From assembly GCF_000970325.1 (NCBI RefSeq), contig NZ_CP009518.1:62001-126000 (forward strand): 64,000 bases of DNA, written 5' to 3'. This DNA comes from Methanococcoides methylutens MM1. GTDB lineage: Archaea; Halobacteriota; Methanosarcinia; Methanosarcinales; Methanosarcinaceae. Both the position numbers and the translations under genes were made by a program. Positions 1 to 64,000 of this stretch are shown here, one piece after another. The notes under the pieces are model-generated. The model did no database searches, was not told the origin of the DNA, and saw nothing but the letters and a program-made list of their open reading frames with translations. Every line of letters begins with the position of its first letter. Position 1 is the first letter of the stretch.

Positions 1-27
1 AAAATCTAATAAGTTTTTTTTGCATAC

Positions 28-57
28 CTGGTATGGGGATACTTTCCCCAATACCAG
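28..57. other. Strong hairpin near the left edge
   Basis: CTGGTAT (28-34) pairs with ATACCAG (51-57), and GGGGA continues the stem against TCCCC with one bulged A and a 5-base loop. It could end a transcript entering from the left, but no T tract follows it on either strand, so its role is open. The rest of bases 58-331 is A+T-rich, holds a second inverted repeat and the hisH promoter region, and shows no convincing gene. Confidence 0.45.
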
Positions 58-152
58 TCGTATATAACCTTTTACCAAACGCTTTTAATAGTATATTGAC
101 GTAGTTTAATTTGCATTTTATTATAAAGTGGCATAACGGAGGTTTGCAAAGT

Positions 153-189
153 CATAATAGTTGCTGGGCAAATTTAGACTACTATTATG
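153..189. repeat. Inverted repeat upstream of hisH
   Basis: CATAATAGT (153-161) and ACTATTATG (181-189) are perfect 9-base inverted arms separated by 19 bases, in the gene-free stretch before hisH. The spacing of about two helical turns suits either an operator or an RNA stem. An A+T-rich stretch suitable for a TATA box lies downstream at about 200-220. No function can be assigned. Confidence 0.4.
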
Positions 190-331
190 ATTTTAGCCTT
201 CAATATAGTATTTTTGTAATATTTCTTCTTGAATTAACTGTGTTATTGTCATTTTGGCATGAAATTCAGGCTTGTATCCTACCCTCTATCATCGCGTTAG
301 ATTGATGTACCAAAACTGTACTGTACTCCCC

Positions 332-940
332 ATGAAAAAGATAGTGATAATTGACTATGGGCTTGGCAACCTCCGTAGTGTCCAGAAAGGGCTGGAACAC
401 GCAGGTGCGGAAGTGACCATCTCAAAGGACCCTGCTGACCTTGAAAGTGCGGACGGTGTTATCCTTCCGGGTGTGGGTGCCTTTTCCGATGCAATGAAGA
501 ACATTGTTCCTTTCCTTGATTCAATACACTGTTACGTGGAGTCCGGAAAACCTGTACTTGGCATTTGCCTTGGGCAGCAGATGCTCATGAGCCATTCAGT
601 AGAAGGCGGGTTCACAGACGGGCTTGACCTGGTTCCCGGCAAGGTTGAACGCTTCCCGCACAGCGAGCTGAAGGTTCCGCACATGGGCTGGAACAGGCTT
701 ACCATCGAGCAGGACCATCCGTTCTATAAGGATATAGAAGATGGTGCGTTCGTTTATTTCGTACATTCATATTATGTGGATACTGACGATTCACACACCC
801 TTGCTTCATGTGACTATGGTGTGAAGTTCGCAGCATCGGTTGTCAACTCACAGGGCAACGTCATCGGAACACAGTTCCATCCTGAAAAAAGTGGTGATAT
901 CGGCCTGAAGATGCTCAAGAACTTTGTCGATATGTGCTGA
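332..940 (+). CDS. hisH: Imidazole glycerol phosphate synthase, glutaminase subunit HisH
   Basis: This class I glutamine amidotransferase supplies ammonia to HisF in histidine biosynthesis, in the step that makes imidazole glycerol phosphate and AICAR. The start is the ATG opening MKKIVIIDYGLGNLRSV, the usual HisH N-terminus; the open frame reaches back to 272 but that part is not family-like. The nucleophile Cys lies in GICLGQQ, the oxyanion region in GVGAFSDAM, and the catalytic His/Glu in FHPEKSG near the end. Length, about 202 residues, is normal. Its partner hisF is at 40842, far away. An AIR-synthase-like gene starts 17 bases after the stop and is probably co-transcribed. Confidence 0.95.
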   Translation: MKKIVIIDYGLGNLRSVQKGLEHAGAEVTISKDPADLESADGVILPGVGAFSDAMKNIVPFLDSIHCYVESGKPVLGICLGQQMLMSHSVEGGFTDGLDLVPGKVERFPHSELKVPHMGWNRLTIEQDHPFYKDIEDGAFVYFVHSYYVDTDDSHTLASCDYGVKFAASVVNSQGNVIGTQFHPEKSGDIGLKMLKNFVDMC

Positions 941-956
941 TACCCGGAGTGATCTA

Positions 957-2279
957 ATGGATATAGAAGGCTATGCAAGAAAAGGACTTCAGAGGAATGA
1001 TCCTGAACTTGAGGACAAACTGACAGAACGCATACTTGAGATAAAGAACACAACACCCAAACATGCTCGTTCCCTTGCAAAAGCAGCTATTGTAGAGGCA
1101 AAGGCAACACTCAATGTCGAAGGCGACGTGCTCAAGTCCACTGTCTCCGGTGTGACCATGGGCGAGTTCGGTGTGGGTTCCCGCGGACTGGGTGACTTCT
1201 ATGCACATGAGAAGATCGCAGAGGTCATCGGTAAGACAACAGCAGCTGTCGACACATCCCATCTTGACGATTCGGGTGCTATTGTGAACGAGAGCGGGGA
1301 TGGCTACATAATCATAACCATTGATGGGATCCATTCCCGTCTTAGCGATTTTCCTTTCCTTGCAGGTTTTCACGTAGCCCGTGCATCCCTGCGTGATGTG
1401 TACGTGATGGGCTCCCGTCCTGTGGCCCTTCTTTCTGATATCCATGTTGCCGATGATGGTGATGTTGCAAAGATCTTCGACCACATCGCAGGAATTACCA
1501 CTGTATCCGAGCTCACAGGAATCCCTCTTGTCACAGGCAGCACCCTGCGTATCGGTGGCGATATGGACATCGGAGAACGCATGACCGGTGGTGTCGGAGC
1601 GGTTGGTACAGCCACAGACCTTACAGCCCGTGTGCAGACGCAGGTTGGAGATGTCATCCTTATGAGCGAGGGTGCAGGCGGCGGCACTGTTTCCACTGCA
1701 GCTCTCTACTACGAGATGCACGATGTGGTGGATGAGACCATCAACATCAAGTTCCTCGAAGCATGCGAGGCCCTGATCGCATCCGGCCTGACAAAGCATG
1801 TTCATGCAATGACCGATGTGACCAACGGTGGTATTCGCGGCGATGCAAAGGAGATCTCAAGGACAGCAGGTGTCAAGCTCGTTTTCGATGAGGCAAAGAT
1901 GCGTCCGCTTGTCAACCTGAAGGTCCTGGATATGCTGGAAAAGCTGGAGATCGACTACCTGGGCGTATCACTTGACGCATTGCTGGTCATCGCTCCAAGA
2001 GAATATGCAGACGATATCATGAAGACCGTCAGGGATGCAGGCGTTGAGATCGATATAATCGGAGAGGTTGTCGAAGGCACCGGTGCAGAGATCATGATCG
2101 ACGGCAAGATGTGTGATTTCACCCCGCGCTTCAGGGAATCGGCTTACACTCCTATCAAGAAGATGATCGGGGATGAGGAGCCAAGGGACTTCGATGAGAT
2201 GAAGCTCGCCATCGATAAAGCTGCAAATGAAGCGATCGATAAGAAAAGAAAAGTTATAGAAATGATAAAAGGGAAGTGA
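957..2279 (+). CDS. AIR synthase-related protein (PurM/HypE/SelD superfamily)
   Basis: A 440-residue member of the PurM-like ATP-binding superfamily, which includes PurM, HypE, SelD and several methanogen-specific proteins. The ATG at 957 follows a GGAGTG ribosome site. The N-terminal half carries the superfamily pattern, with an Asp/Asn-rich region (DTSHLDDSGAIV, then TIDGIH) and repeated Gly-rich segments. The C-terminal half has DVILMSEGAGGGTVSTAA and the MTDVTNGGIRGDA motif typical of the AIR synthase C-terminal domain. The substrate cannot be named from sequence. It probably shares a transcript with hisH, but no histidine step requires such an enzyme. A hydrogenase- or methanogenesis-marker-related role is one possibility. 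Confidence 0.75.
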   Translation: MDIEGYARKGLQRNDPELEDKLTERILEIKNTTPKHARSLAKAAIVEAKATLNVEGDVLKSTVSGVTMGEFGVGSRGLGDFYAHEKIAEVIGKTTAAVDTSHLDDSGAIVNESGDGYIIITIDGIHSRLSDFPFLAGFHVARASLRDVYVMGSRPVALLSDIHVADDGDVAKIFDHIAGITTVSELTGIPLVTGSTLRIGGDMDIGERMTGGVGAVGTATDLTARVQTQVGDVILMSEGAGGGTVSTAALYYEMHDVVDETINIKFLEACEALIASGLTKHVHAMTDVTNGGIRGDAKEISRTAGVKLVFDEAKMRPLVNLKVLDMLEKLEIDYLGVSLDALLVIAPREYADDIMKTVRDAGVEIDIIGEVVEGTGAEIMIDGKMCDFTPRFRESAYTPIKKMIGDEEPRDFDEMKLAIDKAANEAIDKKRKVIEMIKGK

Positions 2280-2292
2280 AATTTCACCTCCC
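2271..2292. terminator. Palindrome between convergent genes
   Basis: GTGAAATTTCAC forms the centre and GGGA/TCCC the outer arms, with one A/C mismatch. It overlaps the stop of the AIR-synthase-like gene and precedes the 3' end of the convergent nfeD. A T-rich stretch follows on the plus strand, so a bidirectional terminator is plausible. Confidence 0.4.
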
Positions 2293-2322
2293 TCAACCAA
2301 ATATCTTCTTTTTGCCTTTAGG

Positions 2323-3627
2323 TCATTCTTCCTCTTTTTTCACAAAGAGGAGCGGTCCTTTTTTGTCGGTGATCAATACACTGTCACCTTCTTCAAGGTC
2401 GTCTTCTGATCTTGCTTTCCAGTATTCTCCCCTGTATCTTACAAATCCTTCCGAACCGGCATCTATCTTATCGATAGCTTCCGCAAGGTCGCCTGTGGGC
2501 TCTTCGCCGATGACAGGCTTGCGATGCCTGACCTCAAGCACTTTGTAGAATACGAACACGAACAGCAGTCCCATCACTATTGTAGGCGTGACTATGGCAA
2601 TGATCATTGTCTGCTGAACGTCTGCAGGTGTGTACCAGCGCGGGAAGTCCATTGGAACCAGGAAGATACTTCCCACTATCAGGCAGACAAATCCGGCTAT
2701 TCCGAATATACCAACTCCCGGCGCCTGCAGTTCGAGAACGAACAGTACCACCCCCAAGAGTATCAGGAATATTGCTGCGATATTCACATCAAAGCCCATT
2801 CCCACAAGTCCCAGTGAGATAGATACCACACCAAAGATCTCAGCACCTGCTCCCGGGTTCGAGATACCGATGACAATGCCGTATATTCCCAGCATTATGA
2901 GCAGTGATGAGATTATGGGGTCTGAGATTATATCCATAAAGCTCAGCCTGAGGTTCGGGGCATAAGTATCAATGGTAGCACCGCTGGTGCTTAGTTCTCT
3001 GTCCTTTATGGTCTGGCCGTCTACCTGCTCGAGGAGGTCTTCAACATCTGTGGCCACATATTCGATCACTCCTGCTTCAAGTGCTTCCTCGGCATTGAGG
3101 TTCAGGTTCTCGGTGATGAACTTCTCAGCAGCGGTCTCATTACGCCCGTGCTGGTTCGCCTTCTCCTTTGCAAGTGCCACAAGGGCGTTCACGATCTTGT
3201 CATCCTCAACAGGCTCGACACCTCCTGTGGAAACTGTGACCGGCTGGGCAGAACCAATAACGGTAAAAGGTGCCATTGCAGCAACATCGGTTCCAAGTAG
3301 GATCAGTGTTCCTGCTGACCAGGCTTTTGTACCGCCGGGGTAGACATACCCTATCACCGGGACCTCTGACTGATCTATGGCCTCAATGATCCTGAGGGTT
3401 TCATCGACTCCTCCTCCAGGTGTGTTGAGGGTTATGACAAGGGCTTCATACTCTTCCTGCTGTGCTATCAGAAGTGCATCGACCACAATGTCATCGGAGA
3501 CAGGCGTGATAGCATCATCCAGCTCCAGTACCAGGACCTTGTCTTCTGCAGAAGCACAGGCAGGGCTCAGGAGTAATACCAATGCCAAAAAAAGAAAAGG
3601 AATAAGAGGTGATGTTCTTTTCAACAT
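2323..3627 (-). CDS. NfeD / stomatin-operon-partner membrane serine protease
   Basis: A 434-residue long-form NfeD protein. A signal peptide or TM segment (residues 5-26) is followed by a ClpP/SppA-like periplasmic domain, about 30-225. Its likely Ser/Lys dyad is Ser104 in AWSAGTLIL and Lys144 in EDDKIV, close to the Ser97/Lys138 spacing known for the Pyrococcus homologue PH1510. Four or so TM helices follow, then a C-terminal OB-like NfeD domain (SEGFVRYRGEYWKARSE). It lies 20 bases downstream of a slipin gene on the same strand, the classic slipin/STOPP operon. In that family the protease cleaves the stomatin partner; cleavage here is inferred. Confidence 0.9.
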   Translation of the reverse strand: MLKRTSPLIPFLFLALVLLLSPACASAEDKVLVLELDDAITPVSDDIVVDALLIAQQEEYEALVITLNTPGGGVDETLRIIEAIDQSEVPVIGYVYPGGTKAWSAGTLILLGTDVAAMAPFTVIGSAQPVTVSTGGVEPVEDDKIVNALVALAKEKANQHGRNETAAEKFITENLNLNAEEALEAGVIEYVATDVEDLLEQVDGQTIKDRELSTSGATIDTYAPNLRLSFMDIISDPIISSLLIMLGIYGIVIGISNPGAGAEIFGVVSISLGLVGMGFDVNIAAIFLILLGVVLFVLELQAPGVGIFGIAGFVCLIVGSIFLVPMDFPRWYTPADVQQTMIIAIVTPTIVMGLLFVFVFYKVLEVRHRKPVIGEEPTGDLAEAIDKIDAGSEGFVRYRGEYWKARSEDDLEEGDSVLITDKKGPLLFVKKEEE

Positions 3628-3647
3628 TTGATCACCTTCTTAAGGGT

Positions 3648-4406
3648 TTATTTCTTTGAGACCGCTGAGGTCATTGCAACGATATCTCCGGTATCCGTTG
3701 AATTTGTAACCACGATGAGGTTCTTTTCACGTGCAACCTCGGCAATGGTCTGCAGTTCCCTGAGCTTAAGGGATGCAGGTACATCCTGATAGAGCTGTGC
3801 AGCATCCTTCATCTTCTGTGCAGCCAGGAACTCACCTTCGGAGAGGATTATACGTGCACGCTTTTCCCTTTCTGCCTCTGCCTGCTTTGCAATTGCACGA
3901 AGCATGGTATCATCAATGCTGACATCCCTGAGAGTGACTCCTGTGACCTTGATACCCCATGGGTCTGTGGAAACATCGAGCAACTCCTGGATATCCTTGT
4001 TGATCGTCTCACGCTCGGAAAGGAGCTCATCAAGTTCTATCTGTCCGATAACATCCCTGAGGGTTGTCTGGGAAAGCATGGCAGTTGCGAACTTGAAGTT
4101 CTCGACCTCTGTGATCGCAGCATCCGGTTTGAGGACCTTGTAGTAGACAACGGCATCGACAGCTACAGTAACGTTATCCTTCGTGATAACTGCCTGTTTC
4201 GGGACGTCGATAGTTACAACTCGCAGATCGACCTTCATCACTGTATCGATGATAGGGATAATAAGGAAAAGTCCGGGTCCTTTAACTCCGCTAAGTCGTC
4301 CCAATCTGAAAATAACGACTCTTTCGTACTCTTTTACCATCTTGAGTGCCTGGGTCAAGATGATAACTCCAATAACAATTATAGGTATTATGTATTCTTC
4401 TATCAT
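3648..4406 (-). CDS. Slipin (stomatin/prohibitin SPFH-domain protein)
   Basis: A 252-residue membrane-anchored SPFH protein. An N-terminal hydrophobic segment (IIPIIVIGVIILTQAL) is followed by VKEYERVVIFRLGRLSGVKGPGLFLIIPI, the hallmark start of the SPFH domain, and by a Glu/Lys/Ala-rich coiled region (AIAKQAEAEREKRARIILSEGE). The ATG at 4406 is chosen over the codon at 4421 because GGGGAGGT sits just upstream of it. It forms an operon with nfeD. Such proteins oligomerise on the inner membrane face and scaffold or regulate the partner protease. It is divergently transcribed from the RecJ-like gene. Confidence 0.92.
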   Translation of the reverse strand: MIEEYIIPIIVIGVIILTQALKMVKEYERVVIFRLGRLSGVKGPGLFLIIPIIDTVMKVDLRVVTIDVPKQAVITKDNVTVAVDAVVYYKVLKPDAAITEVENFKFATAMLSQTTLRDVIGQIELDELLSERETINKDIQELLDVSTDPWGIKVTGVTLRDVSIDDTMLRAIAKQAEAEREKRARIILSEGEFLAAQKMKDAAQLYQDVPASLKLRELQTIAEVAREKNLIVVTNSTDTGDIVAMTSAVSKK

Positions 4407-4452
4407 GGTAACCTCCCCCAATTTATATGGAAGAAGTTATCATAAAAAACTA

Positions 4453-4480
4453 TTGCTTGTGGCAATCTTCGTACAAGCAA
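4453..4480. promoter_or_regulatory. Inverted repeat in divergent promoter region
   Basis: TTGCTTGT (4453-4460) and ACAAGCAA (4473-4480) are perfect inverted 8-base arms with a 12-base spacer, between the divergent slipin and RecJ-like starts. The position and dyad symmetry suit an operator; nothing shows which protein would bind. Confidence 0.4.
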
Positions 4481-4518
4481 AGACATAAATCTAACATAGA
4501 CAATTAAGACTTGATACA

Positions 4519-6642
4519 ATGAGAGAAGAGTGCACTGAATGTGGAGGCAAGGGATATGAAGTTATCTCCACTGAAAAATGTTCCGAATGCAAAGGTACAG
4601 GAAAATCAAAGTCTGTCAACCTTATGAGCCTTTCACAAAAGGACGTGGGAAGCTTTTTGAAAGATGGTTCCGTTTGTCCGAAATGCGGTGGAAGCGGGGA
4701 AGTTGAAGTAAGAAGATCATGTGAGAAGTGCAACGGTACCGGTGCCTTCTATAAATGTGATGTATGCGGCAAACCCATCGACGGTCCGATCAACGGCAAA
4801 GAGGCCTGCAGTACATGTGGTAAGGTAGATATCGTGCATGTGCTGGATGATTCCTGTAACCAGGATGAGCTTGAGGTCGGTAAGTTGTATCAGGCCAAAG
4901 TTAACAACATTGCGAATTTTGGTGTTTTCGTAGATATGAACTCCAACCTTCGCGGACTCATACATTCAAGTAATCTCAGTACTCCTCTTGAACCGGGAGA
5001 TCAGGTTGTCGTCGAGGTCAAGGAAGTACGTCGTGATGGAAAGATGGACCTGATCCCAAGGCATGTAAAGGAGTTCAACATAGTTGAAGTGGAAAAATCC
5101 ATTCCTATTAGGAAGTCCACAGAGCTCGATAAGTTCATTGGTAAACTTATTAAGGTCGAGGGTGAGGTCATACAGGTCAAGCAGACCGGTGGGCCTACCA
5201 TATTTACAATATCAGATGAGGAAGGTCTAATCTCATGTGCTGCATTTGAGCGTGCAGGAGAACGTGCCTATCCGGAGATCGATGCTGACATGATAGTAAC
5301 CGCCACAGGCGAAGTGACAGCACGTGCTGACAGGCTTCAGGTGGAGGTCAAGAGCATGAAACGTCTCTCCGGGGCAAAGGAAGCAGCCGTCAAGAAGCGG
5401 ATCGACGAGATCCTTGACAAAAGGGCTGAACCTGCAGAGATCGAATTCCTGGTAGAGAGCGAGATCCTTGAAAAGCTCAGGCCTGCAATGCGTCAGGTGG
5501 CCAGGGAGATCAGAAAGGCCATTATGAAGTCAAAGCCGATCCTTCTCCGTCATCATGCCGATGCGGACGGAATGACTGCAGCAGTTGCCATTGAGAGGGC
5601 TATTCTCCCGATGATAACAGAGATCAACGGCGCTGATGCAGAATATCATTATTACAAGCGTGCACCATCCAAAGCACCATTCTATGAGATGCCAGATGTC
5701 ACAAAGGATATTTCCTATGCACTTGAGGATGCTGCCAGGCACGGACAGAAATTGCCACTGGTGGTCATGGTGGACAATGGTTCCACGGAAGAGGATGTTC
5801 CGTCCATGAGACAGGCCCAGGTCTATGGTATAGACATGGTAGTTGTGGACCACCATCATCCGGACGAGATCGTTGACCAGTACCTGCTGGGCCATGTGAA
5901 CCCTGCACACGTTGGCGGGGATTTCGGAATGACCGCAGGTATGCTTGCAACCGAAGTTGCACGTATGATCAATCCTGATGTGACGGAAGAGATCAAGCAC
6001 CTTCCTGCAATTGCTGCAGTTGGTGACCGCTCCGAGGCAGAAGAGGCAGAGGTCTACAAACAGATGGTCTCTGATAAATATTCACTCCAGGACCTCAAGG
6101 ACATTGCCCTTGCTCTTGACTTCGAGGCATACTGGCTTAAGTTCAGTAGTGGCAAAGGCATTGTTGATGACATCATGGACCTTGGGGATAAGTCAAGACA
6201 TAAGAAGATCGTGAAACTGCTGTGCGAGCAGGCAAATTCAATGATCGATGAGCAGTTGACCGCATGCATGCCGAATGTAAAATCTCAGGATCTGCCAAAC
6301 GGCGCTGTCCTGAATGTGCTGGATGTTGAGAACTTTGCACACAAGTTCACGTTCCCTGCACCTGGCAAGACCTCTGGCGAGGTACATGACCGCATGTGCC
6401 AGAAGCTTGAAGGCAAACCTGTGGTAACCATTGGCTACGGACCCGACTTCGCTGTTATCCGTTCAAAGGGCGTTCTTATGAACATCCCGCAGATGGTTCG
6501 CGAACTTCATGAGGAGATCGTAGGTGGCGGTGTGAACGGTGGTGGACACCTTGTGGTGGGAAGCATCAAGTTCGTAGAAGGAAAACGTACTGACGTCCTC
6601 TCCAAACTGGTGGAGAAGGTCGGTTCTGTGGGAGTGGAGTAA
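4519..6642 (+). CDS. RecJ-like DHH phosphoesterase with DnaJ zinc finger, S1 and OB domains
   Basis: A 707-residue protein of the archaeal COG1107 type. Domains in order: DnaJ-type zinc repeats (CxxCxGxG copies at about residues 4-100); an S1 RNA-binding domain, about 118-185 (KVNNIANFGVFVDM); an OB-fold, about 205-275 (KLIKVEGEVIQVKQTG); a DHH phosphoesterase domain from about 335 (LLRHHADADGMTAA, VMVDNGSTEED, VVDHHHPDE); and a DHHA1-like C-terminus with GGGVNGGGHLVVG. The DHH metal ligands appear intact, so 5'-directed nuclease activity on single-stranded DNA or RNA is likely, though the substrate is unproven. The gene is monocistronic, between a divergent and a convergent neighbour. Confidence 0.9.
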   Translation: MREECTECGGKGYEVISTEKCSECKGTGKSKSVNLMSLSQKDVGSFLKDGSVCPKCGGSGEVEVRRSCEKCNGTGAFYKCDVCGKPIDGPINGKEACSTCGKVDIVHVLDDSCNQDELEVGKLYQAKVNNIANFGVFVDMNSNLRGLIHSSNLSTPLEPGDQVVVEVKEVRRDGKMDLIPRHVKEFNIVEVEKSIPIRKSTELDKFIGKLIKVEGEVIQVKQTGGPTIFTISDEEGLISCAAFERAGERAYPEIDADMIVTATGEVTARADRLQVEVKSMKRLSGAKEAAVKKRIDEILDKRAEPAEIEFLVESEILEKLRPAMRQVAREIRKAIMKSKPILLRHHADADGMTAAVAIERAILPMITEINGADAEYHYYKRAPSKAPFYEMPDVTKDISYALEDAARHGQKLPLVVMVDNGSTEEDVPSMRQAQVYGIDMVVVDHHHPDEIVDQYLLGHVNPAHVGGDFGMTAGMLATEVARMINPDVTEEIKHLPAIAAVGDRSEAEEAEVYKQMVSDKYSLQDLKDIALALDFEAYWLKFSSGKGIVDDIMDLGDKSRHKKIVKLLCEQANSMIDEQLTACMPNVKSQDLPNGAVLNVLDVENFAHKFTFPAPGKTSGEVHDRMCQKLEGKPVVTIGYGPDFAVIRSKGVLMNIPQMVRELHEEIVGGGVNGGGHLVVGSIKFVEGKRTDVLSKLVEKVGSVGVE

Positions 6643-6703
6643 GTCCTCTCCCGATCAGCTATTTTTAAAATAACTCTAAAATAGAAAAGTGATTTTAAGA
6701 CTT

Positions 6704-6723
6704 AAAAGGGGATCTCCCCTTTT
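6704..6723. terminator. Bidirectional terminator hairpin
   Basis: AAAAGGGGA TC TCCCCTTTT is a nearly loop-free palindrome with A and T tracts at its ends, between the convergent RecJ-like gene and gfcR. It overlaps the last codon of gfcR. It can act as a terminator on both strands. Confidence 0.6.
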
Positions 6724-7333
6724 AGTCCACGCGTGTGATGCGTACCAGTGAGCTCAGTGGTACATTTGCAATGGAATCTGAGTTCATCTTGTCAAGAATT
6801 ACGGCGATTGCAACAGGATTTGCATTTACATCACGGAGCTGTTCAACCACATCTGTGATGGTGGCACCTGATGAGACCACATCATCCACTATGATGCAGT
6901 TCTTTTCCCTTACATCAGCAAAGTTCCTGCTGAAGATACCTCTCTGTCGGCTCTTCTCTTTCTTGTCATCATAGTCGTGGAAAATAGCAAAATCAAGGTC
7001 AAGCTCTTCTGCCATTATTGTAGCTATAGGTATTCCGCTAAGTCCGATACCTATCACTACTTCAGCTGTCTCATCTGTAGTTTCCAATGACTCTGCGACC
7101 ATATCACAGAGTGCCTGTGATACGCACTTGAGCCTGAAAGAATTCTGTCCGATACTGCTCCAGTTAACGGATATGTCCTTTGGTGCAGGTGGAACGACGT
7201 CCTTCTTTGAACGTGTCAAAAGCCATGTTACGGTTTCCCGGGATACGTTGAGCTCGTTTGCTATCTGACCTGTGACAAAACCGTTAGCCTGCAGTTCAAC
7301 TGCTTTCTGGATCATTTCTTCTATATTATTCAT
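6722..7333 (-). CDS. gfcR: GfcR-type transcriptional regulator (HTH plus PyrE-like PRTase domain)
   Basis: A 203-residue archaeal orotate phosphoribosyltransferase-like protein. A helix-turn-helix (about 1-45, [20 protein letters not shown]) precedes a type I PRTase fold. The PRPP loop is clear ([19 protein letters not shown]). The haloarchaeal relative GfcR is a DNA-binding sugar-metabolism regulator, and the HTH here argues for regulation rather than pyrimidine synthesis. Targets in methanogens are not evident. The gene heads a leftward group (gfcR, nob1, kaiC-like all on the minus strand), with gaps of about 70 bases suggesting separate promoters. Confidence 0.85.
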
Positions 7334-7407
7334 ATTATCCCAGCTTAAATATCAATTAAAAATATTCTTTACTCTTTCTTTCAAGTTGTTATAGGTCATA
7401 TCTACGG

Positions 7408-7887
7408 TTATAGTTTTCTTCTCCTGACCTTCTTCAGTGGTGATCCGCAAACAGGGCATTCGTCTCCTTTATCGAACTTACGTCGGCATGCAGTGCACTT
7501 CTTTCCCCATACAAGCACGTCCTTTATCTTTTTCTGTGCAATGGGCTGAAATTTAATGCCAAGGACAGAAGCGACGTTCTGGACGGCATAATCATCGGTG
7601 AGCAGGATCGAGTCATCCTTGTATTCGTATGCCTTTGCCAGGATATCGATATCCGTATCCGAAAGCTCCTCAACATCCCTCGTCTCTTTGGAAAGTGAAA
7701 CTACCTTTTTCCTGATGTCGGGATCGGGCTGCTCAACCCGCGTTCCCGTTTCGCAGGCGATCTCAAAACGCATGGCAGCTTCCTGGCTTTTCATCTCATT
7801 CCTGACAGCAGGTACTGTTATGAACTGAGAAGTGTCGCCGTCGTAGCCATAAATAAAAACTGCAGAGTCTGTAATATAGAATGTCAT
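7408..7887 (-). CDS. nob1: rRNA maturation endonuclease Nob1
   Basis: A 159-residue PIN-domain endonuclease with a C-terminal zinc ribbon, the form known to trim the 3' end of 16S rRNA in archaea. The N-terminus MTFYITDSAVFIYG carries the first acidic metal ligand, and DIDILAKAYE and ILLTDDYAVQNVA carry later ones. The zinc ribbon CTACRRKFDKGDECPVCG is followed by a basic tail (LKKVRRRKL) suited to RNA. Length and layout match archaeal Nob1. No strong Shine-Dalgarno precedes the ATG, so the transcript may have a very short leader. Confidence 0.93.
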   Translation of the reverse strand: MTFYITDSAVFIYGYDGDTSQFITVPAVRNEMKSQEAAMRFEIACETGTRVEQPDPDIRKKVVSLSKETRDVEELSDTDIDILAKAYEYKDDSILLTDDYAVQNVASVLGIKFQPIAQKKIKDVLVWGKKCTACRRKFDKGDECPVCGSPLKKVRRRKL

Positions 7888-7958
7888 ATTTTTTTAGTCC
7901 GGGCCTGTGTTCATATTTTGATATGTTTCATCAGGCTTATAACTATCCATCCTCCTGT

Positions 7959-9323
7959 TCATTGGGAGGATGGCAATATGATGTCAACCCCGGAATCCCT
8001 TATTTCGAACTGCCTTATTCCGGTGTCGTGTGCGCTTCCGCGTATCTTGAGCACGGAGATCGTTTTTTCTGTCTGGTCTTCCCTTTCTCTCAGGGAAAGC
8101 AGGACAGATGCATCCATTCCGTAGTCATTGACGTCCTGCGTTGCTCCGATGGAATCTGCTCCCTGTGCGAACATTGAGGTTATGCCGTTGGACTTGAATA
8201 TCTCTGCAAGGAGTTTGATATGGTCCTTTGCATCATAAGGTGTCATGAGTTCATTGAACACATGGACATCGTCCACAAAAACACGTTTAATGTCCCTTTC
8301 CTTGATCATGTCGCGAAGCCTTATGGCATGTTCCCCGGGTTCCAGGTATGAAGGGCTGGTGTAGATTACATTGACAAGTCCTGCTGAGATATGCTCGCTG
8401 ATATCATGTCCGATTGACTTTGAATTGTTGACCGTCTGATCATCGGATTCCACAAAGGAAACGATGAGTCCTTTTTCACCGGAATTTGCTCCTTCTGCAA
8501 TGAACTGTGTTCCGATGGTGGTCTTGCCGGTACCACTACTGCCGGAGATGAGGGTTGTTGAACCTTCGAATACGCCTCCTTTTGTCATGGTGTCAAGCCC
8601 GGGAACCCCTGTTGGAACACGGTTGGTGGAATATGGTATGTCCGGTTCAGGCAGTTCCTGCCTGTGGAGGATCATTCCCTCATCTGTTATTGTAAATGGA
8701 TGCTTGCCGGTACTGTATCCCTGGCCTCTCAGTTTAAGGATCTCAAGGTGGCGAACCCGGCGTTTGTTGACCTCGTCGTCGGAAAGGTAGATGACGCCGT
8801 CAGAAACATGGCTCAGGTCACTTGTCAGGAGCTCCTCTTTTGTGAATTCCCCTGTTGCGATCACAAGGGCATCCCATTTTTTCATGCGAAGGAACAGGTC
8901 GTAGTAGAACCTGCGTTTTGCCTCCTTGTCAAGAGTACTGCCAATAGCAGTTATCGGGTCAATGACGATTCTGTCCGGCTTTATCTTCTCAATGGATTCC
9001 TCCAGGTTCCACATGAACGAGTAGATGCCTTTGTCAAGTGTTTCGGTGCCGATAGGTATGTAGTTCATGTTGCCTGTGGACAGCAGGGAGATATTGTAAA
9101 AACTGAGCTTTGACATGAAGTTGTTGACCATTGCAATGGGTTCGTTAAGGGAAGTTACATACATGCATACTTCCTTCTTTTCGGAAGCCGTGAAGATCGA
9201 TTGCATTGCAATTGTGGTCTTTCCGGTACCCGCAGGACCCGCTATCAATATGGCAGAAGGTCGTGGGAATCCACCTTTAAGGATTTTGTCAAGCCCCAAT
9301 ATCTCAGATCGCATCAGATTCAT
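7959..9323 (-). CDS. KaiC-like ATPase with two RecA domains
   Basis: A 454-residue RecA-superfamily ATPase with two KaiC modules. The first has Walker A AGPAGTGKTT at about residue 30; the second begins at about 235 (VPTGVPGLDTMTKGG) with Walker A SGSSGTGKTT. Walker B-like DRIVIDPITA and KRVFVDDVHV follow. AGGTGC precedes the ATG at 9323. Archaeal KaiC-like proteins are mostly uncharacterised, some linked to signal transduction or motility; no kaiA, kaiB or motility gene lies nearby. The role is therefore unassigned, with ATP binding well supported. Confidence 0.85.
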   Translation of the reverse strand: MNLMRSEILGLDKILKGGFPRPSAILIAGPAGTGKTTIAMQSIFTASEKKEVCMYVTSLNEPIAMVNNFMSKLSFYNISLLSTGNMNYIPIGTETLDKGIYSFMWNLEESIEKIKPDRIVIDPITAIGSTLDKEAKRRFYYDLFLRMKKWDALVIATGEFTKEELLTSDLSHVSDGVIYLSDDEVNKRRVRHLEILKLRGQGYSTGKHPFTITDEGMILHRQELPEPDIPYSTNRVPTGVPGLDTMTKGGVFEGSTTLISGSSGTGKTTIGTQFIAEGANSGEKGLIVSFVESDDQTVNNSKSIGHDISEHISAGLVNVIYTSPSYLEPGEHAIRLRDMIKERDIKRVFVDDVHVFNELMTPYDAKDHIKLLAEIFKSNGITSMFAQGADSIGATQDVNDYGMDASVLLSLREREDQTEKTISVLKIRGSAHDTGIRQFEIRDSGVDIILPSSQ

Positions 9324-9470
9324 TATAGCACCTACAATATATATTTGAAATAATTTCTCTGACCACTGTATTAAAGGTTATGTATATTACACTGCATCTG
9401 AACATGAAATCTAAATACGGAGCTGTTCATAATACTACTCCTATCACATCATCAAACGGAACTTGATATC

Positions 9471-10253
9471 ATGGAAATGGAAAAAGCGAAGGAAATCATT
9501 GTGGATTTTATCAGTAAAAAGCTCGAAGAGGCAGGGATCCCGGGAGCCGTTGTGGGGATCAGCGGCGGGATCGATTCCGCACTTGTGGCATACCTTACTG
9601 TTGAAGCCCTGGGTGCTGAGAATGTAATGGGTATCCACATGCCTGAGGATTCAACCCCCGAATCTGAGATAAATGATGCAAAGGAGGTTGCAGAAAGGCT
9701 GGGTATCGACTTCAAGATCGTAAATATCTCTGACATCCTTGCTACTTACAAGGACACGATGCCTGATATCGAAGAGGCTACAGCTCCTGTGGACGGGAAT
9801 CTGAAAGCAAGGGTAAGGATGTCCGTCCTTTACTACTATGCCAATATGCTTGGCAGGGTCGTGATGGGAACCGGGAACAAGACCGAGATCCTTCTTGGTT
9901 ACTTCACAAAATACGGCGATGGCGGTGTTGACCTTGAGCCTATAGGTGACCTTTACAAGACCGAGGTCAGGGAGATGTCACAGATGCTTGGGCTTCCTGA
10001 AAGCATTCTTAACAAGGCACCTTCTGCAGGACTCTGGGAAGGCCAGACCGATGAGGCTGACCTTGGTGTTACTTACGAGAACATCGACAAGGTGCTTGAA
10101 CCTATACTTGCAGGCGAAGGCCATGAGCGCGTCAGTGAAAGGACCGGTGTTCCTCTGGAGGACATCTCTTCACTGCTGAGACGCCTTCGAGCTAACATAC
10201 ACAAAAGGACAACTCCTCCAATAGCTGATCTGGATGAGCTTCGGGAAGACTAA
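9471..10253 (+). CDS. nadE: NH3-dependent NAD+ synthetase
   Basis: This enzyme amidates deamido-NAD+ to NAD+ using ATP and ammonia, the last step of NAD synthesis. The P-loop of the N-type ATP pyrophosphatase is plain (VGISGGIDSALVAYL), followed by GTGNKTEILLGYFTKYGDGGVDLEPIGDLYKTEV, broken here only by the family's usual loops. Length, 260 residues, is typical of the short form with no glutaminase domain, so free ammonia is the expected nitrogen donor. It starts 147 bases from the divergent KaiC-like gene and converges on tiaS. Confidence 0.95.
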   Translation: MEMEKAKEIIVDFISKKLEEAGIPGAVVGISGGIDSALVAYLTVEALGAENVMGIHMPEDSTPESEINDAKEVAERLGIDFKIVNISDILATYKDTMPDIEEATAPVDGNLKARVRMSVLYYYANMLGRVVMGTGNKTEILLGYFTKYGDGGVDLEPIGDLYKTEVREMSQMLGLPESILNKAPSAGLWEGQTDEADLGVTYENIDKVLEPILAGEGHERVSERTGVPLEDISSLLRRLRANIHKRTTPPIADLDELRED

Positions 10254-10280
10254 AAATTGCAATACTGAAATAACGAAAGA

Positions 10281-11582
10281 TTACCTTGACGGGAATATCT
10301 TCCCGTCTCCTTCTTTTTCTTTCTTCTTATCCTGACAGCGCACAAGGGGCATTGCAAGATGCCTGCGTGCACAGGGCGGGACCTCGTATGTTCCGGTCTC
10401 CAGATCTCTTCCAACCTTCACAATTTCGGCTGAATCCGCAGAGGTCCCACATTTCTTGCAGCGATAACCCTGACCCTTACCTGCGGATTTCATTCTTTTT
10501 CCACAATCAGTGCATGTGGGATTAACGGATTCATATTGTTCCTCAAGGGAAACGATCTTCATCTTCTCGATGTTCAGCGTGCTGTTCTTCACACTGCCTG
10601 AGAATACGACCCTGTCACCGGGGATGAACTTACGGACAACCTCCCTGAAGTTCTTGGTCGGCTCATAGGCAGCACAGTCCATCTCATCTCCATGTTCATC
10701 CTGGATGGAGAATATGGTATGTCCTCCCCTGATGGTCTCCGGTTCGGTTGCAACTGTCACTTCAATTGTATAAGAGTGCATATCCCTGATATCCGCGATC
10801 CTGTCTGCAGGTATCAGGTGAAGATCGGTACCCTGGTCTGTCCGGTAAACCATATAGCGTTCTACTGGTTCGGATTCAATCATCTGTGAGGTCTTTGTGA
10901 CCACATCCACGCTGTTTCCACGGATGCCGAAAAGTACAGGGTCCCCGGCATGTGGTACACAGACCACGAGGTCGTTCGCACAGTCCACGGTATCCCAGGT
11001 GTCCGGGTAGGTTGCAAGGTCTGCCTTTCTCACACTTTCCTCATCTACTTCCCTCGGAGTTCCCCAGGCGTTCCTTTCCCTGTAGGCGAGGTACTCGTAA
11101 GTGTAATCCCAGCCCGGGTTGAGCATTGCACCGCAGGCGGCAAGGGCACCTATGAGTCCTCGTCCGTTCTTCAGTCCTTTTGATGGCAGGCCAAGTTCTG
11201 CGATAAGGTTTTTTGCATCCTCAATTTCCAGTACTTCTCGTACGGCTTTCAGGAAGAAGTTCCGGAGTTCTTCCTTTACTCTTTCCTGGTCATTGTCGGG
11301 GATGAACACGATACCCGGGTTTGTCATCTCGCTCTGGAGCTCTGCAAGTTCCTCAACTCTGGAGATCACATGGTCCATGACCTTTTCCGGATTCTCGGTT
11401 TTAATTTCAAAGGCCGTAGATGCATTTCCCCGGGTCTTGTAGGGTATTGTAGGATTGAGGCGTATGAGTATAGGGCTGCCTATGACGTTCCCGTACTCTT
11501 TCAGCTCATCCATCAATGCTGCACACAGGTATGTTGTGCACATTCCTTCCCTGGAATCCGTATCATCTATGGCTATGATCAT
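10281..11582 (-). CDS. tiaS: tRNA(Ile2) 2-agmatinylcytidine synthetase TiaS
   Basis: TiaS attaches agmatine to C34 of the CAU anticodon tRNA-Ile so that it reads AUA, an essential archaeal step. The 433-residue protein has the family start (MIIAIDDTDSREGMCTTYL, the TCKD-type acidic motif), a central catalytic region, an OB-fold (about 280-340), and a C-terminal zinc ribbon with CTDCGKRM and CKKCGTSA. Agmatine would come from PdaD, encoded at 50635. The gene is divergent from the COG1395-type regulator, with TATA-like sequences in the 73-base gap. Confidence 0.95.
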   Translation of the reverse strand: MIIAIDDTDSREGMCTTYLCAALMDELKEYGNVIGSPILIRLNPTIPYKTRGNASTAFEIKTENPEKVMDHVISRVEELAELQSEMTNPGIVFIPDNDQERVKEELRNFFLKAVREVLEIEDAKNLIAELGLPSKGLKNGRGLIGALAACGAMLNPGWDYTYEYLAYRERNAWGTPREVDEESVRKADLATYPDTWDTVDCANDLVVCVPHAGDPVLFGIRGNSVDVVTKTSQMIESEPVERYMVYRTDQGTDLHLIPADRIADIRDMHSYTIEVTVATEPETIRGGHTIFSIQDEHGDEMDCAAYEPTKNFREVVRKFIPGDRVVFSGSVKNSTLNIEKMKIVSLEEQYESVNPTCTDCGKRMKSAGKGQGYRCKKCGTSADSAEIVKVGRDLETGTYEVPPCARRHLAMPLVRCQDKKKEKEGDGKIFPSR

Positions 11583-11655
11583 GTTCTTCTGGTCCGTGTT
11601 CGTTTATATACTAACAAATAGTTTTATATAGATGTGCAATCAATCATTTATCGTC

Positions 11656-12627
11656 ATGACTAAGGATATTCTGATTCATCAGATCATTGACGTATTGGAG
11701 CTTGCCGGTTTCACCGTGTCAAATCGATGTAATATCAGACCTCGGAGTTTCGATATCGCTGCACGTCAGGATAATACGCTCCTATTCTGTAAGGTCTTAT
11801 ACAACATTGACGGTCTGAACGAAGAAACTGCCCGGGAGATGATAGCCCTGGCGGAGTATCTTGGTGGCTATCCGATACTGGTGGGTGCAAAGACACGTGA
11901 CCAGATGCTTGAGGACAGCGTAGTGTATATGAGATACGATATACCTGCGGTCAACGTCCAGACACTTTTTGATTATTTTGTAGAGAATGTCCCTCCGCTT
12001 GTTTCAGCAGCACCCGGAGGGCTCTATGTATCCATAGATGGTGACGTACTGAAGGATGCAAGAACGGAGATATCTATGTCACTGGGAGCCCTTGCTTCCG
12101 AGCTTGGTGTGTCCCGCCGTACCATCAGTAAATATGAAGAAGGGCAGATGGATGCCTCCATCGACATCGTGTTACATCTTGAGGAGATTCTGGATGTAGC
12201 TCTGGCGAAATCCATTGATATCCTGCGAACCTTCGAGAAAGAGATGGATGGCAAGAATGTCAAAGAGGAAGAGCCGGAGAGGACAACTCCTCCCAACGAC
12301 AATATCCTGAACCTGATCTATACGCTTGGCTATGATGTCCTTTCAACGAACCAGGCCCCATTCAAAGCGGTATCCAAGGACTATTCCAGCACTTTCCTTA
12401 CAGGGGTGAGTGAATACAGCAGTGCAATGCTAAAGCGTGCCCACCTGATGAGCAGTATCTCTGATGTCATCAGAACGCAGTCTATCTTTATTGTTGAAGG
12501 TAAGAGCAGGTATGAATCTGTGGAGAACACTGTACTTATAGAACGGGAAGAGCTGAACTCGCTGTCCGATGCTGATGACCTTGAGACCCTTATCAATGAA
12601 AGGGCAAGGCACAGAAGTGAGAACTGA
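11656..12627 (+). CDS. Archaeal HTH-type transcriptional regulator (COG1395-like)
   Basis: About 323 residues. A short N-terminal alpha/beta region (about 1-110) resembles a restriction-endonuclease-like fold; a Xre/cro-type helix-turn-helix follows at about 140-200 (LGALASELGVSRRTISKYEEGQ); a C-terminal domain contains further alpha/beta repeats. This layout is characteristic of a widespread archaeal regulator family of unknown target. The ATG at 11656 is preferred over 11632 on family start, but no clear ribosome site distinguishes them. TATA-like TTTATATA sequences lie just upstream. Confidence 0.8.
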   Translation: MTKDILIHQIIDVLELAGFTVSNRCNIRPRSFDIAARQDNTLLFCKVLYNIDGLNEETAREMIALAEYLGGYPILVGAKTRDQMLEDSVVYMRYDIPAVNVQTLFDYFVENVPPLVSAAPGGLYVSIDGDVLKDARTEISMSLGALASELGVSRRTISKYEEGQMDASIDIVLHLEEILDVALAKSIDILRTFEKEMDGKNVKEEEPERTTPPNDNILNLIYTLGYDVLSTNQAPFKAVSKDYSSTFLTGVSEYSSAMLKRAHLMSSISDVIRTQSIFIVEGKSRYESVENTVLIEREELNSLSDADDLETLINERARHRSEN

Positions 12628-12701
12628 CCTGTTGCACCTTCTGTTCTCATAAATTCTTTTTAACCGGCTATTTTTGAATATTCATTATTCCGGAATTTTG
12701 G

Positions 12702-12709
12702 TTATATAA
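12702..12709 (+). promoter_or_regulatory. TATA box of purN
   Basis: TTATATAA lies 41 bases before the purN ATG, giving a predicted transcript start near 12735. GGTGA follows a few bases before the ATG as a ribosome site. Confidence 0.5.
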
Positions 12710-12750
12710 GTCCAAAACTCTAATATATAGCAATCTCGTATGGGTGAGCA

Positions 12751-13359
12751 ATGACTCTCAATATTGCAGTTCTTGTCTCTGGACGCGGTTCGAACCTGCA
12801 GTCCATCATTGATAACATTGAAAATGGCTATATTCCGGATGCTGCCATCAAAGTGGTTGTCAGTGACAAGGGAGATGCATACGCACTTGAGAGAGCTAAC
12901 GATCACGGTATCGATGGTGTGTTCATAGACCCTTCAGCCTTTGGCGGTAAGAAGGGGTATGAGAAAGAGGTCCTTAAGACGCTTGAAAAATATGATACGG
13001 AACTTGTTATCCTTGCAGGATACATGCGTATCATTGGCAGCGATCTGATTGAAGCTTACAGGAACCGCATAATGAACATCCATCCCGCACTTCTGCCATC
13101 CTTCATGGGACTTCATGCACAGAAGCAGGCATTTGATTACGGTGTCAAGGTCGCCGGCTGCACAGTGCATTTCGTTGATGAGGGCATGGATACCGGACCT
13201 ATAATACTCCAGAGATCTGTTCCCGTCCTTGAAGATGATACCGAGGACACGCTTGCAGACCGCATTCTGGAGCAGGAACACAAGATCTATCCTGAGGCCG
13301 TGAAGCTGTTCGTTGAGGACAGGTTGAAGGTCGACGGAAGGAAAGTATCTATTTCATAA
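12751..13359 (+). CDS. purN: Phosphoribosylglycinamide formyltransferase (folate-dependent GART)
   Basis: PurN transfers the formyl group of 10-formyl-tetrahydrofolate to GAR in purine synthesis. The 202-residue protein has the substrate loop VSGRGSNLQSI, the catalytic Asn/His stretch MNIHPALLPSFMGLHA, and the Asp of DEGMDTGPI. It is the first gene of a folate run (purN, glyA, folD, folP-like, metV). Most methanogens use formate-dependent PurT-like or H4MPT-linked chemistry, so a true PurN points to folate use, as documented in Methanosarcina barkeri. Confidence 0.95.
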   Translation: MTLNIAVLVSGRGSNLQSIIDNIENGYIPDAAIKVVVSDKGDAYALERANDHGIDGVFIDPSAFGGKKGYEKEVLKTLEKYDTELVILAGYMRIIGSDLIEAYRNRIMNIHPALLPSFMGLHAQKQAFDYGVKVAGCTVHFVDEGMDTGPIILQRSVPVLEDDTEDTLADRILEQEHKIYPEAVKLFVEDRLKVDGRKVSIS

Positions 13360-13404
13360 TCAATTGATCAATTAAAACGATAGCTATCAAAGGAACGATA
13401 AATC

Positions 13405-14649
13405 ATGTCTTACATTTCAGATATCGACCCAGAAATTGCCAATGCATTGGAATTGGAAGCAGAGCGTCAGGATTTCAAGCTGAACCTTATTGCTTCAGAG
13501 AACTTCACCAGCCGTGCTGTCATGGAAGCACAGGGCTCCATCATGACCAACAAGTACGCAGAAGGTTACTCCGGAAAGCGCTACTATGGTGGCTGTGAAT
13601 TCGTTGATATTGCAGAGAACCTTGCCATTGAGAGGGCAAAGGACATCTTCGGTGCAGAACACGTGAACGTCCAGCCCCACTCCGGCTCAGGTGCAAACAT
13701 GTCCGTCTACTTCTCCGTGCTCAAGCCAGGCGACAAGATCATGTCAATGGATCTTTCCCACGGTGGTCACCTCTCCCACGGAAGTCCTGTAAGCTTCTCC
13801 GGCCAGCTCTATGACATCGTACCATACGGTGTTTCAAAAGAGACCGAGGAGCTTGACTATGAGGCACTTATGGAGATGGCAAAGGAAGAGAAGCCACAGA
13901 TGATCGTTGTAGGTGCTTCCGCATACTCCAGGATCATTGACTTCAAGGCATTCAGGGATATTGCAGATGAGGTCGGAGCATACCTGCTTGCAGATATCGC
14001 ACACATCGCAGGTCTCGTAGCTGCCGGTGTTCATCCAAACCCATTCCCATACGCTGACTTCGTGACCACAACCACACACAAGACCCTCCGCGGTCCAAGG
14101 GGTGGAATGGTTATGTGCAAGGAAGAGTACGCAAAGGGAATCGACAAGTCCGTCTTCCCGGGAATCCAGGGCGGTCCGCTCATGCACATCATCGCTGCAA
14201 AGGCAGTTGCATTCAAGGAAGCACAGGGTGAGGCTTTCAAGAAGGACCAGGAACAGACCGTGAAGAATGCAAAGGCACTCTGTGCAGCACTCCAGGAGAG
14301 AGGCTTTGATATCGTCTCCGAGGGTACAGACAATCACCTGATGCTCCTCAACCTCAACAAGTATGACATCACCGGAAAGGATGCAGAGGTCGTCATGAGC
14401 AAGGCAGGTATCGTCATCAACAAGAACACCATCCCATTCGAGACCAGAGGCCCATTCATCACCAGCGGACTTAGGGCAGGAACCCCTGCTTCAACAACCC
14501 GTGGTATGAAGGAAGCTGAGATGGTAGAGATCGCTGACTTCTTCGAGACCATCCTCAACAACAAGGATGACGACAAGGTCCTTGAGGCAGTCAATGCAGA
14601 TGTACAGGAACTCTGCAGCCGCTTCCCTATCTACGAGCACTTGAAATAA
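13405..14649 (+). CDS. glyA: Serine hydroxymethyltransferase
   Basis: GlyA converts serine and tetrahydrofolate to glycine and methylene-tetrahydrofolate using PLP. The 414-residue protein begins like bacterial SHMT ([20 protein letters not shown]) and contains the PLP-lysine motif [14 protein letters not shown]. The phosphate-binding and folate-contact regions look intact ([21 protein letters not shown] context). Its position directly before folD indicates a folate rather than methanopterin substrate, as shown for the M. barkeri enzyme. AAGGA precedes the ATG. Confidence 0.96.
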
Positions 14650-14671
14650 ACAAATAAAAAGGTGAACTGCA

Positions 14672-15532
14672 ATGTCTGACGAGGACCAGAACAAGGTCAT
14701 TGATGGAAGAGCTGTTGCAAAGAAAGTGGAAGCCGAGGTTAAGGCCGGAGTCGAAGAGCTCAAGAGCGAAAAAGGAATCACTCCGGGACTTGCTACCATT
14801 CTTGTAGGCGATGACCCTGCATCAAAGATGTATGTGAGGTTAAAACACAAAGCTTGTGACCGTGTAGGCATTTATGCAGAAGACCACCCCCTTCCTGAGT
14901 CCACGACCCAGGAAGAACTTCTTGACCTTATCAAAACATTGAACGCAAGGGAGGATATCCATGGTATTCTCCTGCAGCTCCCACTCCCAGGACAGCTCAA
15001 TGAGCAGGAAGCAATGAACGCCATTGATCCTGCAAAGGATGCAGACGGTTTCCACCCTTTCAACATGGGCCAGCTTCTCATCGGTATTGAGGAACTTGTG
15101 CCATGCACTCCAAAGGGTGTCATCCGTGCACTTGAGGAATACAACATTGACATACAGGGCAAACATGCAGTGATCGTGGGTCACAGCAATGTGGTAGGAA
15201 AGCCAATGGCTGCAATGCTTGTGAACAGGAACGCCACTGTTTCTGTCTGCCATGTATTTACTGAGGACACCTCAAAGTTCACAAAGGAAGCAGACATCCT
15301 CGTGGTCGCCACAGGTGTGAAGCATCTCATCAAGGAGGACATGGTAAAGGAAGGCGCTGTGATCTTTGATGTTGGTATCTCCGAAGAGAACGGTAAGGTC
15401 TACGGAGACGTTGACTTTGAGAACGTCATTAAGAAAGCTGCTCTGGTAACCCCGGTTCCGGGCGGAGTCGGTCCTATGACCATTTCCATACTCATGCAGC
15501 ATGTTCTGATGGCAGCACAGAAGACTGCTTAA
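14672..15532 (+). CDS. folD: Methylene-tetrahydrofolate dehydrogenase / methenyl-THF cyclohydrolase
   Basis: FolD oxidises methylene-THF to methenyl-THF and hydrolyses it to 10-formyl-THF, feeding PurN. The 286-residue protein has the catalytic Tyr/Lys motif [34 protein letters not shown] and the NADP-binding loop [12 protein letters not shown], ending with [17 protein letters not shown] lies before the ATG, 22 bases after glyA, so the two are one operon. A terminator hairpin begins inside its last codons. Confidence 0.96.
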
Positions 15533-15555
15533 AGGCAGTCTGCACTTTTTCTTTT
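15522..15555 (+). terminator. Terminator after folD
   Basis: AGACTGC (15522-15528) pairs with GCAGTCT (15535-15541) across a 6-base loop and is followed by GCACTTTTTCTTTT. The stem overlaps the folD stop. A new TATA box for the next gene follows, consistent with a transcript boundary. Confidence 0.6.
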
Positions 15556-15562
15556 CAATCGT

Positions 15563-15573
15563 ATTATATATAA
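15563..15573 (+). promoter_or_regulatory. TATA box of the folP-like gene
   Basis: ATTATATATAA lies about 32-42 bases before the ATG at 15605, so the leader would be only about ten bases. It indicates that folP-like and metV form a separate transcript from glyA-folD. Confidence 0.5.
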
Positions 15574-15604
15574 TCGATAAAAACTCATAATCACTGGTTA
15601 TACA

Positions 15605-16837
15605 ATGGTTGTTGACGTTGACATATGTGGCTTGAAAATAGGTGATAATCGCCCCGTGCGCTTAATGGGTGTTATAAACTTAAGCCGTGAGTCTTTTTAC
15701 AAGGGATCTGTGGTGGACACGGATTCCGTTCTTGATGTTGCCCAAAGGATGATCGATGACGGAGCCACCATCATCGACCTTGGTGCAAGGTCCACCTGGC
15801 CGCTGGCCGACCCCATCACCAAACAGGAGGAATGCGACCGCCTTTTGCCTGCACTTGAACTTCTGAAGGACAATCTGGATGCTGTGATCTCAGTGGATAC
15901 GGTGTTCTCGGACATTGCGGAAAAAGCACTGGAAAAAGGTGCTGACGTTGTCAACGATGTGGCAGGTTTTGCAACAGATGGCGGTATGTTGGATGTTGTT
16001 GCAGACCACGGCTGTCCGGCAGTTGTCATGGCCGCTGGAAAACTTCCAGGCGACCCCATAGGCATGGATGCCATCATGCGTTCCCTTGACGACATCCTTG
16101 TGCGTTCCGAGGAACGTGGAATTGACACCAACCAGCTTATTCTGGATCCTGCCATAGGCAAATGGGTGCCTGAAAAAACGCCTGTTTACGACCTTGAGAC
16201 CATTGACCAGTTCGAGCGCCTGAAAGTTTTCGAAAAACCGCTCCTTGCAGCCATCTCCCGCAAGTCGTTCATCGGGGACCTGCTCAACAAACCCGCAACC
16301 GAGCGCCTGTATGGCAGTCTGGCAGCAGCAGCGATCGTTGTGCAGAAGGGAGCACATATCATCCGAACCCATGACGTGGCAGAGACTCTGGACGTTGTAC
16401 AGATCGCAGGCGCCATACGTAGCAGGCAGCCTGTGGTGGAGGAGAACGGCTTCGAGGTCAGTGTGCTTGACATCACAAATCCCGATGATGCAGCGCTTGC
16501 AATGCGAAATATCGGTGTGACCGGAACGGGTTCCATCATTATGAAGGACAAGACCGTGAACCGTGTACTGAGGATCAACAATATCACAACCACCGAAGCC
16601 CTGATCATCAAGCAGGAGATCCTGGCACGCGGCGGTGATGCAGCGCTTGAACGTGATGCTGTCTCCCATGAGACCGAGAGGACCGATGTGATCGTAATGG
16701 GCACATTGCTCCAGGTCAGAAAACTTGCCGATAAGCTGGAATGCCAGGCAAGGAACCTTCCGCTGATATCAAAAATGATCAAAGATGCACTGAAACAGGA
16801 ATGTGATGTTGAATACTCCTATATGAGCAAGATCTGA
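15605..16837 (+). CDS. folP: Dihydropteroate synthase-type protein with C-terminal extension
   Basis: The first ~275 residues match dihydropteroate synthase, which joins p-aminobenzoate to a pterin pyrophosphate: MGVINLSRESFY, DLGARSTWP, the NDVAG core, the AISRKSFIGDLL lysine/arginine motif and IRTHDV near the end. This is a canonical pterin pocket. About 130 further residues (from about 280) are absent from bacterial FolP and hold no motif I recognise. The neighbours favour tetrahydrofolate, but a methanopterin role cannot be excluded because no methanopterin biosynthesis gene is in view. metV starts 8 bases after the stop. Confidence 0.8.
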   Translation: MVVDVDICGLKIGDNRPVRLMGVINLSRESFYKGSVVDTDSVLDVAQRMIDDGATIIDLGARSTWPLADPITKQEECDRLLPALELLKDNLDAVISVDTVFSDIAEKALEKGADVVNDVAGFATDGGMLDVVADHGCPAVVMAAGKLPGDPIGMDAIMRSLDDILVRSEERGIDTNQLILDPAIGKWVPEKTPVYDLETIDQFERLKVFEKPLLAAISRKSFIGDLLNKPATERLYGSLAAAAIVVQKGAHIIRTHDVAETLDVVQIAGAIRSRQPVVEENGFEVSVLDITNPDDAALAMRNIGVTGTGSIIMKDKTVNRVLRINNITTTEALIIKQEILARGGDAALERDAVSHETERTDVIVMGTLLQVRKLADKLECQARNLPLISKMIKDALKQECDVEYSYMSKI

Positions 16838-16845
16838 GGAAAATC

Positions 16846-17460
16846 ATGATAATCTCATCTTCCAAACCCTTTAGCGAGATCCTTGACATGCTGGCGGACA
16901 AGGAGTCCGTTTTTATTGTAGGCTGTAGCGTATGTGCCGCCAAGCAGCATGTGGGAGGAGAGCCTGAGGTAGAGGAGATGAGATCCAACCTTAAGGACGC
17001 CGGAATAAACGTTATCGGCGGAGTTGTTGCAAAGGCAGCATGTAGTGTTCGCTCATGTGAAGCCCTTGAGGAGCTTGCACCTGAGATAAAGGATGCAGAT
17101 GCAGTGCTTGTCATGGCATGCGGAAGCGGCACTTCCAACATTGCTCGTTTTGTGGACGTGGATGTCTATCCTGCAAACAACACTCAATCTCTGGGTGCCA
17201 TGGCAGGGGATAAGGTCATTCATCATCTATGTGCCATGTGTGGCCAGTGCACCATCGCCGAGTTCGGTGGCGTCTGTCCCACAGCTCAATGTCCCAAGGA
17301 ATTGCTCAATGGTCCCTGTGGTGGTTCAATGGACGGCAAGTGCGAGGTGGATCCCGAGAAGGACTGTGCCTGGGAACTGATCTACGAGAGGCTTGAGAGG
17401 ATCGGACGGCTGGATCTGCTGGATGAGGTCCGGGATGCGAAGGACAGGTTGGTGAAGTAA
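16846..17460 (+). CDS. metV: MetV-like methylene-THF reductase partner (MTHFR C-terminal zinc/Fe-S domain)
   Basis: A 204-residue Cys-rich protein of the methylene-tetrahydrofolate reductase C-terminal family, the small subunit that accompanies MetF in acetogens and some archaea. Conserved cysteines occur in VGCSVCAAKQH, KAACSVRSCEAL, HLCAMCGQCTIAEFGGVCP and the signature LLNGPCGGSMDGKCEVDPEK. They probably hold zinc and Fe-S centres that pass electrons to MetF. It is co-transcribed with folP-like. Its expected partner metF lies 13 kb away, beyond the accessory island. Confidence 0.85.
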   Translation: MIISSSKPFSEILDMLADKESVFIVGCSVCAAKQHVGGEPEVEEMRSNLKDAGINVIGGVVAKAACSVRSCEALEELAPEIKDADAVLVMACGSGTSNIARFVDVDVYPANNTQSLGAMAGDKVIHHLCAMCGQCTIAEFGGVCPTAQCPKELLNGPCGGSMDGKCEVDPEKDCAWELIYERLERIGRLDLLDEVRDAKDRLVK

Positions 17461-17584
17461 GTATTTTATTTTTCCTTCTGTAATTGAGGATCCTTTTTTG
17501 TTGGTCGGCTTCAAGATTGGATGTAAGGGAGTTGCCTGATTTCTGCCATATCTTTTTTCTAAAAAACAGGATGTATTGTGTATT

Positions 17585-17630
17585 CAACTGCTCTCGTTCA
17601 GTTGGATGATGTGGACAGATTATATTTATA
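17585..17630 (+). promoter_or_regulatory. Island operator and TATA box, copy 1 (protease promoter)
   Basis: CAGTTGGATGATGTGGACA (17599-17617) ends exactly 5 bases before TATTTATA (17623-17630). CAACTG (17585-17590) and CAGTTG (17599-17604) form a dyad with an 8-base gap, the same gap as in copy 2. The 341 bases between metV and the protease hold this promoter and the leader below; the part before 17580 shows no gene. Confidence 0.7.
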
Positions 17631-17655
17631 ATGTGACTTGGTTAGAACATCATGC

Positions 17656-17774
17656 AACATCGTAAAGATGTTATTGGGGGTTCACCCAGTCTTGACGGAA
17701 TAACTGAAGCTTCATGCCCAGAGGCAGGGTTATACTTTGCTGTTTGTACTATATAAGCGTAGCTTTGCCTCTGG
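17656..17774 (+). promoter_or_regulatory. Structured 5' leader, copy 1
   Basis: Expected to lie within the protease mRNA. AACATC/GATGTT (17656-17672) forms a hairpin with a GTAAA loop near the predicted 5' end. GTTATT and AATAAC can enclose a GGG/CCC hairpin. A perfect 9-bp long-range stem, CCAGAGGCA (17718-17726) with TGCCTCTGG (17766-17774), ends at a GGAG that could serve as a ribosome site. A second TATA-like sequence (about 17749-17757) lies inside the loop, so a downstream promoter is an alternative. Confidence 0.5.
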
Positions 17775-17801
17775 AGTTAATTGAACAAATGGAGAAAGTA
17801 A

Positions 17802-18956
17802 ATGAAAACAAAACTCAAATTTGGAATAAGTGTGTTACTTGTGGCAGCGCTACTAATTGGAGTGGCATTTATTGGATCTGCAAACTCAGAAAACGCTCTT
17901 TCTGAATCAAAGGACAACAACTTAACTGATGAATTAGAGAATTCTCAAGTTGAATGCATCGATATACCTAATTTTGGTCCTGAGACATTTGAAAATGTTA
18001 AGGGTAAATACAAAGTTTTAGATACAAAAGGTAAAATCCCCCGATATAGTACACAAGCAGAAAGAAAAGAATGGCTTGGTACACTTCACACTACCATGAC
18101 AGATATGAAGGTAGATATCGATCCATATCTCTATCCAAAAGGTCCTGTGATTTATTATGGGTGGGATATCAATGGCTATCTCGAAGTAATACTCTTTGAA
18201 AATCAAACGTTATCAAAATCTCAAATTAACGATATATATGATGTTATAAATAGAAAAGCAAAACAAAACGGTACCAGTGAAATTCCTGTGATTTTCATTG
18301 CCGATGGTTTCATACAGGATACCAAAGACTACGATGACAGTTTCAATCCCTTTGTTGGTGGCATACAAATACAAGCTGTAAAAAGTGGTTCAACATATGC
18401 AGCATCACTTGGTTTTCCTGTAAAGAAAAGTAATGGTAATGAAGGTTTTGTCACCGCCAAGCACTTTGCAGACACTGTTGGATTAGAAATATATCAACCA
18501 ACAACAAATGGAAACTTAGTTGGAACTGTTACTGAACTTGCCGGACACAATGCAGATGCAGCATTCATAGATGTAGAAGATGATTCAAAGGTTGTACCTA
18601 AGATATTCCTTGGTTCAGGTGGTGAAGCATATGTCAGAGGGTATAAATCACAGGCCCCAACACAAGATTGGGTAGGATGGAGGGTGTATAAAACAGGGCA
18701 GACAACTGGCGTGACTGGTGGAAATATCGCTGGAATTGGAGTAACTCTTGATTCAGATGGGTACAAGTATTATAATCAAGTAAAAGCAACGTATACATCT
18801 TTACCAGGGGACAGTGGTTCTCCAGTATATATCCTCGATGGGGGATGTAAAATTGTAGGAATTACTAGGTCTAAGTCCCCAGATGGTACAATTTCTTACT
18901 TCTCACCTCTTTCTGGAGTTATAAACGATCTGAACGTTATACCACTTACATATTGA
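17802..18956 (+). CDS. Secreted trypsin-like (S1 family) serine protease with N-terminal prodomain
   Basis: A 384-residue exported protease. The signal peptide spans about residues 1-28. Residues 79-172 form a domain that recurs twice in the next gene (see 18994). The catalytic domain, about 190-384, has a complete triad: His221 in TAKHFADT, Asp252 in HNADAAFID and Ser338 in LPGDSGSPV. It resembles streptogrisin/alpha-lytic-type proteases, whose prodomains act as folding aid and inhibitor; by analogy residues 79-172 may do the same. The ATG at 17802 follows GGAG by 7 bases. Expression is probably controlled by the island operator and leader. Base use is more A+T-rich than in the flanking folate genes. 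Confidence 0.9.
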   Translation: MKTKLKFGISVLLVAALLIGVAFIGSANSENALSESKDNNLTDELENSQVECIDIPNFGPETFENVKGKYKVLDTKGKIPRYSTQAERKEWLGTLHTTMTDMKVDIDPYLYPKGPVIYYGWDINGYLEVILFENQTLSKSQINDIYDVINRKAKQNGTSEIPVIFIADGFIQDTKDYDDSFNPFVGGIQIQAVKSGSTYAASLGFPVKKSNGNEGFVTAKHFADTVGLEIYQPTTNGNLVGTVTELAGHNADAAFIDVEDDSKVVPKIFLGSGGEAYVRGYKSQAPTQDWVGWRVYKTGQTTGVTGGNIAGIGVTLDSDGYKYYNQVKATYTSLPGDSGSPVYILDGGCKIVGITRSKSPDGTISYFSPLSGVINDLNVIPLTY

Positions 18957-18960
18957 ATAT

Positions 18961-18993
18961 AGGTTATCGTTCAAACGATAACCTTTCCTTTTT
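18961..18993 (+). terminator. Terminator after the protease gene
   Basis: AGGTTATCGT (18961-18970) pairs perfectly with ACGATAACCT (18975-18984) over a TCAA loop, followed by TTTCCTTTTT. The next gene begins at 18994 without a recognisable operator, so this may be a leaky terminator that lowers expression of the downstream partner. Confidence 0.7.
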
Positions 18994-20091
18994 ATGATGG
19001 TCTTTAAAATGGTGATTATAAAAATGATTATTAAAAGATATTATTCATTAGCTGTGTTGGGCATTCTTTGCCTTCTCTTTGCTATAAACCTCGTTAATGC
19101 ATCGATTACAGAAGATTTAAACATGACTAATGGAGATAATACATTGGATATTGATCGAACAAGAAGTGCAGAATACACATTCATTTTCGGCTTAGGTCCT
19201 TTCGAGCATGAAGCAATTGGCAGCGTAGGGACACTCCCCGAGCTCAATACTGAAAAACAGAAAAAAGAATGGGCTCTTAGGCTCGAGGAACTGAATGAAA
19301 GATTAAAAGACGGTATGGTTTCTTCCCACATGTACCCCTATGGAAAAGTGCTGACATGCGGATATAATTCAAATGGATATCTTGTGATATTGTTTGAGAA
19401 TAAGACAATAGAACAGGATACAATAGATGAAATATACGCATTTGTGGATGAAAAAGCAAGAGATTTAAACATTCAGGATGTCCCGGTAGAGTTTGGGCGT
19501 GGGGAATACTGGCAACAGTATGAAATTGACATGAATATTTTAAGTGAAGCAGAGCTCGATGCCGATAAAGAATTCATGAAAAGTGGAAGGGGAACATATC
19601 AACCAACAGTTATTGCAAGGTATGGAAAATTACCGCTTCTCACAACGGATGAACAAAGATCTGATTTTGGCAATGATTTGATGGATATCCTGCATGATGT
19701 CAGGTTGGAAATGGAACCTTATATGGACAACGGACAAGTCGTAGAATATGGTGTAACATTTGGTCCCTCAGTTGAAGTTGGGATGAACAAAAATGAAATT
19801 GATAATGTCCAAATGTTGTGTTATGAAGTATACGGAATATTTGACGAGGAAGCAAAAAAAACAGGGATCAACGAGATTCCAGTAACTTTCATTGAAACCG
19901 GAAAGATTATAGATACTGTCGAAATTGTGGAAGAAAACGATGTTGTAGGTCCCGGGTTATCGGAATCAGATCTCGCGATTATAGATAATGAAACTACACA
20001 GGAAGAACCCGATACAAACAAGCAAACACCGGGCTTTACCTCAATAATGCTCATTATCGGGCTGTTGTTATCGGCAAGGAGTAAGAAGTGA
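18994..20091 (+). CDS. Surface-anchored protein with two free protease-prodomain units
   Basis: A 365-residue exported protein with no protease domain. After a signal peptide (about 11-36) it has two units, about 80-170 and 210-307, that align with the prodomain of the upstream protease: shared landmarks are a T..(Q/E)(R/K) start, (M/D)PY.Y..G.V..YG or similar, NGYL.V, an IY......(K/E)A helix and (I/V)PV.F at the end. The C-terminus is Thr/Glu/Gln-rich and ends TPGFTSIMLIIGLLLSARSKK-like, a PGF-CTERM signal expected to be handled by archaeosortase. The start is uncertain (18994, 19009 or 19024). An inhibitor, immunity or folding role towards the protease is inferred from homology alone. Confidence 0.8.
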   Translation: MMVFKMVIIKMIIKRYYSLAVLGILCLLFAINLVNASITEDLNMTNGDNTLDIDRTRSAEYTFIFGLGPFEHEAIGSVGTLPELNTEKQKKEWALRLEELNERLKDGMVSSHMYPYGKVLTCGYNSNGYLVILFENKTIEQDTIDEIYAFVDEKARDLNIQDVPVEFGRGEYWQQYEIDMNILSEAELDADKEFMKSGRGTYQPTVIARYGKLPLLTTDEQRSDFGNDLMDILHDVRLEMEPYMDNGQVVEYGVTFGPSVEVGMNKNEIDNVQMLCYEVYGIFDEEAKKTGINEIPVTFIETGKIIDTVEIVEENDVVGPGLSESDLAIIDNETTQEEPDTNKQTPGFTSIMLIIGLLLSARSKK

Positions 20092-20149
20092 TAGTTTTGT
20101 GGTCATATCTCCAACTAAAAAGGAACATTATGATGCTGTGATGGAAATA

Positions 20150-20215
20150 TTCATCCCGTGTTCTTTGTTACGTTTTCCCACGTTTCATTTAGGATCCGGT
20201 ACAGGAGAAAGGAAG
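20150..20215 (+). pseudogene. Decayed fragment of the small membrane-protein gene at 28092
   Basis: About 65 bases match 28183-28250 closely, including TTCTTTGTTACGTTT, CCACGTTTCATT and GGTACAGGAGAAAGGAAGG. The frame is broken: a stop codon (TAG in CATTTAGG) interrupts the matching region and nothing similar lies on either side. The 184 bases between the twin-prodomain gene and the regulator otherwise hold no gene. This indicates past duplication and decay within the island. Confidence 0.6.
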
Positions 20216-20275
20216 GACTGTTGTCACCTTCCACTTTTTTGACACGGGGCATATTCTGAAATCAAGAACTTCTGA

Positions 20276-21007
20276 TTAACTAGCTGAAATGGCAGGTTCG
20301 GATTCCGATATGGCGTTTTTCAGATATGTTTCTATTTCCGGGTTAATGAAGCATCTTTTGTATTTCCCATCGTTCTTAAGATCTACAAGGCCTTCATTGT
20401 GCATGTTTTTAATGTGCCAGTGCACGGTGCTTTTGTCCAGATTAAAAGTTTGCGTGAGATCCTGATTTGTTATTCCCGGTTCATAAAGAATGGAGATCAA
20501 AATTGTTTTTCCTGTGTCATTTCGAAGGAAGAATGCAATTTTTTGTTCTGAGTCGGTGTGTTTATAAGAATTCTTAAAAACCATTACCACTCTTCCTTTC
20601 CTTACACATTTTACTTTGTTGTAAATCTGAAGCATTTTCAAATGGTATCTGATAGTACCTCTGTTCAATTTGAGATGTCTTTCAATGTCGGATATTGTAC
20701 TTCCATGGTTAGCGGTTATAAATTCGAGAATTTCATCGCGTTTTTGGTTTTTGCAGTTTTGTCCTATTCTTCCGAGCAACAAAGGCAGGAACTTGTAGAC
20801 AGCTAGCGAGGCACCCAATAAACCGGAGATATAGGCTATTTGAAGGGATAACGGGATTTCCCAGAAAGTCAGAGTGGTGGTGGCGCCACCCTTATACATG
20901 TCCATATCAGGATCAGGATCTAAAATAATTTCATACTCGCTTGCAGTGGCTAAAGTGGAACTGCAAACGAGTGTGAACAGCAAAAATAGAGTCCATAAAA
21001 ATTTCAT
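20276..21007 (-). CDS. Membrane-anchored regulator with two winged-helix domains
   Basis: A 243-residue one-component regulator. A hydrophobic N-terminus (1-22) and a second TM segment (about 50-76, with a basic flank KNQKRDE after it) bracket a short external loop rich in Asp. The cytoplasmic part holds two winged-helix domains, about 85-150 (STISDIERHLKLNRGTIRYHLKML) and 165-230 (GITNQDLTQTFNLDKSTVHWHIKNM). Both resemble ArsR/MarR-like DNA readers of Methanosarcina. It follows the exported 140-residue protein by 17 bases and so is expressed from the palindromic promoter at 21504. Control of that promoter and of its relatives is a reasonable inference. Confidence 0.8.
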   Translation of the reverse strand: MKFLWTLFLLFTLVCSSTLATASEYEIILDPDPDMDMYKGGATTTLTFWEIPLSLQIAYISGLLGASLAVYKFLPLLLGRIGQNCKNQKRDEILEFITANHGSTISDIERHLKLNRGTIRYHLKMLQIYNKVKCVRKGRVVMVFKNSYKHTDSEQKIAFFLRNDTGKTILISILYEPGITNQDLTQTFNLDKSTVHWHIKNMHNEGLVDLKNDGKYKRCFINPEIETYLKNAISESEPAISAS

Positions 21008-21024
21008 GACTATGGAAACAATTT

Positions 21025-21447
21025 TCAGATATAATAATCTTCTGTACCTGAAACACTATAACCATAAACCTCATAATGCCATGTTCCGATGTCAATTCCA
21101 TCCGAATTTCTTATTGCAAATTTAATTCTTCCATCGATGACACCATCGGAACTGTCATAGTATGTTCCGATTAGCTGGCCACTCGGAGTGTGCACTTTTA
21201 ACCTGAGTGAATCGCTTGTATCGCCCCAATTCAGATCAACATATAAAGCAGTTGTGTAGGAGCTGATCGGTACACCATGCCAGTTTGTTTCTCCCTGTGT
21301 TATAGTGGTAGTTACCCATCTTGGTGTGATCGTAATGTCTGACTTGACAGGAACGATGGTATATTCATTGTCCTGACTGGCGGTAGCTGCGGCAAAAGAT
21401 GTCGATATAAGCATTACCATTAGTAATAATCCAATTTTTCTGATCAT
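21025..21447 (-). CDS. Small exported beta-rich protein (PPC-like?)
   Basis: A 140-residue protein with a clear signal peptide (MIRKIGLLLMVMLISTSFAAATA). The mature part is beta-rich and has a pattern (DSLRLKVHTPSGQLIGTYYDSSDG, IGTWHYEVYGYS) reminiscent of the prepeptidase C-terminal (PPC) jelly-roll domains that accompany secreted proteases; this fold assignment is tentative. GGAGG lies 6 bases before the ATG. It is the first gene of an operon with the winged-helix regulator and is divergent from a second small exported protein at 21736. Confidence 0.7.
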   Translation of the reverse strand: MIRKIGLLLMVMLISTSFAAATASQDNEYTIVPVKSDITITPRWVTTTITQGETNWHGVPISSYTTALYVDLNWGDTSDSLRLKVHTPSGQLIGTYYDSSDGVIDGRIKFAIRNSDGIDIGTWHYEVYGYSVSGTEDYYI

Positions 21448-21503
21448 TTATATCCTCCGAAATTTTACAAATTGTCTTGTAAAAAAATAGGATATAAGTT
21501 TTG

Positions 21504-21549
21504 TGTCCATATCATCCAACTGAAAAAGAACAGTTGGATGATATGGACA
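21504..21549. promoter_or_regulatory. Perfect 19-bp inverted-repeat operator between divergent promoters, copy 2
   Basis: TGTCCATATCATCCAACTG (21504-21522), an 8-base A-rich spacer, and CAGTTGGATGATATGGACA (21531-21549) are exact inverses. On the plus strand the right arm ends 5 bases before TATTTATA (21555-21562). On the minus strand the left arm ends 5 bases before CTTATATC. Each divergent promoter therefore carries the same upstream element at the same distance. Confidence 0.75.
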
Positions 21550-21554
21550 GATTA

Positions 21555-21708
21555 TATTTATACAAAGTCAACTCAGGAAAATAAGACATCATAAAGATGT
21601 TTGATGGAGTTCAAACAATCCGTTTCATCTGTATTTGAACTCCACAAGCCCTGAGGCATGGTATTGTTGGTTTTGAGATATTTAAAACTTGCTTGCTTGT
21701 GCCTCCGG
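21555..21708 (+). promoter_or_regulatory. TATA box and structured 5' leader, copy 2
   Basis: TATTTATA at 21555 is followed by ACATC/GATGT with an ATAAA loop (21586-21600), the same stem as copy 1. GGAGTTCAAA pairs with TTTGAACTCC (about 21606-21642). GAGGCA (21653-21658) pairs with TGCCTC (21700-21705) just before GGAG, with a loop of about 41 bases against 39 in copy 1. The conserved position of the last stem next to a GGAG is the best evidence for a functional leader. Confidence 0.5.
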
Positions 21709-21735
21709 AGTAAATTGAATGAGGTAAATGAAAGA

Positions 21736-22137
21736 ATGAAAACAAGCACAATTGCAAAGATTGGAATTTCGATGCTGGTCATGCTGATCGCTGTTGGAAC
21801 TGCTTCAGCAGACGGAGGTTCATCGTATTCCAGTGCAGAATTGATTAGTGTTCCGGATGGAGATATTGATATATGGACTGGTGATTTCACTGCAGATGAC
21901 TGGTATCAATTTACTGTAAACAATGGTGATGATGCTTATATCGACCTGGACTACAAGTTTGCACAGTATGGTGGAGAGATGAAGCTATATGATGATAGTT
22001 CTAGTGATATTGAAGCATGGGTTAGCAGTTCACATAGTGATCACACTGCAGATTTACAAGCATATCCAAAACCACGTATTGAGATTAATGCCGGCAGTCA
22101 ATTTTCCTACAAGTTCATCGCTGGTCTGAACATTTGA
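21736..22137 (+). CDS. Small exported beta-rich protein, facing partner of 21025
   Basis: A 133-residue protein with a signal peptide (about 1-26, ending GTASA). The mature part (WYQFTVNNGDDAYIDLDYK, then KLYDDSSSDIEAW) has the spacing of PPC-type beta-sandwich domains, which is tentative. The ATG at 21736 is chosen because it opens the signal peptide; the open frame extends back to 21658 through the leader. GAGGT lies about 11 bases upstream. It is preceded by the island operator and leader. Function is unknown; its pairing with a similar protein across one operator suggests joint control. Confidence 0.75.
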   Translation: MKTSTIAKIGISMLVMLIAVGTASADGGSSYSSAELISVPDGDIDIWTGDFTADDWYQFTVNNGDDAYIDLDYKFAQYGGEMKLYDDSSSDIEAWVSSSHSDHTADLQAYPKPRIEINAGSQFSYKFIAGLNI

Positions 22138-22160
22138 CATGTTTGCCCGGGGATTTTATG

Positions 22161-22192
22161 AAGAGATTGAGATTTCCTCAATCTTTTCTGAT
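22161..22192 (+). terminator. Terminator after the 21736 gene
   Basis: AGATTGAG (22164-22171) pairs with CTCAATCT (22177-22184) over a 5-base loop, extendable outward with A-T and G-T pairs, and is followed by TTTCTGATTTTTT. It separates the small exported protein from the ABC operon. Confidence 0.65.
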
Positions 22193-22255
22193 TTTTTACT
22201 CTTTCCACTCCTTAATAAAACAAGCAAAACTATCTCAAAAAGCAGAGAGGATTAA

Positions 22256-23845
22256 ATGTTCAATAAACAAATCAAATTAATATTGATGTTCATTGCATTG
22301 GTTTGCATATCTTTTCAACCCGTTTCTGCAAGTGACAGTCTGAAACAGACAAATGCAACCTTTGTATCCGATTTGAATCAGACAGCAGGTAAAGACATCA
22401 GAAGTCTAGTGGACACAAGCCTCCTTGATATTGGGAACACCCTTGTTTTTGATGTACTCTGGAGCCCTGGCGGTAATCGTATGCTGATCGATACATTTGT
22501 CAGTGCATACCCGAAAGGGAACCCACGACTTGGCGGTGTATCAGCACTGTATGCAGCAAATGCAGATGGTTCCGGGATAACACGGATTGCGTGGGGAGAA
22601 TGTACTTCCGGTAGCTACGGGAAAATAGTTACAACGCCGGTATGGAGTCAGTCTGGTGATTATTTTGCATATATGGAATTGTTGGAAGGAAGTATGCATA
22701 GGATAGAATCTGCTCAACTTTTTGTTATGTCAAATAATCTTGAATTGATTGAAAAAATAGATTATGATCCGGGAAGTGTTCTGTGTAGTCCAGAATGGAC
22801 TCCAAAATGGTCTCCAACAGAAGATAAACTAGTTGCGATTGTATCTGGTAAAATTAACGTTTATGACTTGGATGAAAATACGGATTTCAGCTTTGAAATG
22901 GCCGATGCCATCGCAGATGTAGAAGATATGGAATGGTCTCCAAATGGCGAGAAAATTGTATTTTTAAAAAATAATCACGATGTTATTACTTTGGATATTG
23001 AAAGCAGAGAAATTAATACGATTTTTTCTGCAGAGCGGCTTATAATGTATGGGGAAAAATGGAGTCCTGACAGTAAAAAGATAATTTTCTGCAAGACAGA
23101 AGGATCGGAGGACTCGGGCGATTTTAGTTACAATGCGTATGTTCTGGCTGAAGGCTTGGAAAATCCTACAAAAATTATAACTTTTAACTCGGGTTCGTCA
23201 AGGGTGATACAGTGGTATCCGGACAGTGAAAGACTTCTGGTTAAAAAAAGGGTTGGTGATGACTCATATGCACTGTATTCACTCTCAATGACCGGAGACA
23301 TGAAAAAACTGATAGATGGTGATCATGATCTTGATGGAATGGTGGGTCCGAATGGTTATATTTTAGCGTCCGTTCACAATCCCAGCTCCAGGGTCCCGCC
23401 TTATATAGAAACGTATGATCTGTTCCTGCTCAATGGATCAGATAAACTGACAATCGAAAACGTGACCCATTACACCTGGAAAGGTGCGGATCTGGTATTT
23501 GTCAAAAATAATGAGATTTCAGTACTGAATACCAGTACACACGATACCCGGGTTATATCACTGCCAGTAAAGAATTCTGCCGGGATTGGTATGGATCCAT
23601 CCGGACGTTTCATTGCTGTGGATTATTATATTTTCGGGTTGGATGAACAGCACCTTCCTCTAACAACTGCTGGAAATGATATGAACAGTACAGTAACTGA
23701 GGTAGTGATACTCAATAATGACACGGACGCCCATTCTGGGGCAAGCACTACAATGGAGACTTCTTCTAAACTTCCCGGATTTACTGTGATTATTGCAGTT
23801 ATGGGAGTACTAACTGCATTTGCCGGTACAAATTGGAAGAAATAA
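22256..23845 (+). CDS. Exported TolB-like beta-propeller protein with PGF-CTERM tail
   Basis: A 529-residue surface protein. After a signal peptide (about 1-26), repeated blades of the TolB/WD40-like type appear: WSPGGNRMLI, WSQSGDYFAY, WSPTEDKLVA, WSPNGEKIVF, WSPDSKKIIF, WYPDSERLLV. The C-terminus has a Thr/Ser-rich stretch and LPGFTVIIAVMGVLTAF followed by lysines, a PGF-CTERM anchor. GAGAGG precedes the ATG by 6 bases. It leads a five-gene operon with two ABC permeases, so it may act as an extracellular sensing or binding part of that transporter; this is inferred from position. Confidence 0.85.
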   Translation: MFNKQIKLILMFIALVCISFQPVSASDSLKQTNATFVSDLNQTAGKDIRSLVDTSLLDIGNTLVFDVLWSPGGNRMLIDTFVSAYPKGNPRLGGVSALYAANADGSGITRIAWGECTSGSYGKIVTTPVWSQSGDYFAYMELLEGSMHRIESAQLFVMSNNLELIEKIDYDPGSVLCSPEWTPKWSPTEDKLVAIVSGKINVYDLDENTDFSFEMADAIADVEDMEWSPNGEKIVFLKNNHDVITLDIESREINTIFSAERLIMYGEKWSPDSKKIIFCKTEGSEDSGDFSYNAYVLAEGLENPTKIITFNSGSSRVIQWYPDSERLLVKKRVGDDSYALYSLSMTGDMKKLIDGDHDLDGMVGPNGYILASVHNPSSRVPPYIETYDLFLLNGSDKLTIENVTHYTWKGADLVFVKNNEISVLNTSTHDTRVISLPVKNSAGIGMDPSGRFIAVDYYIFGLDEQHLPLTTAGNDMNSTVTEVVILNNDTDAHSGASTTMETSSKLPGFTVIIAVMGVLTAFAGTNWKK

Positions 23846-23859
23846 CGGAAGGATTAGTA

Positions 23860-24765
23860 ATGAAAACAAATCGGAATGTGTTTGTGATCGCACAAAAAGA
23901 ATTTGCAGATAACGTGTGGAGTCCGAAGTTCATAATGTTGCTCCTGACGTTCATAGTAATTGTTTTTTCGAAAAGTTATATTGCTGGAATTGGAGCAGAA
24001 GGCAATATATTCGGTGGAAGATTCCTTGACATTGGTCAAATTATTGCCCTCTTCCTGCCATTTATGGGGATTGCACTTGGTTTTGATGCGATGAGTAAAG
24101 AGCGTGAAAGCGGTTCTTTGAATGTGCTTCTTACGCATCCACTGTACAGGGATACTATAATCACCGGGAAAACACTGGGAGCAATGTTAACATTAGCGAT
24201 GGTGGTATTTGTATCAACCATCACTGTTCTCGGGACACTGCTTGTAACATCAGGAGCCGAGTTGAGTTCTTTGATGATAAACAGATTTGTGATTTTTGCA
24301 ATTCTCACATATCTCTTTCTCTCGATTTTCGTGGCTCTTGGCATACTTGGTTCGATCGTCACAAAAAATGCAACAAAATCACTAATATACAATATTGCTA
24401 TCTGGCTTGTTTTGTGTATTGCATTTGGTATGATTGTAGCCACAGCTTCTTCCATTGCAACCGGGGAGAAACCTCTGGATCTAAGTAATAACGATCATTT
24501 TTTAGAAGTCAATGCGGTTGTTCAAAAATTATCTCCGAATCACCATTATGCTATGACGGTAAGTGGCAGGCCCAGTTTCAGCTGGTTAGGTGTTTCAAGT
24601 GAGAAGCCAAACGTGAGAGGAATTTCTGATACAGAACATACGTTGGAGCAGTGGTGGTATGAACTCTGGCCAAATGTTATTGTCTTAATCGTTACTCCCG
24701 CTTTTTTAACAATAATGGCATTTATGACATTTTTACGTCAGGATATATCAAAGGACATGGGGTGA
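23860..24765 (+). CDS. ABC-2 type transporter permease (first copy)
   Basis: A roughly 301-residue membrane protein with six predicted TM helices and the ABC-2/NosY-like cytoplasmic signature KERESGSLNVLLTHPLYRDTIITGK after the second helix. The start is the ATG opening MKTNRNVFVIAQKEFADN, 14 bases after the propeller gene; the open frame begins earlier at 23833. It is about as long as, and strongly similar to, the next gene, so the two probably form a heterodimeric pore with the ATPase at 26864. The substrate is unknown. Confidence 0.9.
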   Translation: MKTNRNVFVIAQKEFADNVWSPKFIMLLLTFIVIVFSKSYIAGIGAEGNIFGGRFLDIGQIIALFLPFMGIALGFDAMSKERESGSLNVLLTHPLYRDTIITGKTLGAMLTLAMVVFVSTITVLGTLLVTSGAELSSLMINRFVIFAILTYLFLSIFVALGILGSIVTKNATKSLIYNIAIWLVLCIAFGMIVATASSIATGEKPLDLSNNDHFLEVNAVVQKLSPNHHYAMTVSGRPSFSWLGVSSEKPNVRGISDTEHTLEQWWYELWPNVIVLIVTPAFLTIMAFMTFLRQDISKDMG

Positions 24766-24769
24766 TTGA

Positions 24770-25639
24770 ATGAAAAGCAGGAACGTATTTGTGATCGCCC
24801 AGAAAGAAGTTGCCGATCATCTTCGGGATTCCGGGTTTTTGGTGTTGCTTGCAACATATACCCTGATAGTTTTTGCCTCTACATACATGTACGGCTCTAT
24901 GAAGCATGAGGCAGGTTCAGTACTTCTGAGCAGCATCAATGTTAAAATGATATCCCTGTTTGGTCCTCTGATCGGTATTGTGCTGGGATTCGATGCGGTC
25001 GTCAGAGAGCGGAAGTCGGGATCTTTGAATGTGTTGTTAACCCATCCGCTATTCAGGGATAATGTAATCGCAGGGAAGTTACTTGGATCAATGCTGGTTC
25101 TGGCTGCTATAATCGTGTTTTCGGTATTTGTATCCGTTGGAACATTGCTGATCTTCTATGGGGCCGATGTCGGACAGACGGAACTGGTTAGAATAGCTGT
25201 TTTCACCGTTCTCACATTTCTCTATGTGTCGATATTTTTGGGAATTGCAGTTCTCATCTCAACGATGGTAAAGGATGGCACCGATTCACTGACCTATAAC
25301 GTTGTTATATGGCTTTTTATCGGCATCTTATTTGGTGGAGTTCTCAAAGCTGCTGTTGTCATATTGACGGGTGATACATCGAACGAAAGTGTACTGATTA
25401 CGCAGCTCTTGAACATGTCCCCACTACATCACTATGCAGAGGCGGTTTTGGGTGAATTGGATCTTAGTTTTGGTGGCTTTAACAGTGAGCCGGTCATAGG
25501 AGGTATTTTCGATACCGGATATAGCCTCACACAGTGCTTAAAAGAATTCTGGATGAATATTGTAGTACTGATAGTGACACCTATTGTTTTGTTCATTGCA
25601 ACTTTCATCACCTTTCTCAGAAAGGACATTACTCTATAA
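24770..25639 (+). CDS. ABC-2 type transporter permease (second copy)
   Basis: A 289-residue paralogue of the preceding permease, sharing the N-terminus (SRNVFVIAQKEVADH) and the loop VRERKSGSLNVLLTHPLFRDNVIAGK. Six TM helices are predicted. The gap to the upstream stop is 4 bases, so translation is probably coupled. The pair looks like an internal tandem duplication that diverged. It most likely works with the ATPase and the NEW3-type protein of the same operon. Confidence 0.9.
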   Translation: MKSRNVFVIAQKEVADHLRDSGFLVLLATYTLIVFASTYMYGSMKHEAGSVLLSSINVKMISLFGPLIGIVLGFDAVVRERKSGSLNVLLTHPLFRDNVIAGKLLGSMLVLAAIIVFSVFVSVGTLLIFYGADVGQTELVRIAVFTVLTFLYVSIFLGIAVLISTMVKDGTDSLTYNVVIWLFIGILFGGVLKAAVVILTGDTSNESVLITQLLNMSPLHHYAEAVLGELDLSFGGFNSEPVIGGIFDTGYSLTQCLKEFWMNIVVLIVTPIVLFIATFITFLRKDITL

Positions 25640-25648
25640 AGTGATAAA

Positions 25649-26857
25649 ATGGTATACAAAATACAACATCTCAGGAAAACGGGGATTATCCTCATGTTCA
25701 TCATTTTACTGACAGTCCCCATCGCAAGTGCGGACTGGTCTTCAATTGCGGTAATGACAAGTATAACGGGTAAGGTTGTCCTGCCTGGGGATACAGTTGA
25801 ATTTCCGATTACCATTGAAAAGGGATACAACAATAGCGACGAGGCCTGGTGTTATCTCTCCATCAAGGACAAAAACGATGGTTGGAGTGCAGGTTTTTAT
25901 GATGACGGGGACCAGATTAGCTGTTTGACTTTCCCGGAGGACAAAAATAGCCCCGAAGAGGTCATACTGAGGGTCAGGCCGCCGATAGATACTCCAAACG
26001 GTGCATATACAATCTGGGCGGATTTCAAGCCGGACGATGGTGATACCATATCACATGAATTTGTGGTCAACGTTGACAATGAGGCTATCCTGGATCTTGA
26101 TATTTACTCGGATGTACCGGGTCTGGAGACCAGGCCAAATGATCCTGTAGAGTTCTATGTAACTCTGGAGAACGATTATGATCATCGTGTGACTGCCAAC
26201 ATTAACGTTGTTGAGAAACCTGATGAATGGGATGTTGAATTTCTGGAAGAAGACAATGGCAAGTACAGGATCACAAAAACAAGTATAGCAGCAAACGAGG
26301 AACAAACTTTCATTGTCAAGGTCCGTCCCTGCCTGAATGCAGTTGATGGTACTTATCCCATTGTTCTGAATGTGGTTCTGGAAAACAGCCGGCTCGGAGT
26401 TTCCCAGCAACTTGATCTTACTATTAATCGGGGAATAGAAGAGGACAAGATGCTAAGCATATTCCCGGGCACAAAAAGCATTGAGTTAAATCCCGGTTCC
26501 TCCGAAGAGATCGTGGTAAATCTACGGAATACGGGTGATCAAACCCTTAATAATGTCGAGTTAAAAGTGCAGGATGTTTCCGGGGTTACCACTTCGATAA
26601 GGAGCTTTGGTGCCATAGATGAGCTGGAGCCGGGCGAGTCCAGAGGGATACCGGTCGAAATTAAAGCACGAGCTGATGCAAGTCCTGACACAAAAGAGAT
26701 ACTGATGCGTGCTGTAAGCGATGAGGCGGAAAGCGAAGACGAACGGGTGGAAGTCTCTGTGATTAAATCAAACAGTAGTGGCTTTATTGGTATTGGAATG
26801 GTAATCGCAGCCCTGCTTTTGCTGATCTTTATTGTTTCTAAATTCGGGAGGAGGTAA
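25649..26857 (+). CDS. Membrane-anchored exported protein with NEW3/CARDB-type beta domains
   Basis: A 402-residue protein: signal peptide (about 9-27), then three or so immunoglobulin-like beta repeats of the NEW3/COG1470 type (LPGDTVEFPITIEKGYNN, RPNDPVEFYVTLENDYDH, NPGSSEEIVVNLRNTGDQTL), and a C-terminal TM helix (GFIGIGMVIAALLLLIFIV) with a basic end. Similar proteins accompany ABC-2 transporters in Methanosarcina. It lies 9 bases after the second permease and 6 before the ATPase. A structural or substrate-presenting role outside the membrane is likely but unproved. Confidence 0.82.
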   Translation: MVYKIQHLRKTGIILMFIILLTVPIASADWSSIAVMTSITGKVVLPGDTVEFPITIEKGYNNSDEAWCYLSIKDKNDGWSAGFYDDGDQISCLTFPEDKNSPEEVILRVRPPIDTPNGAYTIWADFKPDDGDTISHEFVVNVDNEAILDLDIYSDVPGLETRPNDPVEFYVTLENDYDHRVTANINVVEKPDEWDVEFLEEDNGKYRITKTSIAANEEQTFIVKVRPCLNAVDGTYPIVLNVVLENSRLGVSQQLDLTINRGIEEDKMLSIFPGTKSIELNPGSSEEIVVNLRNTGDQTLNNVELKVQDVSGVTTSIRSFGAIDELEPGESRGIPVEIKARADASPDTKEILMRAVSDEAESEDERVEVSVIKSNSSGFIGIGMVIAALLLLIFIVSKFGRR

Positions 26858-26863
26858 TTACAT

Positions 26864-27847
26864 ATGGAAAACTTACAGGATAGATCAGATGTCGCTCAAA
26901 TTGGTACGGAAAATATAATTGAAATTCAGGGGCTAACCAAGTGTTTTGGAAAGCAAAAAGAAATCGTGGCAGTGGATTCACTTACACTAAATGTTAAAAA
27001 AGGCGAAGTTTTTGGTTTTGTAGGCCCAAATGGTGCAGGCAAGACAACAACCATGAAGATGCTGATAGGCCTGCTGGAACCCACAAGCGGTACCGGCAGG
27101 GTTGGGGGGTTTGACATTGTCAGGGAAATTATCAATATCCGTGAAGTCACGGGTGTACTTCCGGAACCTGCTGGCTTTTATGATAATCTCACTGCCAGGC
27201 AGAATCTGAGGTTTTATGCAAAGTTGTATGATATTAAAGAAGATGTCAGGGAAAAACGAATAGTTGAACTGCTGGATATGGTGGGACTTAACGGTGCCAT
27301 AGACCAGAAAACAGGTGGCTTCTCAACAGGTATGCGTAAACGTTTCGGACTTGCCCAGGCCCTGATCAATGATCCGGATATCCTATTTCTGGATGAACCG
27401 ACCAGTGGTATCGATCCAAAGGGTGCACAGATGATGCGTGACCTGATAAAACAGCTTAGCAGGGAAAAGAATGTGACCATTTTCTTAAGTTCCCATGCAA
27501 TGTCAGAGGTGGAAGAGATCTGCAACAGGATAGCAGTGATAGAGAAGGGAAACTTATTGGCAGTGGGATCTGTGGAAGAACTCCGGGATATGGTCAGGGA
27601 AAAGGAAGGAGTACAATACATACTTGAAATTTCGAATATCCCTCTTCAGGATGTTGCTGGTAAATTAAGTGATATCGATGGTGTCCATGAAACATATGCT
27701 AGGAATGGTATGTTATATGTGCATGCGGATGCGGGGATGCGTGCTGAAATTGCAAATAATGTCAAACTGATGGACGGGACAGTGTCCAGATTTGAGGAAG
27801 ACAGGATGGATCTGCAGAAGGTATTCCTGAAACTGATCAAGTCCTGA
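26864..27847 (+). CDS. ABC transporter ATP-binding protein
   Basis: A 327-residue ABC-2-type ATPase of the CcmA/NatA/NosF kind. Walker A is GPNGAGKTTTMK (about residue 56), the Q-loop LPEPAGFYDN, the signature FSTGMRKRFGLAQAL and Walker B ILFLDEPTSG, with the switch His in LSSHAMSEVEE. The last ~100 residues are a regulatory extension typical of the family. A strong GGAGGAGGT precedes the ATG. It closes the operon that starts at 22256 and energises the two permeases. Confidence 0.95.
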   Translation: MENLQDRSDVAQIGTENIIEIQGLTKCFGKQKEIVAVDSLTLNVKKGEVFGFVGPNGAGKTTTMKMLIGLLEPTSGTGRVGGFDIVREIINIREVTGVLPEPAGFYDNLTARQNLRFYAKLYDIKEDVREKRIVELLDMVGLNGAIDQKTGGFSTGMRKRFGLAQALINDPDILFLDEPTSGIDPKGAQMMRDLIKQLSREKNVTIFLSSHAMSEVEEICNRIAVIEKGNLLAVGSVEELRDMVREKEGVQYILEISNIPLQDVAGKLSDIDGVHETYARNGMLYVHADAGMRAEIANNVKLMDGTVSRFEEDRMDLQKVFLKLIKS

Positions 27848-27872
27848 ATGCCAATTCTATGAACATTTCATC

Positions 27873-27893
27873 TAAAATCCTCTGGTGATTTTA
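27873..27893 (+). terminator. Hairpin after the ABC operon
   Basis: TAAAATC and GATTTTA are perfect 7-base arms with a 7-base loop, 26 bases after the ATPase stop. No T run follows directly, so termination is uncertain. Confidence 0.35.
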
Positions 27894-27942
27894 AGTTCAT
27901 GATGGCAATCTTGAATTGCTTGTTGGTGGCTCAGTTTCACTT

Positions 27943-28047
27943 CGATGAAATGGACAGAGAACATTTATAATGTAGCGGATATCAGGACTAACAAACATTG
28001 TAAATATATAAGTTGGGTTTAGTCAGTTTTGAAGAAATAACTGAAGC
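27943..28047 (+). promoter_or_regulatory. Island operator, TATA box and leader, copy 3
   Basis: CGATGAAATGGACA (27943-27956) ends 5 bases before CATTTATA (27962-27969). ACATTGTAAATAT follows at 27995, in the position of the copy 1 hairpin. Bases 28024-28047 match copy 1 (17687-17710) at 21 of 24 positions, including AATAACTGAAGC. The first half of the operator has diverged. Confidence 0.6.
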
Positions 28048-28091
28048 CCCTACATGGAGGGTTCTATATCGATTATATCCTGGAAGAAGAA

Positions 28092-28319
28092 TTGTGGCGC
28101 TCAGTAGCAGTACTCCCTCTCTCTTTTTTGGGGATTTGTGTGCTCGATGAAGCCGGAGTTATTTCAATAAGTGCTTTATCAATTTTCATTCTGGCTTTCT
28201 TTGTTACGTTTGTCCACGTTTCATTCATGGTCTGGTACAGGAGAAAGGAAGGTCTGGCATTCTCTAATATTACGGTGATACTGGACCATCTGTTAAGTTC
28301 AAGGTCAAATGATAAGTGA
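28092..28319 (+). CDS. Small two-helix membrane protein
   Basis: A 75-residue protein with two hydrophobic helices (VLPLSFLGICVLDEAGVISI and LSIFILAFFVTFVHVSFMV) and a basic loop-out YRRKEG. The start is a TTG at 28092 with GGAAG just upstream; no ATG is available in frame, which lowers confidence. It follows the copy 3 leader. A decayed piece of the same gene lies at 20150-20215, evidence that the reading frame was once real and duplicated. No function can be given. Confidence 0.55.
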   Translation: MWRSVAVLPLSFLGICVLDEAGVISISALSIFILAFFVTFVHVSFMVWYRRKEGLAFSNITVILDHLLSSRSNDK

Positions 28320-28334
28320 ATTAAAATTCGATTT

Positions 28335-28351
28335 AAGATCAATTTGATCTT
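28335..28351. terminator. Short palindrome after the small membrane-protein gene
   Basis: AAGATCA and TGATCTT are perfect 7-base arms around a 3-base loop, 15 bases after the stop. No T tract follows. It may be a weak terminator or a stem in a two-gene message. Confidence 0.35.
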
Positions 28352-28394
28352 GCTTTGGGAAAGAATGTTTGGATAAGATGCAGGTTCTGATAAA

Positions 28395-29234
28395 ATGTAT
28401 GAGCTATCTTCTAAAAAATTAATATTCATAACAATAAGCCTGATCCTGGTCATCAGTCTAATATCAGCTTTAGTCACTTTGCCTGCAGAACCTTATCACT
28501 CAAGCAATGAGTTCAAGTTTTCAGAATTATTTAATACATCTTTTCATAAATATCCGGTTCCTTTGAGTAGCTACTCTGCTTCAAGTGGCTATATCGATTC
28601 AGTCATTGATTCCACATCCCCTCGTATTGATCCTCAAAATGTGATTGGTTTAAGCGAGTTTGGAGCAGCAAATATTATACTTATCGAATCTGAGGGGAAT
28701 ATTACTGAAATAATCGCTGATGACAGGGCCAATGTTCTGGAAATAAATGCCCTTGAGATGAAACCAGTTGGCTCAAGAGAATTTTCTGCTACAGGAAATC
28801 TAATGGAGAGCACAGTAATAGAATTATATGAACTTGAAATTCTCTTGCCCGATCCAGATAAATCCTCCTCTCTCACTGTAAGTGCTCTTGAGATATCCCA
28901 TGAAAGCTGGGAAGACCAAATTGGTTGCAAAGGGGACAAGAACAAAGATGTTCACATTGAAGGACTGTTTTTCATTGATAGTTCCGACAATGTGCTTGTT
29001 GTGGGAAATTCAGAGGTACTTGCAAATTGCACCATGTTGTCGGTTACTGAAAATAAAGAGCACTCACAAAGTGGCAAGACTTTTGGAGAATTTTATAATT
29101 CAGTTAAGTGGGAAAGTAAAGGTCTGTTCATAAGTTCTAAATCCGAACGAGAACCACATATTGTAGTTGATAAATTTATCACCATCAAAACATGGGTTGC
29201 AGAAGATTCATGGATCAGCCTGGGTCTATTCTGA
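28395..29234 (+). CDS. Exported protein of unknown function
   Basis: A 279-residue protein with an N-terminal hydrophobic signal or anchor (LIFITISLILVISLISALV). The exported part is Ser-, Glu- and Asp-rich, with a pair of Cys (about 177 and 213) that could form a disulphide. No family was recognised. Beta-strand-like runs (ESTVIELYELEILLPDP, SSDNVLVVGNSEVLANC) suggest an adhesin-like or beta-barrel surface domain. No island operator precedes it; it may be read through from 28092. Confidence 0.65.
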   Translation: MYELSSKKLIFITISLILVISLISALVTLPAEPYHSSNEFKFSELFNTSFHKYPVPLSSYSASSGYIDSVIDSTSPRIDPQNVIGLSEFGAANIILIESEGNITEIIADDRANVLEINALEMKPVGSREFSATGNLMESTVIELYELEILLPDPDKSSSLTVSALEISHESWEDQIGCKGDKNKDVHIEGLFFIDSSDNVLVVGNSEVLANCTMLSVTENKEHSQSGKTFGEFYNSVKWESKGLFISSKSEREPHIVVDKFITIKTWVAEDSWISLGLF

Positions 29235-29364
29235 ATTGCACATCTTATGGACATGTTAATGCTATTCTCAGGATACCTCATTCTTGTTTGAGCATGCTTT
29301 TTTGCTAACTAAAGTTGAAAAGAATGTAAAAATTGGGGATTAGCGCAAAGGCACCAATAAAGAA

Positions 29365-29465
29365 CAATTTGATGAAATGGATATAAAATATTTATACTGC
29401 TTGGCACTTAGAACAGAATACGACATTGTAAAGACGTTGTGATATTTGGGAATTCTTGACAGAAC
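29365..29465 (+). promoter_or_regulatory. Island operator, TATA box and leader, copy 4
   Basis: CAATTTGATGAAATGGATA (29365-29383), 15 of 19 identical to the copy 2 arm, ends 5 bases before TATTTATA (29389-29396). ACATTGTAAAGACGTT (29423-29438) matches the copy 1 hairpin position and loop. TCTTGACAGAA near 29455 matches TCTTGACGGAA of copy 1. The 327 bases between the 28395 and 29562 genes hold this element; the first 125 show nothing else. Confidence 0.6.
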
Positions 29466-29561
29466 AGCCAATCCGCATATCAGGGTATTATCTCAGGTTT
29501 TACTGTTTATTCCTATGGCTACGTCTTTGTTTCCGGATCAATGGGTTCAAGAGGACATTGC

Positions 29562-30404
29562 ATGAAACTAAAGCTATTTCTGGGTTTACTGTTAGTGATC
29601 GGCATGATCGGGTCCGGATTGGCAATTGAAGAAAATGCAGAACAAGGCAATGAGTCTGTTGAAGGGCAGTTGCCAGGAAGGGTCCTGACACCGGACGAAG
29701 TAATGGAAGTTTTTGGCAATGTTACGTGGGATTTTCAACTACCCGATGAAGCACCGGATGATTGTATTGTGCGTTCACATGAAGGCACAGAATATGTGTA
29801 TATGTTACGCAATTTTTCAGATCCAGTTTCGCTAACAGAACTAAATGAAGCAAGGGACGATGTGATCAATAGCTATTATGCGAATACTTCGGAGAACGGA
29901 GCTTCATATGGTTCTATAATGTATTCAGTACCTCAGGTTCCGGAAGGAGGGCGCATTGTAGCGTACTGTTTTAGAATTGATGATGAAGGGATAACAAGTG
30001 ATTATGTGGGAATTGCAGGTGACGAAAGGTCCGTATCAAAGATTCATGAAAAGGCAGAAATATGGTACAACAATGAAGTTCTGGAGCTGGAAAATGCAGA
30101 AACAAATACAACTGCTGACGATGAACTCATTTCCAATAGCTCAGTCCAGTTTTTATCTGAAAGTTATACAATGGATGAGGATAGTCTCGAGATTGCAAAT
30201 AAGTTGTATGGTACCGACATTACATATGGCGAATACATAAAGCAGGTCTTCCCTGAAGCATACAAGGAATTTCCATCACCTTCTGAAGAAAAACTCTATA
30301 ATATGGATATGCTATGGCCGAAATCTCCCCGGGGAATCAAATTAGTTATCTGTGTTCTTGTTTTGGCGTTTTTCATGGAGAAAATACTGGAGAAAATGGA
30401 TTGA
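29562..30404 (+). CDS. Exported, C-terminally anchored protein of unknown function
   Basis: A 280-residue protein: signal peptide (MKLKLFLGLLLVIGMIGSGLA), an acidic external domain with an LTPDEVMEVFGNVTWDF start, and a C-terminal TM helix (GIKLVICVLVLAFFM) followed by KILEKMD. Start 29562 is favoured over 29541 because AGAGG lies about 8 bases before it and the signal peptide begins there. Several N-x-S/T sites suit a glycosylated surface protein. It is the target of operator and leader copy 4. No family was recognised. Confidence 0.72.
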   Translation: MKLKLFLGLLLVIGMIGSGLAIEENAEQGNESVEGQLPGRVLTPDEVMEVFGNVTWDFQLPDEAPDDCIVRSHEGTEYVYMLRNFSDPVSLTELNEARDDVINSYYANTSENGASYGSIMYSVPQVPEGGRIVAYCFRIDDEGITSDYVGIAGDERSVSKIHEKAEIWYNNEVLELENAETNTTADDELISNSSVQFLSESYTMDEDSLEIANKLYGTDITYGEYIKQVFPEAYKEFPSPSEEKLYNMDMLWPKSPRGIKLVICVLVLAFFMEKILEKMD

Positions 30405-30472
30405 TCAGGGTGAAGTAACAGGGCTAAACAGGTAACGGGAAACTACAATGAATTAAACTCATGGAGAATTTT

Positions 30473-30655
30473 ATGGACCTGAAAACAATGAGCACCATAT
30501 CACGCATTTTTGCCATCACTGCGATTGTTGTGGCATTCTATAATGGTTACCTTTCATGGGTAAAAGATGAGCTCAGTCCGCTTCTGGTGTGGATAACTCT
30601 GGGTCTTGTTTTTCTTTCCGCGATCATTCAGGAGTTCATCAAAAGGAAAAGTTGA
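30473..30655 (+). CDS. Small membrane protein
   Basis: A 60-residue protein with two hydrophobic helices (TISRIFAITAIVVAFYNGYLSW and LLVWITLGLVFLSAIIQEFI) and a basic C-terminus. GGAG lies 6 bases before the ATG at 30473, which is therefore chosen over 30461. It is the last gene before metF and may mark the right edge of the island. No function is evident. Confidence 0.55.
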   Translation: MDLKTMSTISRIFAITAIVVAFYNGYLSWVKDELSPLLVWITLGLVFLSAIIQEFIKRKS

Positions 30656-30716
30656 ACCCTTACCTTCCTCAAGGTCGCGATGCATTTAAAAACCAGACCT
30701 ACATATTTACCCCACG

Positions 30717-31598
30717 ATGCTATCAACTTTCAACGATGCGCTCAATTCAGACCGCTTCATTGTGACCGCAGAGGTGGCACCCCCGAAGGGCACCGATATC
30801 TCGGCGGTACTTGAGGATGCAGACCTTATCAGGGGATGGGTGGATGCTATCAACATCACGGACAACCAGCGTGCGGTAATGCGCATGAGCCCGGTAGCCG
30901 TGGGTAAATTACTGATGGATGCCGGTCATGAGGTGATAGTGCAGTTCACGTGCCGTGATCGTAATCGTCTTGCATTGCAGTCCGACATCCTGGCGGCATC
31001 GGCTCTTGGTATCAGTAATCTCTGCGTGATGACAGGGGACTATCCAACCAAAGGTGATCATACCGGCACAAAGCCGGTGTATGACCTTGATTCTGTGCAG
31101 CTTCTCTCAGTCATCACCAAGATGATGGGGGGACATGACATGGCAGGCAATGAGCTTGCAGGTGCTCCGTCATTTACTGTGGGTGCGGTATCCAATACCG
31201 ATGCAGCACGCAGGATGCAGATGATCAAGCTCAAAAAGAAGATCGATGCTGGTGCACAGTTCATACAGACTCAGGCGGTCTATGATGTGGAAGGTTTTGG
31301 CGAGTTCATGGATTCCTTCCCGGATTCTGACGTGCCGGTGCTGGCAGGGATCATACCGCTGCGTTCGGCGGGGATGGCGCGTTTCATGAATGGCAATGTT
31401 CCGGGAATAAGGGTTGGGGATGAGATGATATCCCGCATGGAGGATGCTGAGGACCCTGTTCAGGAAGGGCTTGAGATCGCTGCTGAGAGCATCCGGGAGT
31501 TGCGTAAGATGTGCAGGGGTATCCACCTGATGCCTATCGGGGGCAATTCCAATACAACTAAACTGCTTGAAATGGCAGGAATTTCCGCTTTACAATAA
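30717..31598 (+). CDS. metF: Methylene-tetrahydrofolate reductase (MetF)
   Basis: MetF reduces methylene-THF to methyl-THF with a flavin. The 293-residue TIM-barrel protein has the family landmarks FIVTAEVAPPKGTD with the catalytic Glu, DAINITDNQRA, VQFTCRDRNR, CVMTGDYPTKGDHTGT and AQFIQTQAVYD. It is the expected partner of metV at 16846. TTTAAA lies about 27 bases before the likely transcript start, so the mRNA may be nearly leaderless; no Shine-Dalgarno is seen. Confidence 0.95.
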   Translation: MLSTFNDALNSDRFIVTAEVAPPKGTDISAVLEDADLIRGWVDAINITDNQRAVMRMSPVAVGKLLMDAGHEVIVQFTCRDRNRLALQSDILAASALGISNLCVMTGDYPTKGDHTGTKPVYDLDSVQLLSVITKMMGGHDMAGNELAGAPSFTVGAVSNTDAARRMQMIKLKKKIDAGAQFIQTQAVYDVEGFGEFMDSFPDSDVPVLAGIIPLRSAGMARFMNGNVPGIRVGDEMISRMEDAEDPVQEGLEIAAESIRELRKMCRGIHLMPIGGNSNTTKLLEMAGISALQ

Positions 31599-31630
31599 TT
31601 TATAAAAACGACATCTAAGAGTAGAATAAC

Positions 31631-32878
31631 ATGAGATCCACACAGGTAGAATACGCAAAGAACGGCACGCTGACTCCGGAAATGGAACATGTGGCAAAGG
31701 TTGAGTCCCTCGATGAGGAAACCATACTTGAACGGGTTGCTGACGGAAGTCTTGTTGTGATGGTACGTGAAGGCTGCCCTCCTGTTGCGATCGGCAAAGG
31801 GGCCACCACCAAGATCAACGTGAACCTTGGGACATCTTCTGCAAGCATTGACCCAAACGCAGAGCTGGAAAAGGTCAAGGTTGCAGAGAAATACGGTGCT
31901 GATACCATTACGGACCTTTCAATGGGAGGCGACATCTCTGCCATCAGGAAGATGGTCTTTGACAACACCACGCTTCCGATCACAACTGTGCCTGTCTACC
32001 AGGCAGTGGTTGAATGCGGTATGAAGGAGGCTACCGGCGATGACATGATATCCTATCTCAAGAAACATGTTGACGAAGGGGTAAGTTCTGTTGTTCTTCA
32101 CTCTGTGGAAAAGCAGATGCTTGAGAAGTTGAAAGGCACAGGGCGTATAATGGGAATGGTCTCAAAGGGCGGTTCCTTTACCAGCGTGCTGATGCTCAAG
32201 GAAAACTGCGAGAACCCTTATCTTGAGAACTTCGAAGAGGTTCTTTCAATACTGAAGAAGAACGATGTTGTTCTCTCCCTTGGAAACACCATGCGAAGCG
32301 GTTGTGTCCATGACCTTTGCGACAGCCCGCAGATGATGGAGATTGAGAGGAATGCAGCTCTTGCAAAGCAGGCGAATGAGGCCGGTGTGCAGGTAATTAT
32401 CGAGGGTATGGGTGGCCATGTGCAGGCAAATGACATTCCTGAGCACATCGAAGCACACCGTTCCCGTTCTAACTTCCCGCTCTTTGTAGCAGGACCACTT
32501 CCAACTGATGTTGGTATGGGATATGATCATATCTCCGGTGCTGTGGGTGCAAGCATCGCCAGCGGCAACGGTGCCGACTACCTTTGCTACATCACCCCTG
32601 CAGAACATCTTTCTCTCCCGACACCTGAACAGGTCAGGGAAGGCCTGATCGCTTTCAGGATCGCTGCACACATTGGCGATTCAATGAAATACGGCCTGGA
32701 TGAGAGGGACAAGCTCCTTGCTGACAGGCGTGCGAAGTTCGACTGGGACGGGCAGATGGAGCTTGCACTTGATCCTGACAAGCCCAAGGGAATGTGCCCG
32801 CAGACAGGTCCCTGTTCCATGTGCGGTGAATACTGCGCTATCAAGATAATGTCCGATTATTTGGCCGGTGGTAATTAA
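31631..32878 (+). CDS. thiC: Phosphomethylpyrimidine synthase ThiC
   Basis: ThiC is a radical SAM enzyme that rearranges AIR to HMP-phosphate for thiamine. The 415-residue protein has the core GKGATTKINVNLGTSS, DLSMGGD and NPYLENFEE, and near the end the noncanonical cluster motif CSMCGEYCAIK. Length is that of the archaeal short form. It lies 32 bases after metF and overlaps or abuts cofE, so the three may form one transcript, although their pathways differ. Confidence 0.95.
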   Translation: MRSTQVEYAKNGTLTPEMEHVAKVESLDEETILERVADGSLVVMVREGCPPVAIGKGATTKINVNLGTSSASIDPNAELEKVKVAEKYGADTITDLSMGGDISAIRKMVFDNTTLPITTVPVYQAVVECGMKEATGDDMISYLKKHVDEGVSSVVLHSVEKQMLEKLKGTGRIMGMVSKGGSFTSVLMLKENCENPYLENFEEVLSILKKNDVVLSLGNTMRSGCVHDLCDSPQMMEIERNAALAKQANEAGVQVIIEGMGGHVQANDIPEHIEAHRSRSNFPLFVAGPLPTDVGMGYDHISGAVGASIASGNGADYLCYITPAEHLSLPTPEQVREGLIAFRIAAHIGDSMKYGLDERDKLLADRRAKFDWDGQMELALDPDKPKGMCPQTGPCSMCGEYCAIKIMSDYLAGGN

Positions 32879-32879
32879 A

Positions 32880-33656
32880 TTGACTTCTAAACTTCCCTGC
32901 ATGCAGGTCATTGGTATACGTACTCCCCTGATCAAACCGGGAGATGATATCGTAGAAGTGCTAGCCTCTTCCCTCAATGAAAATGAGATATTCCTGCAGG
33001 ATGGGGATGTGCTGGTGCTGGCTGAATCTGCAGTGGCCACAGCAGAAGGAAGGATGGTTGAACTTTCCACAGTGGTCCCCAGCAAAAAAGCAGAGGAACT
33101 TTCAGAAAAGTACTGTGTGGATTCCCGTGAAATGGAGCTTGTCCTCTGTGAATGCGATGATGTAATCGGCGGTGTCCCGGGAGCAGCCCTTACCATCACG
33201 AAGGGAACCCTTTCCCCGAATGCAGGTATCGATGGCTCCAACGCACCTGAGGGCCATGTTGTCCTCCTGCCTGAGAACGCACAGAAGAGTGCAGCCAGGA
33301 TACGCGCCGGCATGGAAGAATTCTGCTGCTGTCATCTCGGAGTGATAATCGGGGATAGCCGAACACAGCCCCTGCGCCTTGGGTGCGTGGGCGTGGCACT
33401 GGGCACATCAGGCATCGTTCCTGTGGAAGATGCAAGAGGTTCAAAGGACCTGTTCGGGAAGACACTTCATATCACACGCAAGGCGGTCGCGGATAATCTG
33501 GTCTCTGCTGCCCAGTTGATCATGGGGGAAGCAGATGAATGTATCCCGTGCGTCCTTATGCGTGGTGCACCTGTGAAGATGGTCAAGGGTTCGGAAGAGA
33601 TGCCGCTGTTCACTCCCGAGGAGTGTATGTATTATAGCAATATCAAGGAGAAATAA
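32880..33656 (+). CDS. cofE: Coenzyme F420-0:L-glutamate ligase CofE
   Basis: CofE adds glutamates to F420-0 using GTP, giving the deazaflavin electron carrier of methanogenesis. The protein, about 258 residues, has the family features IRTPLIKPGDD, the VLAESAVATAEGR metal region and a C-terminal GKTLHITRKAVADNL. The start is uncertain: TTG at 32880 has GGTGGT 8 bases upstream and is chosen; GTG at 32868 overlaps thiC, and ATG at 32901 would still leave the conserved part whole. Confidence 0.92.
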   Translation: MTSKLPCMQVIGIRTPLIKPGDDIVEVLASSLNENEIFLQDGDVLVLAESAVATAEGRMVELSTVVPSKKAEELSEKYCVDSREMELVLCECDDVIGGVPGAALTITKGTLSPNAGIDGSNAPEGHVVLLPENAQKSAARIRAGMEEFCCCHLGVIIGDSRTQPLRLGCVGVALGTSGIVPVEDARGSKDLFGKTLHITRKAVADNLVSAAQLIMGEADECIPCVLMRGAPVKMVKGSEEMPLFTPEECMYYSNIKEK

Positions 33657-33703
33657 TAACTTAATATTCCTTTTTTGCTGAACATATTGGTATGAACTTT
33701 GTC

Positions 33704-34477
33704 TCAACCAATGTTTGTGCGCTGGACGATTGAATCGCTTATATTTATCTCAGTGCGGGCTGTTTCTGAATTGTTTATGCCATTTTCTTCAAGGACGCTA
33801 ACAATCTCAAGCGCATATTTTCTTGTAAATTTATCTTTATCTTTTAGTAATCCTATTGAGGGATTCAGGGCCATTTTATGAAATACACCTTTTTTTGCCA
33901 TAGAAGATAATGCAAAAGCTGCTCCTTTTCTTGTGTATGTGTTCCTATCATTAAGCAGACTTATCAATGGTAGAAGGACGTTTTCATTAATAATCCCGAC
34001 ATTTGCAAGGTGTCCAATAGCAAATGCTGAATTATATGTTACTTTGTCAAAATTATCTAACAACTTGTTGTGGAACATATCCAGAGCTCCATCAAAAACG
34101 ACTCCCTTTTTGGTGAGTGTCATTAATGCAAAAATGCTGCTCCATCTGTTTTCTTTATCGTGTTCAGAGGCCATAATTTTTAGTGGTTGGATACAAATTT
34201 CATCGTACAAACCACAATTGGCCATGTCTCCAAGAGCAAAAGCAGCAAATCTACGAACTGAAGGATTATTGCTTTGTAGAAGCTTAATAGAGATATTTAC
34301 CGCAGTAGGATCAACTAAATCCTTTTTTGATAGTATTGAAATTGCTTTAAAACAATCAATCTGTAGGTCTTGTATGTCAGTGCTTCTCAATATCTTTGCA
34401 ATATCGATAATCTGTTTATTGTTTGTCAATCTTTTTATTTTGCGGTTGTATATTGTCATTCTATCACATTCGGACAA
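33704..34477 (-). CDS. HEAT-repeat protein
   Basis: A 257-residue all-helical protein with repeats of about 35-40 residues that carry the HEAT/PBS-lyase pattern (PSVRRFAAFALGDMANCG, RWSSIFALMTLTKKG, VTYNSAFAIGHLANVG, TRKGAAFALSSMAKKG, TRKYALEIVSVLEENG). Such proteins usually mediate protein-protein contacts. The gene is A+T-rich, opposite in orientation to its neighbours cofE and thioredoxin, and has no operon partner, suggesting recent acquisition. It has no catalytic motif and no assigned partner. Confidence 0.8.
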   Translation of the reverse strand: MSECDRMTIYNRKIKRLTNNKQIIDIAKILRSTDIQDLQIDCFKAISILSKKDLVDPTAVNISIKLLQSNNPSVRRFAAFALGDMANCGLYDEICIQPLKIMASEHDKENRWSSIFALMTLTKKGVVFDGALDMFHNKLLDNFDKVTYNSAFAIGHLANVGIINENVLLPLISLLNDRNTYTRKGAAFALSSMAKKGVFHKMALNPSIGLLKDKDKFTRKYALEIVSVLEENGINNSETARTEINISDSIVQRTNIG

Positions 34478-34632
34478 GCCTAATTACTTTTAATATACTT
34501 CAGAACTTTATTGGTATTGGTGTATTTATTTTTGGTAGTTTGATAAAACTCATTAATACTTATCAATTTTCATTGTGGTTTCTAAAATAGTTCAGATCTT
34601 TTTTCAATTGGCAAAATAAGGCGAGATAAAAA

Positions 34633-34707
34633 ATTATTTATAGAATAACAGCATGGTTTTGTATGAAGCGTACAATACCCATTTACTTTTTATAAAACCA
34701 AAGGTGA
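34633..34707 (+). promoter_or_regulatory. Thioredoxin promoter and ribosome site
   Basis: ATTATTTATA (34633-34642) is a TATA box about 72 bases before the ATG, and AGGTGA (34702-34707) is the ribosome site. The 236 bases between the HEAT gene and thioredoxin are A+T-rich and hold no further feature that I could support. Confidence 0.45.
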
Positions 34708-34713
34708 TTAGCA

Positions 34714-34983
34714 ATGAGCAATGTAGTAGTATTAGACTTTACCGCAACATGGTGCGGACCATGCCAGATGCAGAAACCGATCCTTGAGGAGCTCGAAGGT
34801 GAGATGGGCGACAAGGTCGAGTTCAAGATGGTGGATGTTGACCAGAACAATGCCCTTGCAGGCAAGTATGGTATCCACGCTGTTCCAACTCTTATCATCG
34901 AGAAGGACGGAGCTGAGGTCAAGCGTTACACCGGTGTAACAAGTGCTGATGTGCTTCGCTCAGAGCTTAGCCAGCTCGTCTGA
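34714..34983 (+). CDS. Thioredoxin-like disulphide reductase
   Basis: An 89-residue thioredoxin with the active site TATWCGPCQMQKP and the conserved cis-Pro in AVPTLIIEK. It reduces protein disulphides in the cytoplasm, drawing electrons from a thioredoxin reductase not present here. The length is short for a thioredoxin but typical of archaeal small forms that lack the N-terminal strand. It is monocistronic with its own TATA box. Confidence 0.92.
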   Translation: MSNVVVLDFTATWCGPCQMQKPILEELEGEMGDKVEFKMVDVDQNNALAGKYGIHAVPTLIIEKDGAEVKRYTGVTSADVLRSELSQLV

Positions 34984-35079
34984 GCTTTTCTTTTTCCTCC
35001 ACATATCCATTCCCTCTTTTTCCCTTTTTCCTTCATTTTATTCTTTTCAAGTTCTTGATTCTGATAACATGTAAATAGC

Positions 35080-36123
35080 TTGATACCATTTCCTGAGCTG
35101 AGGTATCATTTGAACAGGCTTATCGACATGGGTGTGCTGGCATGCCGCCAGAAGAACTCGCGAGGGACTTTCAAGCCCCACCTTGCCGTAAGGTTCAGGT
35201 CAGGGGAAGGCAAGATCTGTACTTTTTCCATTGATTCCACCCGCGTGCCGAAAAAGCAGCCTCAGCCGGATGCCTATCTTGTTACTCATGCTCATTCTGA
35301 CCATAACGGCAAGTCTGCAATGCTTTCTGACCTCTCGGTCTGTACTGACAGAACCGCAGTGGCGCTTGAGATAAGGCATGACCGCGAATTCAAAGGAAGG
35401 ACCGTTGATATGTGCGGCTCCATTGACATCAATGGCGTCACCGTCAGGACCTATCCCACAGGCCATACCGCAGGAGCGGTTGCATTCTACTGGGAGAACG
35501 ATGTCGGTACACGCATAATGGTTACAGGGGATGTGAAGGACCCTTCCTCATTGCCCAAATGCGACCTGCTGATAACCGAGGCGAACTACGGGGACCATGG
35601 GGACCCTTCGTGCCACTTTGAGGACGACATCGAAGGTTTCAGGAGTGCACTGTGGTCCGCCCCTCAGGTCGCCTTCGGAGCGTATGCTTTTGGCAAGGCA
35701 CAGCGTGCAGTGGAACTTCTGCGTGAGATCGGGCATGATGGGCCCATTGCAATGGAGGAGAAATCGCTGATACTCTCCAACAGGCTTCTGGACGAGCCTG
35801 GTGAACTAATAGGGCTGGGCGAGTTCGATGAGGAAGCTGTCTGCATAGTGCCCCCGTGGGATCTGGGGAAACTGCCCCATACCATGTCCAAATATGTGAT
35901 GACCGGAAGGCAGGATTACCGTTATCCTTCCCTGCAGATCAGTGACCATCTGGATGCCAACGGGCTTGTGGACATGGTGGAAAAAGTGGATCCTGAGATG
36001 ACATTGGTGTACCATCCCGGTGGGGATCGGCCCGGCAAGTTCGCATCTTACCTTAACAGCATCGGTAGAGGTGCTGTCTGCCTGGACGATGTTGATAATG
36101 TCCTGAGCAATGAATTCCTGTAA
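35080..36123 (+). CDS. MBL-fold nuclease-like protein (archaeal mRNA 3'-end processing family)
   Basis: A 347-residue metallo-beta-lactamase-fold protein with HAHSDHNG as its zinc motif, HTAGAVAFYWE, TGDVKDPSSLPKCD and a C-terminal YHPGGDRPGKFA. This layout matches archaeal predicted exonucleases related to RNA-processing CPSF/Artemis. Nucleic-acid hydrolysis is likely, with the substrate unknown. The start is uncertain: TTG at 35080 is the longest, while TTG at 35110 has TGAGGT 5 bases before it and ATG lies at 35128. An inverted repeat TGATACC/GGTATCA spans this region. Confidence 0.8.
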   Translation: MIPFPELRYHLNRLIDMGVLACRQKNSRGTFKPHLAVRFRSGEGKICTFSIDSTRVPKKQPQPDAYLVTHAHSDHNGKSAMLSDLSVCTDRTAVALEIRHDREFKGRTVDMCGSIDINGVTVRTYPTGHTAGAVAFYWENDVGTRIMVTGDVKDPSSLPKCDLLITEANYGDHGDPSCHFEDDIEGFRSALWSAPQVAFGAYAFGKAQRAVELLREIGHDGPIAMEEKSLILSNRLLDEPGELIGLGEFDEEAVCIVPPWDLGKLPHTMSKYVMTGRQDYRYPSLQISDHLDANGLVDMVEKVDPEMTLVYHPGGDRPGKFASYLNSIGRGAVCLDDVDNVLSNEFL

Positions 36124-36213
36124 ACATTTGAAATTTAATTGCAGGAATAAACGTTTATATAGGTTCTGCTGTTTATAACATCCAATCATATTTATCTCAG
36201 GAGAAGAAGCCAA

Positions 36214-36603
36214 TTGAAAAAAGAAAGCAAAAAGAAGTCAGGTGGCACAAAGGATAATGCGGACAAGTCTGACGCTCCTGCTGTCTCAAAACCTGTAGTC
36301 ATCAAGGAAAAGACGCCTGAGGAACGTAAGCAGGCTCATGTAGAGGGTATAATCAAGACCGCTGTAGCTGCATTCCTTGGTATGATCGCAGGATTTGGTG
36401 CCTTCTATAGATTCGAAGATGGTACCGGAACTCCCTGGTATGCCGCAATTGTCATCATTGCTGTGCTTGCATACTATGCCCAGCGTGTGATCTTCCCTGC
36501 CATCAAGATCAATACAAAGGAATTCGGTCCCAAGGATTGGTTCTACGTCGAGTTCATTGTAATTGACTTCTGTCTTGTGACATGGACGCTGTTGTTGAAC
36601 TGA
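36214..36603 (+). CDS. EMC6-like small membrane protein
   Basis: A 129-residue protein with a Lys/Ser/Thr-rich N-terminus (about 1-35), three predicted TM helices and the C-terminal motif EFGPKDWFYVEFIVIDFCLV followed by TW. That ending resembles archaeal relatives of EMC6, the conserved subunit of the eukaryotic membrane-insertion complex. The start is TTG at 36214, with GGAG 10 bases upstream. A role in membrane-protein insertion is inferred from family resemblance and unproven in archaea. Confidence 0.6.
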   Translation: MKKESKKKSGGTKDNADKSDAPAVSKPVVIKEKTPEERKQAHVEGIIKTAVAAFLGMIAGFGAFYRFEDGTGTPWYAAIVIIAVLAYYAQRVIFPAIKINTKEFGPKDWFYVEFIVIDFCLVTWTLLLN

Positions 36604-36706
36604 CACAGTCCATTGCACTTCTTTTTTTATATTATTAAGATTAACCTGGTTTAGTTTGACCTGAAAATTCCATTAAATAACCTTAAAATAACTTCAGTGA
36701 TCCCCC

Positions 36707-38473
36707 ATGCGAATTGCAATATTGAATAAGGATAGATGCCAGCCAAGGCGATGCAGCCACGAATGTGAAAAATACTGCCCCAGGGTCAGGACCGGCGATG
36801 AGACCATCGTCTTTGGAGAGGACGGCAAGGCCATCATTTCCGAAGAACTCTGTGTAGGCTGCGGTATCTGTGTCAACAAATGTCCTTTTGATGCTATCAT
36901 GATCATCGGTCTGCCGGAAGCACTGACCGAACCGACCCACAGGTATGGTCCCAACGGTTTTGCCCTCTACGGACTTCCCACCCCGCAGGTTGGGAGGGTG
37001 ACAGGTATCCTTGGTCCGAACGGTATCGGTAAAAGTACGTCCGTCCAGATCCTCTCAGGAGCACTTGTCCCTAACTTCGGCGGGGAGAACGGCGACTGGG
37101 AAAAGGTCCTGGAGCACTATTCCGGAACCGCTATGCATGATTATTTCAAGGATGTTATCGACGGCAAGATCAAGGTGTCCCAGAAGCCACAGTACGTGGA
37201 CATGATCCCAAAGGCCTTCAACGGAAAGACAATTGATCTTCTGGAAGGTACCGACGAGCGCGGTGCACTGGACGACCTTATCGAAAGGCTCGATCTGGCA
37301 CCTATAATCGACCGCAATATCGGTGATCTCAGTGGTGGTGAACTGCAGAGGGTTGCCATTGCAGCCTGTGCTGCAAGAGATGCGGATTTCTATTTCTTTG
37401 ATGAGATCAGTCCGTACCTGGATATCTATCAGCGTATCAATTCCTCACAGATCATACAGGAACTTTCAGCCGAGAAGGCAGTCCTTGTGGTAGAGCACGA
37501 CCTCGCCATACTGGATATGCTCTCAGATGTGGTACAGGTGGCCTATGGTGTTCCTGCCGGGTATGGTGTGGTGACACATCCGAAAGGCGTGCGTGTTGCT
37601 ATCAACCAGTACCTCAAAGGATATCTCCCAGAGGAAAATGTCCGTATCAGGCCTGATGCCATCACTTTCGAGGTACATCCTCCACGTGTGGAATCAGATA
37701 TAGCGACACTTGTGGACTATAACGCGTTCTCCAAGAAATATGGTGAAACCTTCTCACTGGAGACCGATTCCGGCTCCCTGAAAGAAGGAGAGGTCATCGG
37801 TATCGTGGGTCCTAATGGTATTGGTAAATCTACCTTCGTGAAGATCCTTGCAGGAGAGATCGAACCCGATGAGGGCGAGCTGGACATTGACGTATCCATA
37901 TCTTACAAACCCCAGTACATCAAGGGTGACAACCCCATGCAGGTGCAGATGTTCCTGAGGAGCATTACCCGCAGGTTCGATACAAGTTACTATCAGGCAG
38001 AGGTCATCAAACCTCTGAATCTTGAGCCTCTCTTCGAGAAGATGCTCAGTGAGCTCAGTGGTGGTGAACTGCAGAGAGTAGCAATTGCTGCATGTCTCTC
38101 AAGAGATGCCGACCTGTACATTCTTGACGAGCCGAGTGCCCACCTTGATGTTGAACAGCGTTCCCTTGCCACAAAGGCGATCAAGAGATTTGCTGAGAAC
38201 AATGGTAAGACCGCAATGGTCGTTGACCACGATATTTACATGATCGACATGCTCAGTGAAAGGCTGATCGTTTTCGAAGGTAAGCCTGCTGTGTATGGTA
38301 AGGCACACCCTCCATCGAGCATGCAGGACGGCATGAACAAGTTCCTTTCAGACCTTGATATAACGTTCAGAAGGGATGAGGACACATCACGTCCAAGGGT
38401 TAACAAACCGGGTTCCCGCCTTGACAGGGAACAGAAAGCACAGGGTGAATATTACTACAGGCTGGATGAGTGA
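36707..38473 (+). CDS. Ribosome-recycling ATPase ABCE1 / Rli1
   Basis: A 588-residue soluble ABC protein that splits post-termination ribosomes in archaea and eukaryotes. The N-terminal two-cluster ferredoxin domain has CQPRRCSHECEKYCP and CVGCGICVNKCPFDA. Two nucleotide-binding domains follow: Walker A GPNGIGKSTSVQ and GPNGIGKSTFVK, signature LSGGELQRVAIAA in both, and Walker B motifs FFDEISPYLD and LDEPSAHLD. The ending of about 15 charged residues is typical. It is monocistronic. Confidence 0.97.
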   Translation: MRIAILNKDRCQPRRCSHECEKYCPRVRTGDETIVFGEDGKAIISEELCVGCGICVNKCPFDAIMIIGLPEALTEPTHRYGPNGFALYGLPTPQVGRVTGILGPNGIGKSTSVQILSGALVPNFGGENGDWEKVLEHYSGTAMHDYFKDVIDGKIKVSQKPQYVDMIPKAFNGKTIDLLEGTDERGALDDLIERLDLAPIIDRNIGDLSGGELQRVAIAACAARDADFYFFDEISPYLDIYQRINSSQIIQELSAEKAVLVVEHDLAILDMLSDVVQVAYGVPAGYGVVTHPKGVRVAINQYLKGYLPEENVRIRPDAITFEVHPPRVESDIATLVDYNAFSKKYGETFSLETDSGSLKEGEVIGIVGPNGIGKSTFVKILAGEIEPDEGELDIDVSISYKPQYIKGDNPMQVQMFLRSITRRFDTSYYQAEVIKPLNLEPLFEKMLSELSGGELQRVAIAACLSRDADLYILDEPSAHLDVEQRSLATKAIKRFAENNGKTAMVVDHDIYMIDMLSERLIVFEGKPAVYGKAHPPSSMQDGMNKFLSDLDITFRRDEDTSRPRVNKPGSRLDREQKAQGEYYYRLDE

Positions 38474-38564
38474 AAGCTCATCTCACTTATTTTAAATCTT
38501 TTAATTTCATTGACCACTGGCCGACGACCTGTTGTCGGTCTTTGATCTAATTTTTATTGTTCTA

Positions 38565-38849
38565 TCATTTGATCTGTCTCTTGTTCCTTGAAAGGTACCA
38601 CGTGAGGAACTCAGTATACAGTATTATCCCCATTATGGTGGACCAGATGAACAGCAAAAGATGATAGTTGTTGATAGGGACAAGACCTCCTGCAAGTCTT
38701 GCATGTTCGTATGCGAGGAAAGTGGTTGCTGTTTCAGGTATAGCAACAATTAAGGTCAAAGGAACCACTAGCAGTACAATGGCTGCCATTAAGGAAGAGT
38801 AGTTGACAAGCAGGTAAAGTACAATAGCAGTGAACATGGCGAAAATCAA
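38565..38849 (-). CDS. Small membrane protein with uncertain start
   Basis: A 94-residue protein with three predicted TM helices and the basic C-terminus SRNKRQIK. The first canonical start in frame is TTG at 38849. The open frame extends further upstream, and a strong GGAGGG (complement of 38886-38891) sits 6 bases before an in-frame ACG (38877-38879), where a start codon is expected. If ACG initiates, 10 more residues (DIVGTGTAF-like) would complete the first helix. Function is unknown. Confidence 0.65.
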   Translation of the reverse strand: MIFAMFTAIVLYLLVNYSSLMAAIVLLVVPLTLIVAIPETATTFLAYEHARLAGGLVPINNYHLLLFIWSTIMGIILYTEFLTWYLSRNKRQIK

Positions 38850-38943
38850 AAATGCTGTTCCTGTTCCTACAATATCCGTACTGAACCCTCCTTTGGTTAA
38901 TAGCTTTTAATGATATGGGCTTGCTGCACCCTTTTCTATTTAT

Positions 38944-40716
38944 TTAATGCGACCTGCGTATATAATAATATGCAATAAGCGGGATGATGGAAAGCACGCC
39001 TGCTATGGTGGCAAAAGAGGATAGCAGGAATGTTGCGTGTTCAGCTCTTGAGACCGGCTCACTGTTCGTATCAATATCCTCACTTTCGATGGTCTTATCA
39101 GGGGTTCCAAGTGAATACACATAGAGTTTCACAACATTGGATCTAAAATCTCCCTCAAGACCATCCTCATCAGTATAGGAAACAATTGCAGGGGGCAGGT
39201 CTATAATGACTTCTTCCTGTGCAAGCAATGTATAGGAGAGTTGCTTTTTATCTCCCCCTTCAAGTGTTCCTTCCCATGTATTTTCTCCGCTGACAAACCT
39301 GAAACCTTCAGGTATCTTCTCTGCCAGGGAACCCTCCACATCAACGGTACCGCTGTTCGTTATCGTTACGGTTATGTCAACTTCTTCTCCGGTGAGTATG
39401 TCACTGAGACTGACCTCCTTCTCGATCTCCAGCAATGCTCCTTCCACATCGATGGTAACTGCCGCGCCATCTGATAGGACGCTGTATGTCTCACCCTGCG
39501 AGTACCAGCTTGCAACTGCCGGTCCAAGATCATAGGTCCCGGCTACCATGGGAATTGCTTTGTATTGAATGGTCTCTGATCTTCCTGCACCGATGAACAT
39601 TGTCCAGTCTGTGGAGTCTATTACAAGAGGTCTGAATCCCGAAGGCAGAGGGTCTTGGATGGTTACTTCATGTCCAATACTTGCATTGTTGTAGACCACC
39701 ATGTCGACGATGATCCTTCTTCTGGTCCTGTCCTCATCTTCCATAAGATGGGTGTCGATGGTCTTTTCAATTAAGATGTAAGGTTGCACTTTTGTCTGTA
39801 CTGTTGTGGTATTCCGGTAATTGTTCCCGCGGTAGTCATACCCATCAACGTTCACATCGATCTTTATATTCTCCTCGACCGGAGTTTCAGGTAATGTGAG
39901 GCTGATCGGTACCCGGTATATCTTGAGCGTGTCAAGCATTGCAAGGTCATAACTCTCCGGTTCGATCTGGCCATTACTTGCAGATGTGGTGATGGTAATT
40001 CCCCTTGCAGGTATCGTACCGATGTTCTTCAGGTATATCTCGAAAGAGGCGGGGTGGTTGGGGGAATAATCTTCTTCAAGGTCGTTGATCTGAACTTTGA
40101 ATTCCGGCTTTCCGGGATGGTACACTTGCAGATTTATCTCCTGGTTGACCATGTCGATGTATGTGACCCTTGCCATTATTTCATCGGAATACTTTCTGTA
40201 ATCGTTTGTTTCGTACTCGTCAACCCGGGTCTTATCATCGGTCGTGACCTCCAGTGTCGCAATGCTGTCACTGACATTTAGCAGCTTGATGACGGCATTG
40301 TCCGTCTCTGCCGTTTCTTCCACTGCAAGTTTCTGACTTTCTGATGGTATCCAGACAAGTTCGTACTCGTGGAGGTATAGCTCAAGAGTTACCTTAGCAG
40401 GGTCAATTGAGAGTGTTTTGACCTTGAGGTCCTTTTCATGGACGTACTCATTGTTCAACGAATCATCAGCAAAGAAGCTCTTCCGGAACTCCCCGTCAAT
40501 GTACAGGAGCAGTGTGGCGGAATATCCTTCATCTTCCTTATTGATCTCATGGACCTTCACAGTGTATTTCTCAGCGGATGCCCGGTCTCCATCTGCAAGA
40601 TCGAAGACTCCCTGATGGACCCAGATCTCCTCGTACTGGAATTCATCTGCAGCGGAGGATATGCCGGTAAAAATAAGAAGCATCAGGACTGCAAGAGCAA
40701 TACGCTTTAAATACAT
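38944..40716 (-). CDS. Large exported surface protein with DUF11/NEW3-type beta repeats
   Basis: A 590-residue protein: signal peptide (about 1-22), a beta-rich N-terminal half, then DUF11-like repeats of the S-layer/COG1361 kind (GPAVASWYSQGETYSVLSD, TDILTGEEVDITVTITNSG, LPPAIVSYTDEDGLEGD), and a C-terminal TM helix (TIAGVLSIIPLIAYYYI) with RRSH. It is probably an S-layer-associated or cell-surface protein. It is divergent from hisF. Confidence 0.82.
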   Translation of the reverse strand: MYLKRIALAVLMLLIFTGISSAADEFQYEEIWVHQGVFDLADGDRASAEKYTVKVHEINKEDEGYSATLLLYIDGEFRKSFFADDSLNNEYVHEKDLKVKTLSIDPAKVTLELYLHEYELVWIPSESQKLAVEETAETDNAVIKLLNVSDSIATLEVTTDDKTRVDEYETNDYRKYSDEIMARVTYIDMVNQEINLQVYHPGKPEFKVQINDLEEDYSPNHPASFEIYLKNIGTIPARGITITTSASNGQIEPESYDLAMLDTLKIYRVPISLTLPETPVEENIKIDVNVDGYDYRGNNYRNTTTVQTKVQPYILIEKTIDTHLMEDEDRTRRRIIVDMVVYNNASIGHEVTIQDPLPSGFRPLVIDSTDWTMFIGAGRSETIQYKAIPMVAGTYDLGPAVASWYSQGETYSVLSDGAAVTIDVEGALLEIEKEVSLSDILTGEEVDITVTITNSGTVDVEGSLAEKIPEGFRFVSGENTWEGTLEGGDKKQLSYTLLAQEEVIIDLPPAIVSYTDEDGLEGDFRSNVVKLYVYSLGTPDKTIESEDIDTNSEPVSRAEHATFLLSSFATIAGVLSIIPLIAYYYIRRSH

Positions 40717-40841
40717 CAGCCATTTTTATGTGCCTCATAGCGTTTAAATATACCGTTCTGAGCGGTCATGGCTGCATTTCTTTTTGTATATATCCTCATC
40801 CTTCAACAACATTTAATTAGAGAACATTCATTACGTAAACT

Positions 40842-41663
40842 ATGCTTACAAAGAGGATTATCCCGTGTCTTGATGTCACCCTTGATTCAGAAGGTGGCAC
40901 TGTTGTCAAAGGTGTCGAGTTCGTAGATCTCAAAAAGGCAGGTGACCCTGTTGACCTCGCAAAACGCTACAACGAACAGGGCGCGGATGAACTTGTTTTC
41001 CTGGACATTACAGCTTCCCACGAAGGCCGCTCAACAATGATCGATGTGATCGAGCGTACTGCCAATGAGGTCTTTATCCCTCTCACCGTGGGTGGTGGAA
41101 TAAACTCTGTTGAGGATGTCAGGCAGATCCTGAGGGCAGGTGCTGACAAGGTATCCATCAACACTGCTGCTGTGAAGAACCCACAGCTGATCAAGGAAGC
41201 TTCCGATATCTTCGGTTCCCAGTGTATTGTTACAGCAATCGATTGCAAGCGCAATCCGGACGTTGAGAACAATCCTGATAAGACCATCATCGAGCTTGAG
41301 GACGGGACTCCTGCATGGTATGAGGTTGTGATCTATGGTGGTCGCAAACCCACAGGCCTGGATGCTGTCCAGTGGGCGAAGAAGGTCGAGGAACTTGGAT
41401 CTGGCGAGATATTGCTGACAAGCATGGACCGTGATGGTACCTACGATGGTTTCGATATCCCTATCACAAGAAAGCTCTCAGAAGAACTGGAGATCCCTAT
41501 CATCGCTTCCGGTGGCGTGGGTAAGCCTGAGCACATGTATGGCGGTTTTGTTGATGGCAAGGCCGATGCAGGACTTGCAGCCAGTATCTTCCACTTCGGT
41601 GAGTTCACTGTGCGTGATGTGAAAGAAGCACTGGAGAAAAAGAACATCCCTGTCAGGCTCTAA
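40842..41663 (+). CDS. hisF: Imidazole glycerol phosphate synthase, cyclase subunit HisF
   Basis: HisF closes the imidazole ring of IGP and releases AICAR, using ammonia from HisH. The 273-residue TIM barrel has the two catalytic Asp, in [10 protein letters not shown] and [12 protein letters not shown], and the phosphate loops VGGGI and ASGGVGK. It begins with [12 protein letters not shown], normal for the family. A CATTTAATTAG-type TATA element lies about 27 bases before the ATG, and no Shine-Dalgarno is seen, so a leaderless mRNA is likely. Confidence 0.97.
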
Positions 41664-41703
41664 TTGCAAATTTGATCTGATAATCATTCAAGGAGCTTAC
41701 AAC

Positions 41704-41991
41704 ATGGAGATCACAGAATTCCAGAAGCTGATGTACGACCTGTACGCACACAATGACAAACGCAGGGGGGCAGCTGCAACCACTCTCTGGCTGGTCGAGG
41801 AGATCGGCGAGCTGGCAGAGGCGGTCCGCAGGGAGGACATGGAGAACCTGAGGGAAGAGCTTGCAGATTGCTTTGCCTGGATCGGAGCGCTGGCAAACCT
41901 TTTTGATATCGATCTTGAGGAAGCTTTCCTGGAGAAGTATCCGCTTGTGTGTCCCACATGCGGGAAGAACCCGTGCATTTGCACTGACTGA
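41704..41991 (+). CDS. MazG-like nucleotide pyrophosphohydrolase
   Basis: A 95-residue MazG-type protein, half the length of bacterial MazG. The metal-binding pattern is in LVEEIGELAEAVRR and LREELADCFAWIGALANL, the usual EExxE and EExxD arrangement. A C-terminal CPTCGKNPCIC adds a possible zinc site that ordinary MazG lacks. The enzyme hydrolyses NTPs or dNTPs to NMP and diphosphate, perhaps removing damaged nucleotides. GGAG precedes the ATG and the U32 gene follows 2 bases after its stop. Confidence 0.85.
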   Translation: MEITEFQKLMYDLYAHNDKRRGAAATTLWLVEEIGELAEAVRREDMENLREELADCFAWIGALANLFDIDLEEAFLEKYPLVCPTCGKNPCICTD

Positions 41992-41993
41992 TC

Positions 41994-44432
41994 ATGACAA
42001 AAATACCTGAACTTCTGGCCCCTGCAGGCAACTGGGAATCCTTCGTCGCTGCTGTGGAGAATGGTGCAGATGCTGTTTATCTTGGTGCTAAGACCCTGGG
42101 TGCCAGGGCCTATGCAGGCAATTTCACCCTTGAGGAGATACGTGAGGCTATAGACTACGCCCACCTTCGCGGGGTAAAGGTCTTTGTTACGGTAAATACG
42201 CTGGTCAAGGACCAGCAGATGAAGAACGCTGCGAAACTGCTGTGTTCTCTGAGCGAGTATGGTGTCGATGCTGTCATTGTACAGGACATCGGTCTGCTTT
42301 CTCTCGCAAAGGAGCTCGTTCCTGAACTTCCGATACATGCAAGCACCCAGATGACCATCCACAATACCGAAGGTGTGCGTTTTCTTGAAGAGCTTGGCGT
42401 CAAAAGGGTCGTGCTTGCAAGGGAGATGTCCCTTGAGGAGATCAGGTCGGTAAAGCAGGCTACTAATGTTGAGATCGAGACCTTCGTCCATGGGGCACTC
42501 TGCATCTCCTACTCCGGACAATGCCTGCTGAGCAGCATGATCGGCGGCAGGAGCGGTAACCGTGGGCATTGTGCACAGCCATGCAGGAAGATGTATGAGC
42601 TTGAAATGGATGGTCAGGTCGTAGAGACCGAGGGTCCTTACCTATTGAGCCCGAAAGACCTTAACACAACAGAAATGCTTCCGCAGCTTATCGAGGCAGG
42701 CGTGGAGTCCTTTAAGATAGAAGGCAGGATGAAGCGCCCTGAATATGTGGCAGGTGTTGTGAGCACATACAGGAATCTGATCGACCGTTACATGGAAGAT
42801 CCTGATTCATACTTCGTATCTCCTGAAGAATCACTTTTACTTGAACAACTTTTCAACAGGGATTTCACTGATGTTTATCTTAAAGGCGACTCAACAAGAG
42901 GCATGATGAGCCGTGAACAGCCATACAACCGCGGAGTGGTTGCCGGTACCGTTGTGGGCTACAACGAGGAAGAAAGGCGGATCATCGTAGAGCTTTCCGG
43001 AGAACTGGAATTAGGTGATGGTATCGGTGCCGAGGGACTGGAGGATGCAGGTGAGAACATCACACGCATCGTTCTGAACGGAAAGGAAGTCGATTCAGCT
43101 ACAACAGGCGATGTTGTAGAGGTCCCGTTCTTTGAGGAGGTCCCTTCCGGAAGCCTGATCTACAGGACCCTTGACAGGTCCCTGATGGAATCGCTGAAAA
43201 AGACCTTCACATCCCCGAAGCCTATTCGGAAGGTTCCTGTGAATCTCAAATCGGATATTTCTGCAGGTTCAGTTCTGAAGCTCAAGATGGAGGATAATGA
43301 TGGCAATTCGGTGTCTGTGAAATCAGATTACGTTGTCGAGCCTGCCCAGAAGAAGCCGACAGCTGAAGAGCAGATCCAGCAGCAGTTCTCAAAACTGGGT
43401 AATTCTGTCTTTGAGCCAGTCGATATGTATGTGAATGTTACAGGCGATGTGTTCATTCCCATCAAGGTCCTTAACGACATAAGGAACCTGGCGGTTTCCC
43501 GGCTTGAGGCTGCCAGGGTGGAAAAATGGCATCGTTCCCCGAAAGGTAAATGCAAGGTTCCAAAGGTAACCTGCGAAGAGGTGGATGTGGATAAGCCGCT
43601 GCTCGTGGTGAGTGTTGATGATTCACAGAGGCTTGAGGCTGCCATCGAAGGCGGTGCAGATGTTATCTATGTCGGAGGAGAAGTTTTCAGGGGAAGGGAA
43701 CCTCTGGAACTGAAGGAAGCCGTTGAAAGGTGCAGAAGTGAAGGTCGGAAGATCTACGTGAACACACCGAAGATCGTGTCGGACGAAGCTATGGGTCGGA
43801 TTCAGAAGACATTGGAACTTGCAAAGGAGCTTGGTGTTGATGGTGCAGTGGTTTCAAACTACGGTACGTTCAGGCTTGTGAAGGAAGCAGGCATGGCTGT
43901 TATCGCAGACAGTCCTATGAACGTTTTCAATCTTCATTCCTATGCAGCAATGAAGGAGTTTGGTGCAGATTCTATAGTTCTGTCCCCGGAGATGTCGCTT
44001 GAGCAGGTAGAGGATGTCGCACAATGTGGTCCTGTGGAATGTATTATCCACGGCAGGCTGGAGGTCATGGAATCACGCTACTGTATGGTCGGCGACCTGT
44101 TCGGCTCAGGCAGCGGATGTCCCCGCTTTTGCGAGGACGGGGAGTTCGAACTCTATGATGAGAAAGAGTATTGTTTCCCGCTTCTCATGGACAGCGATTG
44201 CAGGATGCATGTACTGAACTCGAAAGAGCTGTGCATGGTCGAGAACCTTGGTAAGCTTGTCAGGGCTGGCGTGTCGGCTGTGAGGATCGAAGCAAGAACA
44301 ATGGATGCCTCCATGGTGAAAAAGGTCACACGACGTTATCGCAATGTCCTTGATGGAAAGAAGAAAGCTGGCAAATGCAAGGATATCACTGATGGTTATA
44401 CTGCAGGACATTACATGAGGGGTGTACTATGA
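41994..44432 (+). CDS. U32 family peptidase/hydroxylase-like protein, double domain
   Basis: An 812-residue U32 protein with two related halves. The first (about 1-400) begins PELLAPAGNWESFVAAVENGADA and holds the cysteine pattern GQCLLSSMIGGRSGNRGHCAQPCRK. A linker (about 400-530) follows, then a second U32 unit from about 535 (VDDSQRLEAAIEGGADVIYVG). Bacterial relatives include RlhA, which hydroxylates rRNA, and collagenase-like peptidases, so the reaction is unsettled. It is coupled to mazG upstream and overlaps the next gene by ATGA. Confidence 0.9.
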   Translation: MTKIPELLAPAGNWESFVAAVENGADAVYLGAKTLGARAYAGNFTLEEIREAIDYAHLRGVKVFVTVNTLVKDQQMKNAAKLLCSLSEYGVDAVIVQDIGLLSLAKELVPELPIHASTQMTIHNTEGVRFLEELGVKRVVLAREMSLEEIRSVKQATNVEIETFVHGALCISYSGQCLLSSMIGGRSGNRGHCAQPCRKMYELEMDGQVVETEGPYLLSPKDLNTTEMLPQLIEAGVESFKIEGRMKRPEYVAGVVSTYRNLIDRYMEDPDSYFVSPEESLLLEQLFNRDFTDVYLKGDSTRGMMSREQPYNRGVVAGTVVGYNEEERRIIVELSGELELGDGIGAEGLEDAGENITRIVLNGKEVDSATTGDVVEVPFFEEVPSGSLIYRTLDRSLMESLKKTFTSPKPIRKVPVNLKSDISAGSVLKLKMEDNDGNSVSVKSDYVVEPAQKKPTAEEQIQQQFSKLGNSVFEPVDMYVNVTGDVFIPIKVLNDIRNLAVSRLEAARVEKWHRSPKGKCKVPKVTCEEVDVDKPLLVVSVDDSQRLEAAIEGGADVIYVGGEVFRGREPLELKEAVERCRSEGRKIYVNTPKIVSDEAMGRIQKTLELAKELGVDGAVVSNYGTFRLVKEAGMAVIADSPMNVFNLHSYAAMKEFGADSIVLSPEMSLEQVEDVAQCGPVECIIHGRLEVMESRYCMVGDLFGSGSGCPRFCEDGEFELYDEKEYCFPLLMDSDCRMHVLNSKELCMVENLGKLVRAGVSAVRIEARTMDASMVKKVTRRYRNVLDGKKKAGKCKDITDGYTAGHYMRGVL

Positions 44433-44845
44433 AGATATTTCTCTCCGGTTCTATCCGCGGAGGTAGGGGGATGCTTCCTGTATACCAGTTCATCTGCGGT
44501 TATCTTCGCAGGAACGCCCATGAAGTGCTGAGCTGGCATGTGGCTCACGATGGTGTGGAGGAAACGGAATCTCTCATGAGTGAGAGCCAGATCTACGAAC
44601 GTGACATGGGTTTCCTGAAGGAAAGTGAGTGCATGATCGCAGAGGTCAGCCTTGCTTCCACAGGTGTGGGCTATGAGGTATGTTCCGCGATCAACAAAGG
44701 TATCCCGATCCTTTGTGTCCACCAGCTGGATGCGAACGTTTCTGCCATGATACTGGGGAATACCAATGGCAATGTCAGCGTGAAAGAGTATTCTGATCCC
44801 GAAGACCTCGAGATAATCCTTGATGAGTTCCTTGCATCATTTTGA
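44429..44845 (+). CDS. Nucleoside 2-deoxyribosyltransferase-like protein
   Basis: A 138-residue protein of the nucleoside 2-deoxyribosyltransferase fold. MKIFLSGSIRGGRG supplies the first loop, MIAEVSLASTGVGYEVCSAINKG the second. It lacks a clear partner for base exchange and may instead be an N-glycosidase of the DNPH1 type, which hydrolyses damaged nucleotides. Translational coupling to U32 and nearness to MazG fit a nucleotide-sanitation theme; this is an inference. Confidence 0.75.
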   Translation: MKIFLSGSIRGGRGMLPVYQFICGYLRRNAHEVLSWHVAHDGVEETESLMSESQIYERDMGFLKESECMIAEVSLASTGVGYEVCSAINKGIPILCVHQLDANVSAMILGNTNGNVSVKEYSDPEDLEIILDEFLASF

Positions 44846-44889
44846 AGTAACTGTTAAATATCGTTGACATCTATTTTCAATAGATAAAC

Positions 44890-45135
44890 ATGGTAATAGA
44901 AATTGTAGTAGTACTGGTGGCTATCATCATAGCTCTTCTTCTGTACAAGGTGCTGAAGACTGTCAAGAACATGGTAGTGAACACCGTATTGGGTGTGGTC
45001 CTTCTTCTGATCGCCAACTTCGCACTGGGCCTGGAAATTGCTTTCACGTGGGTCACGATACTGGTCTGTGCAATTGCAGGAGTTGTCGGAGCGGTATTGA
45101 TAGTGCTTTTAGCATATCTTGGCATCTATTTCTGA
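44890..45135 (+). CDS. BofA-family small membrane protein
   Basis: An 81-residue protein with about three hydrophobic helices and the pattern VKNMVVNTVLGVVLLLIANF characteristic of the pro-sigma-K processing inhibitor BofA family. There is no sporulation or sigma-K in archaea, so the bacterial function cannot apply. Archaeal BofA-like proteins are of unknown role, perhaps acting on an intramembrane protease. Its 3' end overlaps the convergent methyltransferase gene by 27 bases. Confidence 0.7.
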   Translation: MVIEIVVVLVAIIIALLLYKVLKTVKNMVVNTVLGVVLLLIANFALGLEIAFTWVTILVCAIAGVVGAVLIVLLAYLGIYF

Positions 45136-45774
45136 TGCCAGCTGAATAGTTCCGTTTATCATATGGCGGGTGTGTAGCTCGCCCCTGAACTTTTTTTCTG
45201 TGATCAAGTCTTTGATGTCCAGTATCCCGAAGTCCCGGAAAAGATTCTCGATCTCTTCTTTTGTGAAGTAGTGGTAGATGATCCCACTTTGTCGGACGAA
45301 TGTGTGAGGCTCAACGGCATCACCTCCGTATCGCATATCTTTTATCCCGAATACTTCCAGGAAGATGGTGCCTCCGGGTTTCAGTACCCGTTTGAACTCG
45401 GCCACTGCCTTTTCACGTTCGTTTTTCATGAGGTGTTGCAATACACCGAAGCAAACGATTCCCTCAAAGCTGTTGTCCGCAAAGGGAAGATGGGTGATGG
45501 AGGACACGGAATGATGTGCTTCACGATCACGTTTTGCAAGATATTCCCTTGAGGCTTTCAGTGCTGTGGGGGATACATCGATGCCAGTACAATCGTAAAA
45601 ATTAGATAAGGGGAGAAGGTGACGACCTTTCCCCGAGCCTGCATCAAGAATTCGGCATCCTTCAGGGATGCGGGAGCGGATCGGTTCGATCGGTGCTGCA
45701 CCGCCCCATTTTACATGGGAATATTCCTTGTCCCATGCCGAGAAATGAGTGTAGGATGCCGGTTCCTGTGTCAT
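45109..45774 (-). CDS. Class I SAM-dependent methyltransferase
   Basis: A 221-residue Rossmann-fold methyltransferase: motif I is ILDAGSGKGRHLLPL, motif II-like CTGIDVSPTAL, and motif IV FEGIVCFGVLQHL. The start is the ATG at 45774, 5 bases after the lysS stop on the same strand; the open frame continues upstream into lysS but that part is shadow. The substrate is unknown; the fold is UbiE/COQ5-like, suggesting a small molecule rather than nucleic acid. Confidence 0.82.
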   Translation of the reverse strand: MTQEPASYTHFSAWDKEYSHVKWGGAAPIEPIRSRIPEGCRILDAGSGKGRHLLPLSNFYDCTGIDVSPTALKASREYLAKRDREAHHSVSSITHLPFADNSFEGIVCFGVLQHLMKNEREKAVAEFKRVLKPGGTIFLEVFGIKDMRYGGDAVEPHTFVRQSGIIYHYFTKEEIENLFRDFGILDIKDLITEKKFRGELHTRHMINGTIQLASEIDAKIC

Positions 45775-45778
45775 GCTC

Positions 45779-47371
45779 TTAAGGTCTGTATGTTGATGCT
45801 TCACTGAAGCGCTTTGCAAGGAAGTCCTGGTCAATGGATGACAGGAACCATCCTGCTTTTGGTCCGGACTGCTGGCCGAGGACCGAGGTGTAGATCGCCT
45901 TGAACATTTCCTTTGGATTGATCTCCAGCTCCTCATCGCTTGAACCAAGTTTCTCTACGATCTTGGTGTGGAGGTCGGAACCTGCTTCCTTTGAGGAATA
46001 CACAAGGTTGTGGTAATCCTCACCTGTGAGCTCACCGCTGGCTTCGATGATCTCTGCGAATGCTCCGAGGAATGCCTTCTGCACGTCATTGAGTGTTGCG
46101 GTCTGCTCGGGAAGCTCGTCCTTCACGCTGAACTTGGCGAATGGTGGTGCGTACATCTCAAGCCAGTTAGAAACGTTGACTGAGAGTTCCCGGATGCACT
46201 TCTCGTTGCTGGTGTCGTATCCTGCACGCTCCACAATCTTCATGATCTTCTCGAAGTCGCCATGTGCAACCTGGAAGATTGTTGTCATGTGCTTGAACGG
46301 GATATCCGTATGGCAGATGCCCTTTGCATGGGAGAGTTCCAGCACACGCTTGTCGAGACCTTCGAGATCTTCCTTAGCATTGAGACGCTCGTACTCGTCC
46401 ACAAGTGTGAGCAGTGGCTGTGCGGGGTCGAACTTGATGTGTTTTTCAGGCTTTGTGCGCATGATAAGGTAGCGCAGTACCTCGGGTGGTACGACCTTGA
46501 GCATGTCGGAAATTGATACCACGACACCGGTGGATGAAGACATTGCTCCCTTCTTACCGAGCATGATCCACTCATAGACGATAGGTTGCGGTGGCTCGTG
46601 TCCGAATATCTCTCGAACGATCCTCTTTCCTGTGTCGTAGGAACCGCCTCTTGATGCATGGTCCTTTCCGAATGGTTCGACTGTAACATCCATCATCTTC
46701 CATTTTGCAGGCCAGTCCACACGCCAGGTAAGCTTTCCGCCTCCTGACATTGGTACTGTTCCCTTGTGACCACATGAACAATCATAGTCCACAGTCTCAG
46801 CATCTGCGTCAAATCCGGTGACGATAGCTGTGTTGATCTTTCCACATTCCTGACAAATAGGGTTGAACGGACTCCACTCAGGTGCAACGTCCTTTCCGGA
46901 TACTTCCTTGAGGATCTTTGCGATATCGTCCCTCTTGATCAGTGCTGTCTTGATGGCCTCTACGAACTTTCCACTCTTGTAAAGCTGGTCTGCACGGTAG
47001 ACCTTAGGGTGAATGCCGAGCTTCTCAAGGCCTTCAAGGAATGGTTTGAGGAAGTGCTCTGCGTAGTTGTCACATTCGCCACAGGGGCATGGGATCTCGG
47101 AAATTGGTTTCCCGACGTGTTCTGCATAGCTTTCCGGAAGGAACGGGTAGACCTTTCGAAGCGGGTCGAAGTTGTCGGCCATGTAGATGAATTCGGTCTC
47201 AGCACCTTTTTCCACGAGCATCCTGTATGCTGCATCAGCGGTCACGACCTCTCTCATGTTTCCGATGTGGATGTGTCCGGATGGGGTAATTCCTGTGGAT
47301 ATCTTTTGTTTTGTCCCGTTTGCCAGGGCTTCGTCAGCAACGACCTCTGCCCAGTGTTTGATCTCTGCCAT
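45779..47371 (-). CDS. lysS: Lysyl-tRNA synthetase, class I
   Basis: LysS charges tRNA-Lys with lysine. The 530-residue protein is the archaeal class I form: HIGH-type [17 protein letters not shown]-type [11 protein letters not shown], and a C-terminal alpha-helical cage. A zinc-binding ribbon at about 165-205 has CQECGK and CSCGHKG. It is the head of a two-gene leftward unit with the methyltransferase. The N-terminus [14 protein letters not shown] is the usual start. Confidence 0.96.
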
Positions 47372-47571
47372 TGATTATCTCCATGTGTATTATGATAGGT
47401 ATTTGTGAGATCGGTCTATGATCTCTATTAATGATCGGTATAAACTTTGATATCTTCAAAGCTGTTTTTGGACCTGTGGAATATCTGCATGTTCTCTTTT
47501 ATATATAACATGTTTCCTTTTGGTGTAGCTCTTCCTGCAACCACGAAAAAACGAAGACAAAAAAGATAGTG

Positions 47572-47587
47572 GACCACTGCTGTGGTC
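47572..47587. terminator. GACCAC/GTGGTC hairpin in the 273-base gap left of the decarboxylase
   Basis: Perfect 6-base arms around a TGCT loop, 57 bases after the decarboxylase stop on the minus strand. It is a candidate 3' end for the dys-decarboxylase transcript. The rest of 47372-47644 contains no gene that I can support. Confidence 0.35.
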
Positions 47588-47644
47588 GCAATGTTATTTT
47601 GTGATAGATAGGCCTGACAATTTATGTGGCTGAAACATTTACTA

Positions 47645-48697
47645 TCAGTCAATCATTTCCGTGGGAATCTCTTCCAGGTCACAGAAGTTGGAAGTGAAAT
47701 TGTAAGCCCCTGCATTGATGAACACGATCTCATCGCCGATCTTCGGCTCTTCCCTGAGGTACACACGGTATCTGAAAAGGTCCATTGAGCATGGTGTGCA
47801 GCCCTTGATAACATAAGGTTCGCCTGCATTGTTGCCGACCTCACCTTCAACTCTCAGTTTCACAGGAACCAGGATCGCATCCATGTCACTGTTGTAGACG
47901 GAAGCGTTCACGATGATGTTGTTGCCATAAACACCTGTGATATAAGCGATGAGCTTCCCGGCAGGTGCTGAGATGAACCTTCCCGGCTCGATCATGAGCT
48001 GGATGTCCTTCTCATGAAGCCATTCCCGAAGTTCTTTGAGACGCCTGAAGATGCTGCCAATAACATCAACATTGGTGTTGGCATATTCAGAAGGCAGTCC
48101 TCCTCCTATGTTGAGGATATCGATGGCCTCAAGTGTTTCTTCGGAGAGTACATCCTCGATGTCCTGCTGTATCTTCCACTCGTTGACGTTCTGGGTCTTC
48201 CTGTGGAAATGTACTCCGAGCTGTTCGATGTGCGGATCACCCTTAAGCTGTGCCACCCTTTCGTTGATGACATCGGAGGTCATTCCAAATACGAAATACC
48301 TCTCGGTTCTCAGGGAATGCTCTTTGAGCTTCAGGCGGATCAGTAGTGTGATCTTCCAGTCGGTGGGTTCCATGGTCGAGAGCAGGATGTCCAGGTCGAA
48401 CTCGTTGTCAACTGCAAAGCAGCGAATACCTTTGTTGTAGAGGTCTTCCACGATCTCCGATGTCCATCCCTGTGCCAGGAAAAGAACCCTTGACATGTCC
48501 TTTATGTGCTTGAGCTCATTGGTCGTGTGCACGCTCAGGAAACCGTCGGTGTTCTCCTCGATGATCGGGGTGACCCTTGGATTCGTCTTGGAGCTGAAGG
48601 CGGGGATGTCCACGACTTCCCGTACCTTGTTGTACTGCTCAAGGACCACTTTTTTTGATAATGTGAATTTTGGTGACGGGACGTTCGAACTGCTCAT
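47645..48697 (-). CDS. PLP-dependent fold-III decarboxylase (ornithine/diaminopimelate/carboxynorspermidine type)
   Basis: A 350-residue alanine-racemase-fold decarboxylase. The PLP lysine is probably in AFSSKTNPRV (about residue 37); GVHFHRKTQN, ILNIGGGLPSEY (Gly-rich phosphate loop) and EPGRFISAPA follow. The catalytic Cys is in KGCTPCSMDLF and GAYNF closes the barrel site. Substrate specificity cannot be read; it may act on lysine, ornithine or a carboxy-polyamine. The gene overlaps dys by 4 bases (ATGA), a strong functional hint towards polyamine or hypusine metabolism. Confidence 0.85.
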   Translation of the reverse strand: MSSSNVPSPKFTLSKKVVLEQYNKVREVVDIPAFSSKTNPRVTPIIEENTDGFLSVHTTNELKHIKDMSRVLFLAQGWTSEIVEDLYNKGIRCFAVDNEFDLDILLSTMEPTDWKITLLIRLKLKEHSLRTERYFVFGMTSDVINERVAQLKGDPHIEQLGVHFHRKTQNVNEWKIQQDIEDVLSEETLEAIDILNIGGGLPSEYANTNVDVIGSIFRRLKELREWLHEKDIQLMIEPGRFISAPAGKLIAYITGVYGNNIIVNASVYNSDMDAILVPVKLRVEGEVGNNAGEPYVIKGCTPCSMDLFRYRVYLREEPKIGDEIVFINAGAYNFTSNFCDLEEIPTEMID

Positions 48698-49671
48698 TTT
48701 GCCACTCCACTGTCCTCAATGTTCTTTTTCAGGCCTTCCAGTATCCCGTCCTCTGCAAGCTCGTCAAGTGCATGTATCATGGCAAGCGGGAATGTGATGC
48801 TAACATCTCCGATTACCGTGGCAACATCGCTCTCGTCCTTGACCTTTCCCCAGGACTTTGCTTCGTTGGTGTTGGCACCGGACATGCTTCCCGAGGTACG
48901 GTGGGCAGTTGTCATATATACTGCGTATTCGGCACCTCCGTTGAGGAGTGTGCTCAGGATGGCATGGTGCTTGGATATGGATCCGCCAAGTGCGATGACA
49001 CCCTTGCGGTCATCGAAGCTGCTTGCGAACAGGATGTTTCCGAAGTCCTTTACAACATCCACCATGAAATCCGGGTGTTCCTGCTGGAACAGATATAAGT
49101 GGAAACCGAATGCGCCGTCGGTGATGGCCGGGCAGAATATCGGGACATTGTTCTTTGCCGCCTGGTAGAGGATGGAGTTCTCATCGTCGAGCAACAGCCC
49201 GATCTCTCTCAGCATCTCGGAAACGGCCCAGTGTTTTTGTTTTTCGTAAAGTTGTTTGAGTATCCTTTCGATGAGGCTCTCAAAGTTCATGTAGCTCTCA
49301 TTATTGATGAACAGGTTTCCCACACGGTTTATGCCTTTCTCGTGCAATTCCACATCATCTGTCTGGAAGGAGCCGATCTGGAAATTCTCTCCTGTGGCTT
49401 TCATGATGTCCTCTTCAAGTCCGCCAACGGTTGTGACGATAACATCGGCAATTCCCAGCTCGATAAGCTGGGCGAAGAAACCTCTCAGTCCGGAGGTGAC
49501 CATGTTGGAGGTAAATGTCAGGAATACCTTTGCAGAATCCTTCTTCATCTTGACTATTACTTCGGACGCCCGCTGGAGCTCAACGCTCTGGAATCCGATG
49601 TGTTCGTAGGAATCGACAAGCTCAGACACTCGCATGTCCTGCTTCCATTTCAGGTCCTTGACTTTTACCAT
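48694..49671 (-). CDS. dys: Deoxyhypusine synthase
   Basis: This NAD-dependent enzyme transfers an aminobutyl group from spermidine to the conserved lysine of aIF5A. The 325-residue protein begins with VKDLKWKQDMRVSELVDSYE-type helices and has the NAD loops SNMVTSGLRG, TVGGLEED and IALGGSISKHH. The intermediate-forming Lys is in AKSWGKVK, and the DVSITFPLA end is normal. It is the first gene of a coupled pair with the PLP decarboxylase, which could supply or modify the amine donor. Confidence 0.93.
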   Translation of the reverse strand: MVKVKDLKWKQDMRVSELVDSYEHIGFQSVELQRASEVIVKMKKDSAKVFLTFTSNMVTSGLRGFFAQLIELGIADVIVTTVGGLEEDIMKATGENFQIGSFQTDDVELHEKGINRVGNLFINNESYMNFESLIERILKQLYEKQKHWAVSEMLREIGLLLDDENSILYQAAKNNVPIFCPAITDGAFGFHLYLFQQEHPDFMVDVVKDFGNILFASSFDDRKGVIALGGSISKHHAILSTLLNGGAEYAVYMTTAHRTSGSMSGANTNEAKSWGKVKDESDVATVIGDVSITFPLAMIHALDELAEDGILEGLKKNIEDSGVAK

Positions 49672-49762
49672 TAAATATCACCGTAGAGTATGGTGATGGA
49701 ATCCCGAAATCATATATAAATGTTGGTCTGTTTCAAGGAGGTTTTGTATGAAGAATCAAGCA

Positions 49763-50530
49763 TCACATGGAGTCAACAAGTTCTTCAATTGCTACCAGAT
49801 CAATGTGTGGATCAATAACATCATAGTAAACCCCATCAATTCTCATTATGAAAGAGTCTATAATGGCTATACTTGAAATTTTATTGGAATCACTATAGAT
49901 CTCTATGAGATAAATTTGCCCAACTATAGGCTTTTGATTCTCTTTTATTCTCAATGAATATTTGTCAAGTTGTTCGATCAATTCATCTATTTTGATGCTG
50001 TCATTTGTTGTGGTAACTTCTCCGCTCAATCCGTTCCTGATGTAGATTTTTGTGATCGTATGTTGGTCGATGTCTGTCAGTTCAGTGATCCCTGGTTCCT
50101 GGGGTTGTTCTGATATTGAATCTACAAGCTCGTCAATTGCTTCCAGATCTACAGGTGGATTAGTGACATTGTAGTAAATTCCATCGATTTCTATAGTTTT
50201 AGGGCCTACAATCGTCATACTTGAAATTTTATTGGAATCGCGGTAAAAGTCGATGGAATAGCGATATCCAACCAAAGGTTCTTGAATTTCCATTTTTTCC
50301 AATGAATAGCTATCAAGCTGTTCGCTCAATTCTTCTATTTTGACGCTATCATTTGTTATTGTCAGTTCTCCACTCAATCCATTCCTGATGTAGATCTTTG
50401 TGATCGTATGTTGGTCAATATCTGTCAATTCAAGTTTTTTGTCCTGATGTTGTTCTGATACACAACCAGAATAACTGACTGTAGTGAAGAGGATCAAACA
50501 TAAAATTAAATAGCTCTTTATTTTTCTCAT
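49763..50530 (-). CDS. Lipoprotein with two tandem copies of one domain
   Basis: A 255-residue exported lipoprotein: signal peptide with lipobox SYSGC at about residue 23. Two repeats of about 105 residues follow, both opening ELTDIDQHTITKIYIRNGLS and continuing through a hydrophobic pattern to IDGIYYNV or IDGVYYDV. The two halves remain alike at the DNA level (for example CGTATGTTGGTC near 50055 and 50405), so the duplication is fairly recent. No family was recognised. A+T-rich, between dys and pdaD, with its own promoter. Confidence 0.8.
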   Translation of the reverse strand: MRKIKSYLILCLILFTTVSYSGCVSEQHQDKKLELTDIDQHTITKIYIRNGLSGELTITNDSVKIEELSEQLDSYSLEKMEIQEPLVGYRYSIDFYRDSNKISSMTIVGPKTIEIDGIYYNVTNPPVDLEAIDELVDSISEQPQEPGITELTDIDQHTITKIYIRNGLSGEVTTTNDSIKIDELIEQLDKYSLRIKENQKPIVGQIYLIEIYSDSNKISSIAIIDSFIMRIDGVYYDVIDPHIDLVAIEELVDSM

Positions 50531-50634
50531 AAAACTCTAAAAATTAATAGCAAATATCTATAAATAAATTTAACTCAGATCTCACAGTCCTGTCCATCGA
50601 AACGTATTTAACCTTCCCTTTTATAGGCATCTCT

Positions 50635-51177
50635 ATGATCCCCAGAAAAGCATTTGTTGTAAAAGGCACCGGTGTCCACAAGGACAGGCTCGCATCATTT
50701 GAGCTTGCACTACGGGATGGTGGGATCGAGAAGTTCAACCTTGTGACGGTTTCCAGCATACTGCCTCCTAATTGTGAGGTGGTCTCAAAGGAAGAAGGGC
50801 TTGCTGAGCTAAGCCCGGGGCAGATCGTCTACTGTGTCATGGCAAGGAACCAGACGGATGAGCCAAGGCGCCAGATCGCAGCAGCTATCGGGAATGCGGT
50901 TCCTGTAAAGAGCAAGGACTACGGATACATCTCCGAGCATCACTCCTTCGGTGAGGACGAGAGAACTGCAGGTATCTATGCAGAGGATCTTGCGGCGACC
51001 ATGCTTGCCACAACACTGGGTGTGGAGTTCGATGCTGATTCTGCCTGGGAAGAGCGGGAGCAGGTCTACAAGGCGAGTGGCCACATATTTGATACTACAC
51101 ACTACTGCCAGTGTGCCCAGGGGGATGAGAATGGGCTCTGGACTACTGTTGTTGTCGCAATGGTATTTGTGATATGA
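50635..51177 (+). CDS. pdaD: Pyruvoyl-dependent arginine decarboxylase
   Basis: PdaD makes agmatine from arginine. The 180-residue proenzyme has the self-cleavage site in VTVSSILPPNCE, at the Ser-Ser pair, giving the pyruvoyl group, and the later EHHSFGEDERTAGIYAEDLA. Agmatine feeds polyamine synthesis and TiaS at 10281. A GTATTTAACC TATA element lies about 30 bases upstream of the ATG, and no Shine-Dalgarno is obvious, so a very short leader is likely. Confidence 0.95.
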   Translation: MIPRKAFVVKGTGVHKDRLASFELALRDGGIEKFNLVTVSSILPPNCEVVSKEEGLAELSPGQIVYCVMARNQTDEPRRQIAAAIGNAVPVKSKDYGYISEHHSFGEDERTAGIYAEDLAATMLATTLGVEFDADSAWEEREQVYKASGHIFDTTHYCQCAQGDENGLWTTVVVAMVFVI

Positions 51178-51200
51178 TTGGCACGATGTAATTGTGAAAA

Positions 51201-51217
51201 ACCGAATAATTTTCGGT
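51201..51217. terminator. ACCGAA/TTCGGT hairpin after pdaD
   Basis: Perfect 6-base inverted arms with a TAATT loop, 23 bases after the pdaD stop. It could terminate pdaD or mark an operator for the regulator gene that follows; no T tract is present. Confidence 0.4.
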
Positions 51218-51230
51218 ATGCAGAACCAAA

Positions 51231-51246
51231 ATTTATATATCTAAAT
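51231..51246 (+). promoter_or_regulatory. TATA box overlapping a palindrome before the DtxR-like gene
   Basis: ATTTATATATCTAAAT is a TATA box with ATTTA/TAAAT dyad arms, about 42 bases before the ATG of the metal regulator. The overlap suits autorepression by a DtxR-type dimer, which is an inference. Confidence 0.4.
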
Positions 51247-51287
51247 CATGGGTTATAGCCACTCATTACATTATAGTGTGAACGAAA

Positions 51288-51968
51288 ATGACTGCAGATC
51301 GTATTGAAGAATATCTTGAAACGATACTCTCGCTTAGTAATAATGGCGAGCTTTCTGTTAAGAACAAGGATGTAGCCGATGAGCTTGGTGTATCTCAGGC
51401 GGCAGTTTCCGAAATGGTCCAGAAGCTCACAGATGAAGGGCTTATTGACCACCAGCCATATCATGGGATCCGGCTGACAAAGAACGGGCTCATGCAGGCA
51501 AGAAAACTGAGACGCAAGCATCATGTGATCGAGAAGTTCCTCTCGGAGGTTCTGGATATTGATCCCGAGGTATCTCACAATGAAGCCTGTGGGCTTGAAC
51601 ATGCAGTATCGGACATTGTTGTGGAAAGCATGTGCAGTTTTATGGGCAGTAATAATATCAACTGCAATCCGGTTGATGAGGATGAATGCTGCCTTTTCAG
51701 GGAGAATTATATTGCGTTGTCTGATCTTAAGGAAGGTGACAGCGGGACAGTTGTCATGATGACACTGCCTGAATCTTCCAAAGAGCGTCTTACATGCCTG
51801 GGCCTGATAGCCGGGGAAACTGTGGATATCAAGCGCAAGCAGAAGCAGGGATCCACATCCATCCTGACACGTGGCACCGAGATCGCCCTTGGAAACGAGA
51901 TCGCTAAGAAGATCTTTGTACGCCTGGGTGCAAGAAAGAGGTATCCGCGCGGAAGTGGTAGAAATTAA
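51288..51968 (+). CDS. DtxR/MntR-type metal-dependent regulator with C-terminal FeoA domain
   Basis: A 226-residue iron- or manganese-responsive repressor. An N-terminal winged helix (about 5-65, VADELGVSQAAVSEMVQKL) is followed by the metal-binding dimerisation domain (about 66-140, with LRRKHHVIEKFL, EACGLEHAVSD) and an SH3-like FeoA domain (about 150-220, LKEGDSGTVVMM and GLIAGETVDIKRK). It lies directly before and overlaps the possible start of feoB, so it probably controls ferrous iron uptake. Confidence 0.9.
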   Translation: MTADRIEEYLETILSLSNNGELSVKNKDVADELGVSQAAVSEMVQKLTDEGLIDHQPYHGIRLTKNGLMQARKLRRKHHVIEKFLSEVLDIDPEVSHNEACGLEHAVSDIVVESMCSFMGSNNINCNPVDEDECCLFRENYIALSDLKEGDSGTVVMMTLPESSKERLTCLGLIAGETVDIKRKQKQGSTSILTRGTEIALGNEIAKKIFVRLGARKRYPRGSGRN

Positions 51969-52017
51969 TCCAGATCGCGAAGTTGTTACCGAAAGGTCTG
52001 TTTCTTCTAAATATGAT

Positions 52018-53925
52018 ATGACGATTGCCTTTGTTGGCAATCCCAGTGTGGGAAAAAGTGCATTCTTCTCACGCCTTACCGGTATCGGTGTAGTGGTTGC
52101 GAATTACCCCGGTACAACAGTGGAACTGACACACGGTAGTATCAACGTTGATTCCAAGAAGATCGATGTCGTGGACCTGCCGGGAATATACTCTCTTGGT
52201 GCTTCCACTGAGGATGAGAAGGTCTCAAAAAGATATCTATTGAGGGAGTATCCTGACGTTATCATAAATGTCGTAGATGCCACCCGTCTTGAAAGGAACC
52301 TCTACCTTACGCTGCAGCTCCTTGAACTTGACATTCCCATGGTGGTGGCCCTGAATCAGATGGATGCTGCAAAAGAGATGGGCCTTGAACTTGATATTGA
52401 TAAACTTTCAGATTTCCTGGGCGTGCCTGTGATCCCCACAGTTGCCACCAAAGGCCTGGGGCTTGATGAGGTTGTTCTTTCAGCCCTTGGTGAGGAGCTT
52501 TCAACTGAGAACAGACGTAAGGTACATTATGATAATCACATCCTTCGTGCCATAGGGAGACTGGATGAGGATTTTCCTGAGATCAGCTATGGGATCAAGG
52601 TCAGGGCTCTGGAGAGGGATGAAGAGTTCGTTAAACTGAGCTGCCGTCCCCATGATGCAGACCTTTTGCTTGCCACATCCGAATCCATTACCGAAGAGAT
52701 CGAAAAGGCTCACGAGATGCAGATCTCAGATACCATTGCACGCGACCTGTACGGTGAAGCAGGATATATCGTTGACAGGGTGACTACCCAGGTCGAACGC
52801 AAGGCCACCCTCAAAGACAAGATCGATTCCCTTCTGACCTCTGAGTATGTAGGGATCGCAGGTCTTGTTTCTGCTCTTCTTATCACATTTTTCATTGTTT
52901 TTTCACTTGGAGGTTTCCTTGAAGAGGGTATTGTTTCCCTGTTTGAGACCTACCTCATTTTCCCTGTGGAGGGGATGCTTGCAGATTCATCTCCGATCTT
53001 CAGGAACGTGGTGATCTATTCCCTCCTGGGAATTGAGGCCGGTTTCGCGATTGCGATACCGTATATCGCGGTGTTCTATGTGATCCTCTCATTGTTTGAG
53101 GATTCAGGATACCTGACAAGGGCATCCTTCCTTCTGGACAACTGGACTCACAAAGTCGGTCTTCACGGAAGGGCAATAATCCCTCTGGTCCTTGGTCTGG
53201 GGTGCAATGTGCCTGCGATCATGTCTACCAGGGCACTTAACACCCTGCGTGAGAGAAGGATCGCGTCAATATTGATCGCACTTACTCCATGTTCTGCAAG
53301 GACTGTGATCATCCTGGGACTTGTGGGAACCTTTGTGGGTTACTGGGCTGCGATCTCCATCTATGTACTTGAACTTGTGGTCATCTTTGGAACAGGATGG
53401 GTCCTTGGAAAAGGGCTGCCTGGTGAGAAGACAGGTCTGATAATGGAGATGGCACCATTGCGCAGACCTGACCGTAAGGCTACCTTGCAGAAGACCTGGT
53501 TGCGTGTGCGTGAGTTTGTTTATGTGGCATTCCCGTTGCTTGTGGCAGGCAGTGCGCTGCTTGGACTGCTTGACGCAGTGGGTGTGCTGGATGTCTTTGA
53601 GAACGCTGTTGAGCCGGTGTCAGTGGGTCTGTTCGGCTTGCCTGCATTTGCAGCAACTGCCCTTATCTTTGGTATACTACGTAAGGAAATGGCATTGCAG
53701 ATCCTGGCGGTGCTTGCCGGTACTGCGAACTTTGCCCAGGTGCTGACTCCGATACAGATGTACTCCTTTGCGGTCATCACAACAATATATGTTCCATGTG
53801 TTGCAACCATTGCAATACTAAAACATGAGCTTGGCTGGAAGGATACTGCACTGATATCCATGTTCACAATTTGTCTGGCGCTGCTGGCAGGTTTCCTGAT
53901 CAATGTGGCAGGTATGATGCTCTGA
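52018..53925 (+). CDS. feoB: Ferrous iron transporter FeoB
   Basis: A GTPase-coupled Fe(II) permease of about 635 residues. The N-terminal G domain has GNPSVGKSAFFSRL (G1), DLPGIYSLG (G3) and NQMDAAKEM (G4). The C-terminal part has two Gate regions with about eight TM helices and the conserved Cys in GLGCNVPAIM and LTPCSARTVI. ATG 52018 begins at the conserved core. A GTG at 51955, overlapping the regulator stop by 14 bases, would add 21 residues. The open frame reaches 51871. It forms an operon with the DtxR-FeoA gene. Confidence 0.95.
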   Translation: MTIAFVGNPSVGKSAFFSRLTGIGVVVANYPGTTVELTHGSINVDSKKIDVVDLPGIYSLGASTEDEKVSKRYLLREYPDVIINVVDATRLERNLYLTLQLLELDIPMVVALNQMDAAKEMGLELDIDKLSDFLGVPVIPTVATKGLGLDEVVLSALGEELSTENRRKVHYDNHILRAIGRLDEDFPEISYGIKVRALERDEEFVKLSCRPHDADLLLATSESITEEIEKAHEMQISDTIARDLYGEAGYIVDRVTTQVERKATLKDKIDSLLTSEYVGIAGLVSALLITFFIVFSLGGFLEEGIVSLFETYLIFPVEGMLADSSPIFRNVVIYSLLGIEAGFAIAIPYIAVFYVILSLFEDSGYLTRASFLLDNWTHKVGLHGRAIIPLVLGLGCNVPAIMSTRALNTLRERRIASILIALTPCSARTVIILGLVGTFVGYWAAISIYVLELVVIFGTGWVLGKGLPGEKTGLIMEMAPLRRPDRKATLQKTWLRVREFVYVAFPLLVAGSALLGLLDAVGVLDVFENAVEPVSVGLFGLPAFAATALIFGILRKEMALQILAVLAGTANFAQVLTPIQMYSFAVITTIYVPCVATIAILKHELGWKDTALISMFTICLALLAGFLINVAGMML

Positions 53926-54002
53926 AAAGGATCATTTTGCTTAAAATATCCTCAATGACCTATTTCGGCAGCTTTTAATAGTACTAAATTAACAGTGTTA
54001 TA

Positions 54003-54224
54003 ATGACTCGTATCACAAATGTGCCGCAAAAGAATAGTATAAGTGCTCTGATCGATATCTTCGAAATGAGTAACATGCGCGAGCCTTTCCTTGATGAGGT
54101 CGGCAGCATGCTCGAGGTAATGGGCACCCATGGTTCAATCACAGAAGGTGCTGTGGCCTATGAGGACGAGGAGATCTATCACGTTCATACGATGAGCATT
54201 ATCTCTCCTGAGAAAAAGAAGTGA
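54003..54224 (+). CDS. Small conserved protein of unknown function
   Basis: A 73-residue acidic protein (ALIDIFEMSNMREPFLDEVGSML) with a His-containing end (YHVHTMSII). It has no signal or TM segment. TTTTAATAG lies about 30 bases before the ATG and no Shine-Dalgarno is seen, consistent with a leaderless mRNA. No family name was recognised; the lack of a neighbour in the same orientation gives no clue to function. Confidence 0.55.
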   Translation: MTRITNVPQKNSISALIDIFEMSNMREPFLDEVGSMLEVMGTHGSITEGAVAYEDEEIYHVHTMSIISPEKKK

Positions 54225-54269
54225 GCTCTCATTTTGTTAACAATGGTTTTGTTGACAGTGATCTGAGCT

Positions 54270-55055
54270 TTAAAGGCTCAGGTTCAAAAGTTTTTCAATT
54301 TCTGTATTGATCTCACGGGTGGAACCCCTGTAGAAATTGTGGTCCCTTATTACGTTGCCTTCCATGGTCAACCCGTCAATATGGCCGTACCAGTAGATGA
54401 CCATTCCAGTACCATAGTCCCTCTGGTAGTACTGGAACTGTTTCTTCAGGTAATGTGCATGTTCTCTTTCATCCCCGAACATTGCCTTGCTCTCTATCCA
54501 CAGGATCTCAACATCATCAACGTATATTGGCTTGTCCAGCAGGAAATCCGGGGTCTTCTGCATTCCCATATCCCTGAGGTCCTCTTCGGTGCTGAACTCA
54601 AGTTCCTTATACAAAAGCCATTTCTCAATGATCTCCTCTCCCATCTGGCCCCTGACGGATTGTGCCTTGTGAGCTTCTGGTGAAAAGAAATGATCTTCAT
54701 TTATGGCTTCTGTGATCTCTCTTGCAAGGCGCCTGTCTTCCAGCGAATCGAGATGTTTCAGGACATACTTTTTGGAGTATCCAAGCTCCTTGATGATGAC
54801 CGATGCCATGAGTGTGGCTGGAACCTCGTTGTTCTTTGCCAGTACAACGATGCTCACGCCTTTGTTCCAGAGGTAGAGGTAGTTCCTGCTCTTGCTCTGG
54901 AGGCTGTGCATCTTCCTCTTGACCTTTGAGACTATCTTCTGGTTGAGTATTGCAGCAATAACTCCTGCGGGTTCGTTGAACTTTATTGCCAGGTCCTCGA
55001 TGTTCCCCGGGTCGTTCACACTTTCATATATCCGGAGATAGGTATTTTTATCCAT
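54270..55055 (-). CDS. TPD-motif nuclease-like protein (CDIN1/C15orf41 relative)
   Basis: A 261-residue protein with N-terminal helix-turn-helix-like segments (about 10-110) and a C-terminal restriction-endonuclease-like domain. Its hallmark is QKTPDFLLDKPIYV, the TPD motif, and ILWIESKAMFGDE; together these give the PD...ExK metal site. The human relative C15orf41 (CDIN1) is linked to congenital dyserythropoietic anaemia. It overlaps the glycosylase gene upstream by 8 bases, suggesting a shared DNA-repair role. Confidence 0.8.
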   Translation of the reverse strand: MDKNTYLRIYESVNDPGNIEDLAIKFNEPAGVIAAILNQKIVSKVKRKMHSLQSKSRNYLYLWNKGVSIVVLAKNNEVPATLMASVIIKELGYSKKYVLKHLDSLEDRRLAREITEAINEDHFFSPEAHKAQSVRGQMGEEIIEKWLLYKELEFSTEEDLRDMGMQKTPDFLLDKPIYVDDVEILWIESKAMFGDEREHAHYLKKQFQYYQRDYGTGMVIYWYGHIDGLTMEGNVIRDHNFYRGSTREINTEIEKLLNLSL

Positions 55056-55692
55056 TATTCACCTCTTTTTCCCTGAACCTGTGTACGAGGGTACAATCCT
55101 CGCATTGTTTCTTTCCACAGTAATTCTTTGCATACTCGACTATCAAAGCATGGTATTCCTTGTAGAGTGGCACATCTGAAGGAAGTCCTGCTTCGAAAAG
55201 ACTTTGAAGTTGCATGTAATTGCCTTCAATTCCGATGCATTTCATGATGCGTGTTGTGTAAGCATCGATCACGAACTTTGGCTTATCTGCTGCATATAGG
55301 ACAATACTGTCTGCAGTTTCGTTTCCCACTCCTTTGAGGGAGAGCATAATTTTCCTAAGTTCGTCTGTAGGTAAACTGAAGATGTTGTCCATCCCTTCTG
55401 TGGCAAAGAATCCTGCAATATCCTGAAGGCGCCTTGCTTTTTGGCGGTAGAAACCACAGCATCTGACAAGCTCTTCTATTTGCTCCACATCTGCATCTGC
55501 CAGTTTTTCAGGCTCCATCAGATCGGACATTTTGAGAGCTTCTATGGCCTTCTCAACATTTGTCCACTTCGTCTGTTGTGTCAGTATAGTACCGACCACT
55601 ACCTCAAAAGGGGTGTCAGCGGGCCACCAATGCAGGTGTCCGATCTTTCCGAGAAGTGTCTCGTAGATCTCACTGACAAGTTCGTTTTGCAT
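55048..55692 (-). CDS. Endonuclease III-like DNA glycosylase (COG2231, possibly 3-methyladenine)
   Basis: A 214-residue HhH-GPD glycosylase. WWPADTPFEVVVGTILTQQT matches the COG2231 branch, and the helix-hairpin-helix is LSLKGVGNETADSI with the catalytic Asp in FVIDAYTTR. The Lys of true endonuclease III is replaced by Glu, so it is probably a monofunctional glycosylase without lyase. The C-terminal CGKKQCEDC ligates a 4Fe-4S cluster. It is the first gene of the operon with the TPD nuclease, which could process the abasic site. Confidence 0.88.
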   Translation of the reverse strand: MQNELVSEIYETLLGKIGHLHWWPADTPFEVVVGTILTQQTKWTNVEKAIEALKMSDLMEPEKLADADVEQIEELVRCCGFYRQKARRLQDIAGFFATEGMDNIFSLPTDELRKIMLSLKGVGNETADSIVLYAADKPKFVIDAYTTRIMKCIGIEGNYMQLQSLFEAGLPSDVPLYKEYHALIVEYAKNYCGKKQCEDCTLVHRFREKEVNNG

Positions 55693-55826
55693 CTGCCTTA
55701 GAAACTGTTTTCCTATTATATAAGATGGGCGTTAAACTAAAAATATTATAAAATAGTCAAAAAAAGAAGAGTTTGTAAGAATTTCCGATGAAAGTGACTG
55801 TAATAGTTCGAAGATTTCCGGAACTT

Positions 55827-56369
55827 TTAGTTCCAGAACTCCTTCTCATAATCCTCGGGCAGGTCATCAAGGCTCATCATTTTGTCAAGCTTGTTCTTAG
55901 ATGCACTATCCTTTTGCTCAGGGATGTCGGATCTATCCTCAGTAATAACCTCGGTTTCCTGTTCTGCTACAGTAGCTTCATGTGAGTGGATCACCGTTGT
56001 ATTTTCGGTCTCCATCACGATTTCTTCCTGGATCTCAGGCTTGAGGATAATAGTTTCTTCCTTTTGGATGATTGGCTCTGGTCTTACCGGCTCGCTTTTG
56101 GCAATGATATCTGGCTGCCTGTCTTCCCTTTCAACGATCCTTTCCGGAGCTGAAGCTGGAGATGGTGCTGGTTTATACCCAAGACGCATGCGGGTCTCTT
56201 CGGCATAGTTGTCGAATACTACATCTGACATGTTGCCTTGCTTGTGAGTTGAACGGTATCCTATGGTACAGTTCTCCTCTCCTGTCCTCCAATCAACATG
56301 GAAGAGGTGGCATTCCTTTCCCTTGCATTGTAATTCTTTGTCCAGTGGGCATCTTTCGGGTAAAACCAT
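55827..56369 (-). CDS. Cys-rich protein with long acidic tail
   Basis: A 180-residue protein. A compact N-terminus (about 1-65) holds four Cys and two His (CPLDKELQCKGKECHLFHV, then ENCTIGY), likely a zinc or Fe-S site. Residues 70-180 are Glu/Pro-rich and low in complexity, ending DLPEDYEKEFWN. The tail looks disordered and could be a tether or protein-binding segment. The family is not recognised; it lies 26 bases downstream of prs on the same strand and may share its transcript. Confidence 0.68.
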   Translation of the reverse strand: MVLPERCPLDKELQCKGKECHLFHVDWRTGEENCTIGYRSTHKQGNMSDVVFDNYAEETRMRLGYKPAPSPASAPERIVEREDRQPDIIAKSEPVRPEPIIQKEETIILKPEIQEEIVMETENTTVIHSHEATVAEQETEVITEDRSDIPEQKDSASKNKLDKMMSLDDLPEDYEKEFWN

Positions 56370-56395
56370 TTAAACCACTCCGGGTTGTTATCTTT

Positions 56396-57244
56396 TTAAA
56401 GCTTTTTCAGGAAATCTGCAATAAGAGGTGCAACACTGATGTGACTCTGTGCTTTCTCCAGTGTGTCAGTGGCAATGACCTCATGGACACCTGCATTGTA
56501 AAGTCTCAGGACACCGTTTTTGGTAAGTACCGGGTGGACGCATGCTATATAAACGTCCTTTGCACCCTGGCTGCGTAACAGTTTGATGGACTCTGCCATG
56601 GTACCGCCGGTTGCGATCATGTCATCAATGAGTATGATCTCCCTGCCGGTCACATCGATGTTCTTTGTCTTGATAGTGACAGTGTCCCCGGAAAGCCTTG
56701 TCTTCTCGAGATAATCGTACTCGATACCAACATCTGCAGAGGCACTCTCTGCAAGCGCGATTGCTCCGGCGTCAGGGGATATGATCAGTGGGTTATCAAG
56801 GTTGAGTGACCTGATGTAGTTGCCCAGAAGGTGGGATGCATCAAGATCGAAGGAATCTGCACTGAAGTGCTCAAGGATACTCTTTTCGTGAATATTGATG
56901 GTGATTACCCTGTCCGCCTTGATAGTGCGGGCAATGGCACGTGCACTGATGGCCTCTCCGGATTTGAAGATCTTGTCCTGTCTTGCGTAGCCCATGTAAG
57001 GTATGACCACGGTGATGGTGGGTGCATCCTCACATGCGTCTATCAGCTGTAAAAGTGAGACAAGGTCAGAGTCAGTTGGTGTGCTCTGGATGATGGTCAC
57101 ATCATCGGTTATGTCTTCAATTACTCTTGTGTAAACCTCTCCATCGGGGAATCGGTTGAACTCGCAAAGGGATGGCTCCATATCTAGTTCTCTTGCAACA
57201 CGTGAAGCGAGCAACTGTGATGCAGGTCCTGCTATGATTTTCAA
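56396..57244 (-). CDS. prs: Ribose-phosphate pyrophosphokinase
   Basis: Prs makes PRPP from ribose-5-phosphate and ATP, for purine, pyrimidine, histidine and tryptophan synthesis. The 282-residue protein has the ATP region FPDGEVYTRV, PYMGYARQDK, and the PRPP loop REIILIDDMIATGGTMAES. The length is that of the archaeal class III type, slightly shorter than bacterial Prs. GAGAGGT lies about 11 bases before the ATG. Confidence 0.95.
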   Translation of the reverse strand: MKIIAGPASQLLASRVARELDMEPSLCEFNRFPDGEVYTRVIEDITDDVTIIQSTPTDSDLVSLLQLIDACEDAPTITVVIPYMGYARQDKIFKSGEAISARAIARTIKADRVITINIHEKSILEHFSADSFDLDASHLLGNYIRSLNLDNPLIISPDAGAIALAESASADVGIEYDYLEKTRLSGDTVTIKTKNIDVTGREIILIDDMIATGGTMAESIKLLRSQGAKDVYIACVHPVLTKNGVLRLYNAGVHEVIATDTLEKAQSHISVAPLIADFLKKL

Positions 57245-57330
57245 AGAATTACCTCTCCAATGTAATTTTTTTATTAGTGATCAACTGTTATGAACAATAA
57301 TTCCCCTCTATTACATTGAACCATTAAAAG

Positions 57331-57810
57331 TCATTGGTTTGTCAGTTGTTCCTTAACTTTCTTTACAACATGGATATCTTTGATAGCAGTGGAAGGATAA
57401 TTTCCGGTGTCATCCTTCTCAGCGGATTTTACCATGTCCCATATCGTAAGCAGTGCCACGGAAACTCCTGTGAGGGCTTCCATCTCAACCCCGGTCTTTC
57501 CCACAGACCTGACCTCGACGCTGGCAGTCACGTCAGTATCCCCTACTTCGAACTCCACATCCACCGAAGTTATCGGTATCTGGTGGCACATGGGTATCAT
57601 CTCAGGTACCCTCTTGACCGCTAATATGGCAGCGGTCCTTGCAGTTGCAAGGACATTTCCCTTTTTGACGTTTCCGCCTCTGATACTTTCGATGGTCGGT
57701 CCTGTAAGGCTTATACTTCCGGAAGCTGTAGCACGCCTGCTCACAATATCCTTGTTACTGATATCGACCATGTACGCACGGTCATCCTTTATGTGACTGA
57801 ATTCCTGCAT
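57331..57810 (-). CDS. moaC: Cyclic pyranopterin monophosphate synthase MoaC
   Basis: MoaC forms cyclic pyranopterin monophosphate in molybdopterin synthesis. The 159-residue protein has MVDISNKDIVSRRATASG, then NVLATARTAAILAVKRV, PMCHQIPITSVDV and the C-terminal GKTGVEMEALTGVSVALL plus TIWDMVKSAEKD. Methanogens need the cofactor for formylmethanofuran dehydrogenase. It is the last gene of an operon after nnr and a small gene, 17 bases downstream of the latter. Confidence 0.95.
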   Translation of the reverse strand: MQEFSHIKDDRAYMVDISNKDIVSRRATASGSISLTGPTIESIRGGNVKKGNVLATARTAAILAVKRVPEMIPMCHQIPITSVDVEFEVGDTDVTASVEVRSVGKTGVEMEALTGVSVALLTIWDMVKSAEKDDTGNYPSTAIKDIHVVKKVKEQLTNQ

Positions 57811-57827
57811 CTGATAATTCTCTCCGC

Positions 57828-58016
57828 TTAGTCGATACGCACCTGTTTTCTCTGCTCGTAGTCCTCGACAGTGTCTGCGACTTTTGACAGAAGGTCCCTG
57901 GCCTCGGCAATAGAGAGTTTTATGATCTCTTCATCCTCGCCATGGCTGATAACTATGCGTACCCTGTTCCTTTCAATATCTACTACTATATTTCTGCTTG
58001 TATCCATTTTAACCAC
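57828..58016 (-). CDS. Small conserved protein in the nnr-moaC operon
   Basis: A 62-residue acidic/basic protein: DTSRNIVVDIERNRVRIVIS, then EEIIKLSIAEARDLLSKVADTVEDY and the end EQRKQVRID. The pattern, three beta strands then one helix, suggests a small alpha/beta fold, perhaps a subunit or regulator. It lies 5 bases after nnr and 17 before moaC, so translation is coupled. No name was recognised. Confidence 0.65.
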   Translation of the reverse strand: MVKMDTSRNIVVDIERNRVRIVISHGEDEEIIKLSIAEARDLLSKVADTVEDYEQRKQVRID

Positions 58017-58021
58017 TCCCT

Positions 58022-59467
58022 TTATTTCATCACATCTGTGATCCTGTCTATAACATCGGTTGCAAGAAGGCCATAACCCCTTTCCTCAAAGGCAAGGTCC
58101 CCTGCTGCACCATTGATGAATGCTGCACAACATGCCGCCTCCACTGGAGAGGCTATTGCAAAAAGTGCTCCTGTGACCCCTGCAAGTACATCACCGGTAC
58201 CTCCAACCGTCATGCCGGGATTACCTGTGACATTGATAGCAACCCTTTCCCCATTGCTGATGGTATCTTCTTTTCCCTTAAGGAGTATGATCAGGTGATT
58301 ACTGCTGGCAAACGCTTTCACATCATCGGCACTTTCTCCTCCAAGTGCTCTGAACTCTCCTGAATGTGGTGTGATTATCATCTCAGTTCCTTCAGGGATA
58401 GGCAGTTCTATGCCGTAGAGTCCGTCGGCATCCACGACCACCTTTTTACAGAGGGGTATGATCTCTGACACCGCTTTCTTAGTTCTTCCATCTCTTCCGA
58501 GTCCCATTCCGATCACAACAACATCGTGTGATCCAATAAGTTTGGTGATCGTCTCGATATCCTCTTCGCAAAGGACATCTGATGAAAGTGGTCTTACTAT
58601 TATATCAGGTGAATATGCTGCGATCGTCCCTGCAACACTGGCAGGGGCAGCGACTGTGACAATATCTGCACCGGTGCGTAATGCTGCCATGGCTGCAAGT
58701 GCCGGTGCACCCGAATATGGTCCCCCGCCTATGATCAGTATCCTTCCGGACTGGCCCTTATGGCTGTCCGCACGTCGTCTTTGAAGCACCTTAAGGTCGC
58801 CGGAGCCAACATACTTTTCAGCATCTGAACACACACCGATGTTCACGACCTTTACTTCGGACGTATATTTGCTGGCAAGCGGGGTGGTAAGCCCGTTTTT
58901 CATCGCGTGAAAAGTGAGGGTTATGTCCGCTTTCACCGCTTTGTCAACATCCCCTCCGTCGGGATCGAACCCGGATGGCACATCAACAGCAATTACAGGC
59001 TTGCCTGAACCATTGATCATGTCTATGATCGTGGACTCGGGTTCCCTAATTTTTCCACTGATCCCGGTCCCAAGCAGGGCATCTATGATCACGTCGGAGT
59101 CATCTATCCATCCTGTATCCTTAAGGTGCGATGCATCGGTGACCTCGATCAGTCCTTCGATGGTGCAATGTCCAAGGAGGTTGAAGTTGTGTTTTGCATC
59201 ATCGGTCCTTATCCGGGATGCCTGACCTACAATTGCGATGTATACTTTTATATCCGGGTCTGATGAGAGGTGTCTTGCAGCAACGAAGGCATCTCCTCCG
59301 TTGTTTCCCCGTCCTGCAATGAAGACCGCTTTGCCGGTTCCGATACGTTCCTTTACTTCACGTGCAATGGCAGCTCCTGCGTTCTCCATCAGTTGCAGTC
59401 CTTTGAGACCCAGGTATTCGCAGTTCGCATCGATCGCCCGCATTCGCGAAGATGTTATCGACTTCAT
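58022..59467 (-). CDS. nnr: Bifunctional NAD(P)HX epimerase / ADP-dependent dehydratase
   Basis: Nnr repairs hydrated NAD(P)H: the N-terminal epimerase (about 1-220, with AGAAIAREV and GRGNNGGDAFVAARHL) interconverts R and S forms, and the C-terminal ribokinase-fold dehydratase (about 230-481, with GPYSGAPALAAMAALRTGAD and MTVGGTGDVLAGVTGAL) restores NAD(P)H with ADP. Both halves look complete. GAGGGA lies before the ATG. It is the first gene of an operon with the 62-residue gene and moaC. Confidence 0.95.
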   Translation of the reverse strand: MKSITSSRMRAIDANCEYLGLKGLQLMENAGAAIAREVKERIGTGKAVFIAGRGNNGGDAFVAARHLSSDPDIKVYIAIVGQASRIRTDDAKHNFNLLGHCTIEGLIEVTDASHLKDTGWIDDSDVIIDALLGTGISGKIREPESTIIDMINGSGKPVIAVDVPSGFDPDGGDVDKAVKADITLTFHAMKNGLTTPLASKYTSEVKVVNIGVCSDAEKYVGSGDLKVLQRRRADSHKGQSGRILIIGGGPYSGAPALAAMAALRTGADIVTVAAPASVAGTIAAYSPDIIVRPLSSDVLCEEDIETITKLIGSHDVVVIGMGLGRDGRTKKAVSEIIPLCKKVVVDADGLYGIELPIPEGTEMIITPHSGEFRALGGESADDVKAFASSNHLIILLKGKEDTISNGERVAINVTGNPGMTVGGTGDVLAGVTGALFAIASPVEAACCAAFINGAAGDLAFEERGYGLLATDVIDRITDVMK

Positions 59468-59625
59468 GTTCCCTCAGTTATCCATTTGTTTGCATTATAT
59501 TTAGATGTATCAATAATGTTGTATGTTGCTGCTGGATGGTATGACTGGCATTTTGATCTTGACCTTTAATCGCCTCTTGTCTCACCGAAAGAACCTTAAT
59601 ACTGGATAAAGAATTATAGCTTATC

Positions 59626-59641
59626 AGGAGGTATTGTAATA
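59626..59641 (+). promoter_or_regulatory. Strong ribosome site with no canonical start in frame
   Basis: AGGAGGT (59626-59632) is followed 6 bases later by ATA (59639-59641), in frame with the DHH gene. No ATG, GTG or TTG lies in frame within 14 codons until TTG at 59681. See the related finding. Confidence 0.5.
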
Positions 59642-59680
59642 CCCGCTTTAAAAGAAACGGATCCTCAGGTCAGGAAATGG

Positions 59681-61105
59681 TTGAACCCAACCTATATGAT
59701 ACTTGGAAGTGGAAGTATCGGCTTTGCGGTTGCAAAAGAGCTTCGTGAGCTTGACAAGGACCTGATAATCGTTGACAGGGATAAACAAAAGGTAGAAACG
59801 CTGCGTGAAGAGGCATATGAGGCCTTTGAAGGCGATATCTCAGATCCAGAGATATTCCAGCACATAAACCTGAAGGAACTTACCGGCATACTTGTCCTGA
59901 GTTCTGATAATGAAGCTAATAAAAAAGCCCTTGAGAACATCTCACAGCTGGAGCTGGATGATGTTTATTGTGTTGCAAGGGCATCTGATGCCATAAGTCT
60001 GCAGGAGATGGACGGGCTTGGTGCGGATCTTGTTGTAATGCCTTCAAGATTGGTTGCAAGATCGGTGGCAAGGTCCCTCGGACGTGCCGAGTCCCTGCGT
60101 CGTGGGAACAAGCTTTCCCAGTGGTTCAAAGGAATTTCCGGCAAGGATCTTGCAATTGTTGTGCATGATAATCCGGATCCGGATGCAATTGCCAGTGCTC
60201 TTGCACTGCAGAAGATCGCGGATTCTTTTGATGTGAGGTCATCTATACTGTACCATGGCGAGATAGGCCATCAGGAGAACAAGGCATTCGTAAACCTTCT
60301 TGGAATTGACCTTAACAGAATGGAAGAGCACGACATCTCTGAATTCGATGACATCGCAATGGTTGACTGTGCTGTGCCAGCTGCCAATAATATGCTCTCT
60401 CCCGGTACACATCTGGGCATTGTCCTCGATCATCATCCTCTTGGAGAGGCTGAGATAGATGCTGATTTTGTAGATATCCGGCCGAACGTCGGAGCATCTG
60501 CCACAATACTTACCAAGTACCTCCAGGAGCTTAATATTGAGATTGAAAGCGAGTTGGCAACGGCGCTGCTCTATGGTATCAGGACAGACACCCTTGATTT
60601 CAGGAGAAACACTGACTCCGCAGATCTCTCAGCTGCAGCATTCCTTTATCCTCTGGCTGACCATGAGATCCTTGACCAGCTCGAGAGACCTTCCATGTCC
60701 ATCGAGACACTTGACATCCTCGGTGAGGCCATCATCAACCGTCAGGTCATAGGCAGCTACCTGCTGACAAATGTCGGTGTGGTCCGTGACCGTGATACAC
60801 TTCCTCAGGCAGCTGATTATCTGCTCAACCTTGAAGGTGTTTCAACATCCATCGTGTTCGGAGTTTCCGAGGACAGGATCTTCCTTTCAGGCAGAAGTAA
60901 CGACATCAGGGTCAATCTCGGTGAAGTGCTCAAAAGAGCATTCGGAGATGAGGCAGCAGGTGGTCATTCCAATGCTGCAGGGGCCCAGATCCCGCTTGGT
61001 GTGTTCAGTGACATAAAGGACCGTCAGACGCTTCTCAGGCTTGTTAACGAAGCGGTTGTCAAGAAGTTCCTCAATGCAATAGGCGTCGATGAGACGGTCG
61101 AATAA
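59681..61105 (+). CDS. TrkA-N domain / DHH phosphoesterase protein
   Basis: A 474-residue fusion. Residues 1-130 form a Rossmann TrkA-N domain (MILGSGSIGFAVAKELRELD), probably binding NAD or a nucleotide. A DHH domain from about 165 has VHDNPDPDAIASALA, VDCAVPA and LDHHPLGEAE, and the DHHA1 ending is GGHSNAAGAQIPLG. Relatives hydrolyse cyclic dinucleotides or short oligonucleotides; which applies here is unclear. The start is uncertain: TTG 59681 is the first canonical one, but a strong AGGAGGT sits before an in-frame ATA at 59639. Confidence 0.85.
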   Translation: MNPTYMILGSGSIGFAVAKELRELDKDLIIVDRDKQKVETLREEAYEAFEGDISDPEIFQHINLKELTGILVLSSDNEANKKALENISQLELDDVYCVARASDAISLQEMDGLGADLVVMPSRLVARSVARSLGRAESLRRGNKLSQWFKGISGKDLAIVVHDNPDPDAIASALALQKIADSFDVRSSILYHGEIGHQENKAFVNLLGIDLNRMEEHDISEFDDIAMVDCAVPAANNMLSPGTHLGIVLDHHPLGEAEIDADFVDIRPNVGASATILTKYLQELNIEIESELATALLYGIRTDTLDFRRNTDSADLSAAAFLYPLADHEILDQLERPSMSIETLDILGEAIINRQVIGSYLLTNVGVVRDRDTLPQAADYLLNLEGVSTSIVFGVSEDRIFLSGRSNDIRVNLGEVLKRAFGDEAAGGHSNAAGAQIPLGVFSDIKDRQTLLRLVNEAVVKKFLNAIGVDETVE

Positions 61106-61134
61106 GTTTACTAATACCGTATGAAAGAAACTCT

Positions 61135-61860
61135 ATGACAGACCATTTTTCAGAATACCGGCAGTCCCTTATCAGGGACCTTCAGGAAGAACTTGAAGCT
61201 GCCGGTTCTATTTCTATTGAAGATATCGCCTCGCAGATACGTGAGGTCGGGTTTTCATGCAGGATGTGTGGGAGTTGTTGTAAAAGGTTCGGGGGAGATA
61301 ATCGTGTTTTCCTGACATCTGCAGATCTGGAATTGCTGAAAAGCTGTCCTTCATGTCCGGAAGATGCTGCAGTGCCAATGGTTCCGGATGAAATGGATAT
61401 GCATTCTTCAGCTTCTATCCTTGAACATCTTCATGAGTTCGATATCGATCAGGAAGGAAGGCTGCACACTTTTGGATGGATGCTCAAAAGGAATGATTGC
61501 GGCGATTGTTTCTTTATCAGGGAGGACGGCAGCAACCGCTGTGGTATCTATGCCAACAGGTCGATGATCTGCAGGACGTATCCTTTCTATATTGAGAATG
61601 GTAAATTGGAGAGCTCCGAATGCGAGGGGCTTGGGGATGGGATCTCTATTGAGGATTCGCTTGTTCTTGCAAGGGACCTTGTTGACAGGTATGTCACGGA
61701 GATAAAAGATACGATGCTTATCTATGAGAATTTCGAGGAAACGGGATCATCTTCTGATTCTGAGGATGTTCTAAGGAAAAATCTTGAAGATGGGAATCTT
61801 GCCTTTGTTGTGCATGATTGTACTGGAATGTCCATCTTTTCACTTAAATTATATAAGTGA
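61135..61860 (+). CDS. YkgJ-type Fe-S/zinc cluster protein
   Basis: A 241-residue protein of the YkgJ family. The Cys cluster is at about 43-52 (CRMCGSCCKRFGG), with later Cys in CPSCPED, RNDCGDCFF, NRCGIYANRSMICRTYP and SSECEGL, ending HDCTG. These can bind a zinc or Fe-S centre. The function is not firmly known; some relatives are thought to be oxidases or ligand carriers. It starts 29 bases after the DHH gene, so may be co-transcribed with it. Confidence 0.82.
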   Translation: MTDHFSEYRQSLIRDLQEELEAAGSISIEDIASQIREVGFSCRMCGSCCKRFGGDNRVFLTSADLELLKSCPSCPEDAAVPMVPDEMDMHSSASILEHLHEFDIDQEGRLHTFGWMLKRNDCGDCFFIREDGSNRCGIYANRSMICRTYPFYIENGKLESSECEGLGDGISIEDSLVLARDLVDRYVTEIKDTMLIYENFEETGSSSDSEDVLRKNLEDGNLAFVVHDCTGMSIFSLKLYK

Positions 61861-61914
61861 GTATGTTCATCGATTGTTTTATTTATAAGATATGCCTTAA
61901 TTGCAGTGATTACC

Positions 61915-63201
61915 ATGGCCAATAGTAATGATCATCCAATGACGATCTCAGAGAAGATCTTCTCCAAAGCTTCAGGAAAAACGGTAAAAGCAGGAGAGTT
62001 TGTACTTGCGAACATCGATCGTGCAATGACCCACGATATCACCGGACCACTTGCAATAGACGGTTTCTACGATATCATGCGTGACAAGGAAGAGAAAAAG
62101 GTCTGGGACCCAAGCAAGATCGTGATCGTTTTTGATCATCAGGTCCCTGCAGATTCCCTCAATGCATCTGCAAACCACATCAAGCTCAGGCAATTCGCAA
62201 AGGAGCAGGACATACTGAACTATGACGTTTATGAAGGTGTCTGCCACCAGGTCATGCCTGAGATGGGACACGTTCGTCCAGGTGACCTTATTGTGGGCTC
62301 AGACTCCCACACATGTGCATATGGTTCCCTTGGTGCTTTCTCCACAGGTGTCGGATCAACTGACATGGCAGCGGTCTTCGCATCAGGAAAGCTATGGTTC
62401 AAGGTGCCTGAGACCATCAGGTTCGAGGCCAATGGCAAGCTTCCAAAGAATGTCTATTCAAAGGATCTTATCCTTCACATGATCGGTGATGTCGGGGCAG
62501 AGGGTGCCAGGTACATGGCAGCTGAGTATGCAGGTTCCACCATCGAGGGACTTCCGATCTCAGAACGTATGACAATTTCCAACATGGCTATCGAGATGGG
62601 TGGAAAGGCAGGTATCATTGAGCCTGACAAGACCACAGAGGCATACCTCCAGGAGCGTATTCCTGACTACAAGCTTGACACATACTGGAAATCCGATGAG
62701 GATGCAGAGTATGCAGAGTTCCATGACTATGATGTATCTGATCTTGAGCCACAGGTCGCATGTCCTCACAATGTCGACAACGTGAAGCCTGTAACCGAAG
62801 TTGAGGGAACAAAGGTAGATCAGGTCTTCGTCGGTTCCTGTACCAACGGACGTTTCGAGGATATCAAGATCGTTGCCGAGATGATGGGCGATGAACCGGT
62901 TGCAAAGGGTGTCCGCCTGCTTATCATTCCTGCATCAAGGACAGAATACATGAAGGTTCTGCGTGCAGGATATGTGGAGCAGTTCATGGATGCAGGTGCA
63001 ATTGTGGAGTCACCATGCTGTGGTCCATGTATGGGTGGATCTTTCGGTCTGCTCGGTGATGGTGAGGTAGGTCTTGCTACATCCAACCGTAACTTTAAGG
63101 GACGTGAAGGCAGTCCGGAATCATTCGTATATCTCAGTTCACCTGCAACAGCTGCAGCATCTGCACTGACAGGTGAGATCACTGATCCAAGAAAGATCTG
63201 A
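61915..63201 (+). CDS. Aconitase-family dehydratase large subunit (LeuC / HacA type)
   Basis: A 428-residue aconitase-superfamily large subunit. Fe-S ligands are in [10 protein letters not shown] and [11 protein letters not shown], and substrate motifs are [20 protein letters not shown] and [12 protein letters not shown]. It isomerises 3-isopropylmalate (leucine) or homoaconitate (lysine or coenzyme B synthesis), and sequence alone does not decide. The start chosen is ATG 61915; 61906 is the earliest. The small subunit is not in this window. Confidence 0.93.
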
Positions 63202-63227
63202 GAGTGTCTCTCAGTTCTCTTTTTTTT
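63198..63227 (+). terminator. Terminator after the LeuC/HacA gene
   Basis: CTGAGAG (63198-63204) pairs with CTCTCAG (63208-63214) over a TGT loop, followed by TTCTCTTTTTTTT. This is a strong intrinsic-type terminator overlapping the stop codon. Confidence 0.75.
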
Positions 63228-63276
63228 ATGCGGTGACCAAAACAGATATATTTGAATATTGATTACTAAATCAAGA

Positions 63277-63333
63277 CGTTGGATTATAAACCAACAAAGA
63301 TTCCGTCATATTTTGTAGGATTACAAGCCAACG
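63277..63333. repeat. Imperfect direct repeat between convergent genes
   Basis: CGTTGGATTATAAACCAAC (63277-63295) recurs as GTAGGATTACAAGCCAACG (63315-63333), spaced 38 bases. The first can fold as GTTGG/CCAAC. The 189-base gap holds no gene. A non-coding RNA or operator pair is possible. Confidence 0.35.
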
Positions 63334-63390
63334 TCACATTACTTCTAATTCCTAACGGCATTATTTTCTTCAAAAAAAGAAGCTGGTCCG

Positions 63391-63801
63391 TTATTTCTGG
63401 AACAGCTGTTTTATTATATCCCTTGCACTGAGTATTCCTATAGGTCTATAGGAAGCACCCACGGTCTCTTCCGACATAACGATAAGTCTGTGCACTTTTT
63501 TTGCCGCCATCAGTTCTGCAGCATCATGAACGGTAGCTGAGGGATTGATCGTTTCGACTGAATCGGACATAATGTCTTCAACGGAAGCTATTTCCCAGTT
63601 TTTGTCCTTCATCTTGCGCAGGATATCCACATCAGATATAACGCCAAAGGTCTCTCCGTTATCCTCTATGGCCACTATGGCAGAAACGCTGTTGTCAGCC
63701 ATTGCCTTTGCTATTTCAACAGCATTTGATTCCATTGGTACTGTTACTACTCCCCTTGTCATAACGTCTTTGACCTGCATGTTTTCTGCTATCAATTCCA
63801 T
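63391..63801 (-). CDS. Tandem CBS-domain protein
   Basis: A 136-residue protein with two CBS motifs (about 10-65 and 72-130): MTRGVVTVPMESNAVEIAKA, GVISDVDILRKMKD and then SATVHDAAELMAAKKVHRLI, GILSARDIIKQL. It binds an adenosyl ligand such as AMP or SAM and probably regulates a partner. The start is uncertain. GGGAGG ends one base before ATG 63801; TTG 63795, in frame, has a better 7-base spacing, and TTG 63819 is the earliest. Confidence 0.88.
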   Translation of the reverse strand: MELIAENMQVKDVMTRGVVTVPMESNAVEIAKAMADNSVSAIVAIEDNGETFGVISDVDILRKMKDKNWEIASVEDIMSDSVETINPSATVHDAAELMAAKKVHRLIVMSEETVGASYRPIGILSARDIIKQLFQK

Positions 63802-63975
63802 TCCTCCCTTTATCTCCAAAGTATTCAGTATTTGACGCGCGATACCTGCAGAATTTACTGCTACAGTATTTATTTGAAGAATTTGCTATAAATAGGCATC
63901 GGGTAATTGAAATCCTTTTTAAAGGAGTAGTACAATAGCTAAGTAATCCTAATCTCATGGCTTGTGAAATATTTC

Positions 63976-64000
63976 ATGAGCACACTCACAATTAAAGTAT
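63976..64000 (+). CDS. Possible truncated start of a gene
   Basis: ATG at 63976 opens a frame (MSTLTIKV) that runs off the window. CTTTTTAAAGG at about 63918 could be its TATA box, but no Shine-Dalgarno is seen. Too short to identify. Confidence 0.25.

Follow-up and report, generated by a model that had tools for sequence, protein, structure and literature searches.

A probable promoter-abutting 19-bp operator, its candidate membrane-anchored regulator and a three-hairpin leader RNA at exported-protein genes of Methanosarcinaceae

We analysed a window of 64,000 nucleotides from Methanococcoides methylutens MM1 (C1:62001-126000 of the 2.39 Mb genome), in which an initial annotation had reported five 19-bp elements. 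Sequence inspection found all five, four of them exactly at the reported start positions and the remaining one at 27938 rather than 27943. As had been described, a TATA-type 8-mer lies exactly 5 bases past the element in all five copies, and two copies face each other as a perfect inverted repeat of 19 bp, flanked by two genes whose products have signal-peptide-like N-termini. The elements, here called operators, and the features around them are as follows.

17599-17617, + strand: operator copy 1, CAGTTGGATGATGTGGACA
17623-17630, + strand: TATA box of copy 1, TATTTATA, 5 bp past the operator
17646-17802, + strand: three-hairpin leader RNA copy 1 (136 bits, E 7.5e-29)
17802-18956, + strand: exported protein, 384 aa, behind leader copy 1; weak trypsin-like match below the cut-off
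20276-21007, - strand: candidate regulator, 243 aa, with a predicted signal helix, short outer segment, one TM helix and two winged helices
21025-21447, - strand: small exported protein, 140 aa, first gene past operator copy 2; no Pfam family
21491-21498, - strand: TATA box of copy 2, CTTATATC, 5 bp past the operator
21504-21522, - strand: operator copy 2, heading 21025-21447 and then the regulator gene
21531-21549, + strand: operator copy 3, forming the perfect inverted repeat with copy 2; spacer 8 bp
21555-21562, + strand: TATA box of copy 3, TATTTATA, 5 bp past the operator
21575-21732, + strand: three-hairpin leader RNA copy 2 (113 bits, E 2.6e-23)
21736-22137, + strand: small exported protein, 133 aa, starting MKTSTIAKIGISMLVMLIAVGTASADGG, behind leader copy 2
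27938-27956, + strand: operator copy 4, CACTTCGATGAAATGGACA; resembles the operator of the second paralogue
27962-27969, + strand: TATA box of copy 4, CATTTATA, 5 bp past the operator
27984-28094, + strand: leader RNA copy 3, shortened or decayed (31 bits, E 4e-4)
28092-28319, + strand: possible membrane-protein ORF, 75 aa, TTG start; conserved in loci L107 and L104
29365-29383, + strand: operator copy 5, CAATTTGATGAAATGGATA
29389-29396, + strand: TATA box of copy 5, TATTTATA, 5 bp past the operator
29541-30404, + strand: exported or membrane protein, 287 aa; true start likely 29562 (MKLKLFLGLLLV)

Two common features had been missed at the outset: the targets of the window operators are signal-peptide or membrane proteins, and a leader RNA lies behind three of the operators. 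Most of the target proteins tried in a Pfam search matched no family, and no archaellum genes were recognised among the targets seen. Elsewhere in the window, the C-termini of the products of 18994-20091 and 22256-23845 look like PGF-CTERM sorting tails (TPGFTSIMLIIGLLLSARSKK, KLPGFTVIIAVMGVLTAFAGTNWKK). An exported protein with an NPCBM-associated domain is encoded beside ABC transporter ATPase and ABC-2-type permease genes both in the window (22256-27847) and at a second locus (L007 13406-16521), the two proteins being only distantly alike.

How is the element distributed in the genome and beyond? With up to three mismatches allowed, it matched four times in the window, compared with 0.02 matches expected from shuffling, and the copy at 29365 has four mismatches to the exemplar. 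When the whole genome is searched with the degenerate pattern and one mismatch is tolerated, the non-coding matches fall in two loci, the window island and C1:888-895 kb. At E ≤ 0.01, the 20276 protein has exactly two homologues in the genome, and each site cluster contains one of them. At the second locus, the operator takes the form CAGTTCGATGAAATGGACA, and the TATA box again follows after five bases. This second cluster (L007 4430-12303; G000:C1:887-895 kb) contains the paralogous regulator, a LolA-like/DUF4367 lipoprotein and a DUF2339 membrane protein, and has at least three intact operators, whose targets carry no leader RNA. A decayed inverted operator pair in the cluster (L007 12256/12285; 12256-12303) has lost its TATA, and the gene that follows it appears to be a copy of L007 9335-9859 with a frameshift. 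One further site in the genome, at C1:1726289 (CAGTACTATGATGTAGACA with a TATA-like sequence), has neither a regulator homologue nor a clear exported target nearby and was set aside as incidental.

For other genomes, loci around regulator homologues were taken from named genomes and from 61 Methanosarcinaceae genomes. The motif with the same TATA distance, which the initial annotation had proposed to seek in related genomes, was found beside regulator homologues in Methanococcoides, Methanolobus, Methanohalophilus and other Methanosarcinaceae. When a matrix built only from ten sites of the own genome was applied to the loci of regulator homologues in other genera, 42 sites scored 16 bits or more, and in 35 of them a TATA core stood at the fixed distance; Markov shuffles yielded 1.6 sites and reversed sequence 3, with no TATA in either control. 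Similarly, the combined pattern of site plus TATA matched about 150 times in 31 of the 61 whole genomes, and the mirror control gave 0 in all of them. The site pattern was present in 28 of 34 genomes with a regulator hit compared with 3 of 27 without one (Fisher p = 2e-8, with genomes counted as independent), a linkage that is a correlation and whose counts are inflated by the shared descent of the clusters. Random placement with no TATA spacing had been named in advance as speaking against an operator; the whole-genome pattern and its mirror control show that the sites are not placed in this way. A dispersed repeat or chance is ruled out by the shuffles, the mirror control (0 in 61 genomes) and the unconserved flanks.

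The operator consensus is CAGTTnGAyGAwnTGGnCA, followed by about 5 bp with AAA and then by the TATA box. Among 100 nonredundant sites, TATA-like 8-mers occur at offset 5 in a fraction of 0.48 and at offset 7 in 0.43, which represent two registers of one TATA box, and at any other offset in at most 0.11. Between site and TATA, at the expected place of the BRE, the sequence is rich in A (85-90% in columns 2-4), and the site ends upstream of the BRE, overlapping neither the BRE nor the TATA box. The DNA on the upstream side is nearly unconserved (0.06-0.14 bits per column; 24-35% identity among the own-genome copies). The distance to TATA is fixed across unrelated genes, as expected of an operator adjoining the BRE and TATA box, and this spacing, the linkage to the regulator and the recurrence across genera support the earlier reading of the element as a putative operator beside the archaeal BRE. 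Furthermore, in 30 divergent pairs the two sites are shifted by 27 bp in 14 cases, by 29 in five, by 38 in four and by 77 in three. Since 38 equals 27 plus 11, about one helical turn, these shifts hint at a contact between two proteins bound at a divergent pair.

Could the winged-helix protein encoded at 20276-21007, which had been put forward as the binder, read these sites? It appears to be the right candidate, as the two homologues in the genome sit in its two site clusters and this association recurs across genera; the nearest named relative of the protein, in M. seepicolus, shares 72% identity. In more than 20 fetched loci, the regulator gene lies 30-1000 nt downstream of a same-strand operator, often behind a small exported protein, which implies autoregulation. 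The gene for the second-paralogue regulator is divergent from a site and not clearly downstream of one. The AlphaFold model of the regulator (mean pLDDT 78, mostly >90 in the DNA-binding part) predicts helices at residues 2-19 and 53-84 (membrane) and winged helices at 88-145 and 152-236. According to this model and a 28-member alignment, the outer segment is short and disordered and ends in a conserved motif, TLTFWELPL. Both DNA-binding domains match Pfam families (HTH_24, ArsR-type, MarR-type and HVO_0163-type, the last being the HVO_0163 N-terminal HTH family, PF24266), and Foldseek matched them, domain by domain, to ArsR/MarR folds; no solved protein with the whole architecture was found by Foldseek, the best TM-score to the query being ~0.33. 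A membrane segment and a DNA-binding domain are predicted to share one chain, as in a membrane-anchored one-component regulator.

The operator variants differ between the two paralogues. Within the genus, all 23 sites of second-paralogue clusters carry A at position 12. Island-type clusters have T there in 17 of 21 sites, and of the four that deviate, three are of the 27938/29365 kind. As the variant tracks the regulator paralogue, the operators at 27938 and 29365 may be read by the second paralogue rather than by the island regulator. Near the distant homologues at L085-L088, L090 and L092-L095, no recognisable site was seen; at L085 and L087, a possible 18-bp variant (CAGTTTAAACGATGGCCA) precedes the leader at about 10660 near more distant homologues, which suggests operator drift. 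A Methanoregula MAG from another order (L041 9434-9472) has an inverted operator pair with a 1-bp spacer, without a good TATA, about 500 bp before a regulator homologue.

Past the TATA boxes, the sequences at 17599 and 21531 are alike over the ~150 nt to the start codon and fold into hairpins. The leader is about 155 nt long, has three hairpins and runs into the Shine-Dalgarno sequence of the signal-peptide gene. Such a predicted length is in keeping with the long 5' UTRs described for Methanolobus and Methanosarcina (PMC5378194). RNAalifold, applied to the raw MAFFT alignment, recovered hairpin 3 alone, since hairpins 1 and 2 are thrown out of register by indels. A covariance model with all three hairpins, built from 23 leaders with a hand-set structure, found >150 leader copies in 34 of the 61 family genomes. 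In 150 sampled genomes of the class, 73 had leader matches, with up to 19 copies per genome, and the leader-bearing genomes among the matches listed were all within one order (families f1-f3). In Rfam, the leader reached the gathering threshold of no family, and matches admitted up to E 10 were all below threshold and due to chance; a known RNA family is ruled out on these scores.

Among 117 aligned copies, 27 of 31 base pairs showed double changes, in 336 cells compared with 105 ± 14 after shuffling, an alignment fitted to the structure and for that reason inflated in covariation; the unfitted alignment of 23 sequences gave 20 cells compared with 11.3. In the 117-copy alignment, 87% of the cells pair, compared with 33-55% when slid. 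The compensatory base changes show that the leader is a structured RNA. An operator lies upstream of 60 of the 117 leaders, in most cases ending 25-29 nt before the leader, and the remaining leaders have different promoters; some genomes have leaders without the regulator or the operator. The RNA is therefore a separate module. An N-terminal hydrophobic, signal-like segment is present in 104 of 106 leader-headed ORFs, compared with 43% of ORFs in the same loci.

Mutually exclusive pairings are predicted within the leader, where hairpin 3 contains a Shine-Dalgarno-like strand, AGAGGCA, whose partner UGCCUCU could instead capture the true Shine-Dalgarno sequence. When the 5' strand of hairpin 3 was blocked in silico, the Shine-Dalgarno sequence paired with the 3' strand in 80% of leaders, compared with 35% for a shuffled strand; the predicted pairing is compatible with a translational switch. 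The leader probably controls the translation or stability of exported-protein messages. It resembles riboswitches and other structured 5' leaders in placing structure between the transcription start and the Shine-Dalgarno sequence and in its predicted exclusive pairings but, unlike known riboswitches, has no Rfam match and goes with signal-peptide genes generally rather than with one pathway.

Sequence comparison, which establishes the operator, its fixed TATA spacing, its linkage to the regulator, its paralogue-specific variants and its conservation across genera, as well as the leader structure, makes it likely that the 19-bp element is a BRE-abutting operator of a membrane-anchored one-component regulator (20276-21007 and its relatives), probably an activator that is autoregulated via the divergent pair. 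The N-terminal helix of the regulator would be cleavable or anchoring, and the tandem winged helices would lie in the cytoplasm. The site is asymmetric, its conserved blocks CAGTTnGA and TGGnCA being spaced by about one helical turn, and each block could be contacted by one winged helix of a single chain. From its place right beside the BRE, the regulator would help to recruit TFB/TBP, and a signal at the outer face would modulate it. Through the divergent inverted pair, the regulator operon, which includes a small exported protein, would respond jointly with the exported-protein gene next to it. Many of the target messages would then begin with the leader RNA, a second, separable module.

Alternatively, the 20276 regulator could act as a repressor that, bound beside the BRE, keeps TFB/TBP from loading and is released by an external signal. 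Occlusion is compatible with a site that abuts the BRE, and a divergent pair on the regulator's own promoter fits negative autoregulation too. Archaeal repressor sites, however, mostly overlap the BRE/TATA or the start site, and activators such as EarA bind just upstream of the BRE. The sites described here end upstream of the BRE without overlapping it or TATA, which is the position of EarA (PMC5512572, PMC13286277). This position, from which the choice is made, favours an activator, and we regard repression as rather unlikely.

A second alternative is that another, trans-encoded regulator reads the site and that the neighbouring membrane winged-helix gene is just one of its targets. The regulator gene does lie downstream of a site itself, and in three genomes (G001, G036, G046), which contain one or a few sites, no homologue was detected; on the other hand, paralogue-specific operator variants and genome-wide co-occurrence are what would be expected if the linked protein reads the site, which leaves the alternative improbable. 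Some sites of G045, G016 and G041 are far from any regulator homologue, and a search for extra regulators beside these scattered sites found none, so that they would be acted on in trans. At L120, L122 and L131 (G045, G041 and G016, respectively), operators with leaders are distant from regulator homologues, and trans regulation is likely there. In a third cluster of G045 (L091 9478-10214), the regulator gene carries stop codons and both flanking operators are intact, perhaps served by a paralogue.

The rigid TATA spacing and the AAA-containing, BRE-like stretch could also mean that an alternative TFB recognises the element as an extended BRE, in which case it would be a specialised core promoter and no regulator's operator, but 19 bp ending 5 bp before TATA reach well beyond the usual BRE, and the clustering of the element at one regulator family, with paralogue-specific variants within one genome, makes this very improbable. 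Least credible of all is that the promoter-leader-signal-peptide cassettes are duplicated DNA, alike through recent common descent and without any function: the copies do share similar leaders and signal-peptide codons, and decayed copies exist (L007 12256/12285), but the upstream flanks are unconserved, the operators persist between genera and the leaders show compensatory changes (336 cells against 105 shuffled), so that duplication accounts for the spread and not for the conservation.

The proposed activator has partial counterparts in other archaea. EarA, the archaellum regulator of Methanococcus and Pyrococcus, is likewise a winged-helix protein with a site just upstream of the BRE; it seems to assist TFB recruitment where the BRE is weak, and changes in the BRE bypass it (PMC5512572, PMC13286277). 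Compared by description, EarA is known for the archaellum operon, whereas the present candidate has a predicted membrane anchor, two winged helices, an asymmetric 19-bp site and exported-protein targets. ArnR and ArnR1 of Sulfolobus acidocaldarius are paralogous membrane-bound one-component HTH activators of surface-structure genes (PMC6396743), and by description the candidate shares with them this membrane-bound plan, here predicted, and the presence of paralogues. The order of domains is reversed: the HTH of ArnR is N-terminal (PMC13286277), whereas the 20276 regulator has its membrane part at the N-terminus and its DNA-binding tandem at the C-terminus. ArnR and ArnR1 also belong to a different phylum, and their targets are surface structures, in contrast to the unnamed exported proteins here.

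What might the operator and the leader mean together? A literature search, which covered few subscription papers, found no description of either, and the secreted-protein regulon with its leader looks like an undescribed cell-surface control system in methane-making archaea. The system is wider than first described, comprising an exported-protein regulon in Methanosarcinaceae, a predicted membrane-anchored regulator and an order-wide leader RNA absent from Rfam. More tentatively, and with the balance somewhat against it, the leader could represent a new archaeal class of regulatory RNA that switches secreted-protein translation on many genes, layered on a membrane-sensing transcription regulator and perhaps tying the production of surface proteins to export capacity or to a signal at the surface. 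To our knowledge, the operator has been identified for few regulators of archaea, and membrane-bound regulators are rare among those described; here, an operator, its likely regulator, the targets and paralogue-specific variants were obtained together. Methanosarcina, in the same family, is genetically tractable, and the leader RNA offers a direct route to how methanogens control their surface and secreted proteome.
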